A program made the position numbers and the translations under genes. Below are positions 1-64,000 of a stretch of DNA of 64,000 nt, one piece after another. The notes under the pieces are model-generated. The model ran no database searches. It had not been told where the DNA came from and worked only from the letters and a program-made list of their open reading frames with translations. This stretch comes from Acidobacteriota bacterium (GTDB lineage Bacteria; Acidobacteriota; Vicinamibacteria; Vicinamibacterales; 2-12-FULL-66-21), in NCBI GenBank assembly GCA_016184105.1, contig JACPDI010000047.1, positions 62,001 through 126,000 of the forward strand. The letters run 5' to 3'. Within the stretch, counting starts at the first letter, position 1; the number at the start of each line of letters is the position of its first letter.

Positions 1-432
1 GTCGGCGAGCAGCCGCGCCAGGCTGCGGCCGGTTTCGCCCGGATACGCCGCCGCGAGGGTGCCGTACGCGAGGTTGAGGAGCGCGAAGGCGGCGAGGATC
101 GCGATCGCCTCGCCGTACACCAGATGGTTGCTCTTCCTGCCACGCCGCAGCGGCGCGTTGTCCATCGCCGGGAGGTCATCGAGGATGAGCGACGCGGCGT
201 GCACCAGTTCGACCGCCGCCGCCACCGGCACCGCGCCATCCGCCGTGCCGCAGAGTTCCGCGGCGAGCAGCGCGAGCACCGCGCGCACGCGCTTGGACTC
301 GGCCAGCGCCGTATAGCGCATCGCCTCCCGCACGACCGCCGGCCCGTGGCCGGCCGAGGCGAGGATCGTCTCAATCTCACGCGAGACGCGCGACTGGTGC
401 TCCGCGAAAAACGGGGGAAGAGCGGTGCTCAC
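1..432 (-). CDS. Polyprenyl (farnesyl/geranylgeranyl) diphosphate synthase, C-terminus cut by window edge
   Basis: The translated minus strand gives 144 residues of an isoprenyl diphosphate synthase, which condenses isopentenyl diphosphate with an allylic diphosphate in the cytoplasm to supply quinone and carotenoid or lipid-carrier chains. The first aspartate-rich motif is seen as DDLPAMD inside the context HAASLILDDLPAMDN, followed by LRRG and SNHLVYGEA, as in short-chain (IspA/CrtE-type) enzymes. The second aspartate motif lies beyond the window. The GTG start at 432 overlaps the TGA of the upstream methyltransferase gene in a GTGA junction, so the two are probably translationally coupled. 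Product chain length cannot be judged from the part present. Confidence 0.85.
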   Translation of the reverse strand, partial: MSTALPPFFAEHQSRVSREIETILASAGHGPAVVREAMRYTALAESKRVRAVLALLAAELCGTADGAVPVAAAVELVHAASLILDDLPAMDNAPLRRGRKSNHLVYGEAIAILAAFALLNLAYGTLAAAYPGETGRSLARLLAD

Positions 433-885
433 GACCCGGGACCGAAGACCAGCATGTACTGATAACGAAGGAACGTTTCGCGGCGCAGCAGCACGAGGCC
501 GGCCCGGGCAGTCGCGTCGAGCACGTGTCGTTCGTCGACGCGCTCCTCCAGCGCGGGACCGGGGCCGAGCCCGTCGGCCTTGAACTCGATGATGCCGACG
601 CGCCCGCGCGGCTTGAGCGACCTCGCGAGGTTCCTGAGCAGCGTGACCGGATCCTCCATCTCGCTGAAGGTCTCGACGATCAGCACCGCGTCGAGGGCGG
701 CCGGGGGAAGCCGCGGGTCGGTCGCCGTGCCGTGCACGAGCGTCACGTTCTTGAGCCCTTCGCGCTCGACGCGACGCTGGATCGACTCGATCATCTGCGG
801 CTGGATGTCCTCGGCGTACACACGGCCGTTGGGGCCGACGCGCCGCGCGAGCCGGATCGTGAACCAGCCGCCGCCCGCGCCGAGG

Positions 886-2508
<1,623 letters not shown>

Positions 2509-2529
2509 GGCAGAGGCGGGAAACACCTA

Positions 2530-2537
2530 ATTATACT
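2530..2537. promoter_or_regulatory. Overlapping divergent -10 elements between aspartase and fumarase
   Basis: On the minus strand TATAAT (2535-2530) lies 21 bases before the lyase ATG. On the plus strand TATACT (2532-2537) ends six bases before the fumarase ATG at 2544, which would place the transcript start at or next to the start codon. No convincing -35 or ribosome-binding site precedes the fumarase gene. The two -10 hexamers share four bases, so initiation in the two directions should be mutually exclusive. Confidence 0.55.
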
Positions 2538-2543
2538 GGCCGT

Positions 2544-4076
2544 ATGCCTCCCGCCTTTTTAGACAGCCTCATTCAGCTCATCACCAGGACGTCGACCGAC
2601 CTGCCTCCCGACGTGCGCGCGGCGATGCGGCGCGCGGCGGCGGCCGAACCCGACGGCACGCGCTCGGCACAGGCGCTCGCCGTGATTGCCCAGAATATCG
2701 ACCAGGCCGAGTCCTGCGAGGGTCCAATCTGCCAGGACACCGGCATGCCGACGTTCAAGATCAAGACGCCGGTCGGCGCGAACCACATCTGGATGCGCGA
2801 GCAGGTTCGCACGGCCATCGCCGAAGCCACCCGGCGCGGCAAGCTCCGATCGAACTCCGTCAACTCGATCACCGGCGAGAACACCGGCGACAACCTCGGG
2901 CCGGGGACGCCCATCATCCACGTCGAGCAGTGGGAGAAGGACGAGATCGAGGTGAAGCTGCTGCTGAAGGGGGGCGGCTGCGAGAACACCAACGTGCAGT
3001 ACGCCCTGCCGATGGAGCTGCCGCACCTCGGGCGCGCCGACCGCTCGCTCGAAGGGGTGCGCAAGTGCATCCTGCACGCCGTGTGGCAGGCGCAGGGGAA
3101 GGGCTGCAGCCCGGGGGCGATCGGCGTCTGCATCGGCGGCGACCGGACCTCCGGCTACATGCACGCGAAGGAGCAGTTGTTCCGCACGCTGGACGATGTG
3201 AATCCGGAGCCGGCGCTGGCGGCGCTCGAGCAGACGGTCATGGCGACCGTCAATTCCCTTGGGGTCGGCACGATGGGGTTCGGCGGCGGCGTCTCCCTCA
3301 TCGGCTGCAAGATCGGCGCGGTCAACCGGCTGCCGGCCAGTTTCTTCGTCTCCGTCGCGTACGACTGCTGGGCGTTCCGCCGCCTGGGCGTACGGCTGGA
3401 CGCGAAGACGGGCGCCATCAAGGAGTGGATGTACCGCGAGCCGCGGGGGCAGAAGTCCGAACCGATGCTGCCGGCCGCGCGGCAGGATGGCGGCTTCCCG
3501 CGCACGGGCCAGGAAATCACCCTCACCGCGCCGATTACCGAGGAGCAGATCCGCACGCTCCGCGTGGGCGACGTCGTGCTGGTGAACGGCCGGATGTACA
3601 CCGGGCGCGACGCCGTGCACGCGCACCTCGCGAAGAACGTGCCGCCGGTCGACCTGAGCGGCCAGGTGATCTACCACTGCGGTCCCGTGATGCTGAAGCA
3701 GGGAGACCGATGGACGGTGGCCGCGGCAGGCCCCACGACCAGCATTCGCGAAGAGCCCTACCAGGGGGACATCATCACGCGGTACGGCGTCCGCGCCGTC
3801 ATCGGCAAGGGGGGCATGGGCGCGAAGACGCTGGCGGCGATGAAAGACGCGGGCGCGGTGTACCTCAATGCGATCGGCGGCGCGGCGCAGTTCTACGCGC
3901 GCTGCATCGAACGGGTGGATGGCGTCTCGCTGACCGAATTCGGCACCCCCGAAGCCATGTGGCACTTCGAGGTGCGTGAGTTCCCGGCGATCGTGACGAT
4001 GGACGCGCACGGCAACTCGCTGCACAAGGAGGTCGAGGACAGCTCCGCGAGGAAACTGGAGTTGCTTCGCGCGTAG
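2544..4076 (+). CDS. Fumarate hydratase, class I (iron-sulfur), single chain
   Basis: The 510-residue protein carries both halves of a class I fumarase, the oxygen-sensitive 4Fe-4S enzyme that interconverts fumarate and malate in the citric acid cycle. Cluster-binding cysteines are expected in PICQDTGMPTF (Cys63), GGGCENTN and GVCIGGDRTSGYMHAKEQLF. The C-terminal beta-type domain is seen from VGDVVLVNGRMYTGRDA through YHCGPVM to VIGKGGMGAKT and AIGGAAQFYA. It is a little shorter than enterobacterial FumA. The gene is divergent from aspartase, whose product is fumarate. The start is probably leaderless, since a -10 sequence ends six bases before the ATG. Its 3' end meets that of phosphoglucose isomerase across a short heptad repeat. 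Confidence 0.93.
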   Translation: MPPAFLDSLIQLITRTSTDLPPDVRAAMRRAAAAEPDGTRSAQALAVIAQNIDQAESCEGPICQDTGMPTFKIKTPVGANHIWMREQVRTAIAEATRRGKLRSNSVNSITGENTGDNLGPGTPIIHVEQWEKDEIEVKLLLKGGGCENTNVQYALPMELPHLGRADRSLEGVRKCILHAVWQAQGKGCSPGAIGVCIGGDRTSGYMHAKEQLFRTLDDVNPEPALAALEQTVMATVNSLGVGTMGFGGGVSLIGCKIGAVNRLPASFFVSVAYDCWAFRRLGVRLDAKTGAIKEWMYREPRGQKSEPMLPAARQDGGFPRTGQEITLTAPITEEQIRTLRVGDVVLVNGRMYTGRDAVHAHLAKNVPPVDLSGQVIYHCGPVMLKQGDRWTVAAAGPTTSIREEPYQGDIITRYGVRAVIGKGGMGAKTLAAMKDAGAVYLNAIGGAAQFYARCIERVDGVSLTEFGTPEAMWHFEVREFPAIVTMDAHGNSLHKEVEDSSARKLELLRA

Positions 4077-4077
4077 G

Positions 4078-4105
4078 TCTCGGGTTCTGGGTGCTGGGTT
4101 CCGGG
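4078..4105. repeat. Heptanucleotide repeat array, consensus TKCYGGG, four copies
   Basis: Four consecutive 7-bp units read TCTCGGG, TTCTGGG, TGCTGGG and TTCCGGG. They fill the whole space between the TAG of fumarase (4074-4076) and the stop codon of the convergent isomerase gene (4106-4108). No hairpin or T-tract is evident, so it is not an obvious terminator. Similar period-7 arrays with other consensus sequences occur at 11603-11630 and 55255-55401. Confidence 0.7.
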
Positions 4106-5704
4106 TCACAGTGCCGTCCTGAAGATCCGTCGCAGCGCGTGCCCGCGTTCGTTCATCGCGCCGAGGTGAACGCGCACGACCTTCCGGCTGTGTGCCTGCA
4201 GCGCCTGCAGGTCGCCGATGGCCTGCGCCCGCTTCAGCACGCTGAACGTGTACGGCGCGTCCGGCACCGGAGTCGCCGTCTCATCCTCACCGGTCACCAC
4301 GAGGAACGTTCCGGTGTCGGGCCCCCCTTTGTGATACTGGCCGGTCGAGTGCAGGTAGCGCGGCCCGACGCCGAGCGTCGTGGCGGCCTGCGTCCGATCG
4401 CCAACCGCGGCGCGGAACTCCGCGATCGCCTCCAGCGTGTCGGACTCCACCGGCAGGTACGACAGGATCCCGAGATACCGCGGCGGCGCGAGCTGGCGCA
4501 CGAGCGCGGCGAGCGCGCGCGCGCTGTCGGCTTCAGCCGGCGGCGCGTCCTGGAGGGCGCCTCCCTGCACGACCTGCGCGAGCAGCGCCTTCGTGCGGTC
4601 CTTCGCCTCCTGCACGTTCGGCTCGTCGAACGGATTGATCTCCAGCGCGGCGCCCGCGACCGCCGTGGCGAACTCCCACCGAAAGAATTCCGCGCCGAGC
4701 GCATCGGACCGCATGGTGAGCCGCAGCAGCGGGTGCCCCGCCCCCTCGATCGCATCGACATCAGCGTCGACCCGGTCGCGCTCCGTCTCGAGCGAGACGA
4801 ACGCGCGGTCCGGGCCGTACGCGGTTGCGGCCCGCGGATCTTCGTCCACGATCGGCAGCACGCCGGTGCCGTGCTTGCCCGTGCTTTCGGCGACGAGCTG
4901 CTCGATCCACAGGCCAAGCGTGCGCAGCGAGGGAGGCAGCAGGACCGTCAGCTTGTCGCGGCCGTGACTGCACTCGTGTGCCATGAATGCGCCGAGCGCC
5001 AGGCCCGGATTGAGCGGCCCGGTTTCGTGGCAGCCGGCCGCCATCTCCGCGGCCGCGCGCAGCAGGTGCCTGGGATCCATGCCGATGAGCGCGGCGGGCA
5101 CGAGGCCGAACAGCGTCAGCGCGGAAAAGCGTCCCCCCACATCTGGAGGATTCAGGAAGGTGTCACGGTAGCCGCGCTCCCTGGCGAGCGCTTCCAGCAC
5201 CGTTCCGGGATCGGTGATCGCGACGAAGTGGCGACCGGCCCGCTCGCCGAGCGCGGCGCGCATCCGCGACCAGAAATAGCGCTCCAGCGACGCGACTTCC
5301 ACCGTGCCGCCGCTCTTGCTCGCGACCAGGAACCACGTGCGCGACGGATCCATGCGCCCGGCGACCGCCGTCAGCGCGCGTTCATCGGTCGTATCGAGGA
5401 TGTGGAGCGCGGGCGCACCGTCTCTTTCCGCCGCGTGCCCGGCCTGGGACGTGCGCATCACCTCGGCGCAGAGGCTGCTGCCGCCCATGCCGATCAGATG
5501 CACGTCGCGGACGCCTTCCCGCCGCGCCATCTCTGCCAGCGCGCTCACGCGATTGGCGTGCTCAGCCATCGTCTCCGGCGCGTCCAGCCAGCCCAGGCGG
5601 TTCCCAATCGCTCTGGCCGCCGTCTCGGACTCGCGCCCCTGGGGCATCCAGACGGCGGTATCCCGCCGCCAGATTCGAGGGACGATGGTCTCCAGATCCC
5701 GCAC
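4106..5704 (-). CDS. pgi: Glucose-6-phosphate isomerase (SIS-domain, Tal-Pgi C-domain type)
   Basis: The 532-residue protein interconverts glucose 6-phosphate and fructose 6-phosphate. Two SIS domains are visible. The first contains HLIGMGGSSLCAEVM and VASKSGGTVEVAS (phosphosugar loop), followed by PPDVGGRFSALTLFG. The second contains VAESTGKHGTGVLPIV with the catalytic-region glutamate. The divergence and length resemble the isomerase half of bifunctional transaldolase/phosphoglucose isomerase proteins, but no transaldolase domain is attached here or found next door. The GTG start at 5704 follows the aldehyde dehydrogenase stop by 14 bases, so the two are probably co-transcribed. The final residues end in a basic stretch next to the heptad repeat. 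Confidence 0.88.
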   Translation of the reverse strand: MRDLETIVPRIWRRDTAVWMPQGRESETAARAIGNRLGWLDAPETMAEHANRVSALAEMARREGVRDVHLIGMGGSSLCAEVMRTSQAGHAAERDGAPALHILDTTDERALTAVAGRMDPSRTWFLVASKSGGTVEVASLERYFWSRMRAALGERAGRHFVAITDPGTVLEALARERGYRDTFLNPPDVGGRFSALTLFGLVPAALIGMDPRHLLRAAAEMAAGCHETGPLNPGLALGAFMAHECSHGRDKLTVLLPPSLRTLGLWIEQLVAESTGKHGTGVLPIVDEDPRAATAYGPDRAFVSLETERDRVDADVDAIEGAGHPLLRLTMRSDALGAEFFRWEFATAVAGAALEINPFDEPNVQEAKDRTKALLAQVVQGGALQDAPPAEADSARALAALVRQLAPPRYLGILSYLPVESDTLEAIAEFRAAVGDRTQAATTLGVGPRYLHSTGQYHKGGPDTGTFLVVTGEDETATPVPDAPYTFSVLKRAQAIGDLQALQAHSRKVVRVHLGAMNERGHALRRIFRTAL

Positions 5705-5719
5705 GAACGCTCCCTTCGA

Positions 5720-7168
5720 TCAGCCCAGCTGCTGGTTGATCACCAGCAACTTCAGTTCCGTCATCTCCTCGATGGTGTAGCGCGGGCCCTCCCGGCCGAG
5801 CCCGGAGTCCTTCACGCCGCCGTACGGCATGTGGTCGATGCGCCAGGTGGGCACGTCGTTCACGAGGACGCCACCGACCTCGAGCGCGTCGAACGCCCAC
5901 AGCGCGTGCAGCAGGTCGCGCGTGAAGACGCCCGCCTGCAGGCCATAGTTCGACTGGTTGACCGCGGCGACGGCTTTCTGGAAATCGGCGAACTTGAACA
6001 GGGCGACGAGCGGCGCGAAGACTTCCTGCGTGCAGACCTTCGCCGTCAGCGGCACGTCGGACAGCACCGTCGGCGCGTACATCGACGCGCCGAGTCGTTT
6101 CGCGCCCGTGAGCACCCGCGCCTTGCCCCTGATCGCCTCCCGGACCCAGGTCTCGATCCGATCGACCTCCTTTTCCTCGATCATCGGCCCGATGTCGGTG
6201 GCCGGATCGAGCGGATCGCCCACCGTCAGCGACTCGACTTTCGCGACGAGCCTTGCGGCGAAGTCGTCGTACACCCGCTCGTGCACGAACACGCGCTGCA
6301 CGGCGATGCAGCTCTGTCCGGCGAAGGCAAAGCCGCCGACGGCGACCCGCTGCACCGCGAAATCCAGGTCGGCGCTCTCGTCGACGATGACGCCGGCGTT
6401 GCCGCCGAGTTCCAGGATGACTTTCTTCTTGCCCGATCGCTTCTTCATGCTCCAGCCCACCGCGGAGGATCCGGTGAAGGTCAGAAGCTTGTAACGGTCG
6501 TCGGTCACGAGCTTGTCGCCGACTTCGCGCCCCATCGGCAGCACCGAGAGCGCCCCCTGCGGCAGCCCCGCCTGCTGCACCGCCTCGCCGAGCATGACCG
6601 CGCTCAGCGGCGTGCGCGTTGCGGGCTTGAGCACGATGGGGTTGCCCGCGGCGATCGCGGGCGCAATCTTGTGCGACGTCAGGTTGAGCGGAAAGTTGAA
6701 CGGCGAGATGGCCGCGACCGGCCCGATCGGGAAGCGGCGTGTCAGCGCGACGCGTCCCTGGCCGTGCGGCGCGAGGTCGAGCGGGATGACCTCGCCGCCG
6801 ATGCGGCGCGCTTCCTCCGCGGCGACGTGGAACGTCATCGACGCGCGATCGACCTCGGCGAGCGCATCCCGGATCGGCTTGCCCGCTTCGCCCGCGAGCA
6901 CCCGGCCGAACTGCTCGCGGCGCTCGGTGAGCGTCGCGGACACGCGCATGAGAATCGCCGCCCGCTCGAACGCCGGCAGCTGGCGCATCGCCGGCGCGGC
7001 GGCCACCGCCGCCTTCGTCGCCTGCTCGAACTCCGCTTCGCCGGCGAGCCACGTCCGGCCGACCGGCGCGCCGTTAAACGGGCTCTTCACCTCGAGGGTT
7101 GCACGGGTCCGCCCGGCCATGCCGGCGAGCCAGAACGGGAACTGCGCAGTGGTCGGTGCTTTCGCCAT
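5720..7168 (-). CDS. NAD(P)-dependent aldehyde dehydrogenase
   Basis: This 482-residue ALDH-superfamily enzyme oxidises an aldehyde to the acid. The cofactor-binding FTGSSAVGWSMKKRSG, the catalytic glutamate in ILELGGNAGVIV and the catalytic cysteine in FAGQSCIAVQRVFV are all present, and the C-terminal block PYGGVKDSGLGREGPRYTIE is intact. I start it at the ATG at 7168 (MAKAPTTAQF), because the upstream in-frame extension to 7204 is not family-like. It lies directly upstream of the isomerase gene on the same strand, which hints at a role in sugar or triose metabolism such as a non-phosphorylating glyceraldehyde-3-phosphate dehydrogenase. The substrate cannot be read from the sequence. Confidence 0.88.
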   Translation of the reverse strand: MAKAPTTAQFPFWLAGMAGRTRATLEVKSPFNGAPVGRTWLAGEAEFEQATKAAVAAAPAMRQLPAFERAAILMRVSATLTERREQFGRVLAGEAGKPIRDALAEVDRASMTFHVAAEEARRIGGEVIPLDLAPHGQGRVALTRRFPIGPVAAISPFNFPLNLTSHKIAPAIAAGNPIVLKPATRTPLSAVMLGEAVQQAGLPQGALSVLPMGREVGDKLVTDDRYKLLTFTGSSAVGWSMKKRSGKKKVILELGGNAGVIVDESADLDFAVQRVAVGGFAFAGQSCIAVQRVFVHERVYDDFAARLVAKVESLTVGDPLDPATDIGPMIEEKEVDRIETWVREAIRGKARVLTGAKRLGASMYAPTVLSDVPLTAKVCTQEVFAPLVALFKFADFQKAVAAVNQSNYGLQAGVFTRDLLHALWAFDALEVGGVLVNDVPTWRIDHMPYGGVKDSGLGREGPRYTIEEMTELKLLVINQQLG

Positions 7169-7259
7169 ACGGGCAGTATCCCCGGCCCTGCGGTTTCCGC
7201 ACAAGGGGAGCTAAGTCTCTGGCCCATCGGCGCTTAGCGACCGGCGGCCGCTTCCTTGC

Positions 7260-7265
7260 TATACT
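7260..7265 (+). promoter_or_regulatory. -10 element upstream of erpA
   Basis: TATACT is a near-consensus -10 hexamer 24 bases before the erpA ATG. A purine-rich AAGGGGAG at about 7273-7280 fits a ribosome-binding site ten bases before the start. No good -35 hexamer is seen at 16-18 bp spacing. Confidence 0.45.
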
Positions 7266-7289
7266 GGTAGCCAAGGGGAGTTCATCAGG

Positions 7290-7619
7290 ATGATTACCGT
7301 TACCACGACTGCCGCATCGAAGATCAACGAGCTGTTGACTGAAGAGAACAAGAACGCCGCGGCGCTGCGGGTCTTCGTCCAGGGGGGGGGCTGCTCGGGG
7401 TTTCAGTACGGGCTCATGATCGACGAAGGCGAGGGTGAGGCGACCACCGACACCGTCGTCGAGTCGAACGGCGTGAAGCTCGTGGTGGATCCCATCAGCG
7501 CGCGATACCTGCGTGGCGCGGAAGTCGACTTCGTCGACAACCTCACCGGCGGCGGTTTCACGATCAAGAACCCGAACGCGAAATCCACCTGCGGCTGCGG
7601 CAGCTCGTTTAACGTGTAG
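7290..7619 (+). CDS. erpA: A-type iron-sulfur carrier/insertion protein
   Basis: The 109-residue protein belongs to the HesB/IscA/ErpA family, which delivers Fe-S clusters to apoproteins in the cytoplasm. The three conserved cluster cysteines are seen as Cys35 in [11 protein letters not shown] and Cys101 and Cys103 in STCGCGSSF near the C-terminus. Length and motif order are typical. The codons for the glycine stretch form an eight-G run near 7383. It is the first gene of a same-strand series with a Fur-rubrerythrin fusion, suggesting an iron and oxidative-stress context. Whether it is ErpA or IscA by ancestry cannot be decided by eye. Confidence 0.93.
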
Positions 7620-7626
7620 CGCTGGT

Positions 7627-7644
7627 GCCGGCCGTCCGGCCGGC
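7627..7644. repeat. GCCGGCC palindrome between erpA and the Fur-fusion gene
   Basis: GCCGGCC-GTCC-GGCCGGC forms a 7-bp perfect stem with a 4-base loop, and a second hairpin of GCCGGC-TGC-GCCGGC overlaps its right arm. The same 7+4+7 core occurs at 62071-62088. It has no T-tract, so it may attenuate or stabilise the transcript rather than end it, or it is a REP-like element. Confidence 0.55.
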
Positions 7645-7661
7645 TGCGCCGGCGTAGCGCC

Positions 7662-8636
7662 ATGGATACAGCCACCGCCTACATTGAGCGTCTGCGCCCG
7701 GCCGGCGGCAAGCGGTCAGGGAAGCGCGACCTGATCGTGAATGTTTTCCTGCGGCAGGAAGGGCACCTCAGTGCGGACGATCTGGTGGACCTCATCCGGC
7801 GAGAGGACCACAAGATCAGCCGCGCGACGGTGTACCGCACGCTGCAGTGGATGGTGGACGCGGGCATCGCGCGCAAGGTCGATTTCGGCGAGGGGCGCTT
7901 CCGCTTCGAGCACTCCTACCGGCACCCGCGGCACTTCCATCTGATCTGCAAGAGCTGCAACCAGTCGTCGGAGTTTCTCAGCTCCGACATCGAGGCGCTG
8001 CTCGAGGAGGTGGCCGCCGCCCGTAATTTCTCCGCGCGCCAGAGCGTGCTGCAGATTTACGGTACGTGCGAGTCGTGCCGCACCGGCCGCCGGCAGGAGG
8101 CGCCGCAGGGGGCGCCGACCGAGCTGCTGTTCGCCCGCGATGCGCTGCGCATTGCCATCGCCACCGAGCGATCCGGGCTCGAGTTCTATACCCGCGCCGC
8201 CCGGATGACGAAGGACGCGCGCGGCCGGCGCGTGTTCGAGAAGCTCGCCGAGGAAGAGAAACACCACCTGGCCACGCTCGAGGCGCGCTACCGCCAGCTG
8301 CTCGCGCAGGACCCGCAGCTCGACTCGCGGCCGACGTTCCTCTTCTTCAAGGGAGCGGCCAACGGCCTGTTCGCGGCCGGCACCGACCAGCTCGCGCGCG
8401 GCGGCGTGAACGATCGCCAGGCGCTCATGATCGGCATCCGCTGCGAGCGGGGATCGCACAAGTTCTTCAAGCGGTACGGCGAGCGGTTCGAGGACTCGGA
8501 AGGCAAGCAGATCTTTCTCGAGTTCGCAGACGAGGAGCGGCAGCATCTCGATCTGCTCATCCGCGAATACCGCGCGCTGGTCGCGCGCGCCAGCAAGCGG
8601 AAGGCGCGACGCCGCACGCCGCGCGCCACCGCGTGA
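7662..8636 (+). CDS. Fur-family regulator fused to a rubrerythrin-like di-iron domain
   Basis: The 324-residue protein joins two normally separate domains. Residues about 15-145 are a Fur/PerR winged helix (ISRATVYRTLQWMVDAGIA) followed by a dimerisation domain with RHPRHFHLICKSCN and a CESC pair; Cys96, Cys99, Cys136 and Cys139 fit a structural zinc site. Residues about 155-310 form a ferritin-like four-helix domain with Glu169, the ExxH motif EKHH (199-202), Glu262 and a second ExxH motif ERQH (292-295), as expected for a rubrerythrin di-iron site. The tail is very basic. A plausible job is a DNA-binding peroxide or iron sensor with its own di-iron sensing or detoxifying module; this is inference. 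Its TGA overlaps the next GTG. Confidence 0.87.
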   Translation: MDTATAYIERLRPAGGKRSGKRDLIVNVFLRQEGHLSADDLVDLIRREDHKISRATVYRTLQWMVDAGIARKVDFGEGRFRFEHSYRHPRHFHLICKSCNQSSEFLSSDIEALLEEVAAARNFSARQSVLQIYGTCESCRTGRRQEAPQGAPTELLFARDALRIAIATERSGLEFYTRAARMTKDARGRRVFEKLAEEEKHHLATLEARYRQLLAQDPQLDSRPTFLFFKGAANGLFAAGTDQLARGGVNDRQALMIGIRCERGSHKFFKRYGERFEDSEGKQIFLEFADEERQHLDLLIREYRALVARASKRKARRRTPRATA

Positions 8637-9454
8637 TCGATCTCCATCTTCACACCAACGTCTCGGACGGGCAGGACACGCCCGCCGAGCTCGTCGAGCG
8701 CTGCCGCGCCAGGGGCATCCGCGTCCTCTCGGTCACCGATCACGACACCACCGCGGGATGGGACGCGACCGCCGCCGCGTCGGCCGCCGCCGGCCTGACG
8801 TTGGTCCGCGGCGTCGAGGTCACCGCGGTATTGGACGGTCGCGACGTGCACGTGCTGGGGTACTTTCCCCCGATCCGGGTGCCGATCCTCGACGAGTTCC
8901 TTGCCGAGCAGCGGCAGCACCGGATTCGGCGGGTGCACGCGATCGCGGACCGCCTGGCCGCGCTGGGCAAGCCGATTGACGTGAACGCCGTGCTCTGCTC
9001 GGGAGCCCGGCACGCCGGCCGGTCCATCGGCCGCCCGCGCATCGCAGACGCCATGATTGCCGCGGGCCACGTCGCGTCGCGCGACCAGGCGTTCGCGCAG
9101 TATCTCGGCACCGGCTGCCTCGCGTTCGTGCCGCGCACCGGTGCGTCGCCCGAGGAGGTCGTCGAGCTGATTTCGTCGTCGGGCGGACTCGCGTCGCTCG
9201 CGCACCCCGGCCTGCTCGACAGGGACGACCGCCTGCCGTCGCTCATCGTCGCCGGGATGCCCGCGATCGAGGTGTTTCATTCCGACCACGACGCGGAGAT
9301 GCGAGCCCGCTACCAGCGGCTGGCGCGCGCCAGCGGCCTGCTGATGACGGGCGGATCGGATTATCACGGCGAAACGGCGGCGCACGGTGAGCTGGGCGGC
9401 GTGACCCTGCCCGAAGAGCACTACCACGCTCTGCGGGAACGGCTGTTTGCATGA
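8633..9454 (+). CDS. PHP-domain phosphoesterase (YciV/TrpH-like)
   Basis: The 273-residue protein has the ordered metal motifs of the PHP family: DLHLHTNVSDG at the N-terminus, VTDHDT, RGVEVTA, LAHPG and GGSDYHG. In the YciV/RNase AM subgroup these coordinate three metals and hydrolyse nucleoside 3',5'-bisphosphates or the 5' ends of short RNA. The GTG start at 8633 overlaps the Fur-fusion stop (GTGA), and its own TGA overlaps the ATG of the following gene, so three genes are tightly coupled. The function within an oxidative-stress operon is not clear. Length is close to that of the family. Confidence 0.88.
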   Translation: MIDLHLHTNVSDGQDTPAELVERCRARGIRVLSVTDHDTTAGWDATAAASAAAGLTLVRGVEVTAVLDGRDVHVLGYFPPIRVPILDEFLAEQRQHRIRRVHAIADRLAALGKPIDVNAVLCSGARHAGRSIGRPRIADAMIAAGHVASRDQAFAQYLGTGCLAFVPRTGASPEEVVELISSSGGLASLAHPGLLDRDDRLPSLIVAGMPAIEVFHSDHDAEMRARYQRLARASGLLMTGGSDYHGETAAHGELGGVTLPEEHYHALRERLFA

Positions 9455-10167
9455 CGCCGGCCGACGACGTGGTGGTCGCGCTCGCGGGCGTCACCAGGGA
9501 CTACCGCGGACTGCGCCCGCTGCGGATCGCCATGCTGGAGATTCGGAAGGGAGAGCGCGTCGCGCTCGGCGGCGTTGATGCGATTGCCGCCGAGGCGCTG
9601 GTGAATCTCGTCACCGGTGCCGTGCTGCCCGACGAGGGTGCGGTCACGGTGATGGGAACCTCAACCGCCGCGATCGCGGATGGCGACGCCTGGCTCGTCT
9701 CGTTGGACCGCTTTGGGATCGTCAGCGAGCGCGCGGTGATGCTGGACGGGTCGACGTTCCTGCAGAACCTGGCGCTGCCGCTGTCGCTCGAGATCGACGC
9801 GATTCCCGCCGACGTCACGCGCCGCGTGAAGGCGCTCGCGGCGGAGGCAGGGCTGGCGCACGAGCGGCTCGCCACGCGGGCGGGCGACGGGACGCCGGAC
9901 GAGCGGCTGCGCGCGCAGGTGGCGCGCGCGCTCGCGCTCGATCCGGACATCCTGCTCCTCGAGCACCCGTCCGCGTCCCTGCCGCGCGGGCAGGCGGGCC
10001 GATTCGCCCGCGATCTCGGCGACCTGATCGCGCGTCGCGGCATCACCGCGCTGGCAATCACCGGCGATGCCGATTTCGCGGAACCGTTCGCGACGCGCTG
10101 GCTGACCGTCAAGCCGGCGACGGGCGAGGTCGTGCCGGCGAAGTCGAGATGGCGGCTGTTCGGGTAA
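9451..10167 (+). CDS. ABC-type ATPase-like protein lacking a P-loop
   Basis: The 238-residue protein follows the layout of an MlaF-type ABC ATPase: an N-terminal recognition strand, a Q-loop-like stretch before STFLQNLALPLSLE, then a degenerate signature and Walker B. The usual GxxGxGKS is replaced by LGGVDAIAAEALVN, so no lysine or serine is available for nucleotide phosphate binding. Walker B reads PDILLLEHPSAS rather than LLLDEP, and the LSGGQ signature is not recognisable. It is therefore probably a non-hydrolysing pseudo-ATPase. No cognate permease lies nearby. The ATG overlaps the stop of the PHP gene, so expression is coupled to it. Confidence 0.75.
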   Translation: MTPADDVVVALAGVTRDYRGLRPLRIAMLEIRKGERVALGGVDAIAAEALVNLVTGAVLPDEGAVTVMGTSTAAIADGDAWLVSLDRFGIVSERAVMLDGSTFLQNLALPLSLEIDAIPADVTRRVKALAAEAGLAHERLATRAGDGTPDERLRAQVARALALDPDILLLEHPSASLPRGQAGRFARDLGDLIARRGITALAITGDADFAEPFATRWLTVKPATGEVVPAKSRWRLFG

Positions 10168-10187
10168 GGAGAGTGGGCACCGCGAAA

Positions 10188-10736
10188 TCAACTCTTCGTG
10201 ATCACCCCGCAGGCCACGCGCGGCCCGCCGCTCACGCCGGACTTCGGTTCGCCCGTGATGCCCTGGTCGGGATTGCCATGGATGATGATCGCCGAGCCGT
10301 CCGCGTCGAACAGGCTCACCGGGCCGTCACTGAGCGTCGCGCGCGAGGTCATGGCGCGCAGTGTTCCTTTGCCGTCCTGGCCCACGGTGAGATTCGGGAT
10401 GTCTCCCATGTGGAACGGATGGTTCGCGTCGGGATCCGGGTTGCCGGCTGGGCCCGGATCGAAGTGTCCGCCGGCCGCGGCGAAATCCGGCTCGCATTTG
10501 CCGACGGCATGCAGGTGGACGCCGTGGCGGCCGGGCTTCAACCCTTCGGCGGTCAGCTCGATCATCACGACCGTGCCTTCGCCCATGCGGCGCTCGGTGA
10601 ACGTGGCCTGGCCGCTGATGCCTTCCCCCTTGATGGTCGCGGTGGCCCGCGCGGTGACTTCGCCGGGCTGCGCGAGTGCGACGGCGGACGCGAGACCGCA
10701 CGCGGCCGCGATGGCCGCGATGTGACGGATGTGCAT
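10188..10736 (-). CDS. sodC: Periplasmic Cu/Zn superoxide dismutase
   Basis: The 182-residue precursor has a signal peptide ending near ALAQPGE. It should dismutate superoxide in the periplasm. Metal-ligand motifs are GVHLHAVGKCEPDFAAAGGH, NHPFHMGDIPN and IIIHGNPDQG, and the conserved disulfide partner and arginine appear in GGPRVACGVI at the C-terminus. Order and spacing match bacterial SodC. It is convergent with the pseudo-ABC gene and divergent from the HAD gene, with only two bases between the two start codons. Confidence 0.95.
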   Translation of the reverse strand: MHIRHIAAIAAACGLASAVALAQPGEVTARATATIKGEGISGQATFTERRMGEGTVVMIELTAEGLKPGRHGVHLHAVGKCEPDFAAAGGHFDPGPAGNPDPDANHPFHMGDIPNLTVGQDGKGTLRAMTSRATLSDGPVSLFDADGSAIIIHGNPDQGITGEPKSGVSGGPRVACGVITKS

Positions 10737-10738
10737 TG

Positions 10739-11506
10739 ATGCCTCCTCTGGAGTCGATTCTATCGCGCCTGGTGCTCTTCGACGTGGACGGCACGCTCGT
10801 GCTCACCGGCGGCGCAGGAGGCCGCGGCATGACGCTCGCACTCCGGGACGTGCTGGGCGTCGAGGACGGATTCGCCGGCATCCCGATGCCGGGCCGTACC
10901 GATCCGCTGATCCTCGCTGACGCGCTCGAGCGACTGGGACACGCCGGCGACGAGGCGATGCGAGAGTCGTTCTACGACCGCTACCTCGAGCACCTGGGGC
11001 GCGAGATCCACACTCCCGCCGCGGGAAAGTTCAAGGGGGTCCTGCCCGGCGTGCGTGAAGTGCTCGACGCGCTGGCGTCCAGGCAGGACGTGATGCTCGC
11101 GCTGCTGACCGGGAATTTTCGCGAGGCCGCGCGGGTGAAGCTCGAGCATTTTGATCTCTGGCGCTATTTCCGTTGTGGCGCGTTCGGCGACGACGCGACG
11201 GAGCGGAACGATCTGGTGCCGGTCGCCGTCGCCCGGGCGGCGGCGTGCGGGCTGCCTGCGCTGCCCGCCGATCGCGTGGTGGTCGTCGGCGACACGCCGC
11301 TCGACGTGGCCTGCGCGCGCGCGGCAGGCGCGCACGCGATCGCCGTCGCGACCGGAGGGGTTGACGCCGCAACGCTCCGCGCCGCCGGCGCGGACGCGGT
11401 GTTCGAGGATCTCAGCGATACAGACGCGGTGGTGAGAGCGATTGGCGGAAGCGCCTCGGAGTCGAACCGAGCCTTCCCGCGAAACGCGGGGAGCGACCGA
11501 TTTTGA
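10739..11506 (+). CDS. HAD-superfamily phosphatase (Gph-like), 3' end antisense to selC
   Basis: The protein of about 255 residues contains all HAD motifs: VLFDVDGTL (nucleophile and acid Asp), ALLTGNF (motif II), the capping helical region between them and VVVVGDTPLDVACARAAG (motif IV). It resembles phosphoglycolate phosphatases. The ATG at 10739 is only two bases from the divergent sodC start; a GTG at about 10771 (before LFDVDGTL) is an alternative. Homology ends near residue 236. The last 20 or so residues are encoded by the complement of the selenocysteine tRNA gene, and the TGA stop (11504-11506) is the exact complement of the tRNA anticodon. Confidence 0.82.
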   Translation: MPPLESILSRLVLFDVDGTLVLTGGAGGRGMTLALRDVLGVEDGFAGIPMPGRTDPLILADALERLGHAGDEAMRESFYDRYLEHLGREIHTPAAGKFKGVLPGVREVLDALASRQDVMLALLTGNFREAARVKLEHFDLWRYFRCGAFGDDATERNDLVPVAVARAAACGLPALPADRVVVVGDTPLDVACARAAGAHAIAVATGGVDAATLRAAGADAVFEDLSDTDAVVRAIGGSASESNRAFPRNAGSDRF

Positions 11507-11540
11507 AGACCGGGAGGGCCACCGGGCCCCATTCGCTTCC
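11443..11540 (-). tRNA. selC: tRNA-Sec (anticodon UCA)
   Basis: Read on the minus strand from 11540, the sequence folds as a selenocysteine tRNA. It has an acceptor stem GGAAGCG/CGCTTCC (an A-G mismatch at the eighth pair), a long D-stem closed by a CGGT loop (GGGCC-CGGT-GGCCC), an anticodon loop CTTCAAA, a long variable arm with the stem CCCGCG-TTT-CGCGGG, a T-arm CTCGG-TTCGACT-CCGAG, discriminator G and an encoded CCA. The long variable arm, four-base D-loop and UCA anticodon separate it from suppressor or serine tRNAs. No selA, selB, selD or obvious selenoprotein gene is seen in the window. The gene lies antisense to the HAD 3' end. Confidence 0.93.
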
Positions 11541-11602
11541 TTTTTTCCTCTTTTTCCTCGCGGGCGGCCTCTTGCAAGGACCTTGCTGATTCGCGTGGCG
11601 AC

Positions 11603-11630
11603 TTTTTACATTTTACCTTTTACCTTTCAC
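11603..11630. repeat. AT-rich heptanucleotide array, consensus NTTTTAC
   Basis: Four 7-bp units read TTTTTAC, ATTTTAC, CTTTTAC and CTTTCAC, a striking AT-rich patch in GC-rich DNA. It lies 15 bases past the stop of ydcF and upstream (by about 60 bases on the minus strand) of selC. It shares the period of 7 with the arrays at 4078 and 55255 but not the sequence. Confidence 0.65.
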
Positions 11631-11645
11631 GTCGTGGTGGGGTCC

Positions 11646-12278
11646 CTATGCTCCGAGCCCCAGCAGGTACGCGATCATCTTCGGCAGCTCGCCCAGCATC
11701 GCGCGCATGGTCCGGCGCTTCCTCCAGTATCTCGCCGGATCATCATCGTCATAGCGTGACGCGCGCACGATGACGCGCACGTTGGTCCCCGCCAGCTCGC
11801 GTCGCACCGCGAACCCTGCCCGGCGCGTGTGCAGCTTCGCCGTGACAACGATGACGCGTCTCCAGCCCCTGGCGGTCGCCTCGCGTCGAAGCAGCGCGCC
11901 TTCCGCCGCGGTGTTGTCCGCAAAGCCGAGCACCCGCACCGACGCGGCGGCGTGACCGAGCTGGAGGAGCGCCGCGCGCGCGACCTCTCCCTCGCTCGGG
12001 ATGCGCACCCCCCGTTCCACCAGCGCGCGCTCCACCGATTCGCGATAGCCGGCGCTCAGGACGATCACCGGTGACCAGCCTTCCCGGACAAGTTCGTGCG
12101 CCTCGAGCCAGCGGATCACCCGATCTCCGGCGAGCACCATGATGGCGTCCGCCTTCTCCAGCGGATCCTCGCGATAGAGGGCGCGCCCCGCGAAGGGGAG
12201 CGCGGCAACGAGCAGGCAGACGACGGCGATCTGCGCGACGAAGAGGCGGCGAATGATGGGACTGAGGTAGTAGGGCAC
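11646..12278 (-). CDS. YdcF/ElyC-family (DUF218) membrane-anchored protein
   Basis: The 210-residue protein has one N-terminal hydrophobic segment (about residues 13-30) and a DUF218 domain. The typical opening is ADAIMVLAGDRVIRWLEA and later blocks include VIVLSAGY, NTAAEGALLRREA and RVIVVTAKLHTRRA. Members such as SanA and ElyC act in envelope integrity, but their biochemical activity is poorly known. The stop codon is next to the AT-rich heptad array. A stable hairpin lies between its start and the upstream cold-shock gene, so it is probably transcribed on its own. Confidence 0.82.
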   Translation of the reverse strand: MPYYLSPIIRRLFVAQIAVVCLLVAALPFAGRALYREDPLEKADAIMVLAGDRVIRWLEAHELVREGWSPVIVLSAGYRESVERALVERGVRIPSEGEVARAALLQLGHAAASVRVLGFADNTAAEGALLRREATARGWRRVIVVTAKLHTRRAGFAVRRELAGTNVRVIVRASRYDDDDPARYWRKRRTMRAMLGELPKMIAYLLGLGA

Positions 12279-12285
12279 TAACGGA

Positions 12286-12314
12286 CGAGGCGCGACCGAC
12301 GGGGTCGCGCCTCG
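12286..12314. terminator. 12-bp hairpin between csp and ydcF
   Basis: CGAGGCGCGACC and GGTCGCGCCTCG are perfect inverted repeats around a 5-base loop. It lies 35 bases past the cold-shock gene stop, on the minus strand. The T-tract is weak, so termination efficiency is uncertain. Confidence 0.6.
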
Positions 12315-12348
12315 GAAAGAACTTCGGTGCGGGGGGCGACGTGGAGCG

Positions 12349-12555
12349 TCAGCCTTCGATCAGGCGCACATCTCCGGCGCGCGGCCCCTTCTGCGACTCC
12401 TCGATGCTGAACTCGACGCGCTGCCCTTCACGCAGCAACTCGAAGACGGCGCCACGGACGGCACTACGATGGAAAAAGTGCTCCACGCCGCTCTCGTCGC
12501 GGATGAACCCGAAACCCTTGTCAATCAACAATCTGGCAATCGTCCCGCTTGGCAT
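12349..12555 (-). CDS. Cold-shock domain protein
   Basis: The 68-residue protein is a single cold-shock domain binding single-stranded RNA or DNA. RNP1 appears as KGFGFIRD and RNP2 as VEHFFHRSAV. Length and fold order match CspA proteins. Upstream on the minus strand there is a good promoter and a GGAGGA ribosome-binding site eight bases before the ATG. The 5' leader of about 25 bases is too short for the long cold-responsive leader of cspA, so constitutive expression is more likely. Confidence 0.93.
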   Translation of the reverse strand: MPSGTIARLLIDKGFGFIRDESGVEHFFHRSAVRGAVFELLREGQRVEFSIEESQKGPRAGDVRLIEG

Positions 12556-12583
12556 ACGACCGATCCTCCGACGGATGAGGCGC

Positions 12584-12613
12584 AGTGTAGGCGGCTTTCC
12601 GCGGCCAAGTCAA
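12584..12613 (-). promoter_or_regulatory. Promoter of the cold-shock gene
   Basis: On the minus strand TTGACT (12613-12608) and TACACT (12589-12584) are separated by 18 bp, and a GGAGGA ribosome-binding site (12569-12564) lies between the promoter and the ATG at 12555. Confidence 0.65.
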
Positions 12614-12635
12614 GGAAGTCAAGGGTGACGGGCCG

Positions 12636-12827
12636 CTAGCTGGCGCTGGTGGCGGCCCGTTCTGGCTTCGGCGGCGCAACCGGGGGTGCGGGATACGTGG
12701 TCCAGAAATGCCGCCCGCACACGGGGCACACCCAGAACTGATCGGTGCGCCAGGGGGCCCCGGGAGCCGGGTCGTGCATCACCATGTCGGTGCCGCAGCG
12801 CTGGCAGGGCAATCGGAAATCGCTCAT
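12636..12827 (-). CDS. Small zinc-ribbon protein
   Basis: The 63-residue protein has two CxxC pairs, CQRCG near residue 8 and CPVCGRHFW near residue 34, which suits a single zinc ribbon. The C-terminal third is a proline-rich tail. No further domain is present and the partner is unknown. A -10 sequence TAGACT ends seven bases before the ATG, so the message may be leaderless. It is divergent from the MobA-like gene and probably shares its promoter region. Confidence 0.75.
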   Translation of the reverse strand: MSDFRLPCQRCGTDMVMHDPAPGAPWRTDQFWVCPVCGRHFWTTYPAPPVAPPKPERAATSAS

Positions 12828-12831
12828 AAGC

Positions 12832-12840
12832 TAGAGTCTA
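12832..12840. promoter_or_regulatory. Overlapping divergent -10 elements
   Basis: The palindrome TAGAGTCTA gives TAGAGT on the plus strand (six bases before the GTG at 12844) and TAGACT on the minus strand (seven bases before the ATG at 12827). Both genes would be leaderless and mutually exclusive in initiation. Confidence 0.5.
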
Positions 12841-12843
12841 CCT

Positions 12844-13458
12844 GTGATTACCGGGATTGTGCTCGCCGCGGGGAGCGGAACACGCATCGGCTGCCCGAAG
12901 GCCCTGCTCCGGACAGGGCGCGGAGACGAGTCGTTTCTCGAGCGCGCGTGCGCCGCGCTCCACGACTCGGGCGTGGACGCGGTGATGGCGGTGGTCGCCC
13001 CCAATCTGGCCGATGTGGCGGTCACCGCCATGACGCGCGTCCTCGTCAACGACGATCCCGGGCGGGGGCAGCTCTCGTCTCTGCAGGTCGCCCTGGCGGT
13101 GCTCGATCCGTCGACCGAGGCGATCGTGGCGCTGCCGGTCGATGTACCGCTGGTGCGACCTGACACCATACGCGCGCTGGTCGCCCGCTGGAGGGAATCG
13201 CGGCCAAAGGTCGTTCGTCCGGTGAGAACGCTGCGCGAGACGCAGCACGGGCATCCTGTCGTGTTCGACCGGGCCGTGTTCGACGATCTGGCGCACGCGC
13301 CGCTATCCGAAGGTGCGAAGCCTGTCGTGCACCGCCACGCCTCGCCATCAGGAGAGGTGACTGTCGACGAAGACGCGGGCGCGTTTACCGACATTGATAC
13401 GGTCGAAGAGTATGTCGAGGTGTTCGGGCGGCTGCCAGAGGCGGTCTCGATTCGCTGA
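12844..13458 (+). CDS. MobA/MocA-like nucleotidyltransferase
   Basis: The 204-residue protein has the GT-A nucleotidyltransferase fold that activates a substrate with CTP or GTP. The nucleotide loop is VLAAGSGTRIGCPKALL at the N-terminus, the metal-binding aspartate is in ALPVDVPLVRP, and a late aspartate pair appears as FTDIDTVEEY. This arrangement fits molybdenum-cofactor cytidylyltransferase (MocA) or related small sugar-nucleotide enzymes. No molybdenum-cofactor genes are nearby, so the substrate is open. The GTG start is supported by a -10 sequence six bases upstream. Confidence 0.82.
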   Translation: MITGIVLAAGSGTRIGCPKALLRTGRGDESFLERACAALHDSGVDAVMAVVAPNLADVAVTAMTRVLVNDDPGRGQLSSLQVALAVLDPSTEAIVALPVDVPLVRPDTIRALVARWRESRPKVVRPVRTLRETQHGHPVVFDRAVFDDLAHAPLSEGAKPVVHRHASPSGEVTVDEDAGAFTDIDTVEEYVEVFGRLPEAVSIR

Positions 13459-13489
13459 ACCATCTCATGGCCTCCGCCCGCTGTTTTGA

Positions 13490-13518
13490 TTGACATCGAT
13501 CGTGGGCGGGCGTACGTT
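13490..13518 (+). promoter_or_regulatory. Promoter of the ktrBA operon
   Basis: TTGACA (13490-13495) and TACGTT (13513-13518) are spaced by exactly 17 bp, about 33 bases before the GTG of ktrB. This is one of the best matches to a housekeeping promoter in the window. Confidence 0.7.
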
Positions 13519-13550
13519 GTTGGTCGCCCACCGAGGCCCGCCGTTCACAC

Positions 13551-14921
13551 GTGTCGTCGCCACCGGCCGCTGCGCCCGCCCGTCTCCATCGCCCGTTTTC
13601 GCCCGCCCAGGTGCTGGTGCTCAGCTTCGCTGCGCTCATCACCTCGGGCACCGCTCTTCTGCGCCTGCCTGTCTCGGCCACCCGCGAGCCGCTGACGGTG
13701 CTCGACGCCGTGTTCACGGCGACGTCGGCCGTGTGCGTGACCGGGCTCGTCGTCGTGGACACTGCCGGCGAGCTGTCGCTCTTCGGGCAGACGGTGGTGA
13801 TGCTTCTCATTCAAATCGGCGGGCTCGGCTACATGGCGATCTCGACGGTCGTCGGCGTCGCGCTGGGCCGGCGATTGACGGTGCACGAGCGCCTGACGCT
13901 GCAAGAGGCGATGAACGTGCAGACGATGGAGGGGCTCGCGCGGTTCGTGCTGACGGTGCTCAAGCTTACCGTCGCGTTCGAACTTGCCGGTGCGATCGCG
14001 CTGGCCGCCCGGTGGACGCCCGAGTTCGGTTTTGCCCGGGCCGCCTACTACGGGCTGTTCCACTCGGTCTCGGCGTTCAACAACGCGGGATTCTCGCTGT
14101 TCCCAGACAGCTTGATGCGATTCCGCGGCGACTGGATCGTGAATCTCGTCGTGACGACGCTCGTGATCTCTGGAGGGCTCGGGTTCGTCGTCATCACGGA
14201 GATAGGCCGGGTCCGGCAGTATCGGCGCTTCTCGACACACACGCGGCTGGTCGTGACCATGACGGCGGCGTTGATCGTCATCACGACGGCCCTCATCTGG
14301 GTGATCGAACGCGATAATCCCCGCACGCTTCAGCCGCTGGGCTCCGGCGAGGCGATTCTTGCGGCGTACTTCCAGGCGGTCACGCCGCGGACCGCGGGCT
14401 TCAACACGATCGACATCGGTGCGATGATGCCGGCGAGCCTGTTTCTGGTCATCCTCCTGATGTTCATCGGCGCGGCGCCCGGGGGCACGGCCGGCGGGGT
14501 CAAGGTCAGCACCGTCAGCATCATGGCGGCCGTGATCTGGGGGATGATTCGCGGCAGGAGCGAGCCGACGCTGCTGCGGCGGCGGATCCCGCCGGCGCTC
14601 ATCGCCCGCGCGTTCTCGATTTGCCTGATCGGCTTTCTCGCGCTCAACGTGGTGGCCGGGCTGTTGCTGGCCATCGAGTCACGCGAGCTGCTGCCGACGC
14701 TGTTCGAGGCCACGAGTGCGTTCGGGACGGTGGGCCTCTCCATGGGCGAGGCGGACGCACCGGTGAGCCTCGCAGGTCATTTCTCCGCCGTTGGAAAGAT
14801 CCTGATCATGGGCATCATGTTCATGGGCCGGATAGGACCATTGACGCTCGCTGTGGCCATCGCTCGGAGCCGCCAGCCGGCGCGCGTCCGGCACCCCGAG
14901 GGCAAGTTCCTCATCGGGTGA
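13551..14921 (+). CDS. ktrB: Potassium uptake membrane subunit (TrkH/KtrB family)
   Basis: The 456-residue protein is a TrkH/KtrB-type K+ channel subunit in the inner membrane, made of four repeated helix-pore-helix units. Selectivity-filter regions are seen in TSAVCVTGLVVVDTA, HSVSAFNNAGFSLFP, TPRTAGFNTIDIG and TSAFGTVGLSMG, each with the conserved glycine. The length fits KtrB better than TrkH. It is followed after ten bases by ktrA, the cytoplasmic gating ring subunit. The GTG start leaves a short cytoplasmic N-terminus, and a strong promoter lies upstream. Confidence 0.93.
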   Translation: MSSPPAAAPARLHRPFSPAQVLVLSFAALITSGTALLRLPVSATREPLTVLDAVFTATSAVCVTGLVVVDTAGELSLFGQTVVMLLIQIGGLGYMAISTVVGVALGRRLTVHERLTLQEAMNVQTMEGLARFVLTVLKLTVAFELAGAIALAARWTPEFGFARAAYYGLFHSVSAFNNAGFSLFPDSLMRFRGDWIVNLVVTTLVISGGLGFVVITEIGRVRQYRRFSTHTRLVVTMTAALIVITTALIWVIERDNPRTLQPLGSGEAILAAYFQAVTPRTAGFNTIDIGAMMPASLFLVILLMFIGAAPGGTAGGVKVSTVSIMAAVIWGMIRGRSEPTLLRRRIPPALIARAFSICLIGFLALNVVAGLLLAIESRELLPTLFEATSAFGTVGLSMGEADAPVSLAGHFSAVGKILIMGIMFMGRIGPLTLAVAIARSRQPARVRHPEGKFLIG

Positions 14922-14931
14922 CTCGAGGAGG

Positions 14932-15618
14932 ATGAAGTTGAAGCGGAAGCAGTTTGGAGTCATTGGCCTGGGGCGCTTCGGGTCCGCGATGGCCACGACG
15001 CTGACCGAACTTGGCCACGATGTCATCGGCGTCGACGCCGACGAATCGCGCGTGCAGCAGCTGGCGGACGTGATCACGCAGGCGCTGCAGATCGACGCCA
15101 CGGATGAGAGGACGCTTCGGGCTGCGGGGGTTCGGGACGTCGACGTGGCCGTCGTGTCGATAGGCGAAAACATCGAGTCGAGCCTGCTCGTCGTGATGCA
15201 GCTTCGCGAGCTTGGCATCCGGACGATTGTCGCCAAGGCGGTGACGCCGCTGCACGGGCGCATCCTCGAGAAGCTCGGTGTCTCGCGGGTGATCTTCCCG
15301 GAACGCGAGATGGCGGTCCGCGTCGCCCACAGCCTCGTCATGCCGAACGTCCTCGACTACATCGAGCTTTCCAGGGATTTCAGCATCGTCGAGGTGCCGG
15401 CGCCCGATGCCTTCGTCGGGCGCACGCTGAAGCAGCTCGAGCTGCGCCCGCGGCTGGGGCTCACGCTCATTGCCATCAAGCGGCGGTCGCCCGACTCGCG
15501 CGTGATCGTCACGAACATCGCGCCTGCCGCCGACGAGGAGATACGCCCCGGCGACACGCTGGCGCTGCTTGGCAGCAACGAACGCCTGAACCAGCTCGAT
15601 CAGCTGCTGGGGCGGTGA
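14932..15618 (+). CDS. ktrA: Potassium channel regulatory subunit with RCK domain
   Basis: The 228-residue protein has an N-terminal RCK/Rossmann domain with FGVIGLGRFGSAMA and the acidic end of strand 2 (GVDADESRV), which binds ATP/ADP or NAD. A C-terminal RCK_C domain follows from about residue 140 (SIVEVPAPDAFVGRTL). It forms the ring gating the KtrB pore in response to nucleotide. A GAGGAGG ribosome-binding site lies just before the ATG. The stop is two bases from that of the convergent PAP2 gene. Confidence 0.93.
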   Translation: MKLKRKQFGVIGLGRFGSAMATTLTELGHDVIGVDADESRVQQLADVITQALQIDATDERTLRAAGVRDVDVAVVSIGENIESSLLVVMQLRELGIRTIVAKAVTPLHGRILEKLGVSRVIFPEREMAVRVAHSLVMPNVLDYIELSRDFSIVEVPAPDAFVGRTLKQLELRPRLGLTLIAIKRRSPDSRVIVTNIAPAADEEIRPGDTLALLGSNERLNQLDQLLGR

Positions 15619-15619
15619 A

Positions 15620-16477
15620 TCAATGCTTCGTGAAGGTGATCGCGGCTCCGCCGTGAGTGGGCGCCACGCCCACGTTGAATTGAGCCTTGCCGGGCCCGAG
15701 CGTCACTGTCCGGCCCGCCGCTACGCCAATCGCGGCGCCAAGCAGCACGTCGCTCAGATGATGCTTGTTGGCTGACATCCGGGACGCCGCGACGTAGGCG
15801 CCAAAGCCATACGCGGGAATACCGGCCTTCCAGCCGAAGTGCCGCTGGAGAACCGTCCCGGTCGCAAAGGCGCTCGCGGTGTGGCCTGATGGGAGCGAGT
15901 ATCGGTCGCTGCCGTCGGGTCGCGCGCGACGCGACGCGAACTTGGCCGCGTGGACGATCCCCTGCGTGAGGATGTGCGCACGCGTCAGATCTGCGCCAAG
16001 CGCGGCGAAGTCGTCCGACCCGGCCAGCCTGGCGACGGAGTACAGCCCGAAGCTGGCGCCTGTCTGTATGAGGAAGCCGCCACCGATGTTGCCAGTTTCG
16101 AAGACGCTCGGGCGCAAATGCTGCTGCGATTCTTCGACGACCTCTCCATCCCACTGATGTGCCGCGAGCGCCCCGGCCCCGCCGATAGCCACGATCTCGA
16201 GCGCATCTCGCGAAAAGAACCGGGCAAAATCGTCGGGGATCTCTTTGAATGGCGCCCAGAAACCGGCGTCTGGCCGAGCGGGCCCGGTTGGGTCAAAGAT
16301 GGCCGGCAGGGGAGGCGTGACGCCGCCGCTCGGGGGCGCCGATGGCGTCGACGGCCTTGTCGAAACAGTCGGCGGTGCGAGACGCGTTTGCGCCACGCTC
16401 ACACGGGGAAACGTCAGACAGACGGCGACGCAACATGCCGCCACAGCATCGCGCATGGCCCTACCTGCTCCGCGCAT
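15620..16477 (-). CDS. Secreted PAP2-family phosphatase
   Basis: The 285-residue precursor has a signal peptide ending near VSVAQ, then a proline-rich stretch, then a PAP2/acid-phosphatase domain. The three catalytic motifs are present: KFASRRARPDG, YSLPSGHTASAFA and SRMSANKHHLSDV. Such enzymes hydrolyse phosphate esters or lipid pyrophosphates in the periplasm or membrane. Only weak hydrophobic segments are seen, so it may be outer-membrane associated or soluble. The ATG at 16477 or a second at 16456 could be used; the later one gives the cleaner signal peptide. Confidence 0.87.
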   Translation of the reverse strand: MRGAGRAMRDAVAACCVAVCLTFPRVSVAQTRLAPPTVSTRPSTPSAPPSGGVTPPLPAIFDPTGPARPDAGFWAPFKEIPDDFARFFSRDALEIVAIGGAGALAAHQWDGEVVEESQQHLRPSVFETGNIGGGFLIQTGASFGLYSVARLAGSDDFAALGADLTRAHILTQGIVHAAKFASRRARPDGSDRYSLPSGHTASAFATGTVLQRHFGWKAGIPAYGFGAYVAASRMSANKHHLSDVLLGAAIGVAAGRTVTLGPGKAQFNVGVAPTHGGAAITFTKH

Positions 16478-16662
16478 CGGAGCCGAAATGGAAAATCGAG
16501 AAACCCCTCCCGCCGAGGTTGGACCTCGGCCACACTGCAGAATGTGTGCCAGCGCTGAGCCGCGGCCGCAGTGCCGGTTTTCGGGGAACTGGCTGGACTC
16601 GGGCCGCGATCTACCGGGTCGCCGTCACATCGCGTAGACATTGGTGTCCTCTCGGCCTGCGG

Positions 16663-16998
16663 TCAGCGGCTGCGCGCCAGTTCGAGGTCCTGATGCTCGA
16701 AGGCGGAGGCCATGCGATCGATCTCCTGACGGGCGATGCCTTGGCTTGCCGCCTCGGTCCGCCACGTTGACATGGCGCCGGCGACATCGGAGGCGATCTC
16801 CCGCGCCCTCGCGTCCGAAACTTCAAAGTACCCCGCCACCTCGAAGGCAAGCGCGAGCGATGCCGTCGTGTCGTCTTCGGTGATCGCCGTGATAAGGACT
16901 CTGGGGTTGATGTCAGCGGGCACGGGGTTCAGATCATAGGCCGGCGAGAGCCGCCAGCCTTTTTGTCCTTCGTAGACAAGAACTTCCTTGTCCATCAC
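16663..16998 (-). pseudogene. hipA remnant (C-terminal fragment of HipA-type kinase)
   Basis: About 111 residues match only the C-terminal end of HipA-like toxin kinases, beginning at YEGQKGWRLSPAYDLNPVPA and continuing through VLITAITEDD to IDRMASAFEHQDLELA. Full HipA proteins have about 400-440 residues, so the kinase core (ATP-binding and catalytic loop) is missing. The fragment still begins where hipA should start: its GTG/ATG overlaps the TGA of the hipB remnant. An internal deletion that removed the N-terminal three quarters explains this best. It cannot be an active kinase. Confidence 0.75.
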
Positions 16999-17241
16999 GC
17001 ACCCGCCGTCGGCTTCGGTCTGCGGGGCGTGCGGATACGCTTGGGCAGGTGCTCCTCTTCAAGCTGCAGCTCGATGGGATCGTTCTTCGGATCTGCGATG
17101 TCGGCGAGGCGGTCGGCGAGTCCCAGGACGAACAGCACTGTCGCGCAAATCCCCACTGCCACGCCCGGCTCGCCCTTTTCGAGCCGGAGAAGGGTCATGC
17201 GGCTGATGGAGGCGCGCTCGGCTGCGATGACCGTGAAGATT
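16995..17241 (-). pseudogene. hipB remnant (HTH antitoxin) truncated at tRNA-Ala
   Basis: The frame from the tRNA-Ala 3' end reads VIAAERASISRMTLLRLEKG, an Xre-type helix-turn-helix, and then a HipB-like tail rich in acidic and basic residues (LADRLADIADPKNDPIEL). The N-terminal helix and start codon are lost: the frame runs straight into the CCA end of the tRNA gene at 17242. An internal ATG at 17198 would remove half of the HTH. The join at a tRNA 3' end is the usual place for integrase-mediated insertion, so this looks like a scar of an excised or decayed element. Confidence 0.65.
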
Positions 17242-17317
17242 TGGTGGACCTGACGGGAGTCGAACCCGTGACCTCCTGAATGCCATTCAGGCGCGCTCCC
17301 AACTGCGCTACAGGCCC
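17242..17317 (-). tRNA. tRNA-Ala (anticodon GGC)
   Basis: Read on the minus strand from 17317 the 76 bases fold as a tRNA: acceptor GGGCCTG/CAGGTCC, D-arm GCGC-AGTTGGGA-GCGC, anticodon arm CCTGA-ATGGCAT-TCAGG with anticodon GGC, T-arm with TTCGACT, discriminator A and encoded CCA. Its 3' end directly abuts the truncated hipB remnant. A well-spaced promoter lies just upstream at 17345-17373. Confidence 0.95.
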
Positions 17318-17344
17318 ACGTGCGGGTGCGTGAGAGAATCTCTC

Positions 17345-17373
17345 ATTTTATCGAATCGGCACCTTTCCGGCAA
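17345..17373 (-). promoter_or_regulatory. Promoter of tRNA-Ala
   Basis: On the minus strand TTGCCG (17373-17368) and TAAAAT (17350-17345) are separated by 17 bp, 28 bases before the mature 5' end of the tRNA. A GAGAGATTCTCTC palindrome (17343-17331) lies at the predicted transcript start. Confidence 0.6.
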
Positions 17374-17600
17374 CCGCCGAACGCGCACGGTTCGACGCCG
17401 TTGGCGCCAGGTCGAGGTCGGGATCTCCGGTCTGAGCTAAGATTAATAACGCCGCTGTCCTGAACCGCCTTCCTGGGAAGCGGCGACTCGATTCCGCCAC
17501 TCGGCCAGTCAGCCGGCCCACGCCACGCCACGGCACAGAACAGCGTCGTTCCCGTTGACCACACCCGAGGACCGGTGGGCGGAAGGAAGAAGGAGTCTCT

Positions 17601-18356
17601 ATGCGAAGAATTGCTCTCATCATCCCCACATTGGTGGCCGTGCTCGTCGCTCCAGCAGCGCTGGGTGCGCAGACCAATCAACCGGTCCGCGCTGCGTCCG
17701 TTGACCGTCCGTGGTCGGTCGCCCTGGGCGCGGGTCTGACGTCGACCTCTCCTGGCAGCGGCGCGACGCTTGGCGGCGCGCTGGTGCTGGACTTGAGCGA
17801 GCGCGTGGCCGTGGAGGTCACGGGCAGCCGGCTGGCGGCCCGACGCGGCAGCGACGGCGTGACGCTCGGCGGAAGCGTGCTCCTGAACCTCCTGCGCGGC
17901 GAACCGAAGGCCATGCCGTTCGTCTCGCTCGGGGCGGCCGTGGTTCGCACGAGTTTCGACATGGACAGCGCGGAATTCCTGGGCCGCATGGCGGGCGCAT
18001 TCGGGCCCGGCGCGACGATGGTCCCGTTCCAGGGGAGTCCTCACGGCGGCATGATGCAGGGGCCCTACGCGGGGCCAAACTACTGGACCGGCGCGTGGAC
18101 GAACGGTCCGACCGTGGACCTGTCGAGCATGCCGATGTTCTACCAGCAGCGGCTCGGCCCGATGCAGATCGGCGCCGACGGTCGCTGGGGCATGCGCTCG
18201 TTCACCGACCCGGCCCTGAGCGTCGGCGGGGGCGTGCGGTTCGGCGTGTCGGAGCGGTTCTATGTCCGCCCGGACGTTCGCGCGCTGATCCTGATGGCGG
18301 ACGGCGATCGCGACACGATCGGGATGTTCACGGTCGCCGCCGGGATGACGTTCTGA
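17601..18356 (+). CDS. Secreted beta-barrel-like outer membrane protein
   Basis: The 251-residue protein begins with a signal peptide ending near LGAQTNQ. The mature part has alternating hydrophobic strands, for example WSVALGAGLTST, GALVLDLSERVAVEVTGSRL and the closing strand FTVAAGMTF with a C-terminal phenylalanine, which is typical of a small outer-membrane beta-barrel. A glycine-, proline- and methionine-rich insert occupies about residues 130-190. No specific family was recognised. Its TGA overlaps the ATG of the next gene (TGATG), so the two are coupled. Confidence 0.75.
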   Translation: MRRIALIIPTLVAVLVAPAALGAQTNQPVRAASVDRPWSVALGAGLTSTSPGSGATLGGALVLDLSERVAVEVTGSRLAARRGSDGVTLGGSVLLNLLRGEPKAMPFVSLGAAVVRTSFDMDSAEFLGRMAGAFGPGATMVPFQGSPHGGMMQGPYAGPNYWTGAWTNGPTVDLSSMPMFYQQRLGPMQIGADGRWGMRSFTDPALSVGGGVRFGVSERFYVRPDVRALILMADGDRDTIGMFTVAAGMTF

Positions 18357-19285
18357 TGCGATCGATCGCGTCCGCACTCGCGTTCGTCGTGCTGGGCGCC
18401 GCCGGACCGGCGGCCGCGCAGGAGGAAGCGCGGCCATTCGACGCCGGGCAGCAAGTCACCCTGCTGATCCCGGCCCCGCTGTTGACCGCGCGATCACCAC
18501 TGTGGTTCGACTCCCGTTCGGTGCTGGTCGTCGAGATCGCCGGCGCGCCCGGCGCCCTCCGCATCGGCGACTCGGACGACTGGCGGAGCGCCGGCTGGCC
18601 GTCGATGCTACCACTCGAGGTGCGGCGCTCGCGCACGCGCGGCGGTATTACGCAGGTGGATCTGCGGAGCGAGCGTGAGATCGTGCGACTCGAATTCGCC
18701 GATGGCCTCGATGCCACGCGGGCCTTGCGCGAAGTGGTCGTGGAAGGACCGCCCTCCGGCCCGGCGGCGCGCGCCGCGCTCGATCATCTCTATGCGCTCC
18801 TCGCCGGCCGCTGGTTCGATCGCGAGACGCTGGCGCTGTCCCACGACACACGACTCGCGCTCGTGCGCCTCGCCCACGCGCGGGGGACCCGCGTGGCGTT
18901 TTCCGCCGCCGTCTACAGGGACCGGCGGTACCTCTCGCTGGATCTTGGAAGCGCCGCCCCCATCCTGACAGCGCTGCAGCCGAACGCTCCGGCACGGGCC
19001 GCCCCTCTCTTCAACGACGACCTGCTCGGCGCGGCCAGGGAGGTGTGGCGAGTTACCGGCGGAGTGCCGGGCTTCGAGGGGATTCGTCTGACCGTGCGCC
19101 TCCCGCACCGCCAATCAGCCGGTGCGGTCGCCACGCGCGACGGCGACTCCATCGCGTGGTACGCTCCACGCGACCTGGTCGGCCGGTTTGCCGCCGACGA
19201 CATCACGGGTCAACAACTCGTGGACGGATCGGTGGTGCTGGTCAACGGGAACCGTGCGCAGATCCTGCTCGGCGCCGCCCGGTGA
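18356..19285 (+). CDS. Secreted protein of unknown function
   Basis: The 309-residue protein starts with a signal peptide (MRSIASALAFVVLGAAGPAA, cleavage near AAAQEE). The mature part is acidic and lacks motifs I recognise. It contains a strand-rich first half (VTLLIPAPLLTA, VLVVEIAGAPGALRIGD) and a second half with DLVGRFAADDITGQQLVDGS near the C-terminus. The ATG at 18356 overlaps the stop of the outer-membrane protein gene, so the two proteins may form an envelope pair. Confidence 0.65.
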   Translation: MRSIASALAFVVLGAAGPAAAQEEARPFDAGQQVTLLIPAPLLTARSPLWFDSRSVLVVEIAGAPGALRIGDSDDWRSAGWPSMLPLEVRRSRTRGGITQVDLRSEREIVRLEFADGLDATRALREVVVEGPPSGPAARAALDHLYALLAGRWFDRETLALSHDTRLALVRLAHARGTRVAFSAAVYRDRRYLSLDLGSAAPILTALQPNAPARAAPLFNDDLLGAAREVWRVTGGVPGFEGIRLTVRLPHRQSAGAVATRDGDSIAWYAPRDLVGRFAADDITGQQLVDGSVVLVNGNRAQILLGAAR

Positions 19286-19306
19286 GAGGGTTTACGTCCG
19301 TGCGGC

Positions 19307-19588
19307 TTGGGGACCGCTCGGCAGCCGGGACCGTACAAGCAGTCAATCCGGAGCGTGACTCGATTGCCCGTGTTCAGCATCCTTTTCTGTCTGCAGATGG
19401 TCGCCGCCGAGTTCCTGTGGGCCTCCGACTTCATCCAGACGCTGGAATCGCCCTCCCGGTACGCCAGGGAAGTGATGGACGCGGCGGAACGGGACGGCAT
19501 CCGGCCGGAACGCGTCGCGTCAGAGCATCTGCCAATCACGATGTGGAGCGAGGTGCTCAAGGCGCAGGCGTCGGTGATATCCAGGTGA
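19307..19588 (+). CDS. Possible small protein, unsupported by family
   Basis: A 93-codon frame lies in the 333-base gap after the secreted protein. It contains a plausible helical stretch (SRYAREVMDAAERDGIRPER) and a hydrophobic N-terminal part, but no recognised domain, no clear ribosome-binding site and an uncertain start (a GTG before TRLPVFSILFC is an alternative). The opposite strand is also open here. The rest of the gap holds nothing I can support. Confidence 0.25.
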   Translation: MGTARQPGPYKQSIRSVTRLPVFSILFCLQMVAAEFLWASDFIQTLESPSRYAREVMDAAERDGIRPERVASEHLPITMWSEVLKAQASVISR

Positions 19589-19618
19589 CGGACACCACCG
19601 ACGGCGAGCCCTCGCGTT

Positions 19619-20143
19619 CTAAGGCAGCACCCTCACGAACCCGAACATCCCGTCGTTGACGAAGTGCGGGAGCACCCCGCAAATGACGAGGTGCGTCCCC
19701 GGATTGTGGAACTGCACCACTTCCACCCGGTCCTGCGGCTGCAGGCTCGGATCGAGCCCCCGGTAGATGCGGTTGTTCGGATCGTCAATCAGTGGCGGTC
19801 CCGGAGGGGCGGTGACCGGTCTGACCAGGCTGGTGTTGATGTCGGACGGCTGCGTCCCCGCGGAGTACACCAGCACGTGGTGGAACCCGCCAATGACGAA
19901 GTTCACGGTCCCCCCAACCTTGATCGTCGTCTCGTGTGGAGTCAGCTGGTGCCCGTTGCGCGTCCTGTCGTTCAGGTTGGGAAACCTGTCGAGCGGCGGA
20001 TCCGTGCGCCAGGACCCGAAGCTGACCGTGGCGTTGGCCAGCGGTCCCTCCAGGGGAGAGTGGTCGTGCCCCCGGGCGGCGGCGAGCGGTGTTACCAGTC
20101 CGGTCGCGAGCACCGACGTCACGAACGTTCGTCGTTCCATCAT
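19619..20143 (-). CDS. Exported cupredoxin-like copper protein
   Basis: The protein of about 174 residues starts at MMERRTFVTSVLATG, a twin-arginine-like export signal. The mature domain looks like a type-1 copper cupredoxin: a histidine in VIGGFHHVLVYS and the C-terminal loop CGVLPHFVNDGM, giving the Cys-x4-His-x4-Met ligand spacing. It should act in periplasmic electron transfer or copper binding. It is the third gene after the TonB receptor and PepSY protein on the same strand. An intercistronic hairpin (20153-20175) lies against the GGAGG ribosome-binding site and could tune translation. Confidence 0.75.
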   Translation of the reverse strand: MMERRTFVTSVLATGLVTPLAAARGHDHSPLEGPLANATVSFGSWRTDPPLDRFPNLNDRTRNGHQLTPHETTIKVGGTVNFVIGGFHHVLVYSAGTQPSDINTSLVRPVTAPPGPPLIDDPNNRIYRGLDPSLQPQDRVEVVQFHNPGTHLVICGVLPHFVNDGMFGFVRVLP

Positions 20144-20152
20144 TTCGCCCCT

Positions 20153-20175
20153 CCTTCGGCTCATGCAGCCGGAGG
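20153..20175 (-). promoter_or_regulatory. Intercistronic hairpin over the cupredoxin ribosome-binding site
   Basis: CCTTCGGCT and AGCCGGAGG pair over nine positions (one G-T) around a CATGC loop. On the minus strand its 3' arm contains part of the AAGGAGG ribosome-binding site of the cupredoxin gene, so folding would limit translation. Confidence 0.4.
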
Positions 20176-20261
20176 CGGGGCGGCAACGGGCGTGCCACGA
20201 CGCGGCCGCCGATAATGCGCCGCCATTCGGGCGCGCCACGCTGCCCGGGCTTACGCGCGCG

Positions 20262-20273
20262 GTAAGCGCTTAC
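20262..20273. other. LacI-operator-like palindrome GTAAGCGCTTAC
   Basis: A perfect 12-bp palindrome with central CG overlaps the TAA stop of the PepSY gene (20270-20272) and lies about 120 bases upstream of the cupredoxin start. It matches the general shape of LacI-family operators. No LacI-type regulator is present in the window. Confidence 0.3.
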
Positions 20274-21454
20274 GTCCGACGCGGCGGGCTGCCGCACCTG
20301 GTCCGGGGGGCGAACGGCCAAGGCGGCGCCAGCCTCCATAACCGCTTCCGAATCGTCCGGTTCCACCAGACCACAACGCCGGACGCGGCGAGCACCGCCA
20401 TCGCGAAGCCGACGATGAACCACAGCACCCCGCTCAGGGCGCCCGCGAAGCGCCCGCCGTGGAGGATGCCTAACCATCGGATCGCGCGGTCCCCTACAGG
20501 ACGACCGGCGTATCGGTCTATGCGCACCACCTCCCCCGTGGCCGGATGGAGAAATACCACATCTGCAAACGCCTGGATGCGCTCACCCTCGCCGAGCATG
20601 AGCGCCCGCACCGGCTGCGTGGAACCCGCCGGCAGCTGGAGCGTGTGGACACGTTTGTGCGGCACCGCGGCACGGGCTGCCGCGAGCAGCGTCTCGATCC
20701 GCGCCGGCGGTCGACCGGCGGCGTCCGCAAGATGCTGCTGCGGCTCGGGCGGGCTCACCGGCAACACCGCCGCGATCGGCGTCCGGAACCACAGCGGCCA
20801 GGTGTGATACACGCCCGTGATGGTGATGAGCAGCGTGAGCGGCAGCAGCCAGATGCCCGTCGCGCCGTGCAGATCCCACCATCGCCGCGGCCACGGGGCG
20901 CTCCAGTCGATCCGCAACCCTCTGCCCCAGAGACCGCGGCCGCGCCACCAGATGACGATTCCGGTGACGCACAGCAGCGTGACGCTAAGGCCCCCGATCC
21001 CGTTCACGACGCGGCCCGTGCGGCCGGACAACAGGTTATTATGAAGATCCTCGAGAAACCGCCACCCGCTGTTTCGCCGCGTGATGACCCGGCTGATCTC
21101 GCCCGTGACCGGATGCACCTCCGCGAATGCCCATTGACCACGGTTCAGGAGGAAACCGCCGTACGGCCCGCCGGGCCGCTCCGGGACCACCACCGAGGCC
21201 GCGCGAAAGCCCGGAAGCGCGGCGCGGAGTGCACGCAGGGCCTCGTCGGGCCCGACGGGCAGCTCTCCGCGCGCGACATCGGCGTGCGGCACAGGCGGCT
21301 CCAACAGATCGTGCAGCATGAGCAGGCTGCCGGTGACGCTGGCCACGACGAGGTACAACGCCGTCAGAACGCCCGCCCAGAGGTGCAGCTGGAAGAACCA
21401 GTGGCGGCCGCGCCACTGGCGCGGCCTGTCAAGTATCTGCTCCCAGACCGTCAT
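20270..21454 (-). CDS. PepSY-associated transmembrane protein (siderophore/iron reductase-like)
   Basis: The 394-residue inner-membrane protein has four main hydrophobic segments: FFQLHLWAGVLTALYLVVA near the N-terminus, GGLSVTLLCVTGIVIWW, WLLPLTLLITITGVYHTW and VLWFIVGFAMAVLAASGVVVW. PepSY-like extracytoplasmic domains lie between them. Conserved histidines in the helices (HLWAG, DLHNN, DLHGATG, ILHGG) fit b-type heme ligands. Relatives are encoded beside TonB receptors and reduce or release imported ferric chelates. It directly follows the TonB receptor gene (5 bases) and precedes the cupredoxin, so it belongs to one operon under the composite promoter at 24.05 kb. Confidence 0.87.
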   Translation of the reverse strand: MTVWEQILDRPRQWRGRHWFFQLHLWAGVLTALYLVVASVTGSLLMLHDLLEPPVPHADVARGELPVGPDEALRALRAALPGFRAASVVVPERPGGPYGGFLLNRGQWAFAEVHPVTGEISRVITRRNSGWRFLEDLHNNLLSGRTGRVVNGIGGLSVTLLCVTGIVIWWRGRGLWGRGLRIDWSAPWPRRWWDLHGATGIWLLPLTLLITITGVYHTWPLWFRTPIAAVLPVSPPEPQQHLADAAGRPPARIETLLAAARAAVPHKRVHTLQLPAGSTQPVRALMLGEGERIQAFADVVFLHPATGEVVRIDRYAGRPVGDRAIRWLGILHGGRFAGALSGVLWFIVGFAMAVLAASGVVVWWNRTIRKRLWRLAPPWPFAPRTRCGSPPRRT

Positions 21455-21459
21455 GCGTC

Positions 21460-23838
21460 TCAGAACTGGATGTTGAGACCGGCGGAGACGACAACCCCCG
21501 GATCGCGCTGTGTGCCGGCCACGCGCCGGGCGCTCCCGTCCGGACTGATGATTGTGCGATCGAACCCGAGATCGCGCTGGTTCAACAGGTTTTCGACCCG
21601 TGTGAACAGACCCCAGCGCGAGGAGGCACTCCAGGCGATCGCCGCGTTTAACTTGCCGAAGCCGCCAAACCGCGTGACCACGACATCGTCGTTGAGCCGC
21701 TGTTCCGACAGGCCGCCATCGTCGTAGATCCCGTAGACACTGGCCGCGAGCCGCCTGTGGAGATCGATGTGAGTGCCAAAGCCGGCCACGTAGTTCGGCA
21801 GCGGCGCGAAACGGAGATCGACGTTCGAGGCGCTCGGATTCGTGCTGTCGTCGCGGTAGCTGCGCAGCCACGTGAGGGACGCGAACGGGCGAAGCCTCCA
21901 GACACGCCACTCGGTCCACATCTCGACCCCGCGCGTCCGCGCTGCGTCGTAGAACGGGATCCCCATGCCGGTGTTGCCGAAGTTGAACAGGTCGGACTCA
22001 CGACTCTTGAATACCGCGACGCGGACGGTGCCCGAACCATGCGAGCCGATCGAGACCGGCTGTTCAGCGCCGATTTCAACCGTGTCGGTGGTCGACGGGC
22101 GGAGTCCAACCGCAGGATCCCGGCGAATGAACTGCCCGTTTCCCCACCACAGGTAAAACGCCTTGTTCAACTTGTAACCCGTGGACCACGAGCCGAAGAG
22201 GCGCGTGCGTGCACCCGGGATGACCCACGCGGCTCCCGCATCGTAAGCGGCGCGCGGTTTGTTGCGGAGTCCGTTGTCGATGTTGGCCACGCGAACGCCG
22301 CCGTTCAGCGTGACCGCGCCGATCTCGAACGAGTTGCGCCAGTAGACGGCCTGCTCGCGGAACGAAAAGGCGACCGGCTGTGTCGTGATGTCCTCGAACC
22401 GATCCCACGTCAGGTCGGCGCCGCTGGAACCGCTGTAGGTCACCCCGCCCGCGAGCGGGACGCGCCACTGAATGTTGGCGAACAGCCGGGCGGCACGCTG
22501 GGGCCGATTGCGGCGGGAGACGCCGGTCGCCACGCCGCCAGCGGCGTCTTCAACGCGGTTCTCGTGAAACCAGTTTCCCGTGATGCCGACACCAGCACCG
22601 AAGTTCTCGGACTTGCGCCAGTCGTAGCGGGATGCCAGGAAGTAGTTGGTCTTGTCCGTGTGGTAGTCCTGGCGGATCAGCCGGCCAGCCTGCGTGCTTT
22701 CCTGGAAGTAGTCGTGACGCTCGCCACCGCCGATGTACATTGTCTCCCAGCGTCCGCGGGTGGATGTCTGCACGCCGAGTTTCATGAGACCCGACGCCAG
22801 CCGCAGGCCTTCGATCGGTCGTGGAAACGTGCTGTACGCGCTTCCGTAATCCGCCAGCGAGCTTTGCCCGGCGACGTAGTAATCGACAGGCCCCTTTCCG
22901 CCACCGGTATCGCCCATGAAGATGCCTTCGCCGAGGCTGAGCATTTCCACGCGAAAAGAACTTGCGGGGTTCGCACCGGACCCGCGCTTCAAGTAGTTGC
23001 GGATCACGCCGCCTGACGCCTGGCCGTATGAGACGCCGAGGCCGCCCGTGGCGATACTGAGCGATCGAATCGCGATGGATGGAATGATGGAGGAGAATCC
23101 GGCGGTGTAGCCGCCGTCTTCCGCCGATACGGGGGTGATGTCAATAGACGGATACTGATCGACGGTTTCGACAGTGCCCCAAGCGTGACCGCCGCGGATA
23201 TGCGTGGGAACGCTGAACCTGTCGCGGCCTCCTGCGCCAGCATTCATCACGCCGGGCAGCAGGCGCAAGGCGGCGTAGTTCGCGACCGGGTTCAGACTCG
23301 TGAGTACGTGCCCATCAACTGACGTCACCGACTTGGTCGTGTCGTAACTCCGATCCACGCGGCGGGCCAGATCCTCCTCCCCGCCAGCGAGAACGGTCAC
23401 GGTCGCCGTGACAGGTGCGATGGCCAGCCGCAGGCGAACCGTGCGTTGTTCGGCCGTGCTGATCGATCGCGAGATCGGGGCAAAGCCCCGCGCTGCGACC
23501 CGCACCGTCGCGTTGCCGGACGGCAACCCTTCGAATCTGAACGTGCCATCGGGATTCGTTCGTTGCGTTCGGCCGTGGGTTCCGGCGACTTCAATTACAA
23601 CTTCAGCGCCGGGAATCGGTCGATCCTGGTCGTCGACAACCGTACCGACGACGACATGGGTTGGAGCCGCGGAAACGTCCGACCCGGCTGACGCGCTCGG
23701 GGAGGTCGACAACAGGGCCAACATCACCGAAGCGACCCATGCGGTTGCGATTGAGGGAAATGGAAAATTGCAGCGAAATGCCAGGGAGTGGCCGGGCTTG
23801 CATTCATGCCCGGGCGAAGAACAGACGGCTCGCTTCAT
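21460..23838 (-). CDS. TonB-dependent outer membrane receptor with carboxypeptidase-like N-domain
   Basis: The 792-residue protein has a long N-terminal export region (signal around residues 28-52), a carboxypeptidase-regulatory-like beta-sandwich (VVVGTVVDDQDRPIPGAEV to about residue 145), a plug domain (PVANYAALRLLPGVMN, THIRGGHAWGT) and a C-terminal barrel ending GLNIQF. It should import a substrate such as an iron or copper chelate with energy from TonB. The ATG at 23838 is preceded by AGGAGGG. Transcription probably starts about 210 bases upstream at a promoter with two operator-like palindromes. The 5' leader is opposite a possible small RNA. Confidence 0.9.
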   Translation of the reverse strand: MKRAVCSSPGHECKPGHSLAFRCNFPFPSIATAWVASVMLALLSTSPSASAGSDVSAAPTHVVVGTVVDDQDRPIPGAEVVIEVAGTHGRTQRTNPDGTFRFEGLPSGNATVRVAARGFAPISRSISTAEQRTVRLRLAIAPVTATVTVLAGGEEDLARRVDRSYDTTKSVTSVDGHVLTSLNPVANYAALRLLPGVMNAGAGGRDRFSVPTHIRGGHAWGTVETVDQYPSIDITPVSAEDGGYTAGFSSIIPSIAIRSLSIATGGLGVSYGQASGGVIRNYLKRGSGANPASSFRVEMLSLGEGIFMGDTGGGKGPVDYYVAGQSSLADYGSAYSTFPRPIEGLRLASGLMKLGVQTSTRGRWETMYIGGGERHDYFQESTQAGRLIRQDYHTDKTNYFLASRYDWRKSENFGAGVGITGNWFHENRVEDAAGGVATGVSRRNRPQRAARLFANIQWRVPLAGGVTYSGSSGADLTWDRFEDITTQPVAFSFREQAVYWRNSFEIGAVTLNGGVRVANIDNGLRNKPRAAYDAGAAWVIPGARTRLFGSWSTGYKLNKAFYLWWGNGQFIRRDPAVGLRPSTTDTVEIGAEQPVSIGSHGSGTVRVAVFKSRESDLFNFGNTGMGIPFYDAARTRGVEMWTEWRVWRLRPFASLTWLRSYRDDSTNPSASNVDLRFAPLPNYVAGFGTHIDLHRRLAASVYGIYDDGGLSEQRLNDDVVVTRFGGFGKLNAAIAWSASSRWGLFTRVENLLNQRDLGFDRTIISPDGSARRVAGTQRDPGVVVSAGLNIQF

Positions 23839-23853
23839 AACGCACCCTCCTGC

Positions 23854-23882
23854 TTGCGCGCGACGAAGCGTGGCCGTACACT
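23854..23882 (+). promoter_or_regulatory. Plus-strand promoter for a possible antisense RNA
   Basis: TTGCGC (23854-23859) and TACACT (23877-23882) are spaced by exactly 17 bp on the plus strand. No plus-strand gene follows; the next plus-strand signal is a strong terminator at 23952-23985. Confidence 0.45.
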
Positions 23883-23888
23883 ACCGGC

Positions 23889-23985
23889 GTCGGACGCTCT
23901 CATGCGCGCAGCGCGTGAACGGTTCTCTCCAGGACCGAGCGGTTCGACTTACCCGCCGTGTGTGGCGCACGCGGCGGGTTTTTTT
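23889..23985 (+). ncRNA. Candidate small RNA antisense to the TonB-receptor leader
   Basis: A transcript starting near 23889 and ending in the T-tract at 23985 would be about 97 bases long and has no convincing open frame. Its 3' end is a textbook intrinsic terminator. It would be fully complementary to the 5' leader of the TonB-receptor mRNA, about 50 bases upstream of the start codon, so it could act in cis. The evidence is the promoter and terminator only. Confidence 0.4.
23952..23985 (+). terminator. Strong intrinsic terminator (plus strand)
   Basis: CCCGCCGTGTG and CACGCGGCGGG pair over 11 positions (one G-T) around a TGGCG loop and are followed by seven T residues. It points along the plus strand although no plus-strand protein gene precedes it. 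Confidence 0.7.
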
Positions 23986-24028
23986 GTTGTGGAACGAGTG
24001 TCGATGCGTTCTATGAGAGCAACTTCAT

Positions 24029-24086
24029 AAACTTGAGACTCGTTCTCATTTTGTGCAGGATATCTCGGACCAATTTGGTCGGTCAA
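24029..24086 (-). promoter_or_regulatory. Composite promoter of the TonB-receptor operon with two operator-like palindromes
   Basis: On the minus strand TTGACC (24086-24081) is followed 18 bp later by TATCCT (24062-24057). The spacer holds the inverted repeat CGGACC-N5-GGTCGG (24066-24082), of TetR-operator type. A perfect TGAGA-N5-TCTCA palindrome (24034-24048), flanked by AAAA and AGTTT and similar to a Fur box, covers the predicted transcript start. The same arrangement recurs at 44722-44776. Confidence 0.6.
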
Positions 24087-24162
24087 GCTCAAAATGCCCG
24101 ACCACGTCCGCCCGGCGGCGCGAGAGGCTGATTCGCGGGTTTGTGGGGGGCCGTCGGTTGCC

Positions 24163-25059
24163 TCAGAACCAGGTACGCACGCCGAGCGCGAGCTTCGCGC
24201 CGCCGACGTCTCGGCCCTTTTCGCGGGCGAAGTCCGCTGTTCCAAAGAGCTTCCGGTCCCACACCACGCCGACGTACGGTGCCAGCTCGCGACGGATCTC
24301 GTAGCGGAGCCGCACGCCGGCTTCAATGGAGCTGAAGCCTGCGCCGATGGCACGCTCCGGATCGTCCTTTCCGTACACCTCCAGTTCGACGAGCGGTTGA
24401 AGAATGAGCCGGTTCGTGAGCAGGAGGTCGTACTCCGCCTCGAATCGCGCGTGCGTGCGGCCACCGGCGCCGACATAACCGGTCGCTTCGATCTCGAACC
24501 AGTACGGCGCCAGCCCCTGCACGCCCGCCGCCGCCCACGTCTGCGGATCGCCCGGCCGGAAATCCTGGCGCACGCCGGCGACGAAGTCCCACCACCGCGA
24601 GACGCTCCGCCCCCACAGCGCATGCACGAACGCGTTCGTGACGCGTCCGTCCTCGCTTTCACCTTCGGCGCGGATCCAGAGGCGGTCGACGTCGCCGCCG
24701 ATCCACGACGTGTTCTCGAGGTTGCCGCCACCCGATCCTCCACCCTGCCACTCGAGCTGTTCGAACAGCACGAAGGCCGTGAGCGTCCGATCGTGGACGG
24801 CGTGTCCGCCGAGCGCCGGCGGGAACGCGGCGGCACGGTCTGCATCGGTGATCGGCGGGATCGGATCTTTCGGGCCCTGCTTCGGCGCGTCGGCCGGCTT
24901 CGCGTGAGCCGAATGGTCGTCTGGCGGCTTTGGCTGCGGCTGCTGCGCGGGCGGGGGTGGAGGGTGCCCGGTGTGCGGCGGCGTCTGGGCAGCCCCGGCA
25001 GGCACCATCAGGAGCCACGCGGTGAAGACGAGGACAGGGAAGTGCCGCGCCCGGATCAT
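24163..25059 (-). CDS. copB: Copper resistance protein B (outer membrane)
   Basis: The 298-residue precursor has a signal peptide ending near AGAAQT, a histidine- and proline-rich linker (residues about 25-70) that could bind copper, and then a CopB/PcoB beta-barrel. Typical blocks are LFEQLEWQ, LWIRAEGE, DFVAGVRQDFRPG and FSSIEAGVRLRYEIRRE, ending VRTWF. CopB is an outer-membrane protein that works with the multicopper oxidase CopA in periplasmic copper tolerance. Its ATG overlaps the copA stop (ATGA), confirming the usual copA-copB order. Confidence 0.92.
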   Translation of the reverse strand: MIRARHFPVLVFTAWLLMVPAGAAQTPPHTGHPPPPPAQQPQPKPPDDHSAHAKPADAPKQGPKDPIPPITDADRAAAFPPALGGHAVHDRTLTAFVLFEQLEWQGGGSGGGNLENTSWIGGDVDRLWIRAEGESEDGRVTNAFVHALWGRSVSRWWDFVAGVRQDFRPGDPQTWAAAGVQGLAPYWFEIEATGYVGAGGRTHARFEAEYDLLLTNRLILQPLVELEVYGKDDPERAIGAGFSSIEAGVRLRYEIRRELAPYVGVVWDRKLFGTADFAREKGRDVGGAKLALGVRTWF

Positions 25060-26777
25060 TCCTCCACCCTCACTTCCCGGAACATGCCGGACTCCATGTG
25101 ATAGAGCAGGTGGCAGTGAAATGCCCAGCGGCCGAGCGCGTCCGCCCGCACGCGAACGCTGCGCTTCGTCCCCGGCTGGATGTCCACCGTGTGCTTCCGC
25201 ACGATGAACTCACCGGCCTCGTTCTCGAGGTCGCTCCACATGCCGTGCAGGTGCATCGGGTGCGACATCATCGTGTCGTTGACGAGGACGACGCGCAGGC
25301 GCTCGCCGTATTTGAGTCGAACGGGTTGCGCGTCAGAGAACTTGATCCCGTCAATCGACCACGCGAACTTCTCCATGTGCCCGGTGAGGTGCAACTCGAT
25401 CGTGCGGCTCGGCTCCCGGCCGTCCGGGTCCTCGAAGATGCTGCGAAGATCCGCGTAGGTGAGCACGCGCCGCCCGTTCCCGCGCAGCCCGACGCCCGGA
25501 TCGTCCAACCGCGGCATTGGCATGGTGGCCTGCATATCCACAAGCGGATTCCCGTTCTCGCTTTCAGGGTGCGCCTGCATCGGCACGTCGTGTCCCGGCG
25601 TGTTGTGTCCCGCCATCTCTCCATGCCCCATGTCCGCCATCGTCAGCAGTTGCGGTTCGTCCAGGCGAGGCACCTCCGCGCGCAGCCCGCGACGGACCGC
25701 AAGCGTCCCCGCGGCGTAGCCAGTCCGATCGGCCGATTGGGCGAAGATCGTGAAGGCCTCCGAGCCCGATGGTTCGACGATCACGTCGTAGACCTCGGCA
25801 GTCGCGATGCGGAACTCGTCGACCTCCACGGGGTGCACGTACTGCCCGTCGGCGGCCACGACCGTCATCTTCAGCCCCGGGATGCGGACGTCGAAGTACG
25901 ATTGCGCCGACCCGTTGATGAAGCGCAGCCGGACCCGCTCGCCCGGCTCGAACAGCCCCGTCCAGTTTTCGTTTGGCGCGAGGCCGTTCATCAAGTACGT
26001 GTACGTGTAGGCGCTGAGGTCCGAGAGGTCGGTTGGATTCATCCGCATCCGGCCCCACATCCTGCGGTCTGCCAGCGTCGCGGAGAGCCCCCGCTCCCGC
26101 ACATCGCGGAAGAGATCGACCATCGTCCGCTTGTTGAAGTTGAAGTAGTCGGACTGCTTCTTCAACTTGGCGAAGACCGCGCGCGGATCCTCGTCCGTCC
26201 AATCCGAAAGCAAGACGACGTGCTCGCGGTCGTGCTGGACGGGAGAGGGTTGCCGCGGCTCGATGATGATTGCGCCGTAGACGCCGAGCTGCTCGTCGAA
26301 CCCGGAATGGCTGTGATACCAGTACGTGCCGTTCTGCCGAACCGTGAACCGGTACTCGTACGACTCACCAGGCCGGATCCCGCCGAAACTCAAGCCGGGA
26401 ACGCCATCCATGTTGGCGGGCAGCAGGATGCCGTGCCAATGAATCGAGGCTTCGTCCTCTGAAAGGGTATTCGCGACGCGCAGCGTTACGGTTTCGCCTT
26501 CACGCCACCGGAGCGTCGGTGCCGGGAGCGACCCGTTGACCGTGTAGGCGGTGCGGGGCCGGCCGGTGATGTTGACCGGCGTCTCGCCGATACGAAGGTC
26601 GAAGTTGGTACCTGAAAGTTCGATGGTCGGCTGCCGCGCCGGCGCCTGCGCCCACACCCGCGGCGTGCGCCAGAGGCCGAGGCCCGCGACCGCCCCGCTC
26701 GCGGCGAGTCCTTTCACGAACGTTCGGCGGGACGGCGCGGCGGGATCGGCGCGATGAGTGCGGTGAGACGGCATCAT
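25056..26777 (-). CDS. copA: Multicopper oxidase, copper resistance protein A
   Basis: The protein of about 573 residues begins with a twin-arginine signal (SRRTFVKGLAASG) and is exported folded to the periplasm. Copper-ligand motifs occur in order: SIHWHGILLP, YWYHSHSGFDEQ, HPMHLHGMW and FHCHLLYHMESGM, covering the type 1, 2 and 3 centres. A methionine-rich stretch (MADMGHGEMAGHN region) before the third domain fits cuprous-ion binding. I start it at the ATG at 26777 (or 26774), because the upstream in-frame extension would precede the signal. It is followed by copB and convergent with nothing nearby. Confidence 0.94.
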   Translation of the reverse strand: MMPSHRTHRADPAAPSRRTFVKGLAASGAVAGLGLWRTPRVWAQAPARQPTIELSGTNFDLRIGETPVNITGRPRTAYTVNGSLPAPTLRWREGETVTLRVANTLSEDEASIHWHGILLPANMDGVPGLSFGGIRPGESYEYRFTVRQNGTYWYHSHSGFDEQLGVYGAIIIEPRQPSPVQHDREHVVLLSDWTDEDPRAVFAKLKKQSDYFNFNKRTMVDLFRDVRERGLSATLADRRMWGRMRMNPTDLSDLSAYTYTYLMNGLAPNENWTGLFEPGERVRLRFINGSAQSYFDVRIPGLKMTVVAADGQYVHPVEVDEFRIATAEVYDVIVEPSGSEAFTIFAQSADRTGYAAGTLAVRRGLRAEVPRLDEPQLLTMADMGHGEMAGHNTPGHDVPMQAHPESENGNPLVDMQATMPMPRLDDPGVGLRGNGRRVLTYADLRSIFEDPDGREPSRTIELHLTGHMEKFAWSIDGIKFSDAQPVRLKYGERLRVVLVNDTMMSHPMHLHGMWSDLENEAGEFIVRKHTVDIQPGTKRSVRVRADALGRWAFHCHLLYHMESGMFREVRVEE

Positions 26778-26867
26778 AATCCCCAGCTGCAGCGAGCATT
26801 GGACAGCAAGGATGATGCCTGTGCGCGCGCCGGCCGCCGGGGTTCCCGGCGGCCGGCGCACGTGCGC

Positions 26868-27428
26868 CTAGTTCGCGCGGGCCGCCTGCACGTTCAGCGT
26901 CACATCCACATCGTCGCCGACGAGGAAGCCGCCGGTCTCGAGCGCGGCGTTCCAGGTCAGGCCGAATTCCTTCCGGTTCAGCCGGATCGACGCCTCGAAG
27001 CCCAGCTTGTCGTTGCCCCACGGATCGCGCGCGACGCCAAGATAGGTAACCGGCAATTCGATCTGCCGGGCGACGCCGCGGATGGTGAGCGTGCCGCCGA
27101 CCGCGAAGTTGTCGGCCCCCTTCGACACCACGCGATCGCTCACGAAGGTGATCTCCGGGTGGTTCTCGACGTCGAAAAAGTCCGCGGACTTGAGGTGCCC
27201 GTCGCGGTCAGCGACCGCCGTATCGATGGAGGCGGCTTTGATGCCGACCGCCACGCGCGCGTTCTCGGGTCGCGCGGGGTCGAAGGTGATCGACCCGCTG
27301 AAGTCGCGGAACTGGCCGCTCACGCGCGAGAGCAGGTGCCGGACTCGGAAGAGCACCTCGCTGTGCGTGCGGTCGATGGCGTACGCGGTCGAAGCGGTCT
27401 GCGGGGTAGCGGTCGTGGTCATGGTCAT
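26868..27428 (-). CDS. YceI-family lipid-binding protein
   Basis: The 186-residue protein is a YceI lipocalin-like barrel that binds isoprenoid chains. Landmarks are YAIDRTHSEVLFRVRHL near the N-terminus, FSGSITFDP, the helix HLKSADFFDVENHPEITF, and ELPVTYLG with NRKEFGLTWN near the C-terminus. Unlike many members it has no signal peptide, so it is probably cytoplasmic. A ribosome-binding ACGGAGAG precedes the ATG. The MarR gene lies just upstream on the same strand, and a MarR-like operator (27465-27475) lies in front of the YceI gene. Confidence 0.92.
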   Translation of the reverse strand: MTMTTTATPQTASTAYAIDRTHSEVLFRVRHLLSRVSGQFRDFSGSITFDPARPENARVAVGIKAASIDTAVADRDGHLKSADFFDVENHPEITFVSDRVVSKGADNFAVGGTLTIRGVARQIELPVTYLGVARDPWGNDKLGFEASIRLNRKEFGLTWNAALETGGFLVGDDVDVTLNVQAARAN

Positions 27429-27464
27429 CTCTCCGTCATCTCGAATGTGTTAGGCGGTTAATAG

Positions 27465-27475
27465 TTGACTAATCA
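27465..27475. promoter_or_regulatory. MarR-type operator upstream of the YceI gene
   Basis: AGTTGACTAATCATG contains TTGACTAATCA, an imperfect version of the perfect palindrome upstream of the MarR gene. Both copies are preceded by AATAG. It sits 37 bases before the YceI start. Confidence 0.55.
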
Positions 27476-27512
27476 TGTTGTGACGCCGGCATCGCACCGC
27501 GCGGCCGCGCGC

Positions 27513-27866
27513 CTACTCGTCGGGATTTCTCACATGGTCCAGCAGTTTCACGAGGCGCCGCCGGTCCGACTCGCCGAGCGCGCCCAGCGCCTCCTCCTGC
27601 GCGGCGATCATCGGATCCTCGAGGCGCTCGAGCACCCGCGCGCCCTCCTTTGTCAGCCAGCAGAGATGCTGGCGGCGGTCGCGGCGGCAGCGCTCGCGGC
27701 GGATATGTCCCTTGCGTTCCAGTCGATCGAGGAGCCGGGTGACGCCGGGCGTCTGCTCAATCATGCGCTCCGCCACCGCCAGGGTGGGGAGCCCCGCGTC
27801 GCCGGCGCCCCGCAGGATTCGCAGCACGTTGTATTGCTGCAGGGTGACGCCGTGCGGCTCGAGCAC
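27513..27866 (-). CDS. MarR-family transcriptional regulator (short N-terminus)
   Basis: The 117-residue protein has the MarR winged helix: VTLQQYNVLRILRG, the recognition helix region QTPGVTRLLDRLERKG and the wing IRRERCRRDRRQHL. Family members usually have 25-30 more N-terminal residues that help dimerisation; here a TGA lies nine codons upstream of the GTG, so the first helix is missing or very short. It probably represses itself and the YceI gene through the two TTGACTA-type palindromes. Its ligand is unknown. Confidence 0.85.
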   Translation of the reverse strand: MLEPHGVTLQQYNVLRILRGAGDAGLPTLAVAERMIEQTPGVTRLLDRLERKGHIRRERCRRDRRQHLCWLTKEGARVLERLEDPMIAAQEEALGALGESDRRRLVKLLDHVRNPDE

Positions 27867-27897
27867 CGCGGCGAGCCGCCGGCGACGATATCAATAG

Positions 27898-27909
27898 TTG
27901 ACTAGTCAA
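27898..27909. promoter_or_regulatory. MarR-type operator upstream of the MarR gene
   Basis: TTGACTAGTCAA is a perfect 12-bp palindrome 31 bases before the MarR start, preceded by AATAG as at the YceI site. Autoregulation is the natural reading. Confidence 0.6.
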
Positions 27910-27947
27910 GCATTCGTCGTTCCACCCGCAGAAGGCGCGGGCGAGCC

Positions 27948-29006
27948 TCAGTACTCGTTGAAGATCCGCTGGATTTCGGCGGCGTCGTCCGTCCTGGTCA
28001 ACGCCAGCATCAGCAGGACCCGCGCCTTGAGCGGCATGAGGTCCTCGCCCGCGATGCGATACGACGGCGACGGCGGCTGCCCGGTGCCGGGCGCCGCGGC
28101 CGGCGGGCGCCGGAACGGCGCGATGCGCCCGCTTCCGGCGCGGGTCGTGACGACCACGGGCACGCGTTTGCCGACCGCGTACTGGATGCCCTCGTTCTGC
28201 GTGCCGCTGGTCGCACCGGCGCCGGCCGTGGCCATCACGATGCCTCTGGCGCCGGCATCGACCGCCGCGCGGATCAAATCGCCGGGCGCTCCCTGATACA
28301 CGAGCAGGACGTCCACGCGGGGCAGCGCCGCGATCTTCGCGAGATCGAACTCCGTGTCGAAGGTTCGCCGCTTGACCGGCTCGCGGTAGTAGACGATCCG
28401 ATCGGCGTCAACGACGCCGAGCACGCCGTAGGGGCGGCTCTGAAACGTCTGCAGCCGCAGCGCGTCGGTCTTGGTGACTTCGCGCGCGGCGTTGATCTCG
28501 TCGTTCAGCACGACGAGCACCCCTTTGCGTCTCGAGGCAGGGTCCGCCGCGACCCGGACCCCTTCGAGCAGGTTGGCGGCCCCTTCGTACCCCAGCGTGC
28601 TCGGGTTCCGCATCGAACCGACCACCACGACGGGGCGTTCGTCTTTAACGGTGAGGTTGAGGAAATAGGCGAGCTCCTCCAGCGTGTCGGTGCCGCTGGT
28701 CACCACCGCACCCGCCAGATCCGTGTCCGCGAACGCGTCCTGGATGCGCCGGGCGAGGAGCACCCACTGGTCGAGCGTGAGGCCGCTGCTCGGGAGGTTC
28801 GAGAACTGCTCGGACTCGACGCGCGCGTAGTGCCCGACATCCGGCATGCTCTTGACCAGTTCCTCGTGCGTCAGGCGGCCGCCGGCACGGTTGGAGATCG
28901 TGCCGCCGGTCGCGAACAGCTTCACGCGGGGCGGCTCGGCGGCCGCGGCCGCGCTCCAGCACACGAGGAACGCGAGAACGAGAGGCGAATGCCGTGTGAA
29001 TCGCAT
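27948..29006 (-). CDS. Periplasmic L-asparaginase (type II-like)
   Basis: The 352-residue precursor has a signal peptide (residues 1-22, ending AAAAAEPP). The mature enzyme hydrolyses asparagine to aspartate and ammonia in the periplasm. The first catalytic threonine is in KLFATGGTISNRAGG and the second in VVTSGTDTLEELAYF, with the conserved lysine in EVTKTDA. A proline/alanine-rich insert lies near residue 305. It ends 40 bases from the MarR operator. The small gene at 29014-29268 precedes it by seven bases and may share its transcript. Confidence 0.93.
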   Translation of the reverse strand: MRFTRHSPLVLAFLVCWSAAAAAEPPRVKLFATGGTISNRAGGRLTHEELVKSMPDVGHYARVESEQFSNLPSSGLTLDQWVLLARRIQDAFADTDLAGAVVTSGTDTLEELAYFLNLTVKDERPVVVVGSMRNPSTLGYEGAANLLEGVRVAADPASRRKGVLVVLNDEINAAREVTKTDALRLQTFQSRPYGVLGVVDADRIVYYREPVKRRTFDTEFDLAKIAALPRVDVLLVYQGAPGDLIRAAVDAGARGIVMATAGAGATSGTQNEGIQYAVGKRVPVVVTTRAGSGRIAPFRRPPAAAPGTGQPPSPSYRIAGEDLMPLKARVLLMLALTRTDDAAEIQRIFNEY

Positions 29007-29013
29007 GCAGGGC

Positions 29014-29268
29014 CTAAGCTACGGAATGGCTGCCGGACGCATCGAGCGGCGCCCGCGGCGACTGGCTGGGAGCGCCGTGTGCCCGGGCCAGCCAGCTGCT
29101 GAGTTGTTGCGCCGCTTCCTGCGGCGTCGCACCGTAGAACGGCATCAGGGCCGTCGAGCCGCCGGGGACGCGCACGAGGTGCGCGCGCCATCGGTTGCTG
29201 CCGACCGCGGATACCTCGATGAGGAACTCGCGCCCGTTGATTGTCTCTTCGAAGGTATGAACGCTCAC
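29014..29268 (-). CDS. Small conserved-looking protein of unknown function
   Basis: The 84-residue protein reads as a compact alpha/beta domain (FEETINGREFLIEVSAVG, WRAHLVRVPGG, ATPQEAAQQLSSWLARA) followed by a disordered tail. The pattern strand-strand-strand-helix resembles that of the 55-residue product at 37638-37805, suggesting two members of one small family. A -10 sequence TAGAAT lies at 29304-29299. It starts with GTG and precedes the asparaginase gene by seven bases. Confidence 0.6.
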   Translation of the reverse strand: MSVHTFEETINGREFLIEVSAVGSNRWRAHLVRVPGGSTALMPFYGATPQEAAQQLSSWLARAHGAPSQSPRAPLDASGSHSVA

Positions 29269-29518
29269 GTTAGACGCCGGAAAGAAAGGAGACGCGTCAT
29301 TCTAGCTATTCGCGGCGGCCGATCAAGCGAAAGGGCAACCGAAAGCGCCTCCACACAGTGCATCCGGCCCGGGTGCCGTGGCGGGCACGGCAAAAAAAGA
29401 TCGGCTGTCGCTTTGTCCACATCAAATCCGCGATGCGTCCACATGTTTTCCACAGGACCCGGATCGGGTGATTTTCGCCTTGCGGCGCGCGGCGCCGCGC
29501 GCGCGTTGGTAAACTAGC

Positions 29519-30889
29519 GTGACTGTGGTTCGGGCGCTCATCGTCTTGTTCGCGGCGCTGGCCACGGCTGGCAGCGCGGCAGCGGAACCTCCTGCCGTTT
29601 ACTACCGCGTTTTCCTGACCAACGGGTCCTCGCTCGCGAGCTACGGCGAGTTCGCGCGCGTGGCGGACCGCGTGGTGTTCTCGATGCCGCTGGGCGGCAG
29701 CCACACCGCGCCCGCGCTGCAGCTCGTGAGCATTCCGGCGGCCAGCGTGGACTGGGCCGCGACCGAGCAGTACGCCGACGCCGCGCGCGCGGCGTACTAT
29801 GCCGGCACGCGCGGCGAGCAGGACTACGCGGCGCTCAACGCGGAGGTCGCCTCCGCGCTGAACGAAATCGCGACGACCGAAGACGCCGGGCTGCGGCTGC
29901 GCATCGCCGACGCCGCGCGGCGCCGGCTCGGCGAATGGTCCCGCGACAGTTACGGGTACCGCTCGCGCGATGTGTCGGAACTCTCCACGATGCTCGATGA
30001 AGTGGCGGCGGAACTGCGCGCGTCTGCCGGCGCCCGGGGCGGCTTCGACCTGCAGCTGGTCGCGATGGTGCTGCCGCCCCCCGCCGTTCCGCTGCTGCCG
30101 CCCCCGTCGTTGCGCGAGTCCGCGGAGCAGGCGATGGCCGCCGCCGCGCTCGCCGGCGACGCCGGCGAGCGACGGACGGTGCTCGCCGCCGTCGAACGCG
30201 CGCTGGCCGGCGCCGGAGAGGATTGGGCTGTGGCGCTCGCGGCGCGCGCCCGCCGCGAGATCGACGCCGAGGGCACGATCGATCGCTCGTACGGCGGGCT
30301 GGCGCAGTCAGCCCTCGCGCGCGCGCAGTCGCGGGCCCGCGCGGCCGATGTCCGCGGCGTCCAGGGCGTGATCGCCCAGGTGCTCTCGCAGGACGATCGG
30401 CTCGGCCGCCGCAGGCCGGCGGAGGTCAGCGCGCTGCTCGCCACGCTCGACGCGCGCCTGGATGCCGCGCGGCGCCTGCGCCTTGCGCGGGATCGCTGGG
30501 CGCTGCGGCTGCCCGAATACCGCTCCTACAGGCGCGAGATGGCCGAGGGGCTGCGCGTCGTCGCCGGCCTGCGCCACGTGGTCGATGACATCAAGGAGCT
30601 GGCCGGCCCTTCGCGTGCCGCACTGCTGCGTGCGGAACTGCGGACGAGCGAGGCCGCGCTGCTGATGTCGCGCGTGACCCCCCCTGCCGACCTGACGCCG
30701 GTCCACGCCCTGTTTGTCAGCGCCGTTCAGCTCGCGGCGTCCGCCTGCCGCCAGCGGCTCGACGCGATCTCGACCGGTGACGAGCAGACCGCGTGGAGCG
30801 CCTCGTCGGCGGCGGCCGGCGCGCAGATGCTGTTCGATCGTGCCCAGAAAGACCTGACCCGTTGGCTGAGACCCCCGTCACTCCCGTAG
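29519..30889 (+). CDS. Secreted protein of unknown function, coupled to addB
   Basis: The 456-residue protein has a signal peptide (ending AGSAAAEPP), a short strand-rich part (residues 25-85) and then a long, alanine- and arginine-rich, mostly helical region to the end. I recognise no domain. A proline-rich hinge (MVLPPPAVPLLPPPSL) separates two helical halves. A -10 sequence TAAACT lies four to nine bases before the two in-frame GTG codons at 29519 and 29525. Its 3' end overlaps the start of the AddB-like gene, an unexpected partner for a secreted product. The 250 bases before it hold only a -10 for the opposite gene. Confidence 0.65.
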   Translation: MTVVRALIVLFAALATAGSAAAEPPAVYYRVFLTNGSSLASYGEFARVADRVVFSMPLGGSHTAPALQLVSIPAASVDWAATEQYADAARAAYYAGTRGEQDYAALNAEVASALNEIATTEDAGLRLRIADAARRRLGEWSRDSYGYRSRDVSELSTMLDEVAAELRASAGARGGFDLQLVAMVLPPPAVPLLPPPSLRESAEQAMAAAALAGDAGERRTVLAAVERALAGAGEDWAVALAARARREIDAEGTIDRSYGGLAQSALARAQSRARAADVRGVQGVIAQVLSQDDRLGRRRPAEVSALLATLDARLDAARRLRLARDRWALRLPEYRSYRREMAEGLRVVAGLRHVVDDIKELAGPSRAALLRAELRTSEAALLMSRVTPPADLTPVHALFVSAVQLAASACRQRLDAISTGDEQTAWSASSAAAGAQMLFDRAQKDLTRWLRPPSLP

Positions 30890-33798
30890 TCACCCCGCGG
30901 CGGACGCGCCTGGTCCGCGCCGCCGGCCTGCGCGCCATGCAGCAGGCGATCGTCGAGGCCGCGTTCGCCACCGACACGCTCGACGATCTGCGCGCGCGCT
31001 GCGTCATCGTTCCCACGCACGCCGCCGGCGCATCGCTGCGCCGCACGGTCGAGGACGTGCGCCTCTCCGAGCGTGCGCCCGCAACGACGCTGCCGATGAT
31101 CGTCACGCGCGCGGAGCTGTATTCCGTCCTCCACGAGCGCATCGGGGGAGAGCCCTCGCGTCTCTCTGACTTCGAGCGTGAAGCGCTGCTGCGCCGTGCC
31201 GCGCGGCAGACGGCCGCGGGCGGCATCGTGCCTCCCTTCCGGCTGCGCCCGGGTCTCATCGTCGAGATCCTGCGCTTCTACGACGAGCTGCGGCGGCGCC
31301 ACCGGACCGTCGAGGCCTTCGATCGGCTCCTCACCGAGACGCTCGGCGCGGGCGCTGATGACGATCGGGGCGCCGAACGTCTGCTGCGGCAGACGACGTT
31401 CCTGGCAGCGACCTATCGCGCGTACGAAGCCGCGGTCGCCAGGTCGGACGGCATCGACGAGCATGCGCTCCGCCGGATGCTTCTCGAGCGCGAGGCGCCA
31501 CGCCCGATCGCGCACATCGTCGTGGCCACCGGCGACGACGGGTCGGGTCCGGGAGGCTTGTGGCCGGCGGACTTCGACCTGCTGACGCGACTCCCGGGCC
31601 TCCGACAGGTCGATGTCATCGCGACGGACGGCGAGCTCGCGGCCGGGTTGCACGAACGCCTGATGGAGCGTCTCCCCGGCATCGAAGAGGTGCGGGCGGG
31701 CGGCGGCCTCGGCCCGGCTCCGATCCTGCTCGCGCCCGAAGGGCCCGGCGCGCCGTTTCATTTCACCGCGCGCGATCGCGAGGAGGAGCTGGTCGAGACC
31801 GCGCGCATGCTGAAAGGGCGCGGTACGGATCCCGGACGGTTTGCGATCGTGTTCCAGCGGCCGCTGCCGTACCTGTATCTCGCGCGGCACGTGTTTCCCG
31901 CCGCCCGCATCGGGTACGAAGCGTCGGATGCGCTCCCGCTCGCGGCCGAGCCGTTTGCCGCGGCGCTCGATGCAGTGTTGGCCTGCATGGTGTCGGACTA
32001 CACGCGCGGCTCGTTGATCGATCTCCTGCGGCTGCCGCAATTCGCATTCGCCGGCTCCGGCCGCCGGCTGTCGGCGGGCGCCGTCGCCGCTCTCAATGGC
32101 TTGCTGGCCGAGGCCAAGTACCTGGGCGATCGAGCGCAGCTCGCGCGCGTCCGCGAGCATCCGCGGGCGAAGGAGCCGGCGCTCGGGGCGCTCGACGCCG
32201 CGCTGAGGGTCGCGGAGGAGCTCGAGGCGGTGCGCGAGGGCGGGCGCGCGTCCGCGCAGCTCGACGCGCTCCTCGCGTTCCTGCGGCGGTACGACCGCAC
32301 GCCACCGCCGTCCGCCTCCTGGCGCGAGCGCCATCTTCGCGCGCGCGCCGCGGTGCTCGCCGCGCTGGAGGGTCTGCGGGACGCGCACGCACGATACGAC
32401 GACGAGCCGATCGACGCGGCGGAGCTGAGCGCCGCCGTTCGACGCTGGATCGAGGGACAGACCTTCGCGCCGCGCACGGGCGAGGGCGGGATTCACCTGG
32501 TCGACAGCGCCGCGGCGCGCTTCGGGACGTACGACGAGCTCCGCATTGTCGGTCTCATCGAGCGCGACTGGCCCGCGCGTTCCGGGCGCAACATCTTCTA
32601 TCCCGGTCACCTGCTGACGCAGCTCGGATGGCCGGCCGAGCCCGCTGAACTGGCGGCGGCGCGCGCCGGCTTCACGGATCTGCTGCACCTGCCCAGCCGG
32701 CGCATTTCGGTTTCCGCACCGAGTCTCGAAGACGACGCGCTCGTGGCGCCCTCCACGTTCGCCGAGGAACTCGAGACATCCGGGTTGCGCGTGGAGCGTC
32801 CCCCCGCTCCGCCTCGCGCGAGGATCTCGGTGCACGACGCACTCGCAACGGATCCGGTTGCGCCCATCGTCGAAGGGGACGCGGCCGAATGGCTGGCGCT
32901 CCGGAGGGGACCGGACGAAGGCGATCCCGCGCGCTTCCGCGGCTCGGCGGGCCCCCAGCCAGCCGGGACGTTTGCTGTCAGCCATCTCGAGCAGTACCTC
33001 GCGTGCCCGTTCAAGTACTTCGCGGCTTTCGTGTTGAAGCTGGACGAGGAGCGCGAGGCGGAGGCGGGAATGAGCCCGGCCGAGCGCGGCCAGTTCCTGC
33101 ACGATCTCCTGATGGAGTTCTTCAAGCGCTGGCAGGCGTCCGGGCGTGGCGCGGTCACCGCCGACATCGCCGAGGAGGCGCTCGCGGAGTTCCGCGCGCT
33201 CGCCGAAGAGCGGCTGCCGTCGCTCTCGGCGCTCGACCGCGCGCTCGAGGAAGCGCGGCTCCTCGGATCGGCGGCGGTGGCGGGGCTTGCCGAGCGCCTG
33301 TTCGCCTTCGAGATCGAGCGCGACGTGCCGGTCGTGGAGCGCCTGCTCGAGCACCGCCTCGAGGGGGAGTACACCTTCGAGGCGGGGGAGCGCCGTCGCG
33401 CGATCCGGATCCGCGCGCAGGCGGATCGGATCGATCTGCTGGCCGACGGCACGCTCCGCATCATCGACTACAAGCTCGGGCGCGCGCCGAGGATGTCGCG
33501 TGCGCTGCAACTGCCGATCTACGGCGTGTGCGCGACGCAGCACCTCGAAGGGCACGGCGGCCGGTCGTGGCGCGTCGCGGAGGCGGGATACGTCGCGTTC
33601 GGCGAGCCGGACGTGTTCCGCGCGCTCGCCGCGCGCGGCGACATCGACGCCGCGCTGGCGACGGGGCAGGCACGGCTGCTCGATGCGGTCGAAGGGATCG
33701 AGCGCGGCGAGTTCCCGCCGCGGCCGGACGACCCGTACCTCTGCACCTACTGCGCGTATGCGGCGGTGTGCCGGAAGGACTACGTGGGCGATGAGTGA
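30862..33798 (+). CDS. AddB/RexB-like nuclease subunit (PD-(D/E)XK, Fe-S staple)
   Basis: The protein of about 978 residues is an inactivated-helicase-plus-nuclease subunit of an AddAB-type double-strand-break resection complex. The C-terminal nuclease shows RADRIDLL..., the catalytic RIIDYKLGRAP and the helix LQLPIYGVCA. Four cysteines that would hold a 4Fe-4S staple are seen: one in YLACPFKYF and three in YLCTYCAYAAVCRKD. The helicase-like N-terminal part has no good Walker A. I take the TTG at 30862 as start, since homology begins soon after; the start is uncertain. The stop overlaps the ATG of addA by eight bases. Confidence 0.87.
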   Translation: MAETPVTPVVTPRRTRLVRAAGLRAMQQAIVEAAFATDTLDDLRARCVIVPTHAAGASLRRTVEDVRLSERAPATTLPMIVTRAELYSVLHERIGGEPSRLSDFEREALLRRAARQTAAGGIVPPFRLRPGLIVEILRFYDELRRRHRTVEAFDRLLTETLGAGADDDRGAERLLRQTTFLAATYRAYEAAVARSDGIDEHALRRMLLEREAPRPIAHIVVATGDDGSGPGGLWPADFDLLTRLPGLRQVDVIATDGELAAGLHERLMERLPGIEEVRAGGGLGPAPILLAPEGPGAPFHFTARDREEELVETARMLKGRGTDPGRFAIVFQRPLPYLYLARHVFPAARIGYEASDALPLAAEPFAAALDAVLACMVSDYTRGSLIDLLRLPQFAFAGSGRRLSAGAVAALNGLLAEAKYLGDRAQLARVREHPRAKEPALGALDAALRVAEELEAVREGGRASAQLDALLAFLRRYDRTPPPSASWRERHLRARAAVLAALEGLRDAHARYDDEPIDAAELSAAVRRWIEGQTFAPRTGEGGIHLVDSAAARFGTYDELRIVGLIERDWPARSGRNIFYPGHLLTQLGWPAEPAELAAARAGFTDLLHLPSRRISVSAPSLEDDALVAPSTFAEELETSGLRVERPPAPPRARISVHDALATDPVAPIVEGDAAEWLALRRGPDEGDPARFRGSAGPQPAGTFAVSHLEQYLACPFKYFAAFVLKLDEEREAEAGMSPAERGQFLHDLLMEFFKRWQASGRGAVTADIAEEALAEFRALAEERLPSLSALDRALEEARLLGSAAVAGLAERLFAFEIERDVPVVERLLEHRLEGEYTFEAGERRRAIRIRAQADRIDLLADGTLRIIDYKLGRAPRMSRALQLPIYGVCATQHLEGHGGRSWRVAEAGYVAFGEPDVFRALAARGDIDAALATGQARLLDAVEGIERGEFPPRPDDPYLCTYCAYAAVCRKDYVGDE

Positions 33799-36700
33799 GC
33801 AGCTCGATCTGTTCGGCTCGGCGCCCGGGGCGACTCACACGCGGCAGCTGCCGGACCAGCCCGCGCGCGAGTACGCCGTCGATCCGCGTCACAACGTCGT
33901 GCTGGAAGCCTCGGCGGGCACGGGAAAGACGACGGTCCTGGTGCGCCGCTATTTGAACCTGCTGCGCGACGGCGTCGATCCGTCCAACATCCTCGCGATG
34001 ACTTTCACGCGCAAGGCCGCGGCGGAGATGCGCGACCGGATCGTCCGCGAGCTGAAGCGCGCCGCGTCGCAGTCGGCCGCGGACCGCGCGCGGTGGAACG
34101 GGCTGCGCGATCGCCTGTCCGACATCGAGATCAGCACGATCGACGCGTTCTGCCTGTCGCTGCTGCGCGAGTTCCCGCTCGAGGCGAACCTGGAGCCGGG
34201 CTTCTCGATGGCCGACGAGACGGAGGTGCCGCGGCTCGTCGAAGAGGCGCTCGACCGCGCGCTGCGCATCTGCCTGCTGCGCGCCTCGAAAGACGAGGAG
34301 CTGGCGCTCGTGCTCGCGCAGCTCGGCATCACCCGCGCGCGCGCGGGCCTCGCGCACCTGCTGCAGCGGCGGCTCGTGGCGCGGCAGGCGCTCGATCGCT
34401 TCCTCGCGTCGGGCCCGCGCGACCTGCACGTGCGCGGCGTCTGCCGCGCGTCGGTGACGCGGCTGCAGGACGCGCTGCAGGGCGTGCCCGGCGGCCTCGC
34501 GGCGCTCGTGGCCGATGGCCCGGTGCGCCACCCGCGCTACCGCCTTTTCGCGCGCGACCTCGCGCGGCTCGAGTCGCTCTGCGACGCGCCGCCGGCGCAG
34601 GTGCGCGGCGTGATGGAGCGCGCGCGGCGGCACTTCCTCAAGGCGGACGGCGAGCCCCGCACCACCGCCGGCCAGCTGCATCCGTACCGGCAGGAGCAGT
34701 TCGACTCCCCGGCCGCCTACCGCCGGCACCGCGACGCGGTGGCCGCCGCCGCGCCGCGGGTGAAGGACGCGCTCGACGCGTTCTCACGCGATCTGAACGT
34801 GGTCCTGGCCCGCGGCGTCCGGCAGATGTTCGCCATCGCGATCGACGAGTATCGCCGGACGCTCGAGGAGCGATCGGTCCTGGATTTTTCGGACGTGCTG
34901 GAGCACGCGCTGGCCCTCCTCGCGCAGATGGAGGAGTTCTCGCGCAGCCGCTACCGGCTCGAGTCGCGCTACCACCACGTGCTCGTCGACGAGTTCCAGG
35001 ACACGAGCCGCGCGCAGTGGGAGCTGGTGTCGCTGCTGATCCAGGCGTGGAGCGAGGGGAGCGGCGTCGCGCACGACGCGCCGCTGCCGCCATCGATCTT
35101 CGTGGTCGGCGACCGGAAGCAGTCGATCTATCGCTTCCGTGATGCCGAGGTGACGGTACTGCAGCAAGCGGGTGCCTACATCGGCGCGCTGAGGCCGGAC
35201 GGCCTGTCGCCGCGGCGATCGATTGCATTCAGTTTCCGCGCGCGCCCGGCGCTGCTGGCGTTCGTCAACGGCGTGTTCGGGGAGATCGAGCAGGACGCCG
35301 GGCGGGCTGACGCGTTCCAGTTCGGCGAGAGCGACCGGTTTCCGCCACCGATGACCGCCGACGTGGATGATGCGCGCGCCGCGACGCCGCTGGGGATCGT
35401 CTTCGCCGAGACGCCGGAGGGCTGTGCGGCGGCGGTCGGCGACGAGATCGCCGCGCTGCTCGGCGGCGCGACCGTGCGTGACCGGGAGACCGGCGTGAGC
35501 CGCCCGGCGCGCCCCGGAGACATCGCGATCCTCTTCCGCTCGCGCGCGAGCCATCGCGAGTTCGAAGCGGCGCTGGAGGAGCGCGGCATCCCCGCGTACG
35601 TCTACAAGGGGCTCGGGTTTTTCGACGCGGACGAGATCAAGGATCTCCTCGCGCTGCTGCGGTTCCTTGCCGACCCGACGTCCCACGTGCGCGCGGCGGC
35701 GCTTCTGCGCTCGCGGTTCGTGAGGATCTCGGACGAGGGGCTGGTACGGATAAAAGGGGTCGGGAGTGTTCTTGCGGCCCTCGATTCCGGCAAAAATACT
35801 CCCGACCCCTTATTGCGCCCCGACGATGCGGCCCGCCTCGCGCGGGCACGCGTCTCGGTCGCCGGCTGGCTGCGGCTGGCCGACCGCGTTCCGCCGGCCG
35901 AACTGCTCGATCAGATCCTCGCGGAAACCGCGTACGACTACGAGCTGCGCGGCCCTCGCCGCGCGCAGGCGCGCGAGAACGTCAAGAAGATGCGCGCCCT
36001 CGTCCGCCGCATCCAGAACCGCGGCTACGCGACGCTCCGGCGAATCGCCGAGCACCTCGACAGCCTGTCGGCCGGCGACGAGTCGAACGCGACGCTCGAA
36101 GCGGTGGCCGCCGTGAACCTGATGACCGTGCACGCCGCCAAGGGCCTGGAGTTCCCGGTGGTGTTCGTCGTCAATCTCGCGAAAGGGGCGGGGGGCACGC
36201 CGCCGCCGGTGCGCGTCGTGGCCGATGGCCCTGGCGGGGAGCCGTCGGTTTCGGTCGCCTCCTATATCTCCGAGGCGGACGAGGATCACCGGGCGCGCGA
36301 AGAGGAAGAAACCAAGCGCCTCTTGTACGTCGCGCTGACGCGCGCGCGCGACGCGCTGTACCTCGGGACCGTCCTGAAAGACGGCGAGATGCGCCCGATG
36401 CGCGGCAGCCTCGGCGAAGTGCTTCCCGGCTCTCTCCGGGCGCTCTGTGGGTCGCAGAACGCCGCGCACGACACGGTGGCGTGGCGCACGGCATCGGGCG
36501 AGACGCACGTGTTGCGCGTCGTCAAGCCCGCGGAGCCGCGCCGCGCTGCGCCGGTCCCCCTGGCCAGTCTCGAGACGGCGTTCCCCGGCGGTGACATCTT
36601 TGGCCCGCTCGCCATCGCGGGTGGCGCGCCGCGCATCGCCGCGACGAGCTACGCCAGCGCGGCTGCGGCAGGCACGAGGTTCGGCGCCGCACAGCCGTTC

Positions 36701-37156
36701 GCGTCGGCCGACGACCTGATGGTCGGCACGCTCGTGCACCGGCTCTTCCAATCAGCCGTGCCGCCAGGAGACGCGGCGGCGGTGGCGCGCCGCGCCCGCG
36801 CGCTCCTTCGCCCCGAGGAACGCGCACAGCTCGCCGCCGAGGAGGCCGCGATTGCCGAGGCGTCGACACTGTACGGATCGCTCGCGCGCCGCGCCGACGT
36901 GGCGGCGATGCTCGCCAGCGGCGTTTGTGACCACGAAGTGCCGTTCTCGCTGCAGATCCAGAAGGGCGACGGCTCGGTGATCCTGCGGGGCACGATCGAT
37001 TGCCTCGTCCGCCGGGCCGACGGCACGGTGTTCATCCTGGAGTTCAAGACCGGCCGCCGGAAAGCGGAGCACGCACGCCAGCTGGAGATCTACGAAGCGG
37101 CGGCACGGGCGCTGTTTCCCGGTGCCGACGTGAGCGGCGCCGTGATTTACCCCTGA
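33791..37156 (+). CDS. AddA/UvrD-like helicase-nuclease with an in-frame palindromic insertion
   Basis: The 1121-residue protein is the motor and second nuclease of the AddAB-like complex. Helicase motifs are LEASAGTGKTTVLVRRYL (motif I, near residue 36), LVDEFQDTSRAQWEL (II), VVGDRKQSIYRFRDAE (III), MTVHAAKGLEFPVVFVV (V) and LLYVALTRARDALYL (VI). The C-terminal nuclease shows FILEFKTGRRKAEHARQLEIY. About residues 654-674 are encoded by a REP-like palindrome (35754-35811) that adds a non-conserved loop between motifs III and V without breaking the frame. The ATG overlaps the addB stop. A weak hairpin follows the gene. Confidence 0.9.
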   Translation: MSEQLDLFGSAPGATHTRQLPDQPAREYAVDPRHNVVLEASAGTGKTTVLVRRYLNLLRDGVDPSNILAMTFTRKAAAEMRDRIVRELKRAASQSAADRARWNGLRDRLSDIEISTIDAFCLSLLREFPLEANLEPGFSMADETEVPRLVEEALDRALRICLLRASKDEELALVLAQLGITRARAGLAHLLQRRLVARQALDRFLASGPRDLHVRGVCRASVTRLQDALQGVPGGLAALVADGPVRHPRYRLFARDLARLESLCDAPPAQVRGVMERARRHFLKADGEPRTTAGQLHPYRQEQFDSPAAYRRHRDAVAAAAPRVKDALDAFSRDLNVVLARGVRQMFAIAIDEYRRTLEERSVLDFSDVLEHALALLAQMEEFSRSRYRLESRYHHVLVDEFQDTSRAQWELVSLLIQAWSEGSGVAHDAPLPPSIFVVGDRKQSIYRFRDAEVTVLQQAGAYIGALRPDGLSPRRSIAFSFRARPALLAFVNGVFGEIEQDAGRADAFQFGESDRFPPPMTADVDDARAATPLGIVFAETPEGCAAAVGDEIAALLGGATVRDRETGVSRPARPGDIAILFRSRASHREFEAALEERGIPAYVYKGLGFFDADEIKDLLALLRFLADPTSHVRAAALLRSRFVRISDEGLVRIKGVGSVLAALDSGKNTPDPLLRPDDAARLARARVSVAGWLRLADRVPPAELLDQILAETAYDYELRGPRRAQARENVKKMRALVRRIQNRGYATLRRIAEHLDSLSAGDESNATLEAVAAVNLMTVHAAKGLEFPVVFVVNLAKGAGGTPPPVRVVADGPGGEPSVSVASYISEADEDHRAREEEETKRLLYVALTRARDALYLGTVLKDGEMRPMRGSLGEVLPGSLRALCGSQNAAHDTVAWRTASGETHVLRVVKPAEPRRAAPVPLASLETAFPGGDIFGPLAIAGGAPRIAATSYASAAAAGTRFGAAQPFASADDLMVGTLVHRLFQSAVPPGDAAAVARRARALLRPEERAQLAAEEAAIAEASTLYGSLARRADVAAMLASGVCDHEVPFSLQIQKGDGSVILRGTIDCLVRRADGTVFILEFKTGRRKAEHARQLEIYEAAARALFPGADVSGAVIYP
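35754..35811. repeat. REP-like palindrome inside the addA coding sequence
   Basis: Two 22-base arms, AAGGGGTCGGGAGTGTTCTT plus GC and its complement, match at 20 of 22 positions around a 14-base loop. The element is embedded in frame. Its architecture (22-bp arms beginning AAGGGG, loop 12-14 bases) equals that of the intergenic palindrome at 51766-51821. Confidence 0.75.
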
Positions 37157-37377
37157 TGCCACGGGCTGGTTCCCGCACGCGCAGCCGCCTCAGCGGCGCC
37201 AGCTCTGCGCGCGCGTAAGAACCGGGGGCACGAGTATCAGTTAGGGCGATCGTGTCATTCAGACAGGGCGAGGGAACCGAAAAGCAGTTGAGAAGGTCTA
37301 AGGAAATAGTGGCTCCGGGTTTGCATCGGCACGGGGCACGTGGCGCCGGGGCCGCCGACCCCCCCGGGAGGTGCAGC

Positions 37378-37650
37378 ATGACAGTCTCCGCCGGGTTTGT
37401 TTCCGACGCGCGACGCGCGAACCCGCTGTTCGAGCTCGAAGCGCTCGAGGGCATGCCCTGCGGCTGCGTCGCGGCGGCGTATCGCGCCCGGCCCTGGGAC
37501 GTGGCGGTCGTGTCCATCGAGGCGAAGGGACATTACTGCAGCCTGACGGGTCATACGCAGGGGCAGATTCTGCGCCTCGGCGACCTGGCGGATCCCGAAG
37601 CCGACGCGTACGAATTCGACGAGGAGGAAGGCCAGACTTACACGCCGTAA
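37378..37650 (+). CDS. Small protein of unknown function
   Basis: The 90-residue protein starts with ATG at 37378, eight bases after GGGAGGTG. It shows FELEALEGMPCGCVAAAYRA, a strand-rich middle (WDVAVVSIEAKG) and an acidic C-terminus (ADAYEFDEEEGQTYTP). Three cysteines are present but no standard metal motif. No domain was recognised. The stop overlaps the 3' end of a convergent 55-residue gene. The 221 bases between addA and this gene hold a short hairpin near 37182 and no gene I can support. Confidence 0.6.
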   Translation: MTVSAGFVSDARRANPLFELEALEGMPCGCVAAAYRARPWDVAVVSIEAKGHYCSLTGHTQGQILRLGDLADPEADAYEFDEEEGQTYTP

Positions 37651-37805
37651 TACTGGCGTGCCCGCGCCTCGGCTTCCTCCCGCGTTCGTCCCACCAGAAC
37701 TATCGCGTTCCGGGGCTTTCCGGCCTCGTCCGGGACCCAGGCAATCCAGTGCGGGCCGCGCGGTTCCGAGCGGATCTCGGCGTGGCTCGTCGAGTCAATC
37801 GGCAT
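37638..37805 (-). CDS. Small 55-residue protein
   Basis: A short minus-strand frame encodes MPIDSTSHAEIRSEPRGPHW, then IAWVPDEAGKPRNAIVLVG and ends with the helix RTREEAEARARQYYGV. The compact strand-strand-helix pattern looks genuine and resembles the product at 29014-29268. A -10 sequence TAAAAT lies at 37830-37825. The stop codon overlaps the 3' end of the convergent gene by 13 bases. Function is unknown. Confidence 0.6.
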   Translation of the reverse strand: MPIDSTSHAEIRSEPRGPHWIAWVPDEAGKPRNAIVLVGRTREEAEARARQYYGV

Positions 37806-37854
37806 AAATGAGGGCTCCCGGACGATTTTACTGCCTCCGGGCGTGAAGATCTCA

Positions 37855-37883
37855 TTGCTTCGCGCGGTGCGCGCTCATACAAT
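37855..37883 (+). promoter_or_regulatory. Promoter of the zinc-ribbon gene at 37910
   Basis: TTGCTT (37855-37860) and TACAAT (37878-37883) are spaced by 17 bp. A GAGGAG ribosome-binding site (37898-37903) lies six bases before the ATG. Confidence 0.6.
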
Positions 37884-37909
37884 TTCAACGTTGAGTTGAG
37901 GAGTTCTGA

Positions 37910-38131
37910 ATGGCACTTGTCTGTCCGAACTGCGGCAACGACCGTAATTTCGTCGTGAAAACGCTGCAGATGCACGTGGTACGGGTCGAAGATTCCCGTG
38001 TCGAGGTGGCCGAGGAGAACCGGCCGTCGGTCGCCGAAGTTCTGTGCGACGAATGCGAAACGTCGCTCGATTTTCACGACTTCGAGGATGCACTCCGCCG
38101 CGAGATGATGCTCACCCTCGGCGTACGGTAA
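37910..38131 (+). CDS. Small zinc-ribbon protein
   Basis: The 73-residue protein has CPNCG at residue 5 and CDECE near residue 46, a zinc ribbon with a long insert, plus an acidic C-terminal helix (FHDFEDALRREMML). It may bind nucleic acid or act as a small adaptor; no family was recognised. A promoter and ribosome-binding site support the start. It is convergent with another zinc-ribbon gene 28 bases away across a hairpin. Confidence 0.75.
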   Translation: MALVCPNCGNDRNFVVKTLQMHVVRVEDSRVEVAEENRPSVAEVLCDECETSLDFHDFEDALRREMMLTLGVR

Positions 38132-38137
38132 GCCTTC

Positions 38138-38153
38138 GGGGGCTGCGGCCCCC
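38138..38153. terminator. Hairpin between convergent zinc-ribbon genes
   Basis: GGGGGC-TGCG-GCCCCC gives a 6-bp GC stem with a 4-base loop between the two stop codons. No T-tract follows, so it is a weak or bidirectional terminator. Confidence 0.5.
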
Positions 38154-38159
38154 TCGCCC

Positions 38160-38321
38160 TCAGCCCTCGTCCTCGGCCGCTTCCTCGAAGTAGTCGCACT
38201 CGCGGCACGTCCATTCGCGGATTTGCCGCTTGTATGTCTCGGCGGTGCCCGGCACGCGAACGGTCTCCTCGCGGGCGACCAATTCCATCGAATCGCCGCA
38301 CATCGGGCATTCTTTTGGCAT
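38160..38321 (-). CDS. 53-residue zinc-ribbon protein
   Basis: A short minus-strand gene encodes MPKECPMCGDSMELVAREET, then a strand-rich centre and EWTCRECDYFEEAAEDEG. The two CxxC pairs (CPMC and CREC) and the aromatic after the second pair are typical of small treble-clef or zinc-ribbon proteins. CATAAT on the minus strand (38333-38328) ends six bases before the ATG, so the message may be leaderless. Confidence 0.75.
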   Translation of the reverse strand: MPKECPMCGDSMELVAREETVRVPGTAETYKRQIREWTCRECDYFEEAAEDEG

Positions 38322-38368
38322 GGGTCAATTATGCCTCCCGGGCGGGGTCGCGCCGCGATCGAGAAAGG

Positions 38369-38397
38369 TTGACAGCGCGCGGATCGCCCCCTAGTGT
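38369..38397 (+). promoter_or_regulatory. Promoter of the DnaJ-like gene
   Basis: TTGACA (38369-38374) and TAGTGT (38392-38397) are spaced by 17 bp. The upstream in-frame GTG at 38394 lies inside the -10, so the GTG at 38406 must be the start. Confidence 0.7.
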
Positions 38398-38405
38398 ACT
38401 TCCCA

Positions 38406-38885
38406 GTGCGCGATTACTACGACGTGATCGGCGTGAGGCGCGACGCGGGGGCGGAGGAAGTGCGCCGCGCGAGCCGCCGGCTGTCTTCGCACGAGCCGTG
38501 GCACGACGAGGTCGCCATCGACTTTCCGTCGGCGGCGCGGCTCGCCGACCGGATGCGCGCGTCGTTTTTCGGGCGCGAGCCGCACACTGGCGCGCTCGTC
38601 GCCGAACTCTCGGTCTCCCGCGACGAAGCACGCGCGGGCGGCGACGTGCCCCTCATGATTCCCGTCCGCCATCTCTGTCCTGCCTGCGGCGGGCGCGGCG
38701 AGGTCTGGCTCGACGCGTGTGCGCCGTGTGCGGGCACCGGCGAGCTGGTCTCCTCGCGCCGGATCTCCGTCACGCTGCCCGCGGGCACGGAAGACGGCGC
38801 GTTTTTCCGGTTCGCGCTGCCGGTTCGTCCCTTGGACGGGGCCTCGCCGTTTACGGCCATCGAAATTCGGGTCGCGGTCCGTTAG
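38406..38885 (+). CDS. DnaJ-like protein with degenerate J-domain
   Basis: The 159-residue protein begins VRDYYDVIGVRRDAGAEEVR, a J-domain opening, but the HPD tripeptide that stimulates DnaK is absent; the region reads SSHEPWHDEV. A shortened zinc finger has two of the usual four CxxCxGxG motifs (CPACGGRG and CAPCAGTG), followed by a single C-terminal substrate-binding-like domain (LPAGTEDGAFFRFALP). It may bind unfolded peptides without recruiting DnaK. The GTG start is fixed by the promoter, whose -10 ends eight bases upstream. Confidence 0.75.
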   Translation: MRDYYDVIGVRRDAGAEEVRRASRRLSSHEPWHDEVAIDFPSAARLADRMRASFFGREPHTGALVAELSVSRDEARAGGDVPLMIPVRHLCPACGGRGEVWLDACAPCAGTGELVSSRRISVTLPAGTEDGAFFRFALPVRPLDGASPFTAIEIRVAVR

Positions 38886-38958
38886 AATCAGCGCGGCTCA
38901 TTCCCACAATCCGATACGTGATGCAGCGGAGTCGCGGCGCTCCCCAGGGGCGCTGAGC

Positions 38959-39372
38959 ATGCTTAAACACATCGACCTGCTCGGGCTGCTGTACATCGTC
39001 TGGGGCGCGCTCGGCGTGCTGCTGGGGATTTCCGTGCTGCTGCTGGCGGCCGGCGCGGTGGCGATTGCCGCCTCCGGCATGCACCGGGGGCCGGAGATCG
39101 GGGCGGCGCTGACGGCGTTCGCGCTCACGGCTGCGAGCATCGTGCTGCTGATTGGGGGCGGGGCCAACGTGTGGGCGGGGGCGGGACTGCGGCGGCATCG
39201 GGGGGCGGCGCGGATCACCGCGCTTGGCCTCGGGTTGCTGAATCTGTTTCTGCTGCCGTTCGGCACGGCGCTGGGGATCTACACGTTCTGGGTGCTGTTG
39301 AACCAGGATGCGCGCGCGCGCTTCGAACCCGCGCCCGCGCAGCCGTCTGAGCCGACAAGGAGTATTCAATGA
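38959..39372 (+). CDS. Small membrane protein, four hydrophobic segments
   Basis: The 137-residue protein has four probable membrane helices (starting LLGLLYIVWGALGVLL, AALTAFALTAASIVLLIG, ITALGLGLLNLFLLPFG and the short IYTFWVLL) and a charged, proline-rich C-terminal tail. No motif suggests a function. The ATGA at its end couples it to the Yip1-like gene, and a third small membrane-protein gene follows, so the three may assemble together. Confidence 0.65.
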   Translation: MLKHIDLLGLLYIVWGALGVLLGISVLLLAAGAVAIAASGMHRGPEIGAALTAFALTAASIVLLIGGGANVWAGAGLRRHRGAARITALGLGLLNLFLLPFGTALGIYTFWVLLNQDARARFEPAPAQPSEPTRSIQ

Positions 39373-39968
39373 ACCTGCAGGAACGCGTGACGCGCATTCT
39401 CAAGCAGCCGAAGCAGGAATGGCCGGTGATCGAGGCGGAGCCGACCGACATCGCGACGCTCTACAAGTCCTACATCGTCCCGCTCGCGGCCATTCCGGTC
39501 GTGTGCAACTTCATCGGCCGCGTCGTCTTCGGCATGCCGGTGCCGTTCGTCGGCCGGTACCGCTTCGGCGTCGGCGAGGCGCTCCGCGCGGCGGTCTTCG
39601 AGTACATCGGCGCGCTCGTCGGCGCGTTCGTCGCGGCCTTCATCGTCTCCAAGCTGGCGCCCACCTTCGGGTCGCGCGACGATCAGCGCCAGGCGTTGAA
39701 GCTGGTGGCCTACTCGAGCACGGCGGTCTGGATCGCCGGCGTGCTGAACCTCGTCCCGGCCCTCAGCGTTCTCGTGATCTTCGCGGCGGTGTACTGCGTG
39801 TACGTGTATTACCTGGGCGTGCCCGTCATGATGAAGACACCGCCCGACAAGGTGATCGCCTACATGGTCGTCTCCGTTCTCGTCGTCATCGTGGTGTACT
39901 TCGTGCTGGCGCTGATCATGGGCGTTGCCGGGGGCGTCGGGGGCATGATGTCGGGCGGGGCGCTCTGA
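39369..39968 (+). CDS. Yip1-family integral membrane protein
   Basis: The 199-residue protein shows a Yip1/DUF1282-type layout: a short N-terminal helix (NLQERVTRILKQPKQEWPVI), then about five membrane segments, the last being VVSVLVVIVVYFVLALIMG. The central YYLGVPVMMKTPPDK motif is typical. Bacterial members have no defined role. The ATG overlaps the preceding TGA, and the glycine-rich end (GGVGGMMSGGAL) nearly touches the TTG of the next gene. Confidence 0.78.
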   Translation: MNLQERVTRILKQPKQEWPVIEAEPTDIATLYKSYIVPLAAIPVVCNFIGRVVFGMPVPFVGRYRFGVGEALRAAVFEYIGALVGAFVAAFIVSKLAPTFGSRDDQRQALKLVAYSSTAVWIAGVLNLVPALSVLVIFAAVYCVYVYYLGVPVMMKTPPDKVIAYMVVSVLVVIVVYFVLALIMGVAGGVGGMMSGGAL

Positions 39969-39969
39969 G

Positions 39970-40293
39970 TTGACCGACGGCGGAAGTCCGGAAACGTCGA
40001 GCACCGGCCTGGACCTCGCGGTGGCCGGAATGCTGGCCTATGTCGCCGGCTGGCTGAGCGGCGCGCTGTTTCTCGCCATCGAGAGGAAGAGCCGCTTCGT
40101 CCGGTTCCACGCGTGGCAGTCGGTGCTCACGTTTCTTCCCATCTTCCTGGCGCTGTGGTTCGTGCCGCTGTGGTTCCTCTTCTGGCCCGTCAGCGTCGCG
40201 CTCTGGATTCTCCTGATGTACAAGGCATTCCACGGCGAGCGTTTCAAATTGCCGGTCGTCGGCGACATGGCCGACCGGCGGGCGGGCCGTTAA
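39970..40293 (+). CDS. Small membrane protein (DUF4870-like)
   Basis: The 107-residue protein has three likely membrane helices (DLAVAGMLAYVAGWLSGALF, TFLPIFLALWFVPLWFLFW and the merged VALWILLMYKAFH) with the motif SRFVRFHAWQS that is common in DUF4870-type proteins. It starts with TTG one base after the Yip1 stop. The role is unknown; the context of two other small membrane proteins suggests a complex. Confidence 0.7.
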   Translation: MTDGGSPETSSTGLDLAVAGMLAYVAGWLSGALFLAIERKSRFVRFHAWQSVLTFLPIFLALWFVPLWFLFWPVSVALWILLMYKAFHGERFKLPVVGDMADRRAGR

Positions 40294-40342
40294 GCCACCG
40301 CGGATTCCCGCCATCGATCGCGCCCCGCCCGGCGTTGGAAGG

Positions 40343-40348
40343 TACAAT
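40343..40348 (+). promoter_or_regulatory. -10 element of the mrp gene
   Basis: TACAAT ends six bases before the ATG at 40355, which places the transcript start at the start codon. No ribosome-binding site is visible. Confidence 0.5.
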
Positions 40349-40354
40349 AGCGGG

Positions 40355-41434
40355 ATGGCTACCGAAGTCACTGAGGCGGCGGTCCTGTCGGCGTTGCGGA
40401 GCGTCAAGGACCCCGACCTGCATCGAGATATCGTCGCCCTCGGGTTCATCAAGAAGCTGTCCATCAGCGGCGGTCGTGTCGATTTCACGATCGAGCTGAC
40501 CACGCCCGCGTGTCCTGTGAAGGACAAGATGCGCGACGAGGCGAAAGCCGCGGTCTCGGCCGTTCCGGGCGTGACCGAGGTCGAGGTGCGGATGTCCGCG
40601 CAGGTTCGTGCGGGCGGCGCGGACTTCAGCCGGGCGGGGATCCCCGGCGTCAAGAACATCATCGCGGTCGGCGCTGGAAAAGGGGGCGTCGGCAAGACGA
40701 CCGTCGCAGTGAACCTCGCGGCGGCGCTGGCGAGATGCGGCAGCCAGGTCGGCCTGATCGACGGCGACATCTACGGCCCGAACGTGCCGATGATGCTGGG
40801 GCTGAACACGCAGCTCACGACCGACGGCCAGAAGATCGTGCCGGCCGAGCAGTATGGCATCCACGTCGTGTCGATCGGCTTCCTCACCCAGGACGATTCG
40901 CCGGTCATCTGGCGCGGGCCGATGCTGCACGGCGTCATCCAGCAGTTCTTTCGCGAGGTACGGTGGCCGGCGCTCGACTACCTCATCGTCGACATGCCGC
41001 CGGGCACCGGCGACGTGGCGCTCAGCCTCAGCCAGGTGGTTCCGGTGACCGGCGCCGTGCTCGTGACGACGCCGCAGAACGTGTCGCTGGCCGACACGCG
41101 GCGGGCCGTGCGGATGTACCAGAAGCTGAACATCCCGACGCTCGGGCTCATCGAGAACATGAGCCACTTCGTGTGCCCGAACTGCCATCACGAGAGCGAC
41201 ATCTTCGGGAAAGGGGGCGGCGAGGGACTCGCGAAGGCGATGAGCGTCCCGTTCATCGGCCGCGTGCCGATCTACGAGCCAATTCGGCGCGGTGGCGACT
41301 CGGGAATGCCGCTGGTGCTGGCCGAGCCCGATTCACCGCCCGCGCGCGCGTTCATGGCCGCGGCCGAGCAGATGGCCGCGCAGATCTCGATCGCGAGCTA
41401 CAAGCGCCCGATCCCGCTCACGCCGGTCAGCTAG
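40355..41434 (+). CDS. mrp: Mrp/ApbC-type Fe-S cluster carrier ATPase
   Basis: The 359-residue protein has an N-terminal MIP18/DUF59 domain (residues 5-85, LRSVKDPDLHRDIVALGFI and TTPACPVKD) and a SIMIBI-class P-loop ATPase domain with GAGKGGVGKTTVAVNL, LIDGDIYGPNVPMMLG and IVDMPPGTGDVALS. The cluster-binding CPNC motif is seen in HFVCPNCHHES. It stores and transfers Fe-S clusters in the cytoplasm. Its TAG and the TAG of the convergent apbE gene share one CTAG. Confidence 0.95.
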   Translation: MATEVTEAAVLSALRSVKDPDLHRDIVALGFIKKLSISGGRVDFTIELTTPACPVKDKMRDEAKAAVSAVPGVTEVEVRMSAQVRAGGADFSRAGIPGVKNIIAVGAGKGGVGKTTVAVNLAAALARCGSQVGLIDGDIYGPNVPMMLGLNTQLTTDGQKIVPAEQYGIHVVSIGFLTQDDSPVIWRGPMLHGVIQQFFREVRWPALDYLIVDMPPGTGDVALSLSQVVPVTGAVLVTTPQNVSLADTRRAVRMYQKLNIPTLGLIENMSHFVCPNCHHESDIFGKGGGEGLAKAMSVPFIGRVPIYEPIRRGGDSGMPLVLAEPDSPPARAFMAAAEQMAAQISIASYKRPIPLTPVS

Positions 41435-42429
41435 GAGCGAACCGGTCGGCGCGCGCTGGGGAAGCGCTGACGGAACGCGTCCGAGGCCCGCACGCGCACG
41501 CGGTTCCCCGAGGGAATGAGAAAGCAGGCGGAGACACCCTGCGCGTTCGCCCAGCGCAGGCCTTGCTCCGGCCCCATCACGTACAGCGCGGTCGAGAGGA
41601 TGTCCGCGACGAGGCCGCGTTCGTTCCAGACCACGACCGAGCCGCCGAATGTCGCCGGCGTGCCGGTGCGAGGGTCGATGATGTGTCCGACGCGCGCGCG
41701 GCCCGCGCGCTGATCGCGCTGCGACCCGCCGCTGGTCGCGATCGATCCGCTCGTCAGCCTGACGTCGAACAGCCTCCGGGACCGGTGTCGCGGATGCGCG
41801 ACGGCGACGCGCCAGCCGCCTGGCGGGCTGACGCCCCACACGCCGACCTGGCCCCCCAGATCGATGAGCCACCCCGCCGAGGGAACGGCCGCGGCAGACG
41901 CCCGATCGATCGCCTCTCCTTTTCCGAAGCCTCCCGAGTCCAGGCGCCCGTGCTCCGGACGGCGGATCGTGCACGCGGACCTCTCGAAGCTCCACGCGGA
42001 GAAGCGCGATGCCGGCAGGGCCGCGATGATTTCCTCGTGCGACGGCACGCGCGCGGTCGTCTGCACGCCCCAGATGTCGAGGAGCGGCCCCGCCGCGGGG
42101 TCGAAGGTGCCGCCGGTGCGGCGCGTCCAGTCCGAGAGGAGGCCCATCAGCTCGCAGAGTGCCGGCGGCACGGCGGCGATCTCGCCGGGGCGCGCACGGT
42201 TCAGCCGATTGAATGGCGTGTCGCGCCAGGTGCTCAGGTCCTGCTCGGTGTCTTCGAGAACGCGAAGGAGCGCGTCCAGCGCGGAGAGCGCCTCGGGACG
42301 GGACGCCGCGCGCGCGACAAGAGTGGCGCGCGTGCCCATCAGGTATGCCTCGCGGCTCGCTTCGGCCGACGCGACCGGCTGCGCCAGCGCGAGCACGAGC
42401 GTCTGAGCGAGCGCGAGGGCCGGGATCAC
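41431..42429 (-). CDS. apbE: FAD:protein FMN transferase
   Basis: The 332-residue precursor has a hydrophobic N-terminal export segment (ending near PVASAEA). ApbE covalently attaches FMN from FAD to a threonine of extracytoplasmic FMN-binding proteins. Family landmarks are YLMGTRATL near the N-terminus, FNRLNR, DSGGFGKGEAIDRAS, LIDLGGQVGVWG, the metal-binding SGSIATSG and HIIDPRTGTPAT, and a late DILSTALYVMGPE. It is the last gene of a four-gene operon that also encodes an FMN-binding target protein. The start overlaps the preceding stop (ATGA). Confidence 0.94.
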   Translation of the reverse strand: MIPALALAQTLVLALAQPVASAEASREAYLMGTRATLVARAASRPEALSALDALLRVLEDTEQDLSTWRDTPFNRLNRARPGEIAAVPPALCELMGLLSDWTRRTGGTFDPAAGPLLDIWGVQTTARVPSHEEIIAALPASRFSAWSFERSACTIRRPEHGRLDSGGFGKGEAIDRASAAAVPSAGWLIDLGGQVGVWGVSPPGGWRVAVAHPRHRSRRLFDVRLTSGSIATSGGSQRDQRAGRARVGHIIDPRTGTPATFGGSVVVWNERGLVADILSTALYVMGPEQGLRWANAQGVSACFLIPSGNRVRVRASDAFRQRFPSARRPVRS

Positions 42430-42887
42430 GCGGCCGGCCGGATCGGTTCGGCTCGTCGCTGCCGGCGCTGGTGGCGCAGGCTTAACGCGATGTGCGCGGC
42501 GTACATGATGAGGAACAGCGTGCCGCTTGCCACGTGCGCCACCATCGTGGCGAAATGCAGCCGTTCAGACGTGAGGACCTGGAGCAGATATCCGGATGCG
42601 ACCATCACGACGAATGTCCAGACCGACACGAGGCCCGACCGGCGGTTGTACGGCTGGCCCCCGTCGATCTTCGCCGTCACGTGCGCGGACCAGATGATGC
42701 CGAACATCAGCACGAGCGCGGGGGCCGACAGGATGTGCACGTACAGCATGTACGGCTGCCACGGATGGTTCACGACGGCGAAGGGATCGCTCGCCTCCAT
42801 GAAGTACTTCATCCACAGATAGGCGAGGCCGCTCGCCCCGACCATCACGCTGAGCGCCGCGAGCAGGCGCCTCTGGAGAGCGGTCAT
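42426..42887 (-). CDS. Four-helix membrane protein, probable b-type cytochrome
   Basis: The 153-residue protein has four hydrophobic helices. Histidines sit within or near them: QPYMLYVHILS, IIWSAHVTAK, FATMVAHVASG and MYAAHIALSL. Two pairs on helices could bind two hemes b and move electrons from the quinone pool to the periplasmic side. Such DUF4405-like or cytochrome-b561-like proteins occur with FMN-binding proteins and ApbE in flavin-based extracytoplasmic electron transfer. Heme binding is inferred from these histidines only. Stop-start overlaps couple it to both neighbours. Confidence 0.7.
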   Translation of the reverse strand: MTALQRRLLAALSVMVGASGLAYLWMKYFMEASDPFAVVNHPWQPYMLYVHILSAPALVLMFGIIWSAHVTAKIDGGQPYNRRSGLVSVWTFVVMVASGYLLQVLTSERLHFATMVAHVASGTLFLIMYAAHIALSLRHQRRQRRAEPIRPAA

Positions 42888-43423
42888 CGCTGGAGCTCCT
42901 TGCTCAGCACACCGTCGATCGCCAGGACGCGCCGGACGGCTTCAGTCACCGCCCTGGCCGTCAGCGTGGCTCCGGCGATGGGCCGGATCGCGCGGTGCAG
43001 CCGCAGGTCGTCGTCGAGCGGGCGCCCCTGGTGCTGTTTGGCCCAGGCGTGCGGGGCACGGTATTCGGGAGGTTCGAGGAACGCCGTGACGTCGATCCTC
43101 TTTACGCGTCCCCCCGCATCGAGCGAGATCAGCAGCGACTCTTTTTTCGTCCGCACGACGTGCGTATCGACGTAGGCGCGCCCGACAGCCTGCCCGTCTT
43201 TCGTCGCGACGTAGCGGGCCACGAGCGCGCTGGGAACGCCGACCCCGGCGAGGGACGCCGCCTGGCGCTGCTGCTCGGCGGTCAGGAACACCTGCTCGGC
43301 CTTGATGACCGCGCCGGGAAACGCTGCCGCCAGCGCTTCGTCCCGCGTGATGCCGGCCGGACCGGCCGCGGCAGATGCCGTGGCCAGACCGAGCACGCCG
43401 ATCGCGAGCAGGACGTCGCGCAT
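42884..43423 (-). CDS. FMN-binding domain protein with ApbE flavinylation motif
   Basis: The 179-residue precursor has a signal peptide (cleavage near ASAAAGPAG). The mature part is an FMN-binding domain like that of NqrC and RnfG. Near the C-terminus PIAGATLTARAV supplies the AGAT motif, with Thr153 as the likely site of covalent FMN attachment by the ApbE of the same operon. It would pass electrons in the periplasm, probably from the membrane b-type protein. The start overlaps the porin stop (TGATG). Confidence 0.85.
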   Translation of the reverse strand: MRDVLLAIGVLGLATASAAAGPAGITRDEALAAAFPGAVIKAEQVFLTAEQQRQAASLAGVGVPSALVARYVATKDGQAVGRAYVDTHVVRTKKESLLISLDAGGRVKRIDVTAFLEPPEYRAPHAWAKQHQGRPLDDDLRLHRAIRPIAGATLTARAVTEAVRRVLAIDGVLSKELQR

Positions 43424-44703
43424 CAGAACGCGTAGCCGAGCGCGATGTTGAACTGGTTGCGGCCCGTCCGCGCGCCGTTGGTCACCCACTGGTAATCGGT
43501 CTTGACCACGACGCCGGTCACCGGGCGCAGCTCGAGGCCCAGCGTCTGCCAGGTAATGCGCTTCGCCGGATCGGCGGTGAAGCCCGCTGGGACTTCGGCG
43601 TGCGTGTTGACTCGCTCGAACCGGTAGTAGGGCGTCAGCGCGATCGTGGTGCTCCGGCGGTTCAACACGTTGTAACCCGCCTGCGCGTATCCCCCTTCCA
43701 TGACGCTGCCGATGCCGGCGGCGCCCGTGAGCTTCAACGCCCCGTTGAGCGCGGCGGCATCGTCGATTGACGCGCGGGCGTACAGCGCGCGCACGTCGAG
43801 GCCGCGCATCTGCGCCTGGCCGTGCACCTCGCCGATCGTCGTTCCCGCGTCCACCTCGCCGACCTGGTTCTGCCCGGATGCACCCGCGTAGAGGCTGCCG
43901 CCGACCAACACGCCGTCGAGCGGCGCGAGGTCGGCGCGGCCCACGAAGGCGAAATTTTCCGCGATGGCCTCCTTGCCGGACTGGCGCCCGCCCCGGATGC
44001 CGTTCGCGCTGAAGCCGCGCGCGTTGAGGCCAGTCACGACGTAGGCGCGGTAGCTCACGGGGCCACGGCTCCCCAGTACGCCGGCGCCGTTCTCGCGCCA
44101 CGTGGACGGCACGATCCGCCGTTCCGTCTCCGGCCGGCCCGTGCCGAAGTACACCGTCGGCTCGTGGAACTCGTTGATCAGGCCCATCGGCAGCAGCAGG
44201 AGCCCGCCGCGCAGCGTGAGGTCGTTGCGCACGCGGTAATCGACGTAGGCGAACTCCACACCGACCTCTTCGCCGCCATGCTCGAACTCGATCTCCGAGT
44301 TGAACAGGAATCGATCGTTGAAGCGATAGCCCGCGTAGAGCACCGCGCGCAGGAAGTCGAACCGCGACGATGCGGGGCTCGCGGCGCCGTTCTCCAGGGT
44401 GTCGTCCAGTTTCTGGTAGACGATCTCGCCGTACCCGGCGAACGAGACCCCTTGCTTCTTGCGGTAGATGGCCGCCGCCGACGGGGCGACGCCAAGGCTG
44501 CGGCGCTGCGCCTCGGTCAACTCTTCTTCCGGCTCCCCGCTGCGCAGCCGCTCCAGTTCCTGGGCGAGTACGTCGAGCCGCCGGCGCAGCTCGTCGATCT
44601 CGCTTTGTGCGGGCTGCTGCCGGGCGGGCGAAACGGTGGGGACGGTGGGGGATGACGGTGGGGTGGTGAACGTCAACAACCCCGCAACGAGGTACTCAAA
44701 CAT
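43423..44703 (-). CDS. Outer membrane porin (OprO/OprP-like) with N-terminal coiled coil
   Basis: The 426-residue precursor has an N-terminal export segment, a proline-rich part, then a short coiled coil (IDELRRRLDVLAQELERLRSG) as in OprO/P and related trimeric porins. The rest is a beta-barrel with typical alternating strands (VSFAGYGEIVYQKLDD, FLFNSEIEFEHGGE) and ends QFNIALGYAF with a C-terminal phenylalanine. It heads the FMN-protein/cytochrome/ApbE operon. The promoter at 44722-44776 carries the same two palindromes as the TonB-receptor promoter, so an inorganic or metal-complex substrate is likely. Confidence 0.85.
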   Translation of the reverse strand: MFEYLVAGLLTFTTPPSSPTVPTVSPARQQPAQSEIDELRRRLDVLAQELERLRSGEPEEELTEAQRRSLGVAPSAAAIYRKKQGVSFAGYGEIVYQKLDDTLENGAASPASSRFDFLRAVLYAGYRFNDRFLFNSEIEFEHGGEEVGVEFAYVDYRVRNDLTLRGGLLLLPMGLINEFHEPTVYFGTGRPETERRIVPSTWRENGAGVLGSRGPVSYRAYVVTGLNARGFSANGIRGGRQSGKEAIAENFAFVGRADLAPLDGVLVGGSLYAGASGQNQVGEVDAGTTIGEVHGQAQMRGLDVRALYARASIDDAAALNGALKLTGAAGIGSVMEGGYAQAGYNVLNRRSTTIALTPYYRFERVNTHAEVPAGFTADPAKRITWQTLGLELRPVTGVVVKTDYQWVTNGARTGRNQFNIALGYAF

Positions 44704-44721
44704 GATGACTCCAAGTCAAAA

Positions 44722-44776
44722 TGAGAACCGATCTCAAGTTTAGGCAAGTGTATATCCGACCAAATAGGTCGGTCAA
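44722..44776 (-). promoter_or_regulatory. Composite promoter of the porin/FMN/ApbE operon
   Basis: On the minus strand TTGACC (44776-44771) precedes TATACA (44754-44749) by 16 bp. The spacer carries a perfect CCGACC-N5-GGTCGG inverted repeat (44756-44772). A perfect TGAGA-N5-TCTCA palindrome (44722-44736) lies over the predicted transcript start. Both elements are those of the 24.05 kb promoter; the Fur-like box is in the opposite orientation. Confidence 0.6.
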
Positions 44777-44794
44777 GCCGTATTGTTGAGATCC

Positions 44795-46012
44795 TCAGCG
44801 CCCAGCGCGCCCCACGACCAGGTTGCCCAGGAAAGGCCCAATCGCCAACGGCGCCAGTGCCCACTGCCACCCGGCGGTTTCCGCGATCGCCGCGGTGGCC
44901 CGGATGCTCAGCATCGTCAGCAGAAAGCCGGCGCACGTCTGCAGGGTCAGCGCGGTGCCGATGTGCGCGGGGTCGCACGACTCGGTGATGAGCGCGGAGA
45001 ACTGCGCGGAGTCTGCGATGACCGTTGCGCCCCAGACCACGGCGACGAGCACGAGCAGCCACGGCGCGCGCCCGAACACGAGCGGCGTCGTGAGCGCCAG
45101 GATCCCGCTCGCGATCATCGCGAGTCTCGCCACGCGCGCCTTGCCCACGCGATCGGCAGCGATCCCGGCGAGCAGGCAGGCCGGCGCGCCCGCGACGAAC
45201 GTGATGGCGGCAATCACCGGTCCCCAGCTCGCCGCCGCGCCGGAGTAGGCGAACGCGCTTGCCGCGCCGAACGCCGCCATCCAGGTCCAGCAGCCGTACA
45301 GCTCCCACATGTGCCCGAGATAGCCGAGCGTTGAGGCACGGGCGCGCGGCTCGCGGAAGATGACGAGCGCGGCTTTCGGATCGAAGCGCGCCGTCGGGAT
45401 GACGTGCGGGCCGTCGCGCACGATCAGCAGCATGATCGCCGCGCCCGCGATCGCCTGGATCGAGACGCCGGCCATGACCTGGCGCCACGCCAGCGGGGCG
45501 GCGATGGCGGCGAGCACGTGCGGTCCCGCCGATCCGAGCGTCAGCGCGCCGATGAGCAGTCCGAGCGCCGTGCCTCGCCGCCGGAGCGTCCATCCGGCGG
45601 CAATCTTCATGGCCGGCGGGTAGACGCCCGCGAGCGCAACGCCGGTGAGAAACCGTCCGGCGATGAGGGATGCGCCGTTCGGCGCCACGAATGCGGACAG
45701 CGTGGCGAGGGCGCCCATCACGCAGCCGCCCGCGAACACGCGGCGCGGCGCGACGATGTCCGGCAGATTGGTGAGCGCGCTGGCCAGCGTGCCGACGACG
45801 AACCCGAGTTGGACGGCCATCGTGAGCCACGCGATGCCGTCGGCGCCCAGCGCGAAGCGTGCCGCGAGGGCCGGCGCGACCGCCGTGCCGGCAAACCACA
45901 GGCTCATGCCAAGCAGTTCGGCGAGGGCAATCCACGCCAGTTGGATGGCTGATTGCGGTTTACCGCGCGCCGGTTTGCCGGTAGGATGCACGATGACTCC
46001 CGGGGACAGCAT
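44795..46012 (-). CDS. MFS transporter
   Basis: The 405-residue protein is a 12-helix major facilitator superfamily permease (helices begin near IALAELLGMSLWFAGTAV). The loop 2-3 motif region and the repeated glycine-rich helices are visible (AGPHVLAAIAAPLAW, GYLGHMWELYGCWTWMAAF). The GYLGHMWELYG motif is common in a subgroup annotated as cyanate/nitrate-type or unspecified transporters. The substrate is not known. Its ATG overlaps the ATG of the divergent gamma-glutamyltransferase in a CATG, though a GTG at about 45990 is a possible alternative start. Confidence 0.82.
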   Translation of the reverse strand: MLSPGVIVHPTGKPARGKPQSAIQLAWIALAELLGMSLWFAGTAVAPALAARFALGADGIAWLTMAVQLGFVVGTLASALTNLPDIVAPRRVFAGGCVMGALATLSAFVAPNGASLIAGRFLTGVALAGVYPPAMKIAAGWTLRRRGTALGLLIGALTLGSAGPHVLAAIAAPLAWRQVMAGVSIQAIAGAAIMLLIVRDGPHVIPTARFDPKAALVIFREPRARASTLGYLGHMWELYGCWTWMAAFGAASAFAYSGAAASWGPVIAAITFVAGAPACLLAGIAADRVGKARVARLAMIASGILALTTPLVFGRAPWLLVLVAVVWGATVIADSAQFSALITESCDPAHIGTALTLQTCAGFLLTMLSIRATAAIAETAGWQWALAPLAIGPFLGNLVVGRAGR

Positions 46013-47822
46013 GGTGCGAGAGCATAGCCGGATTTTTCACCGCGCGGGTGTGGCCACCCTCGTTGTGCTCCTGGTGATGAGCATGACGGCGAGCGCGCAG
46101 TTGAGACCTGAGTTTCGCGGGCGCCGCGGCGTCGTGGCCGCCGGCCGCAGCCACACGGCCGAAGCCGGCGCGCGGATGATGATGAACGGGGGAAATGCCA
46201 TCGACGCCGGCGTGGCCGCGGTGTTCGCGGCCGCGGTGGTGGAGATCTCGCATTTCGGCCTGGGCGGCGAAGCGCCCATCATCATCTACTCGGCGCGCGA
46301 CCGGCAGGTGATCGTCATCAACGGGCAGGGCCGCGCGCCGCGCGCCGCCACCCCCGCGCTCTTCGCCGGCAAGGCGGCGATCCCCGGCAACGGTCCGCTC
46401 GGCGCGACGATTCCCGCGGTGGTGGATGCCGCCACGCTCGCGCTCGCGCGCTACGGCACGAAGTCGCTGGGCGACGTCCTCGCGCCCGCGGTCGCGCTCG
46501 CCGACGGCTTCCCGATGTACGACTTCCTCCGGCGGTATCTCGAGTCGGAGCGCAAGGGGTGCGAGCCGTACGCCTGGACGATGCGGACCTACTATCCGGA
46601 AGGGCGCATTCCGGCGGCCGGCGAGATGTTCCGGCAGCCGAACCTCGCAAGGACGCTGCGGGCGCTGGCCGACGCCGAGCGCGCCGCGCTGGCGGCTGGC
46701 GCCGGGCGGGAGCAGGCGATCCGCGCCGGGCGCGACGCGTTCTACAAGGGAGACATCGCGCGACGCATGGCGGCCGCCGTGCAGGAGGCGGGCGGCGTGA
46801 TGACCGAGGCGGACCTCGCCGCGTACGAGGGGCGGATCGAGGAGCCGACCTCCGCCACCTATCGGGGGCTGACGATCTACAAGGCGGGCCCGTGGAACCA
46901 GGGACCCGTGCTGCTGCAGACGCTCCGGCTGCTCGAAGGATTCGATCTCAAGTCGATGGGCGCCGGCTCGGCCGACGCGGTCCACGTGGCGACCGAGGCC
47001 GTGAAGCTCGCGTACGCCGACCGCGACCGGTACTACGGCGACCCGGACTTCGTGAAGGTGCCGATGGCGGAACTGCTGTCCGACGGCTACACGACCGAGC
47101 GCCGGGCGCTGATCGATCGCGCAAAGGCGAGCCTGGACACCCGTCCGGGCGACCCCGCCGCCCGACGCGCGCTTACCGAGGAGGAGCGAGCCGCCGGAGG
47201 GGAGCGCCGCGAAGCGGCGCCGGCGAGCGGGGAGCAAAGCGCCGCCGGAGGGGAGCGCCGCGAAGCGGCGCCGGCGAGCGTTGAGAAAGACACGACCGCG
47301 GTGGAAGCCGTCGACAAGGACGGCAATCTTTTTTCCGCGACCCCCAGCTCCGGCTGGCTGCTCGGCGGCGCGTTCGTCGCCGCCGACACCGGCGTGCCGA
47401 TGAGCAACCGGATGCAGGCGTTCCGGCTCGACCCGGCGAGCCCCAACGTGCTCGCCGGCGGCAAGCGGCCGCGCACCACGCTGACCCCGACGATCGTGTT
47501 GCAGGACGCCAGGCCGTTCCTGGCCATCGGCACGCCCGGCGGTGACAGCCAGGATCAGCAGATCCTCAACGCGCTTCAACTCGTTGCATCCGGAAAGCTC
47601 GTTCGACGATCATCGTGCGCAGCCCGGGGTGCTCGAGATCGAGGCCTCCGCGCCGGCGGCCGTGCGCGACGAGCTGGCGCGTCGCGGGCACGTTCTTCGC
47701 GTACGTCCCGCGTACGGGATCTCCACCGGCGTGGTGGCAGCCGGGATCGATCCCACGACCGGCCTGTTGAGGGGCGGCGCGGATCCGCGCCGCGAGCGGT
47801 ACATCGTCGCGTGGTGAGCTGA
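46011..47822 (+). CDS. ggt: Gamma-glutamyltransferase with repeat insertion and 3' frameshift
   Basis: The secreted precursor (signal ending MTASAQLRPE) cleaves the gamma-glutamyl bond of glutathione-like substrates in the periplasm. Family blocks include MMNGGNAIDAGVAAVFAA, GLGGEAPIIIYS and GPWNQGPVLLQTLRLLEG. The autoprocessing and catalytic threonine is in EKDTTAVEAVDKDGN. Just before it, two identical 40-bp segments (period 51 bp) add AAGGERREAAPASGEQS-type repeats. After DSQDQQILNALQL (near 47580) the frame is wrong; the family C-terminus (RFNSLHPESSFDDHRAQPGV to ERYIVAW, stop at 47817) lies in the next frame, with about 15-20 residues of the family apparently missing. It is either a pseudogene or an assembly collapse. 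Confidence 0.82.
   Translation: MVREHSRIFHRAGVATLVVLLVMSMTASAQLRPEFRGRRGVVAAGRSHTAEAGARMMMNGGNAIDAGVAAVFAAAVVEISHFGLGGEAPIIIYSARDRQVIVINGQGRAPRAATPALFAGKAAIPGNGPLGATIPAVVDAATLALARYGTKSLGDVLAPAVALADGFPMYDFLRRYLESERKGCEPYAWTMRTYYPEGRIPAAGEMFRQPNLARTLRALADAERAALAAGAGREQAIRAGRDAFYKGDIARRMAAAVQEAGGVMTEADLAAYEGRIEEPTSATYRGLTIYKAGPWNQGPVLLQTLRLLEGFDLKSMGAGSADAVHVATEAVKLAYADRDRYYGDPDFVKVPMAELLSDGYTTERRALIDRAKASLDTRPGDPAARRALTEEERAAGGERREAAPASGEQSAAGGERREAAPASVEKDTTAVEAVDKDGNLFSATPSSGWLLGGAFVAADTGVPMSNRMQAFRLDPASPNVLAGGKRPRTTLTPTIVLQDARPFLAIGTPGGDSQDQQILNALQLVASGKLVRRSSCAARGARDRGLRAGGRARRAGASRARSSRTSRVRDLHRRGGSRDRSHDRPVEGRRGSAPRAVHRRVVS
47190..47280. repeat. In-frame tandem repeat (two identical 40-bp copies, period 51 bp)
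   Basis: Each 40-bp copy (47190-47229, 47241-47280) contains the inverted repeat GCGCCGC-GAA-GCGGCGC nested in a CGCCGG/CCGGCG pair. A period of 51 bp keeps the reading frame. It lies in the gamma-glutamyltransferase gene just upstream of the catalytic threonine. Confidence 0.8.
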
Positions 47823-49129
47823 TGCACATACCTTTCGTCACCGAGAAGCTCGCCAATGGCCTCGACGTCATCGTCCATGAGGACCACGGCTGCCCGATCG
47901 TCGCGGTGAACCTCTGGTATCACGTCGGCTCGAAGAACGAGCGGCCGGGTCGAACCGGTTTCGCGCACCTCTTCGAGCACCTCATGTTCGAGGGGTCGCA
48001 GCACTACGACCGCGGCTATTTCCACCCGTTGCAGGAAGCGGGCGCCTCGCTGAACGGCTCGACCAACGCAGACCGGACGAACTACTGGGAGGTCGTGCCG
48101 TCCAATGGCGTCGAGCTGGCGCTGTGGATGGAGTCGGATCGCATGGGCTATCTGCTTCCCGCGCTGACCGAGCAGAAGTTCGTCAACCAGCGCGACGTCG
48201 TGCTCAACGAGCGCCGGCAGAACTACGAGAATCGCCCGTACGGGCTCGCGACGATGGCGCTGGTGGCCGCGATGTACCCGCCGGATCATCCGTATCACTG
48301 GCTGACGATTGGCGGCGCCGAGGACCTCAAGGCGACAGGGCTGGAGGAGGTCCGCGCGTTCTTCCAGACCTACTACCATCCGCGCAACGCGTCGCTCTCG
48401 ATTGCGGGCGACATCGACACGCGCCGCGCGCTGGAGCTGGCCAGGGACTACTTCGAGGAGATTCCCGCCGGCCCGGCGCCGCTGCCGGTGGTGCCCCCCC
48501 GCGCGGAGGTCACCTCCGAGCAGCGGCTGCTCCTCGAAGACCGCGTGGAGCTCCCGCGCATCTACATGTCGTGGCACGCACCGGCGCTGTTCGAGAAAGG
48601 GGATGCCGAGCTGGATCTCGTGGCTGAGATTCTGGCGGGGGGCAAGACGTCGCGGCTGTACCGCGCGCTGGTCTATGAAACGCGCGTCGCGACCGAGATC
48701 GCGGCGTCGCAGAACTCGCGCGAGCTTTCCAGCTTCTTCCAGGTCGTGGCGACCGCGGCGCCCGGACGGATGCTGCCGGAAGTGGAGCGGATTATTCGCG
48801 GTGAGATCGAGCGTTTTATCGCGCACGGCCCCGAGCCAGCGGAGCTCGAGCGCGCGCTCGCGCAGGCCGAAGCGCATTTCGTGCAGCGGCTGCAGACCGT
48901 GGGAGGCTTCGGGGGCAAATCCGATCAGCTCAATGCGTACAACACGTTCCTCGGCGGGCCGGATTACTTTGCGCAGGATCTGCAGCGGTACCGCGACGCG
49001 ACGGCAGACGACATCCGCGAAGCCGCCGCAACGCACCTCGCGACCAGCCGCCGCGTGATGCTCAGTGTCGTGCCCCGGGGGCGGCTCGCGCTCGCCATGC
49101 CCAATTCCAAGCCGGTGTCCGTTTCATGA
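47822..49129 (+). CDS. M16 zinc metallopeptidase, catalytic subunit
   Basis: The 435-residue protein has the inverted zinc motif HxxEH in GFAHLFEHLMFEGS (His49, Glu52, His53) and the distal glutamate region in LNERRQNYENRPYG. It belongs to the pitrilysin/insulinase family. No signal peptide is seen, so it is probably cytoplasmic. The ATG overlaps the last base of the preceding frame and its TGA overlaps the next ATG, so it forms a pair with the second M16 gene, as in PqqF/G-like heterodimers that close around peptides. Two M16 domains (residues about 5-180 and 190-420) are present. Confidence 0.93.
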   Translation: MHIPFVTEKLANGLDVIVHEDHGCPIVAVNLWYHVGSKNERPGRTGFAHLFEHLMFEGSQHYDRGYFHPLQEAGASLNGSTNADRTNYWEVVPSNGVELALWMESDRMGYLLPALTEQKFVNQRDVVLNERRQNYENRPYGLATMALVAAMYPPDHPYHWLTIGGAEDLKATGLEEVRAFFQTYYHPRNASLSIAGDIDTRRALELARDYFEEIPAGPAPLPVVPPRAEVTSEQRLLLEDRVELPRIYMSWHAPALFEKGDAELDLVAEILAGGKTSRLYRALVYETRVATEIAASQNSRELSSFFQVVATAAPGRMLPEVERIIRGEIERFIAHGPEPAELERALAQAEAHFVQRLQTVGGFGGKSDQLNAYNTFLGGPDYFAQDLQRYRDATADDIREAAATHLATSRRVMLSVVPRGRLALAMPNSKPVSVS

Positions 49130-50505
49130 TGCGCGTCGATCGCAGCTCCCTGCCGGTGCTCGGGCCCGATCCCCAGCTCCGGTTTCCGACCATCGAAAAG
49201 TCGTCGCTGTCCAACGGGCTGAGGATCTGGACGATCGAGCACCGCGACGTGCCCGTGGTCGTCTTCGTGCTGCTGCTGCCGGTCGGCGCCGCCGCCGATC
49301 CGGACGATCGTCCGGGCCTTGCCGCCATCACCGGCGACCTGCTGGACGAAGGGTGCGGCAACCGCTCCGCGCTCGAGATCCACGACGCGCTCGCGCGGCT
49401 CGGCGCCCAGATGGAGACCGAGGTGGGCTCGGACGCGAGCGTCGTGACGATGTCCGTCCTGTCGCGGAACATGGGGCGCGGCCTCGGCCTGCTCGCGGAG
49501 ATGGTGCGCGAGCCGCGATTCGAGCAGAAGGAATTCGACCGCGTCCGCGATCTCCGGCTGAACCGGTTGCTGCAGCTGCGCGACCTCGCGCCGGCCGTCG
49601 CCGATCGGGCGTTCACGCACCTGCTCTACAGGAACCACCCGTACGGGCATCTCGCCATCGGCACAGAGGGATCGCTCCGGGGCATGATGCTGCGCGAAGT
49701 CCACCAGCACTACCGCCGCGCGTACCGCCCGGAGCGCGTCACGGTGATTGCGGTCGGCGATGCCACGCACGACGCGTTGAAGCAGGCGGTCGCGCGCGGG
49801 TTCGAGAGCTGGAAGCCGGCGGCCGGCGGCAACGGCACCCCGCTCGTGGATGCCGGCGAGATCGATCCGCCACGCGGGGCCCTCGAGCGCCTCGCGGTCG
49901 TGCATCGCGCCGGTGCGGCGCAGTCGGAGCTGCGTATCGGCCAGGTCGCAGCGGCGCGACAAACGCCCGACTATCACGCGCTCCTCGTGCTCAACATGGT
50001 GCTGGGCGGGCAGTTCATCAGCCGCGTGAACATGAACCTGCGCGAGGAGAAGGGATACACCTACGGCGCGCGGACGGCGTTCGATTTCCGGCGCGGTCGC
50101 GGCCCCTTCCTGCTGCAGGTGGGGGTGCAGACCGAGGTCACCGCCGACGCGCTCCGCGAGGCGCTGGCCGAACTGGCGGCCATCCGCGGCGATCGGCCGG
50201 TGACCGACGCGGAGCTGACCACCGCCCGCGCGGCGCTGACGCGCGGCTACCCCAGGAACTTCGAGACCGCGGATCAGATCGCCCGCGCCGCGGCGCAGCT
50301 CGCGCTGTACGGGCTGCCGGACAATTACTTCAGCGAGTTCGCGCCGAAGGTGACCGCCGTCGATCGCGACGAGGTGACCCGCGTGGCGCAGGCGTACCTC
50401 GATCCCCCGCGCATGCTCACCGTCGTGGTCGGCGACCGCGATCGCATTACGGCACCGCTCTCGGCGCTCAACCTGGGTGACTCCTCGGAAGTGGCGATGG
50501 CGTAA
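49126..50505 (+). CDS. M16 peptidase-like protein, inactive subunit
   Basis: The 459-residue protein has the same two-domain M16 fold, but the zinc motif is lost: the aligned segment reads GLAAITGDLLDEGCGN instead of HxxEH. The arginine/tyrosine motif of the second domain (RVNMNLREEKGYTYGARTAF) is intact, as is usual in the non-catalytic partner, which completes the substrate chamber. It is coupled to the catalytic subunit by an ATGA and followed directly (TAA then ATG) by an oxidoreductase gene. Confidence 0.92.
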   Translation: MMRVDRSSLPVLGPDPQLRFPTIEKSSLSNGLRIWTIEHRDVPVVVFVLLLPVGAAADPDDRPGLAAITGDLLDEGCGNRSALEIHDALARLGAQMETEVGSDASVVTMSVLSRNMGRGLGLLAEMVREPRFEQKEFDRVRDLRLNRLLQLRDLAPAVADRAFTHLLYRNHPYGHLAIGTEGSLRGMMLREVHQHYRRAYRPERVTVIAVGDATHDALKQAVARGFESWKPAAGGNGTPLVDAGEIDPPRGALERLAVVHRAGAAQSELRIGQVAAARQTPDYHALLVLNMVLGGQFISRVNMNLREEKGYTYGARTAFDFRRGRGPFLLQVGVQTEVTADALREALAELAAIRGDRPVTDAELTTARAALTRGYPRNFETADQIARAAAQLALYGLPDNYFSEFAPKVTAVDRDEVTRVAQAYLDPPRMLTVVVGDRDRITAPLSALNLGDSSEVAMA

Positions 50506-51522
50506 ATGAAGGCGATCAGATTCCATCAGCATGGCGGGCCCGAGGTCCTGCGCTACGAGGACGCGCCGGACCCGGCGCCGGCGCCCGGCTACGCGCGCGT
50601 GCGCGTGCGCGCGTGCGCGCTCAACCACCTCGATCTCTGGGAGCGTCGCGGCCTGGATCGCGTCAGCCTGCCGCTCCCGCACATCTCGGGCAGCGATGTG
50701 GCCGGCGAAGTGATCGACGCAGAGGGTTTCGAGACCGGTGCGCGCGTGCTCGTGCAGCCCGGCCTGAGTTGCGGTCGTTGTCCCGCGTGCCTCGCCGGGC
50801 GCGACAATCTGTGTCCGTCGTACGACGTTCTTGGATACCGCTCCGATGGGGGGTACGCCGAGATCGTCCGGGTGCCGCTCGCCAACCTGGTGCGCATCCC
50901 GCCGCACGTCGACTTCGTTCGTGCGGCCGCCTTTCCGCTGACCTTCCTGACGGCCTGGCACATGCTCGCGACCGTCGCGCGCGTCCGGCCCGGCGAGGAT
51001 GTGCTCGTGCTCGCGGCGGGCAGCGGCGTGGGACAGGCGGCCGTTCAGGTCGCGCGTTTCCTGGGCGCCCGGGTCATCGCCACCGCTGGATCGGACGAAA
51101 AGGTCGCGCGCGCCTCGCAGATGGGTGCATGGGGCGTGATCAACCACTCGTCCGGCGATGTCGCGGCAGAAGTCCGGCGCCTGACCGGTGGCCGCGGTGT
51201 CGACGCCGCCGTCGAGCACGTGGGACAGGCCACGTGGGAACAGAGCATCCGCAGCCTCGCGCGCGGCGGGCGCGTCGTCACATGCGGCGCCACGACCGGA
51301 TACGCGACCACGCTGGACCTGCGTCATCTCTTCGCCCGGCAGCTCTCTCTGCTCGGGTCGTACATGGGCACGAAGGCCGAGCTGCTCGAGGCGTCGCATT
51401 TGTTTTTCGGCGGGCAACTGACGCCGGTGGTGGATACCACCTATCGGCTGGAAGCGGCCGCCGAGGCGCAAGTTCGGATGGAACGGCGGGAGCAATTCGG
51501 TAAAATCGTGCTGGAGGTGTGA
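50506..51522 (+). CDS. Zinc-type medium-chain dehydrogenase / quinone oxidoreductase
   Basis: The 338-residue MDR-family protein has a GroES-like N-terminal domain and a Rossmann domain with VLVLAAGSGVGQAAVQVARF. Structural-zinc cysteines are seen in SCGRCPACLAGRDNLC. The catalytic-zinc cysteine of alcohol dehydrogenases is replaced: the N-terminal loop reads ALNHLDLWERRG, as in NADPH:quinone oxidoreductases. It probably reduces quinones or enones with NADPH. The ATG follows the preceding TAA directly. Confidence 0.9.
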   Translation: MKAIRFHQHGGPEVLRYEDAPDPAPAPGYARVRVRACALNHLDLWERRGLDRVSLPLPHISGSDVAGEVIDAEGFETGARVLVQPGLSCGRCPACLAGRDNLCPSYDVLGYRSDGGYAEIVRVPLANLVRIPPHVDFVRAAAFPLTFLTAWHMLATVARVRPGEDVLVLAAGSGVGQAAVQVARFLGARVIATAGSDEKVARASQMGAWGVINHSSGDVAAEVRRLTGGRGVDAAVEHVGQATWEQSIRSLARGGRVVTCGATTGYATTLDLRHLFARQLSLLGSYMGTKAELLEASHLFFGGQLTPVVDTTYRLEAAAEAQVRMERREQFGKIVLEV

Positions 51523-51767
51523 ACCACCTCCCGCCGATCGCCGTCCAACGTACGAAGGGATTCATGAGCCTCGGCCGTATCAGCCTCAGCCTGTTTGGCG
51601 TCGTTGGCCTGGTGGCGGCGGCGCTGGCGGGCGCGACCATCTGGCTGTTGGTGACCGATCCCGTGACGGTCGCCGACGCGGTCGCCACCGGCGAGGTTTC
51701 TCCCCTGATGCGCGCGCTTGCCGTGGTACTCGCCGACGCGCTGCGCGATCTTGTCAAATACCTGTAA
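51519..51767 (+). CDS. Small membrane protein
   Basis: The frame starts with GTG at 51519 overlapping the oxidoreductase stop, or more likely with ATG at 51564, giving 67 residues (MSLGRISLSLFGVVGLVAAA). One clear membrane helix is followed by an amphipathic helix (SPLMRALAVVLADALRDLVK). No homologue was recognised. The last two stop-codon bases are the first bases of a 22-bp palindrome. Confidence 0.6.
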   Translation: MNHLPPIAVQRTKGFMSLGRISLSLFGVVGLVAAALAGATIWLLVTDPVTVADAVATGEVSPLMRALAVVLADALRDLVKYL

Positions 51768-51821
51768 GGGGGACAGTCACACTTCTCATGCCTGCACGCG
51801 AGAAGTGTGACTGTCCCCCTT
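51766..51821. repeat. Perfect 22-bp REP-like palindrome
   Basis: AAGGGGGACAGTCACACTTC plus TC (51766-51787) is repeated in perfect inversion at 51800-51821, with a 12-base loop. It fills the gap between two convergent genes and could act as a bidirectional terminator. The AAGGGG start, arm length and loop size match the palindrome at 35754-35811, and the sequence resembles REP elements associated with RAYT-type transposases. Confidence 0.8.
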
Positions 51822-51827
51822 CTTGCG

Positions 51828-52859
51828 TCAGAGGCTCTTCCGCAGGAAGCGAACCAGCACGTACCCGTCCATCCAGCTGAAAGGCGCCACGCCGGTGCTG
51901 TAGTGCCCGCAGGGCAGCACGGCCACTTCGTGGTCCACCCCGCGCGCGGAGAACTCGTCGACCAGCATGCGCGAGAGGCGCACGGGAAACGAGAGATCGT
52001 ACCGCGCGTACACCAGCAGCACCTTGCGATCCTTCACGCGGTCGAGAAACGGAAAGGGGCTGATCGGCAGCCACATCCGCCGCAGACCTTCGAGGTCGAT
52101 GTGGCCGTCCAGCCCCTGGCGCACGTGGGCGGTCGACAGCCCTTCCCACACGACGTCGGCGAAGTACGGCGAAATGTGGTTGAGCGCGGCCGCGCGGATG
52201 AGCGGCTCGTGAGCCGCGGTGAGCATCGCGAGGCACGATCCGAGGCTCGTGCCGAGGATGCCGATGCGCTCGTAGCCCTGCGACGCCAGCCAGGCGATCG
52301 CACGGCGCGCGTCGAGCACCGCCTGCCGGCACACCTGCGCGGTTCGCACGATGTTCGAGCTGACGATGTAATCCGCGCGGGTCAGCTCCGGAGGCATGCG
52401 CGCGTCGTGATAGGGAAGGCTCAGGCGGAGCGCCGAGATCCCGAATCGCGACAGCAGCCGCGCCAGGCCGACGTGACCATCGGCGTCGGCGTTCCACTGC
52501 GGCAGCACGAGGACGGCTCGCTTCGACTCGGCGGCACGGCCGCGCGCCGCCCCGCTCAGGGCAGGAAACAGCCGCGCGTGCACCGTGTTGTTCTCCTCGT
52601 GCGGCGTCGTGAGCGCGCTCGGAAACGTCAGCCGATCGCCGTCGAAATGGTACTGGCGGGTCGGCGGTGCGTGATAGAACGCGTCGCTGTCCTGCATCAC
52701 CGTGGCCGACCACGCGTCCACGATCTCGGCGGGCGGCGCGTCGGGCGTCACGCCCGCGGCATCGAGCCACTCCAGTCCCCACTCGAAGGGACGGACGATG
52801 CGATCCTTCGAAACGGCGGCGAGGCGGCGTTCCCAGGCGTGAAAGAGCCAGCTCAGCAT
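51828..52859 (-). CDS. Alpha/beta hydrolase
   Basis: The 343-residue protein shows an alpha/beta-hydrolase fold with the nucleophile elbow GILGTSLGSCLAML, an acid strand in VLLVYARYDLSFP and a late histidine in LPCGHYSTG. The early block FEWGLEWL and PHEENNTVHARLF are unusual and recall the ABHD18/DUF2048 type. No signal peptide is seen. Substrate is unknown. It is convergent with the small membrane protein across the 22-bp palindrome, and three 9-bp repeats lie just before its start. Confidence 0.78.
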   Translation of the reverse strand: MLSWLFHAWERRLAAVSKDRIVRPFEWGLEWLDAAGVTPDAPPAEIVDAWSATVMQDSDAFYHAPPTRQYHFDGDRLTFPSALTTPHEENNTVHARLFPALSGAARGRAAESKRAVLVLPQWNADADGHVGLARLLSRFGISALRLSLPYHDARMPPELTRADYIVSSNIVRTAQVCRQAVLDARRAIAWLASQGYERIGILGTSLGSCLAMLTAAHEPLIRAAALNHISPYFADVVWEGLSTAHVRQGLDGHIDLEGLRRMWLPISPFPFLDRVKDRKVLLVYARYDLSFPVRLSRMLVDEFSARGVDHEVAVLPCGHYSTGVAPFSWMDGYVLVRFLRKSL

Positions 52860-52865
52860 TGGCGC

Positions 52866-52892
52866 GAGGGGTTCGAGGGGCTCGAGGGGTTC
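52866..52892. repeat. Three 9-bp tandem repeats GAGGGGYTC
   Basis: GAGGGGTTC, GAGGGGCTC and GAGGGGTTC follow each other directly, seven bases upstream of the ATG of the hydrolase gene on the minus strand. A fourth, decayed unit follows. Copy-number change would alter the spacing of its 5' region. Confidence 0.6.
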
Positions 52893-52924
52893 GAGGAGGC
52901 AAGGGTGTTGCAGCCGGCCCTCGT

Positions 52925-53089
52925 ATGACCGTCGAGCATCCGGCGAAACCTGACGTGCCTCGGCCGGGAGAAGTGGTGGATCGCCCGCCGACCGAGCGGC
53001 CCCCGAAGCGGCCGGGGGGGGAACCCGACCGGAAACCCGACATTCATCCGGTGCCGCCCCCGACCGATCCTGGCCCGGGACCGATCTGA
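52925..53089 (+). CDS. Possible small proline-rich protein
   Basis: A 54-codon plus-strand frame reads MTVEHPAKPDVPRPGEVVDR and ends PVPPPTDPGPGPI. Short, charged, proline-rich proteins of this kind occur in many didermic bacteria without known role. Its 3' end overlaps the 3' end of the convergent amidase gene by 46 bases. There is no clear ribosome-binding site, so support is modest. Confidence 0.4.
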   Translation: MTVEHPAKPDVPRPGEVVDRPPTERPPKRPGGEPDRKPDIHPVPPPTDPGPGPI

Positions 53090-54426
53090 GCCTCGCAGGC
53101 GAGCGCGATGCGCAGCAGCTCGCGCGTCGCGCCGCGGCGCGCCGCGATCTGACAGCCGCACGGGAGGTTGTCGCGGGTGACGCCCATGGGCAGCGACAGC
53201 GCGGGGTGCCCCGTGATGTTGAACGTCTGCGTGAGCTTCAGCGTCAGGCCGCGCACGGCTTCCTTCACGCCTTCGATCTCGACGGACGCGGCGCCGAGCG
53301 GCGGCGCGGGAATCGCGAGCGACGGGAGCAGCAGCGCGTCGGCGTCCGCCAGCGAGGCGTCCACGGCCTTGATCAGCACGTCGCGGCCGCGCATCGCACG
53401 CACGTAATCCTCGCCGAGGATGTAGCGCCCCATCTCGAGCCGGGTGCGCACGCCGGGCACATACTTCTCCGGGACCGCATCGAGCGTTGCCGCGTGATAC
53501 TCCATCGCTTCGGCCATGACGATGTGCAGGTATACCGCGGGAACAAACGTCGCGTGCTCGATCGCGCCGCGCGTCACGCGGTGCCCGGCGTCCTCGAGAT
53601 GGCGGCACGTCTCTTCGAACCGCGCCCGCACGTCGGGATCCAGGCGATCGAGATAGAACGGAACGGGGACGACGAAGTGCAGCGGCGCGGCGGCTGGCGT
53701 CCATTCGGCCGCGCTCGACATGCGGCCCGACAGCGCCTCGTACATCAGCGCCGCGTCGAGGACCGACCGCGTCATCGGGCCGACGTGGTCGAGCGTGCGG
53801 CTGAGCGGCACGACCCCCTCCACGGGAATCTCGCCGGCCGTGGGTTTGAGCCCGACGATGCCGCAGGCCGCGGATGGAATGCGGATGCTGCCGCCCGTGT
53901 CGGTGCCGACCGAGGCGACCGACATGCCGGTCGAAACCGCGATCGCGGATCCGCCGCTCGATCCGCCGGGCGAGCGCGACGGGTCGAACGGATTGTGCGC
54001 CGCCCCGAACGCGGAGTCCTCGGTCGTCGTGCCGAACGCGAACTCGTGCAGGTTCGTCTTGCCGATGAGGACCGCGCCCGCCTGCCGGAGCCGGCTGACG
54101 ACGGGCGCATCGGCGGCGGCGCGGTGGCCCTCGCGCACCCGTGAGGCCGCCGTCGTCGGAAGGCCGGCGACGTCGATCAGATCTTTCAGCGACACGGGAA
54201 TGCCGTGGAGCGGGCCGCGATAACGGCCGGCCGCGATCTCGCGGTCTGCCTGCTCGGCCTGGGAGCGCGCGGCGTCCTGCGTCACCGTGATGAACGCGTT
54301 CAGCGCGCGGTGGCGGTCGATTTCGCGCAGGCACGCGTCCACCAGATCGGCGCTGCGCAGTTCGCGTGCGCGGACGCGCTGGCCGAGCGCATGAAGGGTG
54401 AGGCTACTGACCGTGCCCGTCTGCAT
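53044..54426 (-). CDS. Amidase-signature family enzyme
   Basis: The 460-residue protein has the amidase signature with the Ser-cisSer-Lys triad: the lysine in PVSLKDLIDVAG, the cis-serine region SPGGSSGGSAIAV, and the nucleophile in GTDTGGSIRIPSAACG. It hydrolyses a carboxamide, as in GatA, AtzE/AtzF and related enzymes. I start it at the ATG at 54426 (MQTGTVSSLTLHALG). A 50-residue protein is encoded immediately upstream and overlaps it by 23 bases, an arrangement known for AtzE with its small partner AtzG. No gatB or gatC is near, so transamidation of tRNA is unlikely. Confidence 0.88.
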   Translation of the reverse strand: MQTGTVSSLTLHALGQRVRARELRSADLVDACLREIDRHRALNAFITVTQDAARSQAEQADREIAAGRYRGPLHGIPVSLKDLIDVAGLPTTAASRVREGHRAAADAPVVSRLRQAGAVLIGKTNLHEFAFGTTTEDSAFGAAHNPFDPSRSPGGSSGGSAIAVSTGMSVASVGTDTGGSIRIPSAACGIVGLKPTAGEIPVEGVVPLSRTLDHVGPMTRSVLDAALMYEALSGRMSSAAEWTPAAAPLHFVVPVPFYLDRLDPDVRARFEETCRHLEDAGHRVTRGAIEHATFVPAVYLHIVMAEAMEYHAATLDAVPEKYVPGVRTRLEMGRYILGEDYVRAMRGRDVLIKAVDASLADADALLLPSLAIPAPPLGAASVEIEGVKEAVRGLTLKLTQTFNITGHPALSLPMGVTRDNLPCGCQIAARRGATRELLRIALACEAQIGPGPGSVGGGTG

Positions 54427-54556
54427 GCTGGTTCCACGGCGCCGCGCGCAGCAGCCGCGTGGCGGCCGCGAGCGATTCAAGGATGGGCACGAGATCGTCG
54501 AGGCCGCGCCGCCGCGCGTCTGCTGTTGCCGCCTCGAGCCACTGTTCAATGGTCAT
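54404..54556 (-). CDS. Small AtzG/DUF4089-like amidase partner
   Basis: The 50-residue protein reads MTIEQWLEAATADARRRGLD and continues with two helices (VPILESLAAATRLLRAAPWN). Its size, helix pattern and position overlapping the start of the amidase gene fit AtzG-like subunits, which help fold and assemble the amidase in a GatCA-like complex. Sequence similarity is only suggestive. Confidence 0.5.
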   Translation of the reverse strand: MTIEQWLEAATADARRRGLDDLVPILESLAAATRLLRAAPWNQHADGHGQ

Positions 54557-54573
54557 GGCACGTTCCCTCATCA

Positions 54574-55251
54574 TTAGAAGCTGACGCTCGTCCGCAGCGC
54601 GAGCGGCACGGTGAGGAACTTGTGCGCGATCGGGCGGTCGAGGCGGTTCATCGCGACCTTCAGCGCCAGGTCGACGGCGATCGGCCCGACGACGAGCCCG
54701 CCGCCCGCTTCGGCGAACAGGCGGGTGCCGTCGCTGAGCGTGCTGCGAATGAGTCCGGCGCCGCCCGCAAGGAAGGCACGGCTCCCCAGACCCCAGCCGG
54801 GGGATCGGTCCGAGACGTACACGCCGACGCTCGCGTCGAACGCGCGCGCGTCGGTCAGCGCGTAGCTCGAGACGGTGGCGGGCCCGTCGAACGCGATTCG
54901 AATCACCGGCAGATCCTCGCGGCTCGCGCGAATCCCCAGCGTCGATCCGGCCGACAGCCCGAAGGGATACACCGTCACGCCGAACCCGCGGCCGCGGCGC
55001 CTGAATTCCAGCACCTCCACCTTCGTCAGCTCGTCGCGCGAGCGGTAGTCGTAGGTTTCGCGCTGCGCCTCGGCGACCTCGCGCCCCACCAGCTCCCGCA
55101 CGGGCCAGTCGGCAAAATGGAGCGGCCGCGTGTGCTGCTGGTCGAGGCTGACGCTCACGAACTGCCGGCGCGGGGCCGCGGACTGCGCGTGCGCGCCCGC
55201 GGCGAGAGCGGGCATCACGACCAGCACCGCCGCGCACGCGGCCCCTCGCAC
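54574..55251 (-). CDS. Secreted beta-barrel-like protein
   Basis: The 225-residue protein is taken to start at the GTG at 55251, which gives the signal peptide MRGAACAAVLVVMPALAAGA and cleavage near AHAQSA. The rest is strand-rich with alternating residues (GFGVTVYPFGLSAGSTLGI, DASVGVYVSDRSPGWGLG, GPIAVDLALKVAMN) and ends LRTSVSF, consistent with an outer-membrane barrel. The reading frame stays open upstream only because a 21-bp repeat array has no stop in this frame. No family was recognised. Confidence 0.65.
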   Translation of the reverse strand: MRGAACAAVLVVMPALAAGAHAQSAAPRRQFVSVSLDQQHTRPLHFADWPVRELVGREVAEAQRETYDYRSRDELTKVEVLEFRRRGRGFGVTVYPFGLSAGSTLGIRASREDLPVIRIAFDGPATVSSYALTDARAFDASVGVYVSDRSPGWGLGSRAFLAGGAGLIRSTLSDGTRLFAEAGGGLVVGPIAVDLALKVAMNRLDRPIAHKFLTVPLALRTSVSF

Positions 55252-55254
55252 GTG

Positions 55255-55401
55255 GCACCTCGCACGTCGCACGTGCCCCGGCGCACGTCGCACGTGGCAC
55301 CTCGCACGTCGCACGTGCCCCGGCGCACGTCGCACGTGGCACCTCGCACGTCGCACGTGGCACCTCGCACGTCGCACGTGGCACCTCGCACGTCGCACGT
55401 G
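55255..55401. repeat. 21-bp tandem repeat array (seven units; heptad substructure)
   Basis: Seven units of 21 bp fill the gap between the DsbA-like stop (55403) and the barrel-protein start (55251). Five are GCACCTCGCACGTCGCACGT plus G, two begin CCCCGGC instead of GCACCTC. Each unit is three related heptamers (GCACCTC, GCACGTC, GCACGTG). The order is A-B-A-B-A-A-A. Such an array is prone to change copy number. Confidence 0.9.
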
Positions 55402-55402
55402 A

Positions 55403-56179
55403 CTACTGTGCCAGCAGCTCATCGATCGTCTGCTTGAACCGGTCGTACGGATACGCCCCGCGCAGCACGCGCACGACCTTGACCGTGTTGCTGCCCGGTT
55501 CGGTCATGCCGAAGAAGATGGCGGGCGTGCCCGTGGCGCCAAGATTGACCGCCTCCTGCACGCTCGCGTTGACGGCCGCCGTGTACCGCCCGCTGTCGAG
55601 ACACTGCTTCAGGCGTGCCGGGTCGACGCCGACCGCCTTGCCGTGCTCGAGAAGCTCGGCCGGGGAGAGCTGGCGCGGGTTGGCGAACAGCCGCTCCCAC
55701 ATCTCCCAGTACTTGCCCTGGTCGCCCGCGCAATTGGCCGCCTCGTGCGCCTTCGGCGCCTGCGGGTGCAGCGAGTCGATGGGGAAATCGCGAAACACGT
55801 AGCGCACCTTGCCCGTCTGGATGTATTCGCGATCGATCTGCGGCATCGTCTCGCGCACGTGCCGGCCGCAGTACGGGCACTGGAAGTCCGAGAACTCGAT
55901 CATCGTCACTTTCGCGTCGGCGCGGCCGCGCGCCGGGGCGTTGGTGATGTTGATGGGCACCTGCTGCGGCTGCGGATCGCGGGCCTGGTTGAGGGCGGCC
56001 AGGAGCTGCCCGAGCTGCTGCTCGACTGTCTGCAGGCGTGACTTGAGCGCCTCGACGTCTTTGCGGAGCGCCGCGACGTCCGACGCGCCGGCCGAGCCCT
56101 GTTGCCCCATGCCGACGGCGCCGACCGCGATGCCCGCGGCCAGCAGACCGACGCCGGTGACGATCGAAATGGACTTCAT
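55403..56179 (-). CDS. DsbA-family thiol-disulfide oxidoreductase with N-terminal coiled coil
   Basis: The 258-residue protein has an N-terminal membrane anchor or signal (residues 1-25), a coiled coil (VAALRKDVEALKSRLQTVEQ) and a DsbA/BdbD-like thioredoxin domain. The active site is CPYC in EFSDFQCPYCGRHVRE, the insert helices follow, and the cis-proline loop is GATGTPAIFFG. It should oxidise or isomerise disulfides in periplasmic proteins. It ends at the 21-bp repeat array. Confidence 0.92.
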   Translation of the reverse strand: MKSISIVTGVGLLAAGIAVGAVGMGQQGSAGASDVAALRKDVEALKSRLQTVEQQLGQLLAALNQARDPQPQQVPINITNAPARGRADAKVTMIEFSDFQCPYCGRHVRETMPQIDREYIQTGKVRYVFRDFPIDSLHPQAPKAHEAANCAGDQGKYWEMWERLFANPRQLSPAELLEHGKAVGVDPARLKQCLDSGRYTAAVNASVQEAVNLGATGTPAIFFGMTEPGSNTVKVVRVLRGAYPYDRFKQTIDELLAQ

Positions 56180-56188
56180 GTCTGCAGC

Positions 56189-56536
56189 CTATGCCATCTG
56201 TTCGACCTCGTCCAGCGTCGCGACGGCACGGCGGAGGTGCGGGATGGTGATGGACCCGCCCACGACGAGGGCGACGTTGAACGCCTCGAAGAACTCGTCG
56301 CGCGTCGTCCCCTCCTCGCGGCAGCGCGCGATGTGATACGTGACGCAGTCGTCGCAGCGCAGCACGAGCGAGGCGACGAGCCCCAGCAGCTCCTTGGTCT
56401 TGACCGGCAGGGCGCCCGGCTCGTAGGCGCGCGTGTCGAGCGCGAAAAACCGCTTGATCTCCAGGTTGCCCGATTCGAGGATGCGCGCGTTCATCTTCTC
56501 GCGGAACGCGCGGAACTGGTCCAGTCGCTCAGCCAT
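56189..56536 (-). CDS. Carboxymuconolactone decarboxylase / AhpD-like protein
   Basis: The 115-residue protein is an all-helical CMD-family member. The redox-type motif CDDCVTYHIARC carries the CxxC and following histidine of AhpD-like alkylhydroperoxidases, so a thiol peroxidase or related redox role is likely. I start it at the ATG at 56536 (MAERLDQFRAFREKM). It overlaps the 3' end of the upstream short gene and lies nine bases before the DsbA-like gene, another thiol redox protein on the same strand. Confidence 0.88.
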   Translation of the reverse strand: MAERLDQFRAFREKMNARILESGNLEIKRFFALDTRAYEPGALPVKTKELLGLVASLVLRCDDCVTYHIARCREEGTTRDEFFEAFNVALVVGGSITIPHLRRAVATLDEVEQMA

Positions 56537-56846
56537 CGAGTTCACCGTTCTCCCGCAGCAGCCCGAGCAGCCGATCGCGGTGCCGCGACGCGCGCTCTCG
56601 CGCGTCGGCGGCCAGCACGATCAGATCGAACGGCCCGGAGACTTTGTGGACGAGCAGTCCCGGGTCGCCCAGCATCACGCTGACGCGCGCGCCGGGGGCG
56701 CCGGCGCGGAGCGCGGCCGTCACCGCGTCGGCCGCGGGCCGATCTCGCGCGAAGCAGATGACCATCGCCGCCGGCGCGAGCCGCGCCGCGAGGCGCGCGG
56801 CGTCAGCGGCGGCGCCGCCGACGAGGAGCGCCCGCATGTGCTGCAT
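56529..56846 (-). CDS. Small Rossmann-fold protein (methyltransferase-like fragment)
   Basis: The 105-residue protein begins MQHMRALLVGGAAADAARLA and shows alternating strands and helices: a first strand and glycine loop, then MVICFARDRPAADAVTAAL, a strand with an acidic end, and FDLIVLAADARER before a C-terminal helix. It resembles the N-terminal half of an O-methyltransferase but lacks the rest. It may be a degenerate or minimal domain. The stop overlaps the CMD gene start. It is divergent from pyruvate kinase. Confidence 0.55.
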   Translation of the reverse strand: MQHMRALLVGGAAADAARLAARLAPAAMVICFARDRPAADAVTAALRAGAPGARVSVMLGDPGLLVHKVSGPFDLIVLAADARERASRHRDRLLGLLRENGELDG

Positions 56847-56903
56847 ATTCCCGCCGGCCGTTGCCTCCGGCGGATCTGAAATTGTAAGCTGAAGCCCGCG
56901 CGC

Positions 56904-58304
56904 ATGCGGCACACCAAGATCATCGCCACGGTCGGCCCCGCGAGCCAGTCCGACACCACGCTGGCCGAGCTTGTCGAGGCGGGCGTCGACGTCTTCCGTC
57001 TGAATTTCTCTCACGGCACCCAGCAGACGCACGCGGACGTGTTCGCCCGGGTGCGACACGCGGCGCGCGGCGCCCGGCGGCATGTCGCGATCATGCAGGA
57101 CCTGGCCGGGCCGAAAATCCGCACCGGCCGGCTCACCGGCGGAGGCCCCGTGGCCCTCGAGGAAGGGGCCACGCTGCGTATCGAGATCGGCGAGGGTGAG
57201 GGGAGCGCCTCGCGCGTATTTTCCGCGTACGCGCCGCTGGCTGCCGCGGTGCGCCGCGGGGATCGCCTGCTCCTCGACGACGGGCGGATCGAGCTGCAGG
57301 TCGCGGGGGCGGATGGGCAGGGGATCGACACCCTCGTGGTGAACGGCGGCCCGCTCGGCGAGCGGAAGGGCATCGCCGCCCCCGGCGTGCCGCTGCCGTC
57401 CTCTGCGCTGACGGAGAAGGACGTCTCCGACCTGCGTTTCGGCCTCGAGCTGGGCGTCGACCTGGTCGCCATCAGCTTCGTGCAGACCGCGGACGATATC
57501 CGCGCCGCGCGGGACGTGATGCGGCGCGTCGGGCGCGAGGCCAGCGTCATCGCGAAAATCGAGCGCGCGAGCGCCGTCGATCACATCGACGCGATCCTCC
57601 AGGAGGCCGACGGCGTCATGGTCGCCCGCGGCGACCTCGGGCTGGAGCTTCCCTTCGAGCGCGTCCCGACCGTGCAGAAAGCCATCGCGCGCCGCGCGCG
57701 TGAACGCGGGCTGCCCGCCATCGTCGCCACGCAGGTGCTGGAATCCATGCGGTTCGAGCCGCGGCCCACCCGCGCGGAGGTGAGCGACGCCGCCAACGCC
57801 GTGGAAGAGGGCGTGGACGCCATCATGCTGGCAGGGGAGACCGCGGCGGGGCAGTTCCCCGTCAGGGCGGTGCGGGCGCTCGATGCCGTGCTGCGCGAGG
57901 CGGAGCGCATGCTGCCCGACGCCACGACCGTGGAGCCGTCGGTCGATCCGACGCGCACGGGCCACGGCCGCGCGCTGTGCGAGGCGGCGGTGACCCTGGC
58001 TCGCACCGGACAGGCGGACGCCATCGTCGCGGTGACCCGCGGCGGCAAGACGGCGCGGCTCCTGTCGGCGCTCCGCCCGAAGGCCCCCATCTACGCCGCG
58101 ACCGACTCGATTGCCGTCGCCGAGCGGCTCGCGCTGCAGTGGGGCGTCGTCCCGATCGTGTGCGCGCTGGGGAGCGAGCAGGAAGTCGAGCGGTCGATCG
58201 TCGCCTGCGGCGCGATCCAGGGGGAAGCGGTCGTCGTGCTTGTCAGCGTCAGCCCGAACCTCCGCCAGCCCCACTCGAATTTCCTGACGCTCAGGAGAGT
58301 CTGA
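56904..58304 (+). CDS. pyk: Pyruvate kinase
   Basis: The 466-residue enzyme makes pyruvate and ATP from phosphoenolpyruvate and ADP. Landmarks are KIIATVGPASQS, RLNFSHG, DLAGPKIRTG, the catalytic-lysine region SVIAKIERASAVDHID, MVARGDLGLELPFERVP and the B-domain excursion (about residues 70-160). The C-terminal domain is complete. A possible promoter (TTGCCT, 18 bp, TAAGCT) lies before the ATG. The start is well supported by the family N-terminus MRHTKIIATVGP. Confidence 0.95.
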   Translation: MRHTKIIATVGPASQSDTTLAELVEAGVDVFRLNFSHGTQQTHADVFARVRHAARGARRHVAIMQDLAGPKIRTGRLTGGGPVALEEGATLRIEIGEGEGSASRVFSAYAPLAAAVRRGDRLLLDDGRIELQVAGADGQGIDTLVVNGGPLGERKGIAAPGVPLPSSALTEKDVSDLRFGLELGVDLVAISFVQTADDIRAARDVMRRVGREASVIAKIERASAVDHIDAILQEADGVMVARGDLGLELPFERVPTVQKAIARRARERGLPAIVATQVLESMRFEPRPTRAEVSDAANAVEEGVDAIMLAGETAAGQFPVRAVRALDAVLREAERMLPDATTVEPSVDPTRTGHGRALCEAAVTLARTGQADAIVAVTRGGKTARLLSALRPKAPIYAATDSIAVAERLALQWGVVPIVCALGSEQEVERSIVACGAIQGEAVVVLVSVSPNLRQPHSNFLTLRRV

Positions 58305-58323
58305 GCGCGCGCGGTGCTGGAAC

Positions 58324-59729
58324 CTAGGACCGCGAACGCCGATAGAAGCCGAGCCCCGCGGCGAGCACGACCGCCGATTGCCCGATCAGATTGAGTTCGT
58401 AATTCACCACGCTGGCAGTGCCCGGCGGCGGGACGAAGAGCAGGGCGATCGAAATGAGCGTGGCGGCCATGCCGACGAGCATGGCGGCGCGAAGGCGCGC
58501 GGTTGGCGCCGACACGAGCCGCGGCACCGACAGAAAGAGATAGATGTACGGCACGAAGTACACGAGGATCGTGAGGTTCACCAGCACGTCGTAAGTCCCG
58601 CGGGTGCTGGTGCGACGGCCGGTCACGGTCAGGAACACGCTGCCGAGGAAAATGGCGCTCGACAGGGCCCCCTGCGCGAGGAGGGCCAGGTGCGGCGTGC
58701 GAAAGCGCGGGTGCAGCCGGCCGAGCCAGGCGGGCATCGCGCGATCAACGCCCGCCGCGAAGGGCACCCGCGCGGCCCCCGCCATCCAGGAAAACGTCCC
58801 GGCAAACGCCGCCAGCGCCAGGAGCCCGCCGGTCCACGCGCCGAGCGCCCCCGCTGCGAGGCGACGAGGTTGACCGCGTCGGTGATGCCGCTCCGGTCGT
58901 GGAGCGACTCAGGTGGCAGCGCGATCAGCAGGGAGGCGGAACCAAGAATGTACACGCCGGCAACCGCGGCGCCCGCGATCAGCACGCCGCGCGGCAGCGT
59001 TCGCGCCGGGTCCTTCACCTCCTGCCCCACATGAGAGGTAATCTCGAAGCCGGAGAACGCGAAGCACATCGCCGACCACAGCGCGAGCGTGCCGAGCGAT
59101 TCGGTGGCCAGCGGCGGAACCAGCTGGGACGTCGCGAACGGCGTCGCCGAACCCGTGGTGAGGAGCGCGATCGCGCCGGCCCCGATCAGCAGCGACGCCG
59201 GCAACCACACGCCCACCGTGCCGACGTTCTGCACCCGCCTGCCGCTGCGCAATCCGACGATGTTGATCGCGACCGTCAGCCAGATCCCCCCAAGGACGAA
59301 CGCGATCGAATAGGCGTGCGTGTCCGCGAACGCCTGCCATGACGCGCCGCCAACCGCCAGCGCATTGGCGGCGCCAAAGAGGAGCAGCGAGGGAAAGTAG
59401 AAAAGATTGTTGACCCAGAGGCACCAGCCGCAGACGAAGCCATGGCGCGGGCCAAACGCGCGCCTCGTCCACACGTACAATCCGCCCTGGTCCGGATAGC
59501 GGCGCGAGAGCGCGATGAGCGCCGCCGCGAGCGGCAGAAAGAACGCGGCGCACGCCAGCACCCACAGCGTCAGCGACGAGGGGCCGGCGCGCGCGGCGAA
59601 TGGAATCCAGCGCAGGCTGACGACGGCGACCACCGTCATCAGCACGACGTCGCGGAGTCCCAGCGCCTGAATGAAGCCGAAGCCGAAGCCGAACCCGAGG
59701 CCGCGCGCGCGGGCCTCGGCCCCGCTCAT
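58324..59729 (-). CDS. Amino acid permease (APC family), interrupted by a frameshift
   Basis: The protein starts at the ATG at 59729, which overlaps the upstream TGA (ATGA). The first 300 residues show an APC-type transporter with a repeated GFGFGFGF N-terminus and about eight membrane segments. After GITDAVNLVASQ (near 58852) the frame is lost; the neighbouring frame continues with GALGAWTGGLLALAAFAGTF and runs to 58324 with the last helices. Adding one G to the GGGGG run at 58848-58852 (on the minus strand) restores the frame. It is either a pseudogene or a sequencing error in a homopolymer. Substrate is unknown. Confidence 0.8.
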
Positions 59730-60181
59730 CGCGAACTCTGCTCGAGGCAGTGCCGCAGCGTCTCGAGCGCCGACCGCCAGCCTGGCCGCGTCAGCTCGTA
59801 GTAGTGCCGCCAGCGCGGCGTGTCCTCGCCACCCTGCTGTTGAACGCGCACGCGACAGCCGCCTCCCTCTGCCACGCACGTCACGTGGAGCCCCATCGGG
59901 CCGAGCGGGTCGCCGTCGGGCGGCAGCCACCACGCATCGGCCACATAGAACTCCTGTCCCTTGCGCACGTCCACGACGCGGCCGGAGAAGACGCCGCCGA
60001 GCCGCCCCAGGATCTCGTCGCGTTCCTCGGTGGCGTCCCATTCGACGGCGTACACGCCGAGCGGGCGCGGCGTAGTGATCGAGCGCGCCACCTGCCACCA
60101 CGTCGCGAGCGCGGCCGGGTCGAAAAAGGCCGCGAACACGCGGGCCGGCGCGGCGCGAATGACCAGGGACTCGTCGATCAC
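59726..60181 (-). CDS. SRPBCC/AHSA1-type ligand-binding protein
   Basis: The 151-residue protein has the START-like fold of Aha1-type domains: VIRAAPARVFAAFFDPAALA near the N-terminus, WDATEERDEI, VVDVRKGQEFYV, and a C-terminal long helix (WRSALETLRHCLEQ). Such proteins bind hydrophobic ligands. The GTG at 60181 is the best start by family length, but the frame is open further upstream. Its stop overlaps the permease start. Confidence 0.78.
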   Translation of the reverse strand: MIDESLVIRAAPARVFAAFFDPAALATWWQVARSITTPRPLGVYAVEWDATEERDEILGRLGGVFSGRVVDVRKGQEFYVADAWWLPPDGDPLGPMGLHVTCVAEGGGCRVRVQQQGGEDTPRWRHYYELTRPGWRSALETLRHCLEQSSR

Positions 60182-60233
60182 GTATCCTCGCGGGCGGCCT
60201 GTTGCGACAGGCGGGTCAAAGACGCGGCGACGG

Positions 60234-60707
60234 TCACTTGTCCTTCCGCAGCGTCTGCACGTACGCGACGATGGCCCACACCTGCTCGCGCGACAGTTCC
60301 TCCTTGAACGCGGGCATCTTCGGCTTCTTCCGGCCGTTCCAGACCTTGTAGAAGACGACGCCGTCCGGGTTGTGATCGGCGCGTTTCGGGTTGGTGAGGT
60401 CCATGTCGGCCATGTAATCGGGGTCGGCGTCAGGACCATCACCGACCCCCTTGGGGCCATGGCAGCGCTGGCAGTTCTTCTGGAAGAGCGCGCGCCCCGC
60501 TGCGAGCGCCTGCGGGCTCGACGGCAGCGGGCTCTGCTCCTGCGCGGCGGCGGGAGGGATCGTCCAGCCCCCTTGCCGCGCCGCCGCTTCCTGCGCGCCT
60601 GATCCGGCGACGCCCATCACGAGCACCAGGGCGCCCACGCCTGCGCCCGCCACGACCGAGCCCGGCACTCTCCAACACGAAACGTCCACGGTCCCACCTG
60701 CGGCCAT
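60234..60707 (-). CDS. Secreted c-type cytochrome
   Basis: The 157-residue precursor has an N-terminal signal or anchor (cleavage near SGAQEA). The mature domain has one heme-attachment motif CQRCH in LFQKNCQRCHGPKGVGDG and the distal methionine in KKPKMPAFKEEL, as in class I cytochromes c. It should carry electrons in the periplasm. The start is supported by overlapping -10 signals at 60722-60731 shared with the divergent LOG-family gene. Confidence 0.92.
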   Translation of the reverse strand: MAAGGTVDVSCWRVPGSVVAGAGVGALVLVMGVAGSGAQEAAARQGGWTIPPAAAQEQSPLPSSPQALAAGRALFQKNCQRCHGPKGVGDGPDADPDYMADMDLTNPKRADHNPDGVVFYKVWNGRKKPKMPAFKEELSREQVWAIVAYVQTLRKDK

Positions 60708-60721
60708 GCTCCGGCGGCATG

Positions 60722-60731
60722 ATGATACAGT
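60722..60731. promoter_or_regulatory. Overlapping divergent -10 elements
   Basis: On the minus strand TATCAT (60727-60722) lies 14 bases before the cytochrome start. On the plus strand TACAGT (60726-60731) ends nine bases before the ATG at 60741. The hexamers overlap by two bases. Confidence 0.4.
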
Positions 60732-60740
60732 TTTTCAGAC

Positions 60741-61592
60741 ATGGCCAACCATCAGCCGCTGGCGTACGAGATCCCCGAGTTCCTCCAGAGCGGCACCGCG
60801 CGGCCGGTGCGTATCCTCGCCGAGTACCTCGAGCCGTTGCGCCGATTTCAGAAACAGGACATCCAGGACACCGTCGTCTTTTTTGGATCCGCGCGCGTGC
60901 ACAGCCGGACGAGGGCCGAGCGCGCGCTCAAGCGCCTGCAGGCGCGCCCGGGAAACAGCAGGGACTACCGCCAGGACCTGAAGCGCCTGCGCATCGCCGT
61001 GAAGTGGTCGCGCTACTACGAAGAGGCGCGGCAGCTCGCGCGGATGCTGACCGAGTGGTCGACGAAACTCGATTCCCACCGGCACCGGTTCGTCGTGACG
61101 TCGGGGGGCGGGCCCGGCATCATGGAGGCGGCCAACCGCGGCGCGTACGAAGCCGGCGGCAGGACGATCGGCCTGAACATCCGGCTGCCGTTCGAGCAGG
61201 GCCCGAACCGCTACATCTCGCCCGGCCTGCACTTCGAGTTCCACTATTTCTTCATGCGCAAGTTCTGGTTCGCCTACATGGCGAAGGCGCTCGTGATTTT
61301 CCCGGGAGGGTTCGGCACGCTGGACGAGATGTTCGAGCTCCTCACCCTCGCGCAGACCCAGAAGCTCTCCGCGAAGATCGACGTCGTCCTCTACGGGTCG
61401 GAATACTGGAGCCAGATCCTCAACTTGAAGCCGATGGTCGAATGGGGCGCGGTGTCCCCGGGCGACCTTGACGCACTGCACCCGGCGGATACGCCGCAGG
61501 AAGCGTTCGATCGCCTCCGCGAGCACCTGATCCGCCACCATCTCGAGCCCGAACGCCCCAAGTCGCCCGGGCTCGCCATCACGAGGGGGTAA
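60741..61592 (+). CDS. LOG-family protein (nucleotide 5'-monophosphate phosphoribohydrolase-like)
   Basis: The 283-residue protein carries the LOG signature: VVTSGGGPGIMEAANRGAYE and IFPGGFGTLDEMFELLTL. These enzymes cleave ribose 5'-phosphate from cytokinin or purine nucleotides. The N-terminal extension of about 50 residues and the length resemble YgdH/PpnN-type or TIGR00730-type proteins. The C-terminal part HLEPERPKSPGLAITRG is short. The following DinB gene starts one base after the stop. Confidence 0.9.
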   Translation: MANHQPLAYEIPEFLQSGTARPVRILAEYLEPLRRFQKQDIQDTVVFFGSARVHSRTRAERALKRLQARPGNSRDYRQDLKRLRIAVKWSRYYEEARQLARMLTEWSTKLDSHRHRFVVTSGGGPGIMEAANRGAYEAGGRTIGLNIRLPFEQGPNRYISPGLHFEFHYFFMRKFWFAYMAKALVIFPGGFGTLDEMFELLTLAQTQKLSAKIDVVLYGSEYWSQILNLKPMVEWGAVSPGDLDALHPADTPQEAFDRLREHLIRHHLEPERPKSPGLAITRG

Positions 61593-61593
61593 C

Positions 61594-62067
61594 GTGGACG
61601 ACCGCACACGGAAAAGCCTGATTGACCGGTACAAGGACGGGTACCGGGCCGTCGCGGAGGCGCTGGCCGGCATCGATCCGTCCGCGCTCGATCGCCATCC
61701 CGCGCCCGGGAAATGGTCGCCGCGCGAGATCGTGCATCACCTTGCGGACAGCGAGATGGCCTCGGCGATCAGGCTGCGGATGCTGCTCGCCGAAGAGCGG
61801 CCGCAGATACACGGTTACGACCAGGAGGAGTACGCGCGGAAGCTGCACTACGACCGCCCGTACGAGAAGTCCCTCGAGGCGTTCCGCTACGCCCGCGAGA
61901 CGACGGCGGAGATCCTGGAGCGGATGGGCGCGGAGGAATGGGCGCGCGAGGGCACGCACAGCGAACACGGCCGCTACACCGTGGAACGGTGGCTGCAGAT
62001 CTACGCGGAACACGCGCACAAGCACGCCGAGCAGATCCGGCGCGCGCGCGCGGTGGCCGCGCGGTAG
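61594..62067 (+). CDS. DinB-like metalloprotein
   Basis: The 157-residue protein is a four-helix DinB/YfiT-type protein. The metal-binding histidines are expected in REIVHHLADSEMAS and in the last helix IYAEHAHKHAEQIRRA. Members often act as bacillithiol or mycothiol-dependent transferases or are stress proteins; the function here is open. It starts with GTG one base after the LOG-gene stop. The TAG is part of a GCCGGCC palindrome. Confidence 0.85.
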   Translation: MDDRTRKSLIDRYKDGYRAVAEALAGIDPSALDRHPAPGKWSPREIVHHLADSEMASAIRLRMLLAEERPQIHGYDQEEYARKLHYDRPYEKSLEAFRYARETTAEILERMGAEEWAREGTHSEHGRYTVERWLQIYAEHAHKHAEQIRRARAVAAR

Positions 62068-62092
62068 CCGCCGGCCTTCAGGCCGGCGGATA
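62065..62092. repeat. GCCGGCC palindrome over the convergent stops
   Basis: CCGCCGGCCT-TC-AGGCCGGCGG is a perfect 10-bp inverted repeat (62068-62089) with partly paired flanks. The DinB stop (62065-62067) lies at its edge and the DUF1343 stop (62078-62080) in its centre. The core GCCGGCC-N4-GGCCGGC equals the element at 7627-7644. Confidence 0.65.
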
Positions 62093-63262
62093 CATCAGGT
62101 ACGGCCGCCGGAGGTTGCCGAAGGCGGCCGCCTCGTCGCGCCACGACGCCGCGATCGCGTCCGCCCCTTCGCCGGCCTCGATCGCCTTTCGAAGCCGATC
62201 CGATCCCCACATGATGTCGATCGGCATCTTCTCGTACTCGTATTCGTACGGCGGCTCTTTCCACGCGAACCGATCCGGCGCCTGCCGCCGGAACTCCTCG
62301 ATGAGCGCGACGCCGGTTCTGACCGGCTCGAGCGCGCGGCGATCCAGCACGTGGAGCTGGCACCCGCCGCACGTCTGCTTCGCGTGCTTCTGAAAGGCCG
62401 GCTCGAAGAACACGCCGCGGAAGCGAACGCCGGGAAGCCCGCGCGCGTTCATCGCATCGGCGAGCCGCTCTCCGTCGATCCATGGCGCCCCGACAAGCTC
62501 GAAGGGGCGCGTCGTGCCGCGCCCCTCGGAAATGTTCGTGGCCTCGAACAGCACCGTGCCCGGATACACGACGGCGGAGTCGAGCGTCGGGATGTTGGGA
62601 GACGGCATCACCCAGGGCACGCCCGTGTCGTCGAAGTACATCTCGCGCCGCCAGCCGTCCATCGGCACCACGTCCAGCGCCGCGCCGATTCCAAACGCCT
62701 CGTTGAACAGCTTCGCCAGCTCGCCGATGGTCATGCCGTGCCGCATCGGGATCGGGAACTGGCCGACGAACGACGTGTAGGCCGGATCGAGCACGGCCCC
62801 TTCGATGCCGACGCCGCCGATGGGATTCGGCCGGTCGCAGACGATGACCGGCACGCCGTGCCGCGCGCCGGCACGCAGGCAGTTGGCCATCGTGTACACG
62901 AAGGTGTAGATGCGCGTGCCGACGTCCTGCAGATCGACGATGAGCGCGTCGAGCCCCGCGAGCATCTCGGCCGTGGGCTCGCGGGTTTCGCTGTAGAGCG
63001 AGTACACGGCCACGCGACGGCGGGCGTCCTTCGCGTGCGGCGACTCAATCATGTTGTCCTGGAGGTCGGATCGAAAGCCGTGCTGGGGCCCGAACAGCGC
63101 GCCGATCGTCACAGGCGAGCTCCCGGCGAGCCGATCGGCGGCGTGCACCAGGTGGGCATCGATCGATGCCGGGTTGCACACGAGTCCCACGCGCGCGCCG
63201 GCGAGCCGCGTGCCGCGATCAATCTCATCAAGCAATCGGTCGAGTCCGGAACGCACCTGCAT
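62078..63262 (-). CDS. DUF1343 protein (NamZ-like exo-N-acetylmuramidase)
   Basis: The 394-residue protein matches DUF1343, whose member NamZ is an exo-lytic beta-N-acetylmuramidase of peptidoglycan recycling. Typical blocks are VGLVCNPASIDAHLVH, LFGPQHGFRSDLQDNM, DLQDVGTRIYTFVYTM, VCDRPNPIGG and SEGRGTTRPFELVGAPW. No signal peptide is evident, so it would act in the cytoplasm unless exported otherwise. A YEYEYEK tract lies near the C-terminus. TATTCT on the minus strand (63274-63269) ends six bases before the ATG. Confidence 0.9.
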   Translation of the reverse strand: MQVRSGLDRLLDEIDRGTRLAGARVGLVCNPASIDAHLVHAADRLAGSSPVTIGALFGPQHGFRSDLQDNMIESPHAKDARRRVAVYSLYSETREPTAEMLAGLDALIVDLQDVGTRIYTFVYTMANCLRAGARHGVPVIVCDRPNPIGGVGIEGAVLDPAYTSFVGQFPIPMRHGMTIGELAKLFNEAFGIGAALDVVPMDGWRREMYFDDTGVPWVMPSPNIPTLDSAVVYPGTVLFEATNISEGRGTTRPFELVGAPWIDGERLADAMNARGLPGVRFRGVFFEPAFQKHAKQTCGGCQLHVLDRRALEPVRTGVALIEEFRRQAPDRFAWKEPPYEYEYEKMPIDIMWGSDRLRKAIEAGEGADAIAASWRDEAAAFGNLRRPYLMYPPA

Positions 63263-63267
63263 GGGGA

Positions 63268-63274
63268 TAGAATA
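63268..63274. promoter_or_regulatory. Overlapping divergent -10 elements
   Basis: TAGAATA reads TAGAAT on the plus strand (15 bases before the parA GTG) and TATTCT on the minus strand (six bases before the DUF1343 ATG). Five bases are shared between the two hexamers. Confidence 0.5.
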
Positions 63275-63288
63275 GCGGACCTCTGGCC

Positions 63289-64000
63289 GTGGTCATCGCC
63301 GTCATCAACACAAAAGGGGGCGTGGGGAAGACCACGACCGCGATCCACCTGTCCGTCCTGCTCGCCGGGCGGGGCCCGACGCTGCTCATCGACGCGGACA
63401 GCCAGGCGGGGGCGTCGCTCGGAGTCGGCATCCCGCGCGCGCGCCTCGCACCCTCGCTGGCCCACCCGTTCCTCTACGGATTGCCGCTGGAGCGCGCGAT
63501 TCGCCGGGGAGTCCGGCCGGGCATCGACGTCATCACCGCGTCGGCCGACCTGGCCAACACCGATGTCGCCTTGTCGGATGCCCCAGATCGGGAGCTGTGC
63601 CTGCGCAGGACCATCGAGCCGCTGCTGCAGCGCTACCGCACCATCCTGATCGACTGCGCGCCCGGCCTGTCGCTGCTGCACATCAACGTGCTCGCCGCGG
63701 CCCAGTGGTATCTCGTGCCGGTGACGCCGCAGTACCTCTCCCTCGAGGGGGCCGCCAGCATCGTCGATGCGGGCGATCGTGTGCGCCGGCGGTTCAACGA
63801 TCGGCTGCGGCTCCTCGGCATGGTGGTGACGATGGTCGATCGCGGGTCGAAGAGCGGGCGGCAGAACATCCGCATGCTGCGCGGCCATTATCGTGACGCG
63901 GTGGTTCGCCCCGAGATTCCCTTCAGCCATGCGCTTGCCGAAGCGCCGTCGTTCGGCCAGACCATCTTCGAGTACGAGCCCGCCGGGGCCGCGGCCCGCG
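63289..64000 (+). CDS. ParA/Soj-like ATPase, C-terminus cut by window edge
   Basis: The 237 residues present show a deviant Walker A, INTKGGVGKTTTAIHLSVLL, the A' aspartate in LLIDADSQAGASLG, and the Walker B-like TILIDCAPGLSLLHINVLAA. It is a ParA-family ATPase that may segregate chromosomes or position protein complexes. No ParB gene is seen before the window end. The GTG start leaves only a few residues before the P-loop strand, as usual for Soj. The gene is divergent from DUF1343. Confidence 0.88.
   Translation, partial: MVIAVINTKGGVGKTTTAIHLSVLLAGRGPTLLIDADSQAGASLGVGIPRARLAPSLAHPFLYGLPLERAIRRGVRPGIDVITASADLANTDVALSDAPDRELCLRRTIEPLLQRYRTILIDCAPGLSLLHINVLAAAQWYLVPVTPQYLSLEGAASIVDAGDRVRRRFNDRLRLLGMVVTMVDRGSKSGRQNIRMLRGHYRDAVVRPEIPFSHALAEAPSFGQTIFEYEPAGAAAR

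Follow-up and report, generated by a model that had tools for sequence, protein, structure and literature searches.

The region analyzed here (hereafter the window) is a 64-kb stretch of the genome of an Acidobacteriota bacterium (assembly GCA_016184105.1, contig JACPDI010000047.1, positions 62,001-126,000 of the forward strand), and all coordinates below are window positions unless a contig or locus is named. Two minus-strand operons, A and B, are the focus of this study. Operon A encodes an outer-membrane TonB-type receptor with CarboxypepD_reg and Plug domains (21460..23838; Plug slightly under its cut-off), a reductase-like PepSY_TM protein (20270..21463) and a last gene without a Pfam match (19619..20152), whose product the first-pass annotation of this DNA had described as cupredoxin-like. 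Operon B begins with a gene for a porin-like outer-membrane protein (43423..44703), followed by those for an FMN_bind protein (42884..43432), a small membrane protein resembling cytochrome b561 (42426..42887; under the curated cut-off) and an ApbE flavin transferase (41431..42429). Directly upstream of operon A, on the same strand, lie genes for a copA-type multicopper oxidase and copB (24163-26861), an adjacency absent from the first-pass annotation. They end 77 bp from promoter A, and iron and copper functions may therefore be linked, or read through, at this junction.

The promoters of operons A and B share one order of elements: TTGACC, a GACC-N5-GGTC dyad within the spacer, a −10 element, and TGAGA-N5-TCTCA at the start site. 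On the minus strand, promoter A (24086-24034) reads TTGACC GACCAAATTGGTC CGAGATATCCTGCACAAAA TGAGAACGAGTCTCA and promoter B (44776-44722) reads TTGACC GACCTATTTGGTC GGATATACACTTGCCTAAACT TGAGATCGGTTCTCA. Promoter A is composed of a −35 TTGACC (24081..24086), a putative Rrf2 (SUF regulator)-type operator, CCGACC-AAATT-GGTCCG, in the −35/−10 spacer (24066..24082; one mismatch), a −10 TATCCT (24057..24062) and a Fur-like box, TGAGAACGAGTCTCA, near the inferred start site (24034..24048). The corresponding parts of promoter B are a −35 TTGACC (44771..44776), a perfect putative operator of the same type, CCGACC-TATTT-GGTCGG (44756..44772), a −10 TACACT (44747..44752) and the Fur-like box TGAGATCGGTTCTCA (44722..44736). 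In both promoters the best placement of the −10 is TAnnnT, 18 bp after TTGACC.

This order of elements had been recognized in the first-pass annotation, along with half-sites that are perfect in the second copy and nearly so in the first, and we find both as described. The operators had also been called identical; the architecture is indeed the same, but the copies themselves are merely similar, differing in the central N5, in one half-site base and in the spacing between GGTC and the Fur-like box (19 vs. 21 bp). The two boxes also face opposite ways with respect to the promoter, and the AAAA...AGTTT flanks noted earlier, while present, match between the copies only when box B is read on the opposite strand.

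Occurrence of the composite promoter

Loose forms of either half are as frequent in the 64-kb window as in shuffled sequence, so the window alone cannot decide whether the composite exceeds chance. We scanned the whole assembly (4.24 Mb, 69 contigs) and found TTGACCGACC-N5-GGTC-NGA, with 0 mismatches, only at promoters A and B; the same is true genome-wide of AAAATGAGA-N5-TCTCAAGTTT, which has opposite orientations relative to the two promoters. The genome has three copies of perfect CCGACC-N5-GGTCGG, in promoter B, in the promoter of a suf operon that begins with an rrf2 gene (suf-rrf2), and on contig C35. Exact TGAGA-N5-TCTCA occurs four times, in promoters A and B, at window position 17331, and ahead of an FTR1 iron permease gene, whose promoter bears an Rrf2-type site as well. 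The regulon of two operons originally proposed is hence too small, given that FTR1 and suf-rrf2 of the same genome bear related sites. By eye, the copy at 17331 lies just upstream of an apparent minus-strand tRNA gene. Elsewhere in this genome (C22:32245; L092 near 2244), a degenerate site, CCAAATAGGTCGGATATAGAGT, has a good −10 and lacks a Fur box.

Across the order Vicinamibacterales, the composite was found at 11 sites in 10 of 162 genomes, and a reversed-pattern control gave none. A looser pattern, in which the leading TT was not demanded, matched 38 contigs in the GTDB collection (84,980 species genomes), about one chance match being expected on a uniform-base estimate. All were titled Acidobacteria or Vicinamibacterales (one of them Luteitalea) except for a single “Cyanobacteria” MAG, which is probably a mislabelled member of the order. 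TT nevertheless preceded GACC in every one of the 38 contigs. TAnnnT lies exactly 18 bp after TTGACC in 36 of 38 distinct sites, a set that includes A and B. In these sites the N5 of the dyad is for the most part RAWTY, and the TGAGA box, counted from the initial T of TTGACC, begins after 34-49 bases, which puts it close to the inferred start site. A second box is present just upstream of the −35 in 13 of 40 sites.

The genes downstream of the composite include, order-wide, feoAB and those for TonB receptors, PepSY_TM proteins, and orthologues of the porin and the FMN_bind protein; a chorismate-binding enzyme, CbiX-type proteins and PQQ/Kelch-repeat proteins are further targets. Most of the genes under composite promoters across the order belong to iron uptake or reduction. 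The composite of the operon B promoter is kept in another family of the order, in which the first-gene proteins are 56% identical. Conservation ahead of feoAB, TonB, PepSY and porin/FMN genes argues for the earlier suggestion that two regulators jointly control an iron regulon.

A Fur-rubrerythrin fusion as candidate reader of the TGAGA box

A Fur box is a 7-1-7 inverted repeat of the TGATAATNATTATCA type. The boxes found here resemble Fur boxes in general in being 15-bp inverted repeats of 7-1-7 form with TGA/TCA ends at iron-uptake promoters, but differ from them in their consensus, TGAGACTNAGTCTCA, and in a 14-bp variant seen in some genomes. To our knowledge, the promoter sites bear no resemblance to a DtxR/IdeR box. 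Two Fur-family genes were detected in the genome, one of them PerR-like and adjoining katG. The other, the only non-PerR Fur found, is encoded in the window on the plus strand (7662..8636), and its 324-aa product is a fusion of a Fur domain (92 bits, curated cut-off 23.1) with a rubrerythrin-type domain that follows it. The fusion was found in 151 of the 162 genomes of the order, mostly at 65-84% identity, and its His, Glu and Cys positions, which are likely metal ligands, are conserved in 31 homologues. ExxH-type diiron ligands are visible in its C-terminal part.

We compared the distribution of the box with that of the fusion at 62 exact dyad sites. Of these, 55 have a −10, and the seven that lack one all lack the box too. 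At the 55 promoter-like sites the box (14 or 15 bp, at most one mismatch) is present in 49 of 49 cases in fusion-positive genomes and absent in three of six in genomes without a fusion match (Fisher P = 8e-4, kinship ignored), while its chance rate is 6 in 20,000 random windows of equal size. The three box-less genomes (G008, G010, and G011) all fall in the window's own family (f1), and the genes behind their sites encode TonB receptors. A small Rrf2 tree groups G002, G008, and G011 (support 0.95), and the box-less genomes probably form one clade; with a single family and probably a single clade involved, the joint absence of box and fusion may represent one loss event. In G008 (L289), a second Rrf2-type dyad, ATCCGACCGTTCTGGTCGGCTATT, is found where the Fur box would sit.

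Gene content, FTR1 as a third iron target, and the lack of the box in f1 genomes without a fusion match all support the first-pass assignment of the box to Fur, and the order's Fur-rubrerythrin fusion is the Fur most likely to act there. We consider it unlikely, though less so than any of the alternatives below, that another Fur-family protein, e.g., the PerR-like one beside katG, reads the TGAGA box. The genome does encode two Fur-family proteins, and two incomplete genomes, G131 (85% complete) and G154 (94%), have kept the box with no fusion gene detected; on the other hand, the perR-katG upstream region has no TGAGA-type box, and box and fusion match are jointly absent from the f1 genomes with sites.

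A SUF-type Rrf2 regulator as candidate reader of the dyad, and the proposed control

The genome contains two clear Rrf2 genes. One of them (C40:29617-30024) opens the suf operon and is followed by SufA-type and SufB-type genes. Its product scores over the Rrf2 superfamily cut-off (121 vs. 73.3 bits) and under that of the SUF-regulator equivalog TIGR02944 (106 vs. 110.65 bits), and it is called SUF-type here on account of its gene position, not as a TIGR02944 member. It resembles the SUF regulator, IscR, and RirA models and has three cysteines (Cys93, Cys100, and Cys106), as expected for an Fe-S cluster. Homologues were found in 155 of the 162 genomes of the order; in two genomes, G015 (88% complete) and G132 (100%), promoter sites are present but a suf-type Rrf2 was not detected at E 1e-15. 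The second Rrf2 gene (contig C9; L089 5580-6014, plus strand) lies upstream of nitrate-reductase-like genes and is for that reason perhaps NsrR-like.

A de novo motif search of 89 suf-rrf2 promoters from other genomes gave GACT-N6-GTCG (35 promoters) and GACT-N5-GGTC (33 promoters) as the commonest spaced tetramer pairs, compared with at most 6 in shuffles. With the present genome included, [CG]GACY-N5-RGTC[CG] is found in 47 of 90 suf-rrf2 promoters, where 0.5 would be expected. The perfect CCGACC-N5-GGTCGG is not generally conserved in the suf promoters of the order, the de novo form being GGACT-N5-GGTCGG; the left half-site is mostly GGACT in suf promoters vs. CGACC in iron promoters. We then scored the window and further loci of this genome with a matrix built from the suf-rrf2 promoters, the present genome left out. 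Site B has the best score in the window and site A is the third-ranked place (its two strands stand 4th and 5th in the list), behind an unrelated place at 22365; the FTR1 promoter outscores site B, and both A and B score considerably lower than the suf training sites. The present suf-rrf2 promoter (C40; L088 about 8035-8090, minus strand) has two tandem Rrf2-type sites, the perfect palindrome and, just downstream, the suf-type site of the order.

Both dyads contain the GAC-N7-GTC palindromic core of IscR/RisR-type operators, and the motif is also present ahead of the regulator's own gene, in the suf-rrf2 operon. In Myxococcus xanthus, GAC-N7-GTC is the core of the RisR footprint, holo-RisR is reported to repress isc and suf, and the group to which RisR is assigned, IS6, includes Acidobacteria (PMC9973013). 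Based on the identity of the dyad motif with that of the suf-rrf2 promoters, we infer that the dyad is read by the SUF-type Rrf2 regulator.

The element is probably a dual-repressor iron promoter, in which the spacer holds a SUF-type Rrf2 operator and the start site a Fur box, each at a location that is classical for repression. As judged from sequence, the underlying promoter would be of the sigma-70 type, TTGACC-N18-TAnnnT, with the operator inside its spacer and the Fur box around its start, and the reader of the operator would be the IscR/RisR-like three-cysteine protein encoded at the head of the suf operon. With ample Fe-S clusters, the Rrf2 protein in its cluster-loaded form would cover the promoter, and with ample ferrous iron, Fur would cover the start site. 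Expression of the TonB/PepSY operon, the porin/FMN/cytochrome b/ApbE operon, and FTR1 would then need both repressors to be gone, and since both must leave, uptake would follow free iron and Fe-S status independently. The inter-site distance varies, which speaks against the Rrf2 and Fur proteins touching each other in a fixed way. A wider scheme, which we put forward tentatively and with clearly less confidence, would have the whole order rely on an Fe-S-sensing Rrf2 repressor and a Fur fused to a diiron rubrerythrin-like domain, with one clade having lost fusion and boxes and depending on the Rrf2 site alone; through the rubrerythrin-like domain, Fur's reading of iron could be altered by peroxide, oxygen or bound iron.

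The same two proteins could act in another way, with apo-Rrf2 activating while Fur represses. Apo-IscR is reported to activate fhu, iuc, and sit in Klebsiella pneumoniae (PMC4169559), and the dyad always occupies the same place relative to the −35 and −10; but the −35/−10 interval is the usual position of a repressor, RisR and the IscR of Rhodobacter are described as repressing from sites that overlap these elements (PMC9973013, PMC4618611), and the site in suf promoters directly follows an AT-rich TAAAAT/TAATAT stretch, possibly a −10. We therefore regard activation by apo-Rrf2 as improbable. Activation of the MerR type via a stretched spacer is not favored either, because the spacer measures 18 bp and not 19-20 bp.

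The first-pass annotation had placed a TetR-family repressor on GACC-N5-GGTC and Fur on the second box. TetR repressors commonly use short dyads in the promoter spacer, and the genome has 11 TetR-type matches. None of these 11 genes, however, is near any of the three perfect copies of the dyad, whereas the suf-rrf2 gene is; the motif emerges when suf-rrf2 promoters from other genomes are searched de novo, and the dyad core equals the footprinted RisR core. With the repeat matching the suf-type Rrf2 operator motif, a TetR reader is very unlikely. Finally, the view that the composite arose by chance or descent and has no role in regulation, although in line with the shuffle-like frequency of loose halves in the window, can practically be dismissed in view of the empty reversed-pattern control in 162 genomes, the confinement of matches to one order with strict −10 spacing and iron genes downstream, and the seven exact dyad sites that lack −10 and box alike.

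Related systems and the operon A leader

Rrf2 control of iron uptake, and its overlap with Fur, is already known in Proteobacteria. The dual-repressor promoter proposed here resembles in some of its parts the RisR system of M. xanthus, in which a three-cysteine Rrf2 (residues 92, 102, and 108 vs. 93, 100, and 106 here) is likewise encoded with suf genes and has an operator core, GAC-N7-GTC, that overlaps promoter elements; the reported targets are isc and suf, and the accessible part of that report describes no composite with a Fur box (PMC9973013). In Rhodobacter sphaeroides, as proposed here, an Fe-S-loaded Rrf2 protein, IscR, represses iron uptake genes (feoAB, exbBD-tonB) from sites, termed the Iron-Rhodo-box, that overlap or adjoin the −35/−10. 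Unlike the present case, that IscR has a single cysteine and a 19-bp motif, the accessible part of the account does not mention a paired Fur box, and Fur/Mur is not the master iron regulator (PMC4618611). Klebsiella and Caulobacter share with our proposal the action of IscR and Fur on overlapping iron genes; the accessible parts of these studies describe no fixed architecture of spacer operator and start-site box (PMC4169559, PMC11475020), and in Klebsiella, unlike here, apo-IscR activates (PMC4169559).

We know of no pairing of the RirA site with a Fur box at each promoter. RirA of Rhizobium and its relatives is an Rrf2 Fe-S repressor of iron uptake, like the regulator proposed here, but binds an IRO box (PMC6748827, PMC5863699).

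In the literature searched, which was largely open-access, we found no earlier description of the fixed double architecture or its conservation in an order of Acidobacteriota, no paper on a Fur-rubrerythrin fusion and no description of iron control in these Acidobacteriota; within the same literature, the likely use of the fusion as a regulator is new. Vicinamibacterales-group Acidobacteriota are common soil bacteria. The proposal provides them with a concrete regulon and a candidate for each regulator, would, outside Proteobacteria, couple iron import to Fe-S status at the level of individual promoters, and draws attention to a Fur-rubrerythrin fusion carried by nearly all genomes of the order (151/162).

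Close to its 5′ end, the leader of the TonB receptor gene (23839..23991, minus strand) has a conserved GC hairpin in which 8 of 10 pairs have changed in a compensatory manner, and a search against Rfam gave no family at gathering score. A second hairpin, around CATTNTA, is hardly better than shuffled flanks. The conserved leader could be a new cis-regulatory RNA. A structured leader of this kind, in which the GC hairpin is followed by GAACG and other conserved blocks, lies behind many composite promoters, and the conserved leader was also found in genomes without a Fur-like box. Similar leaders were seen at loci L049, L050, L056, L057, L060, L063, L067, L077, L081, L098, L099, L101, L269, L283, and L285.
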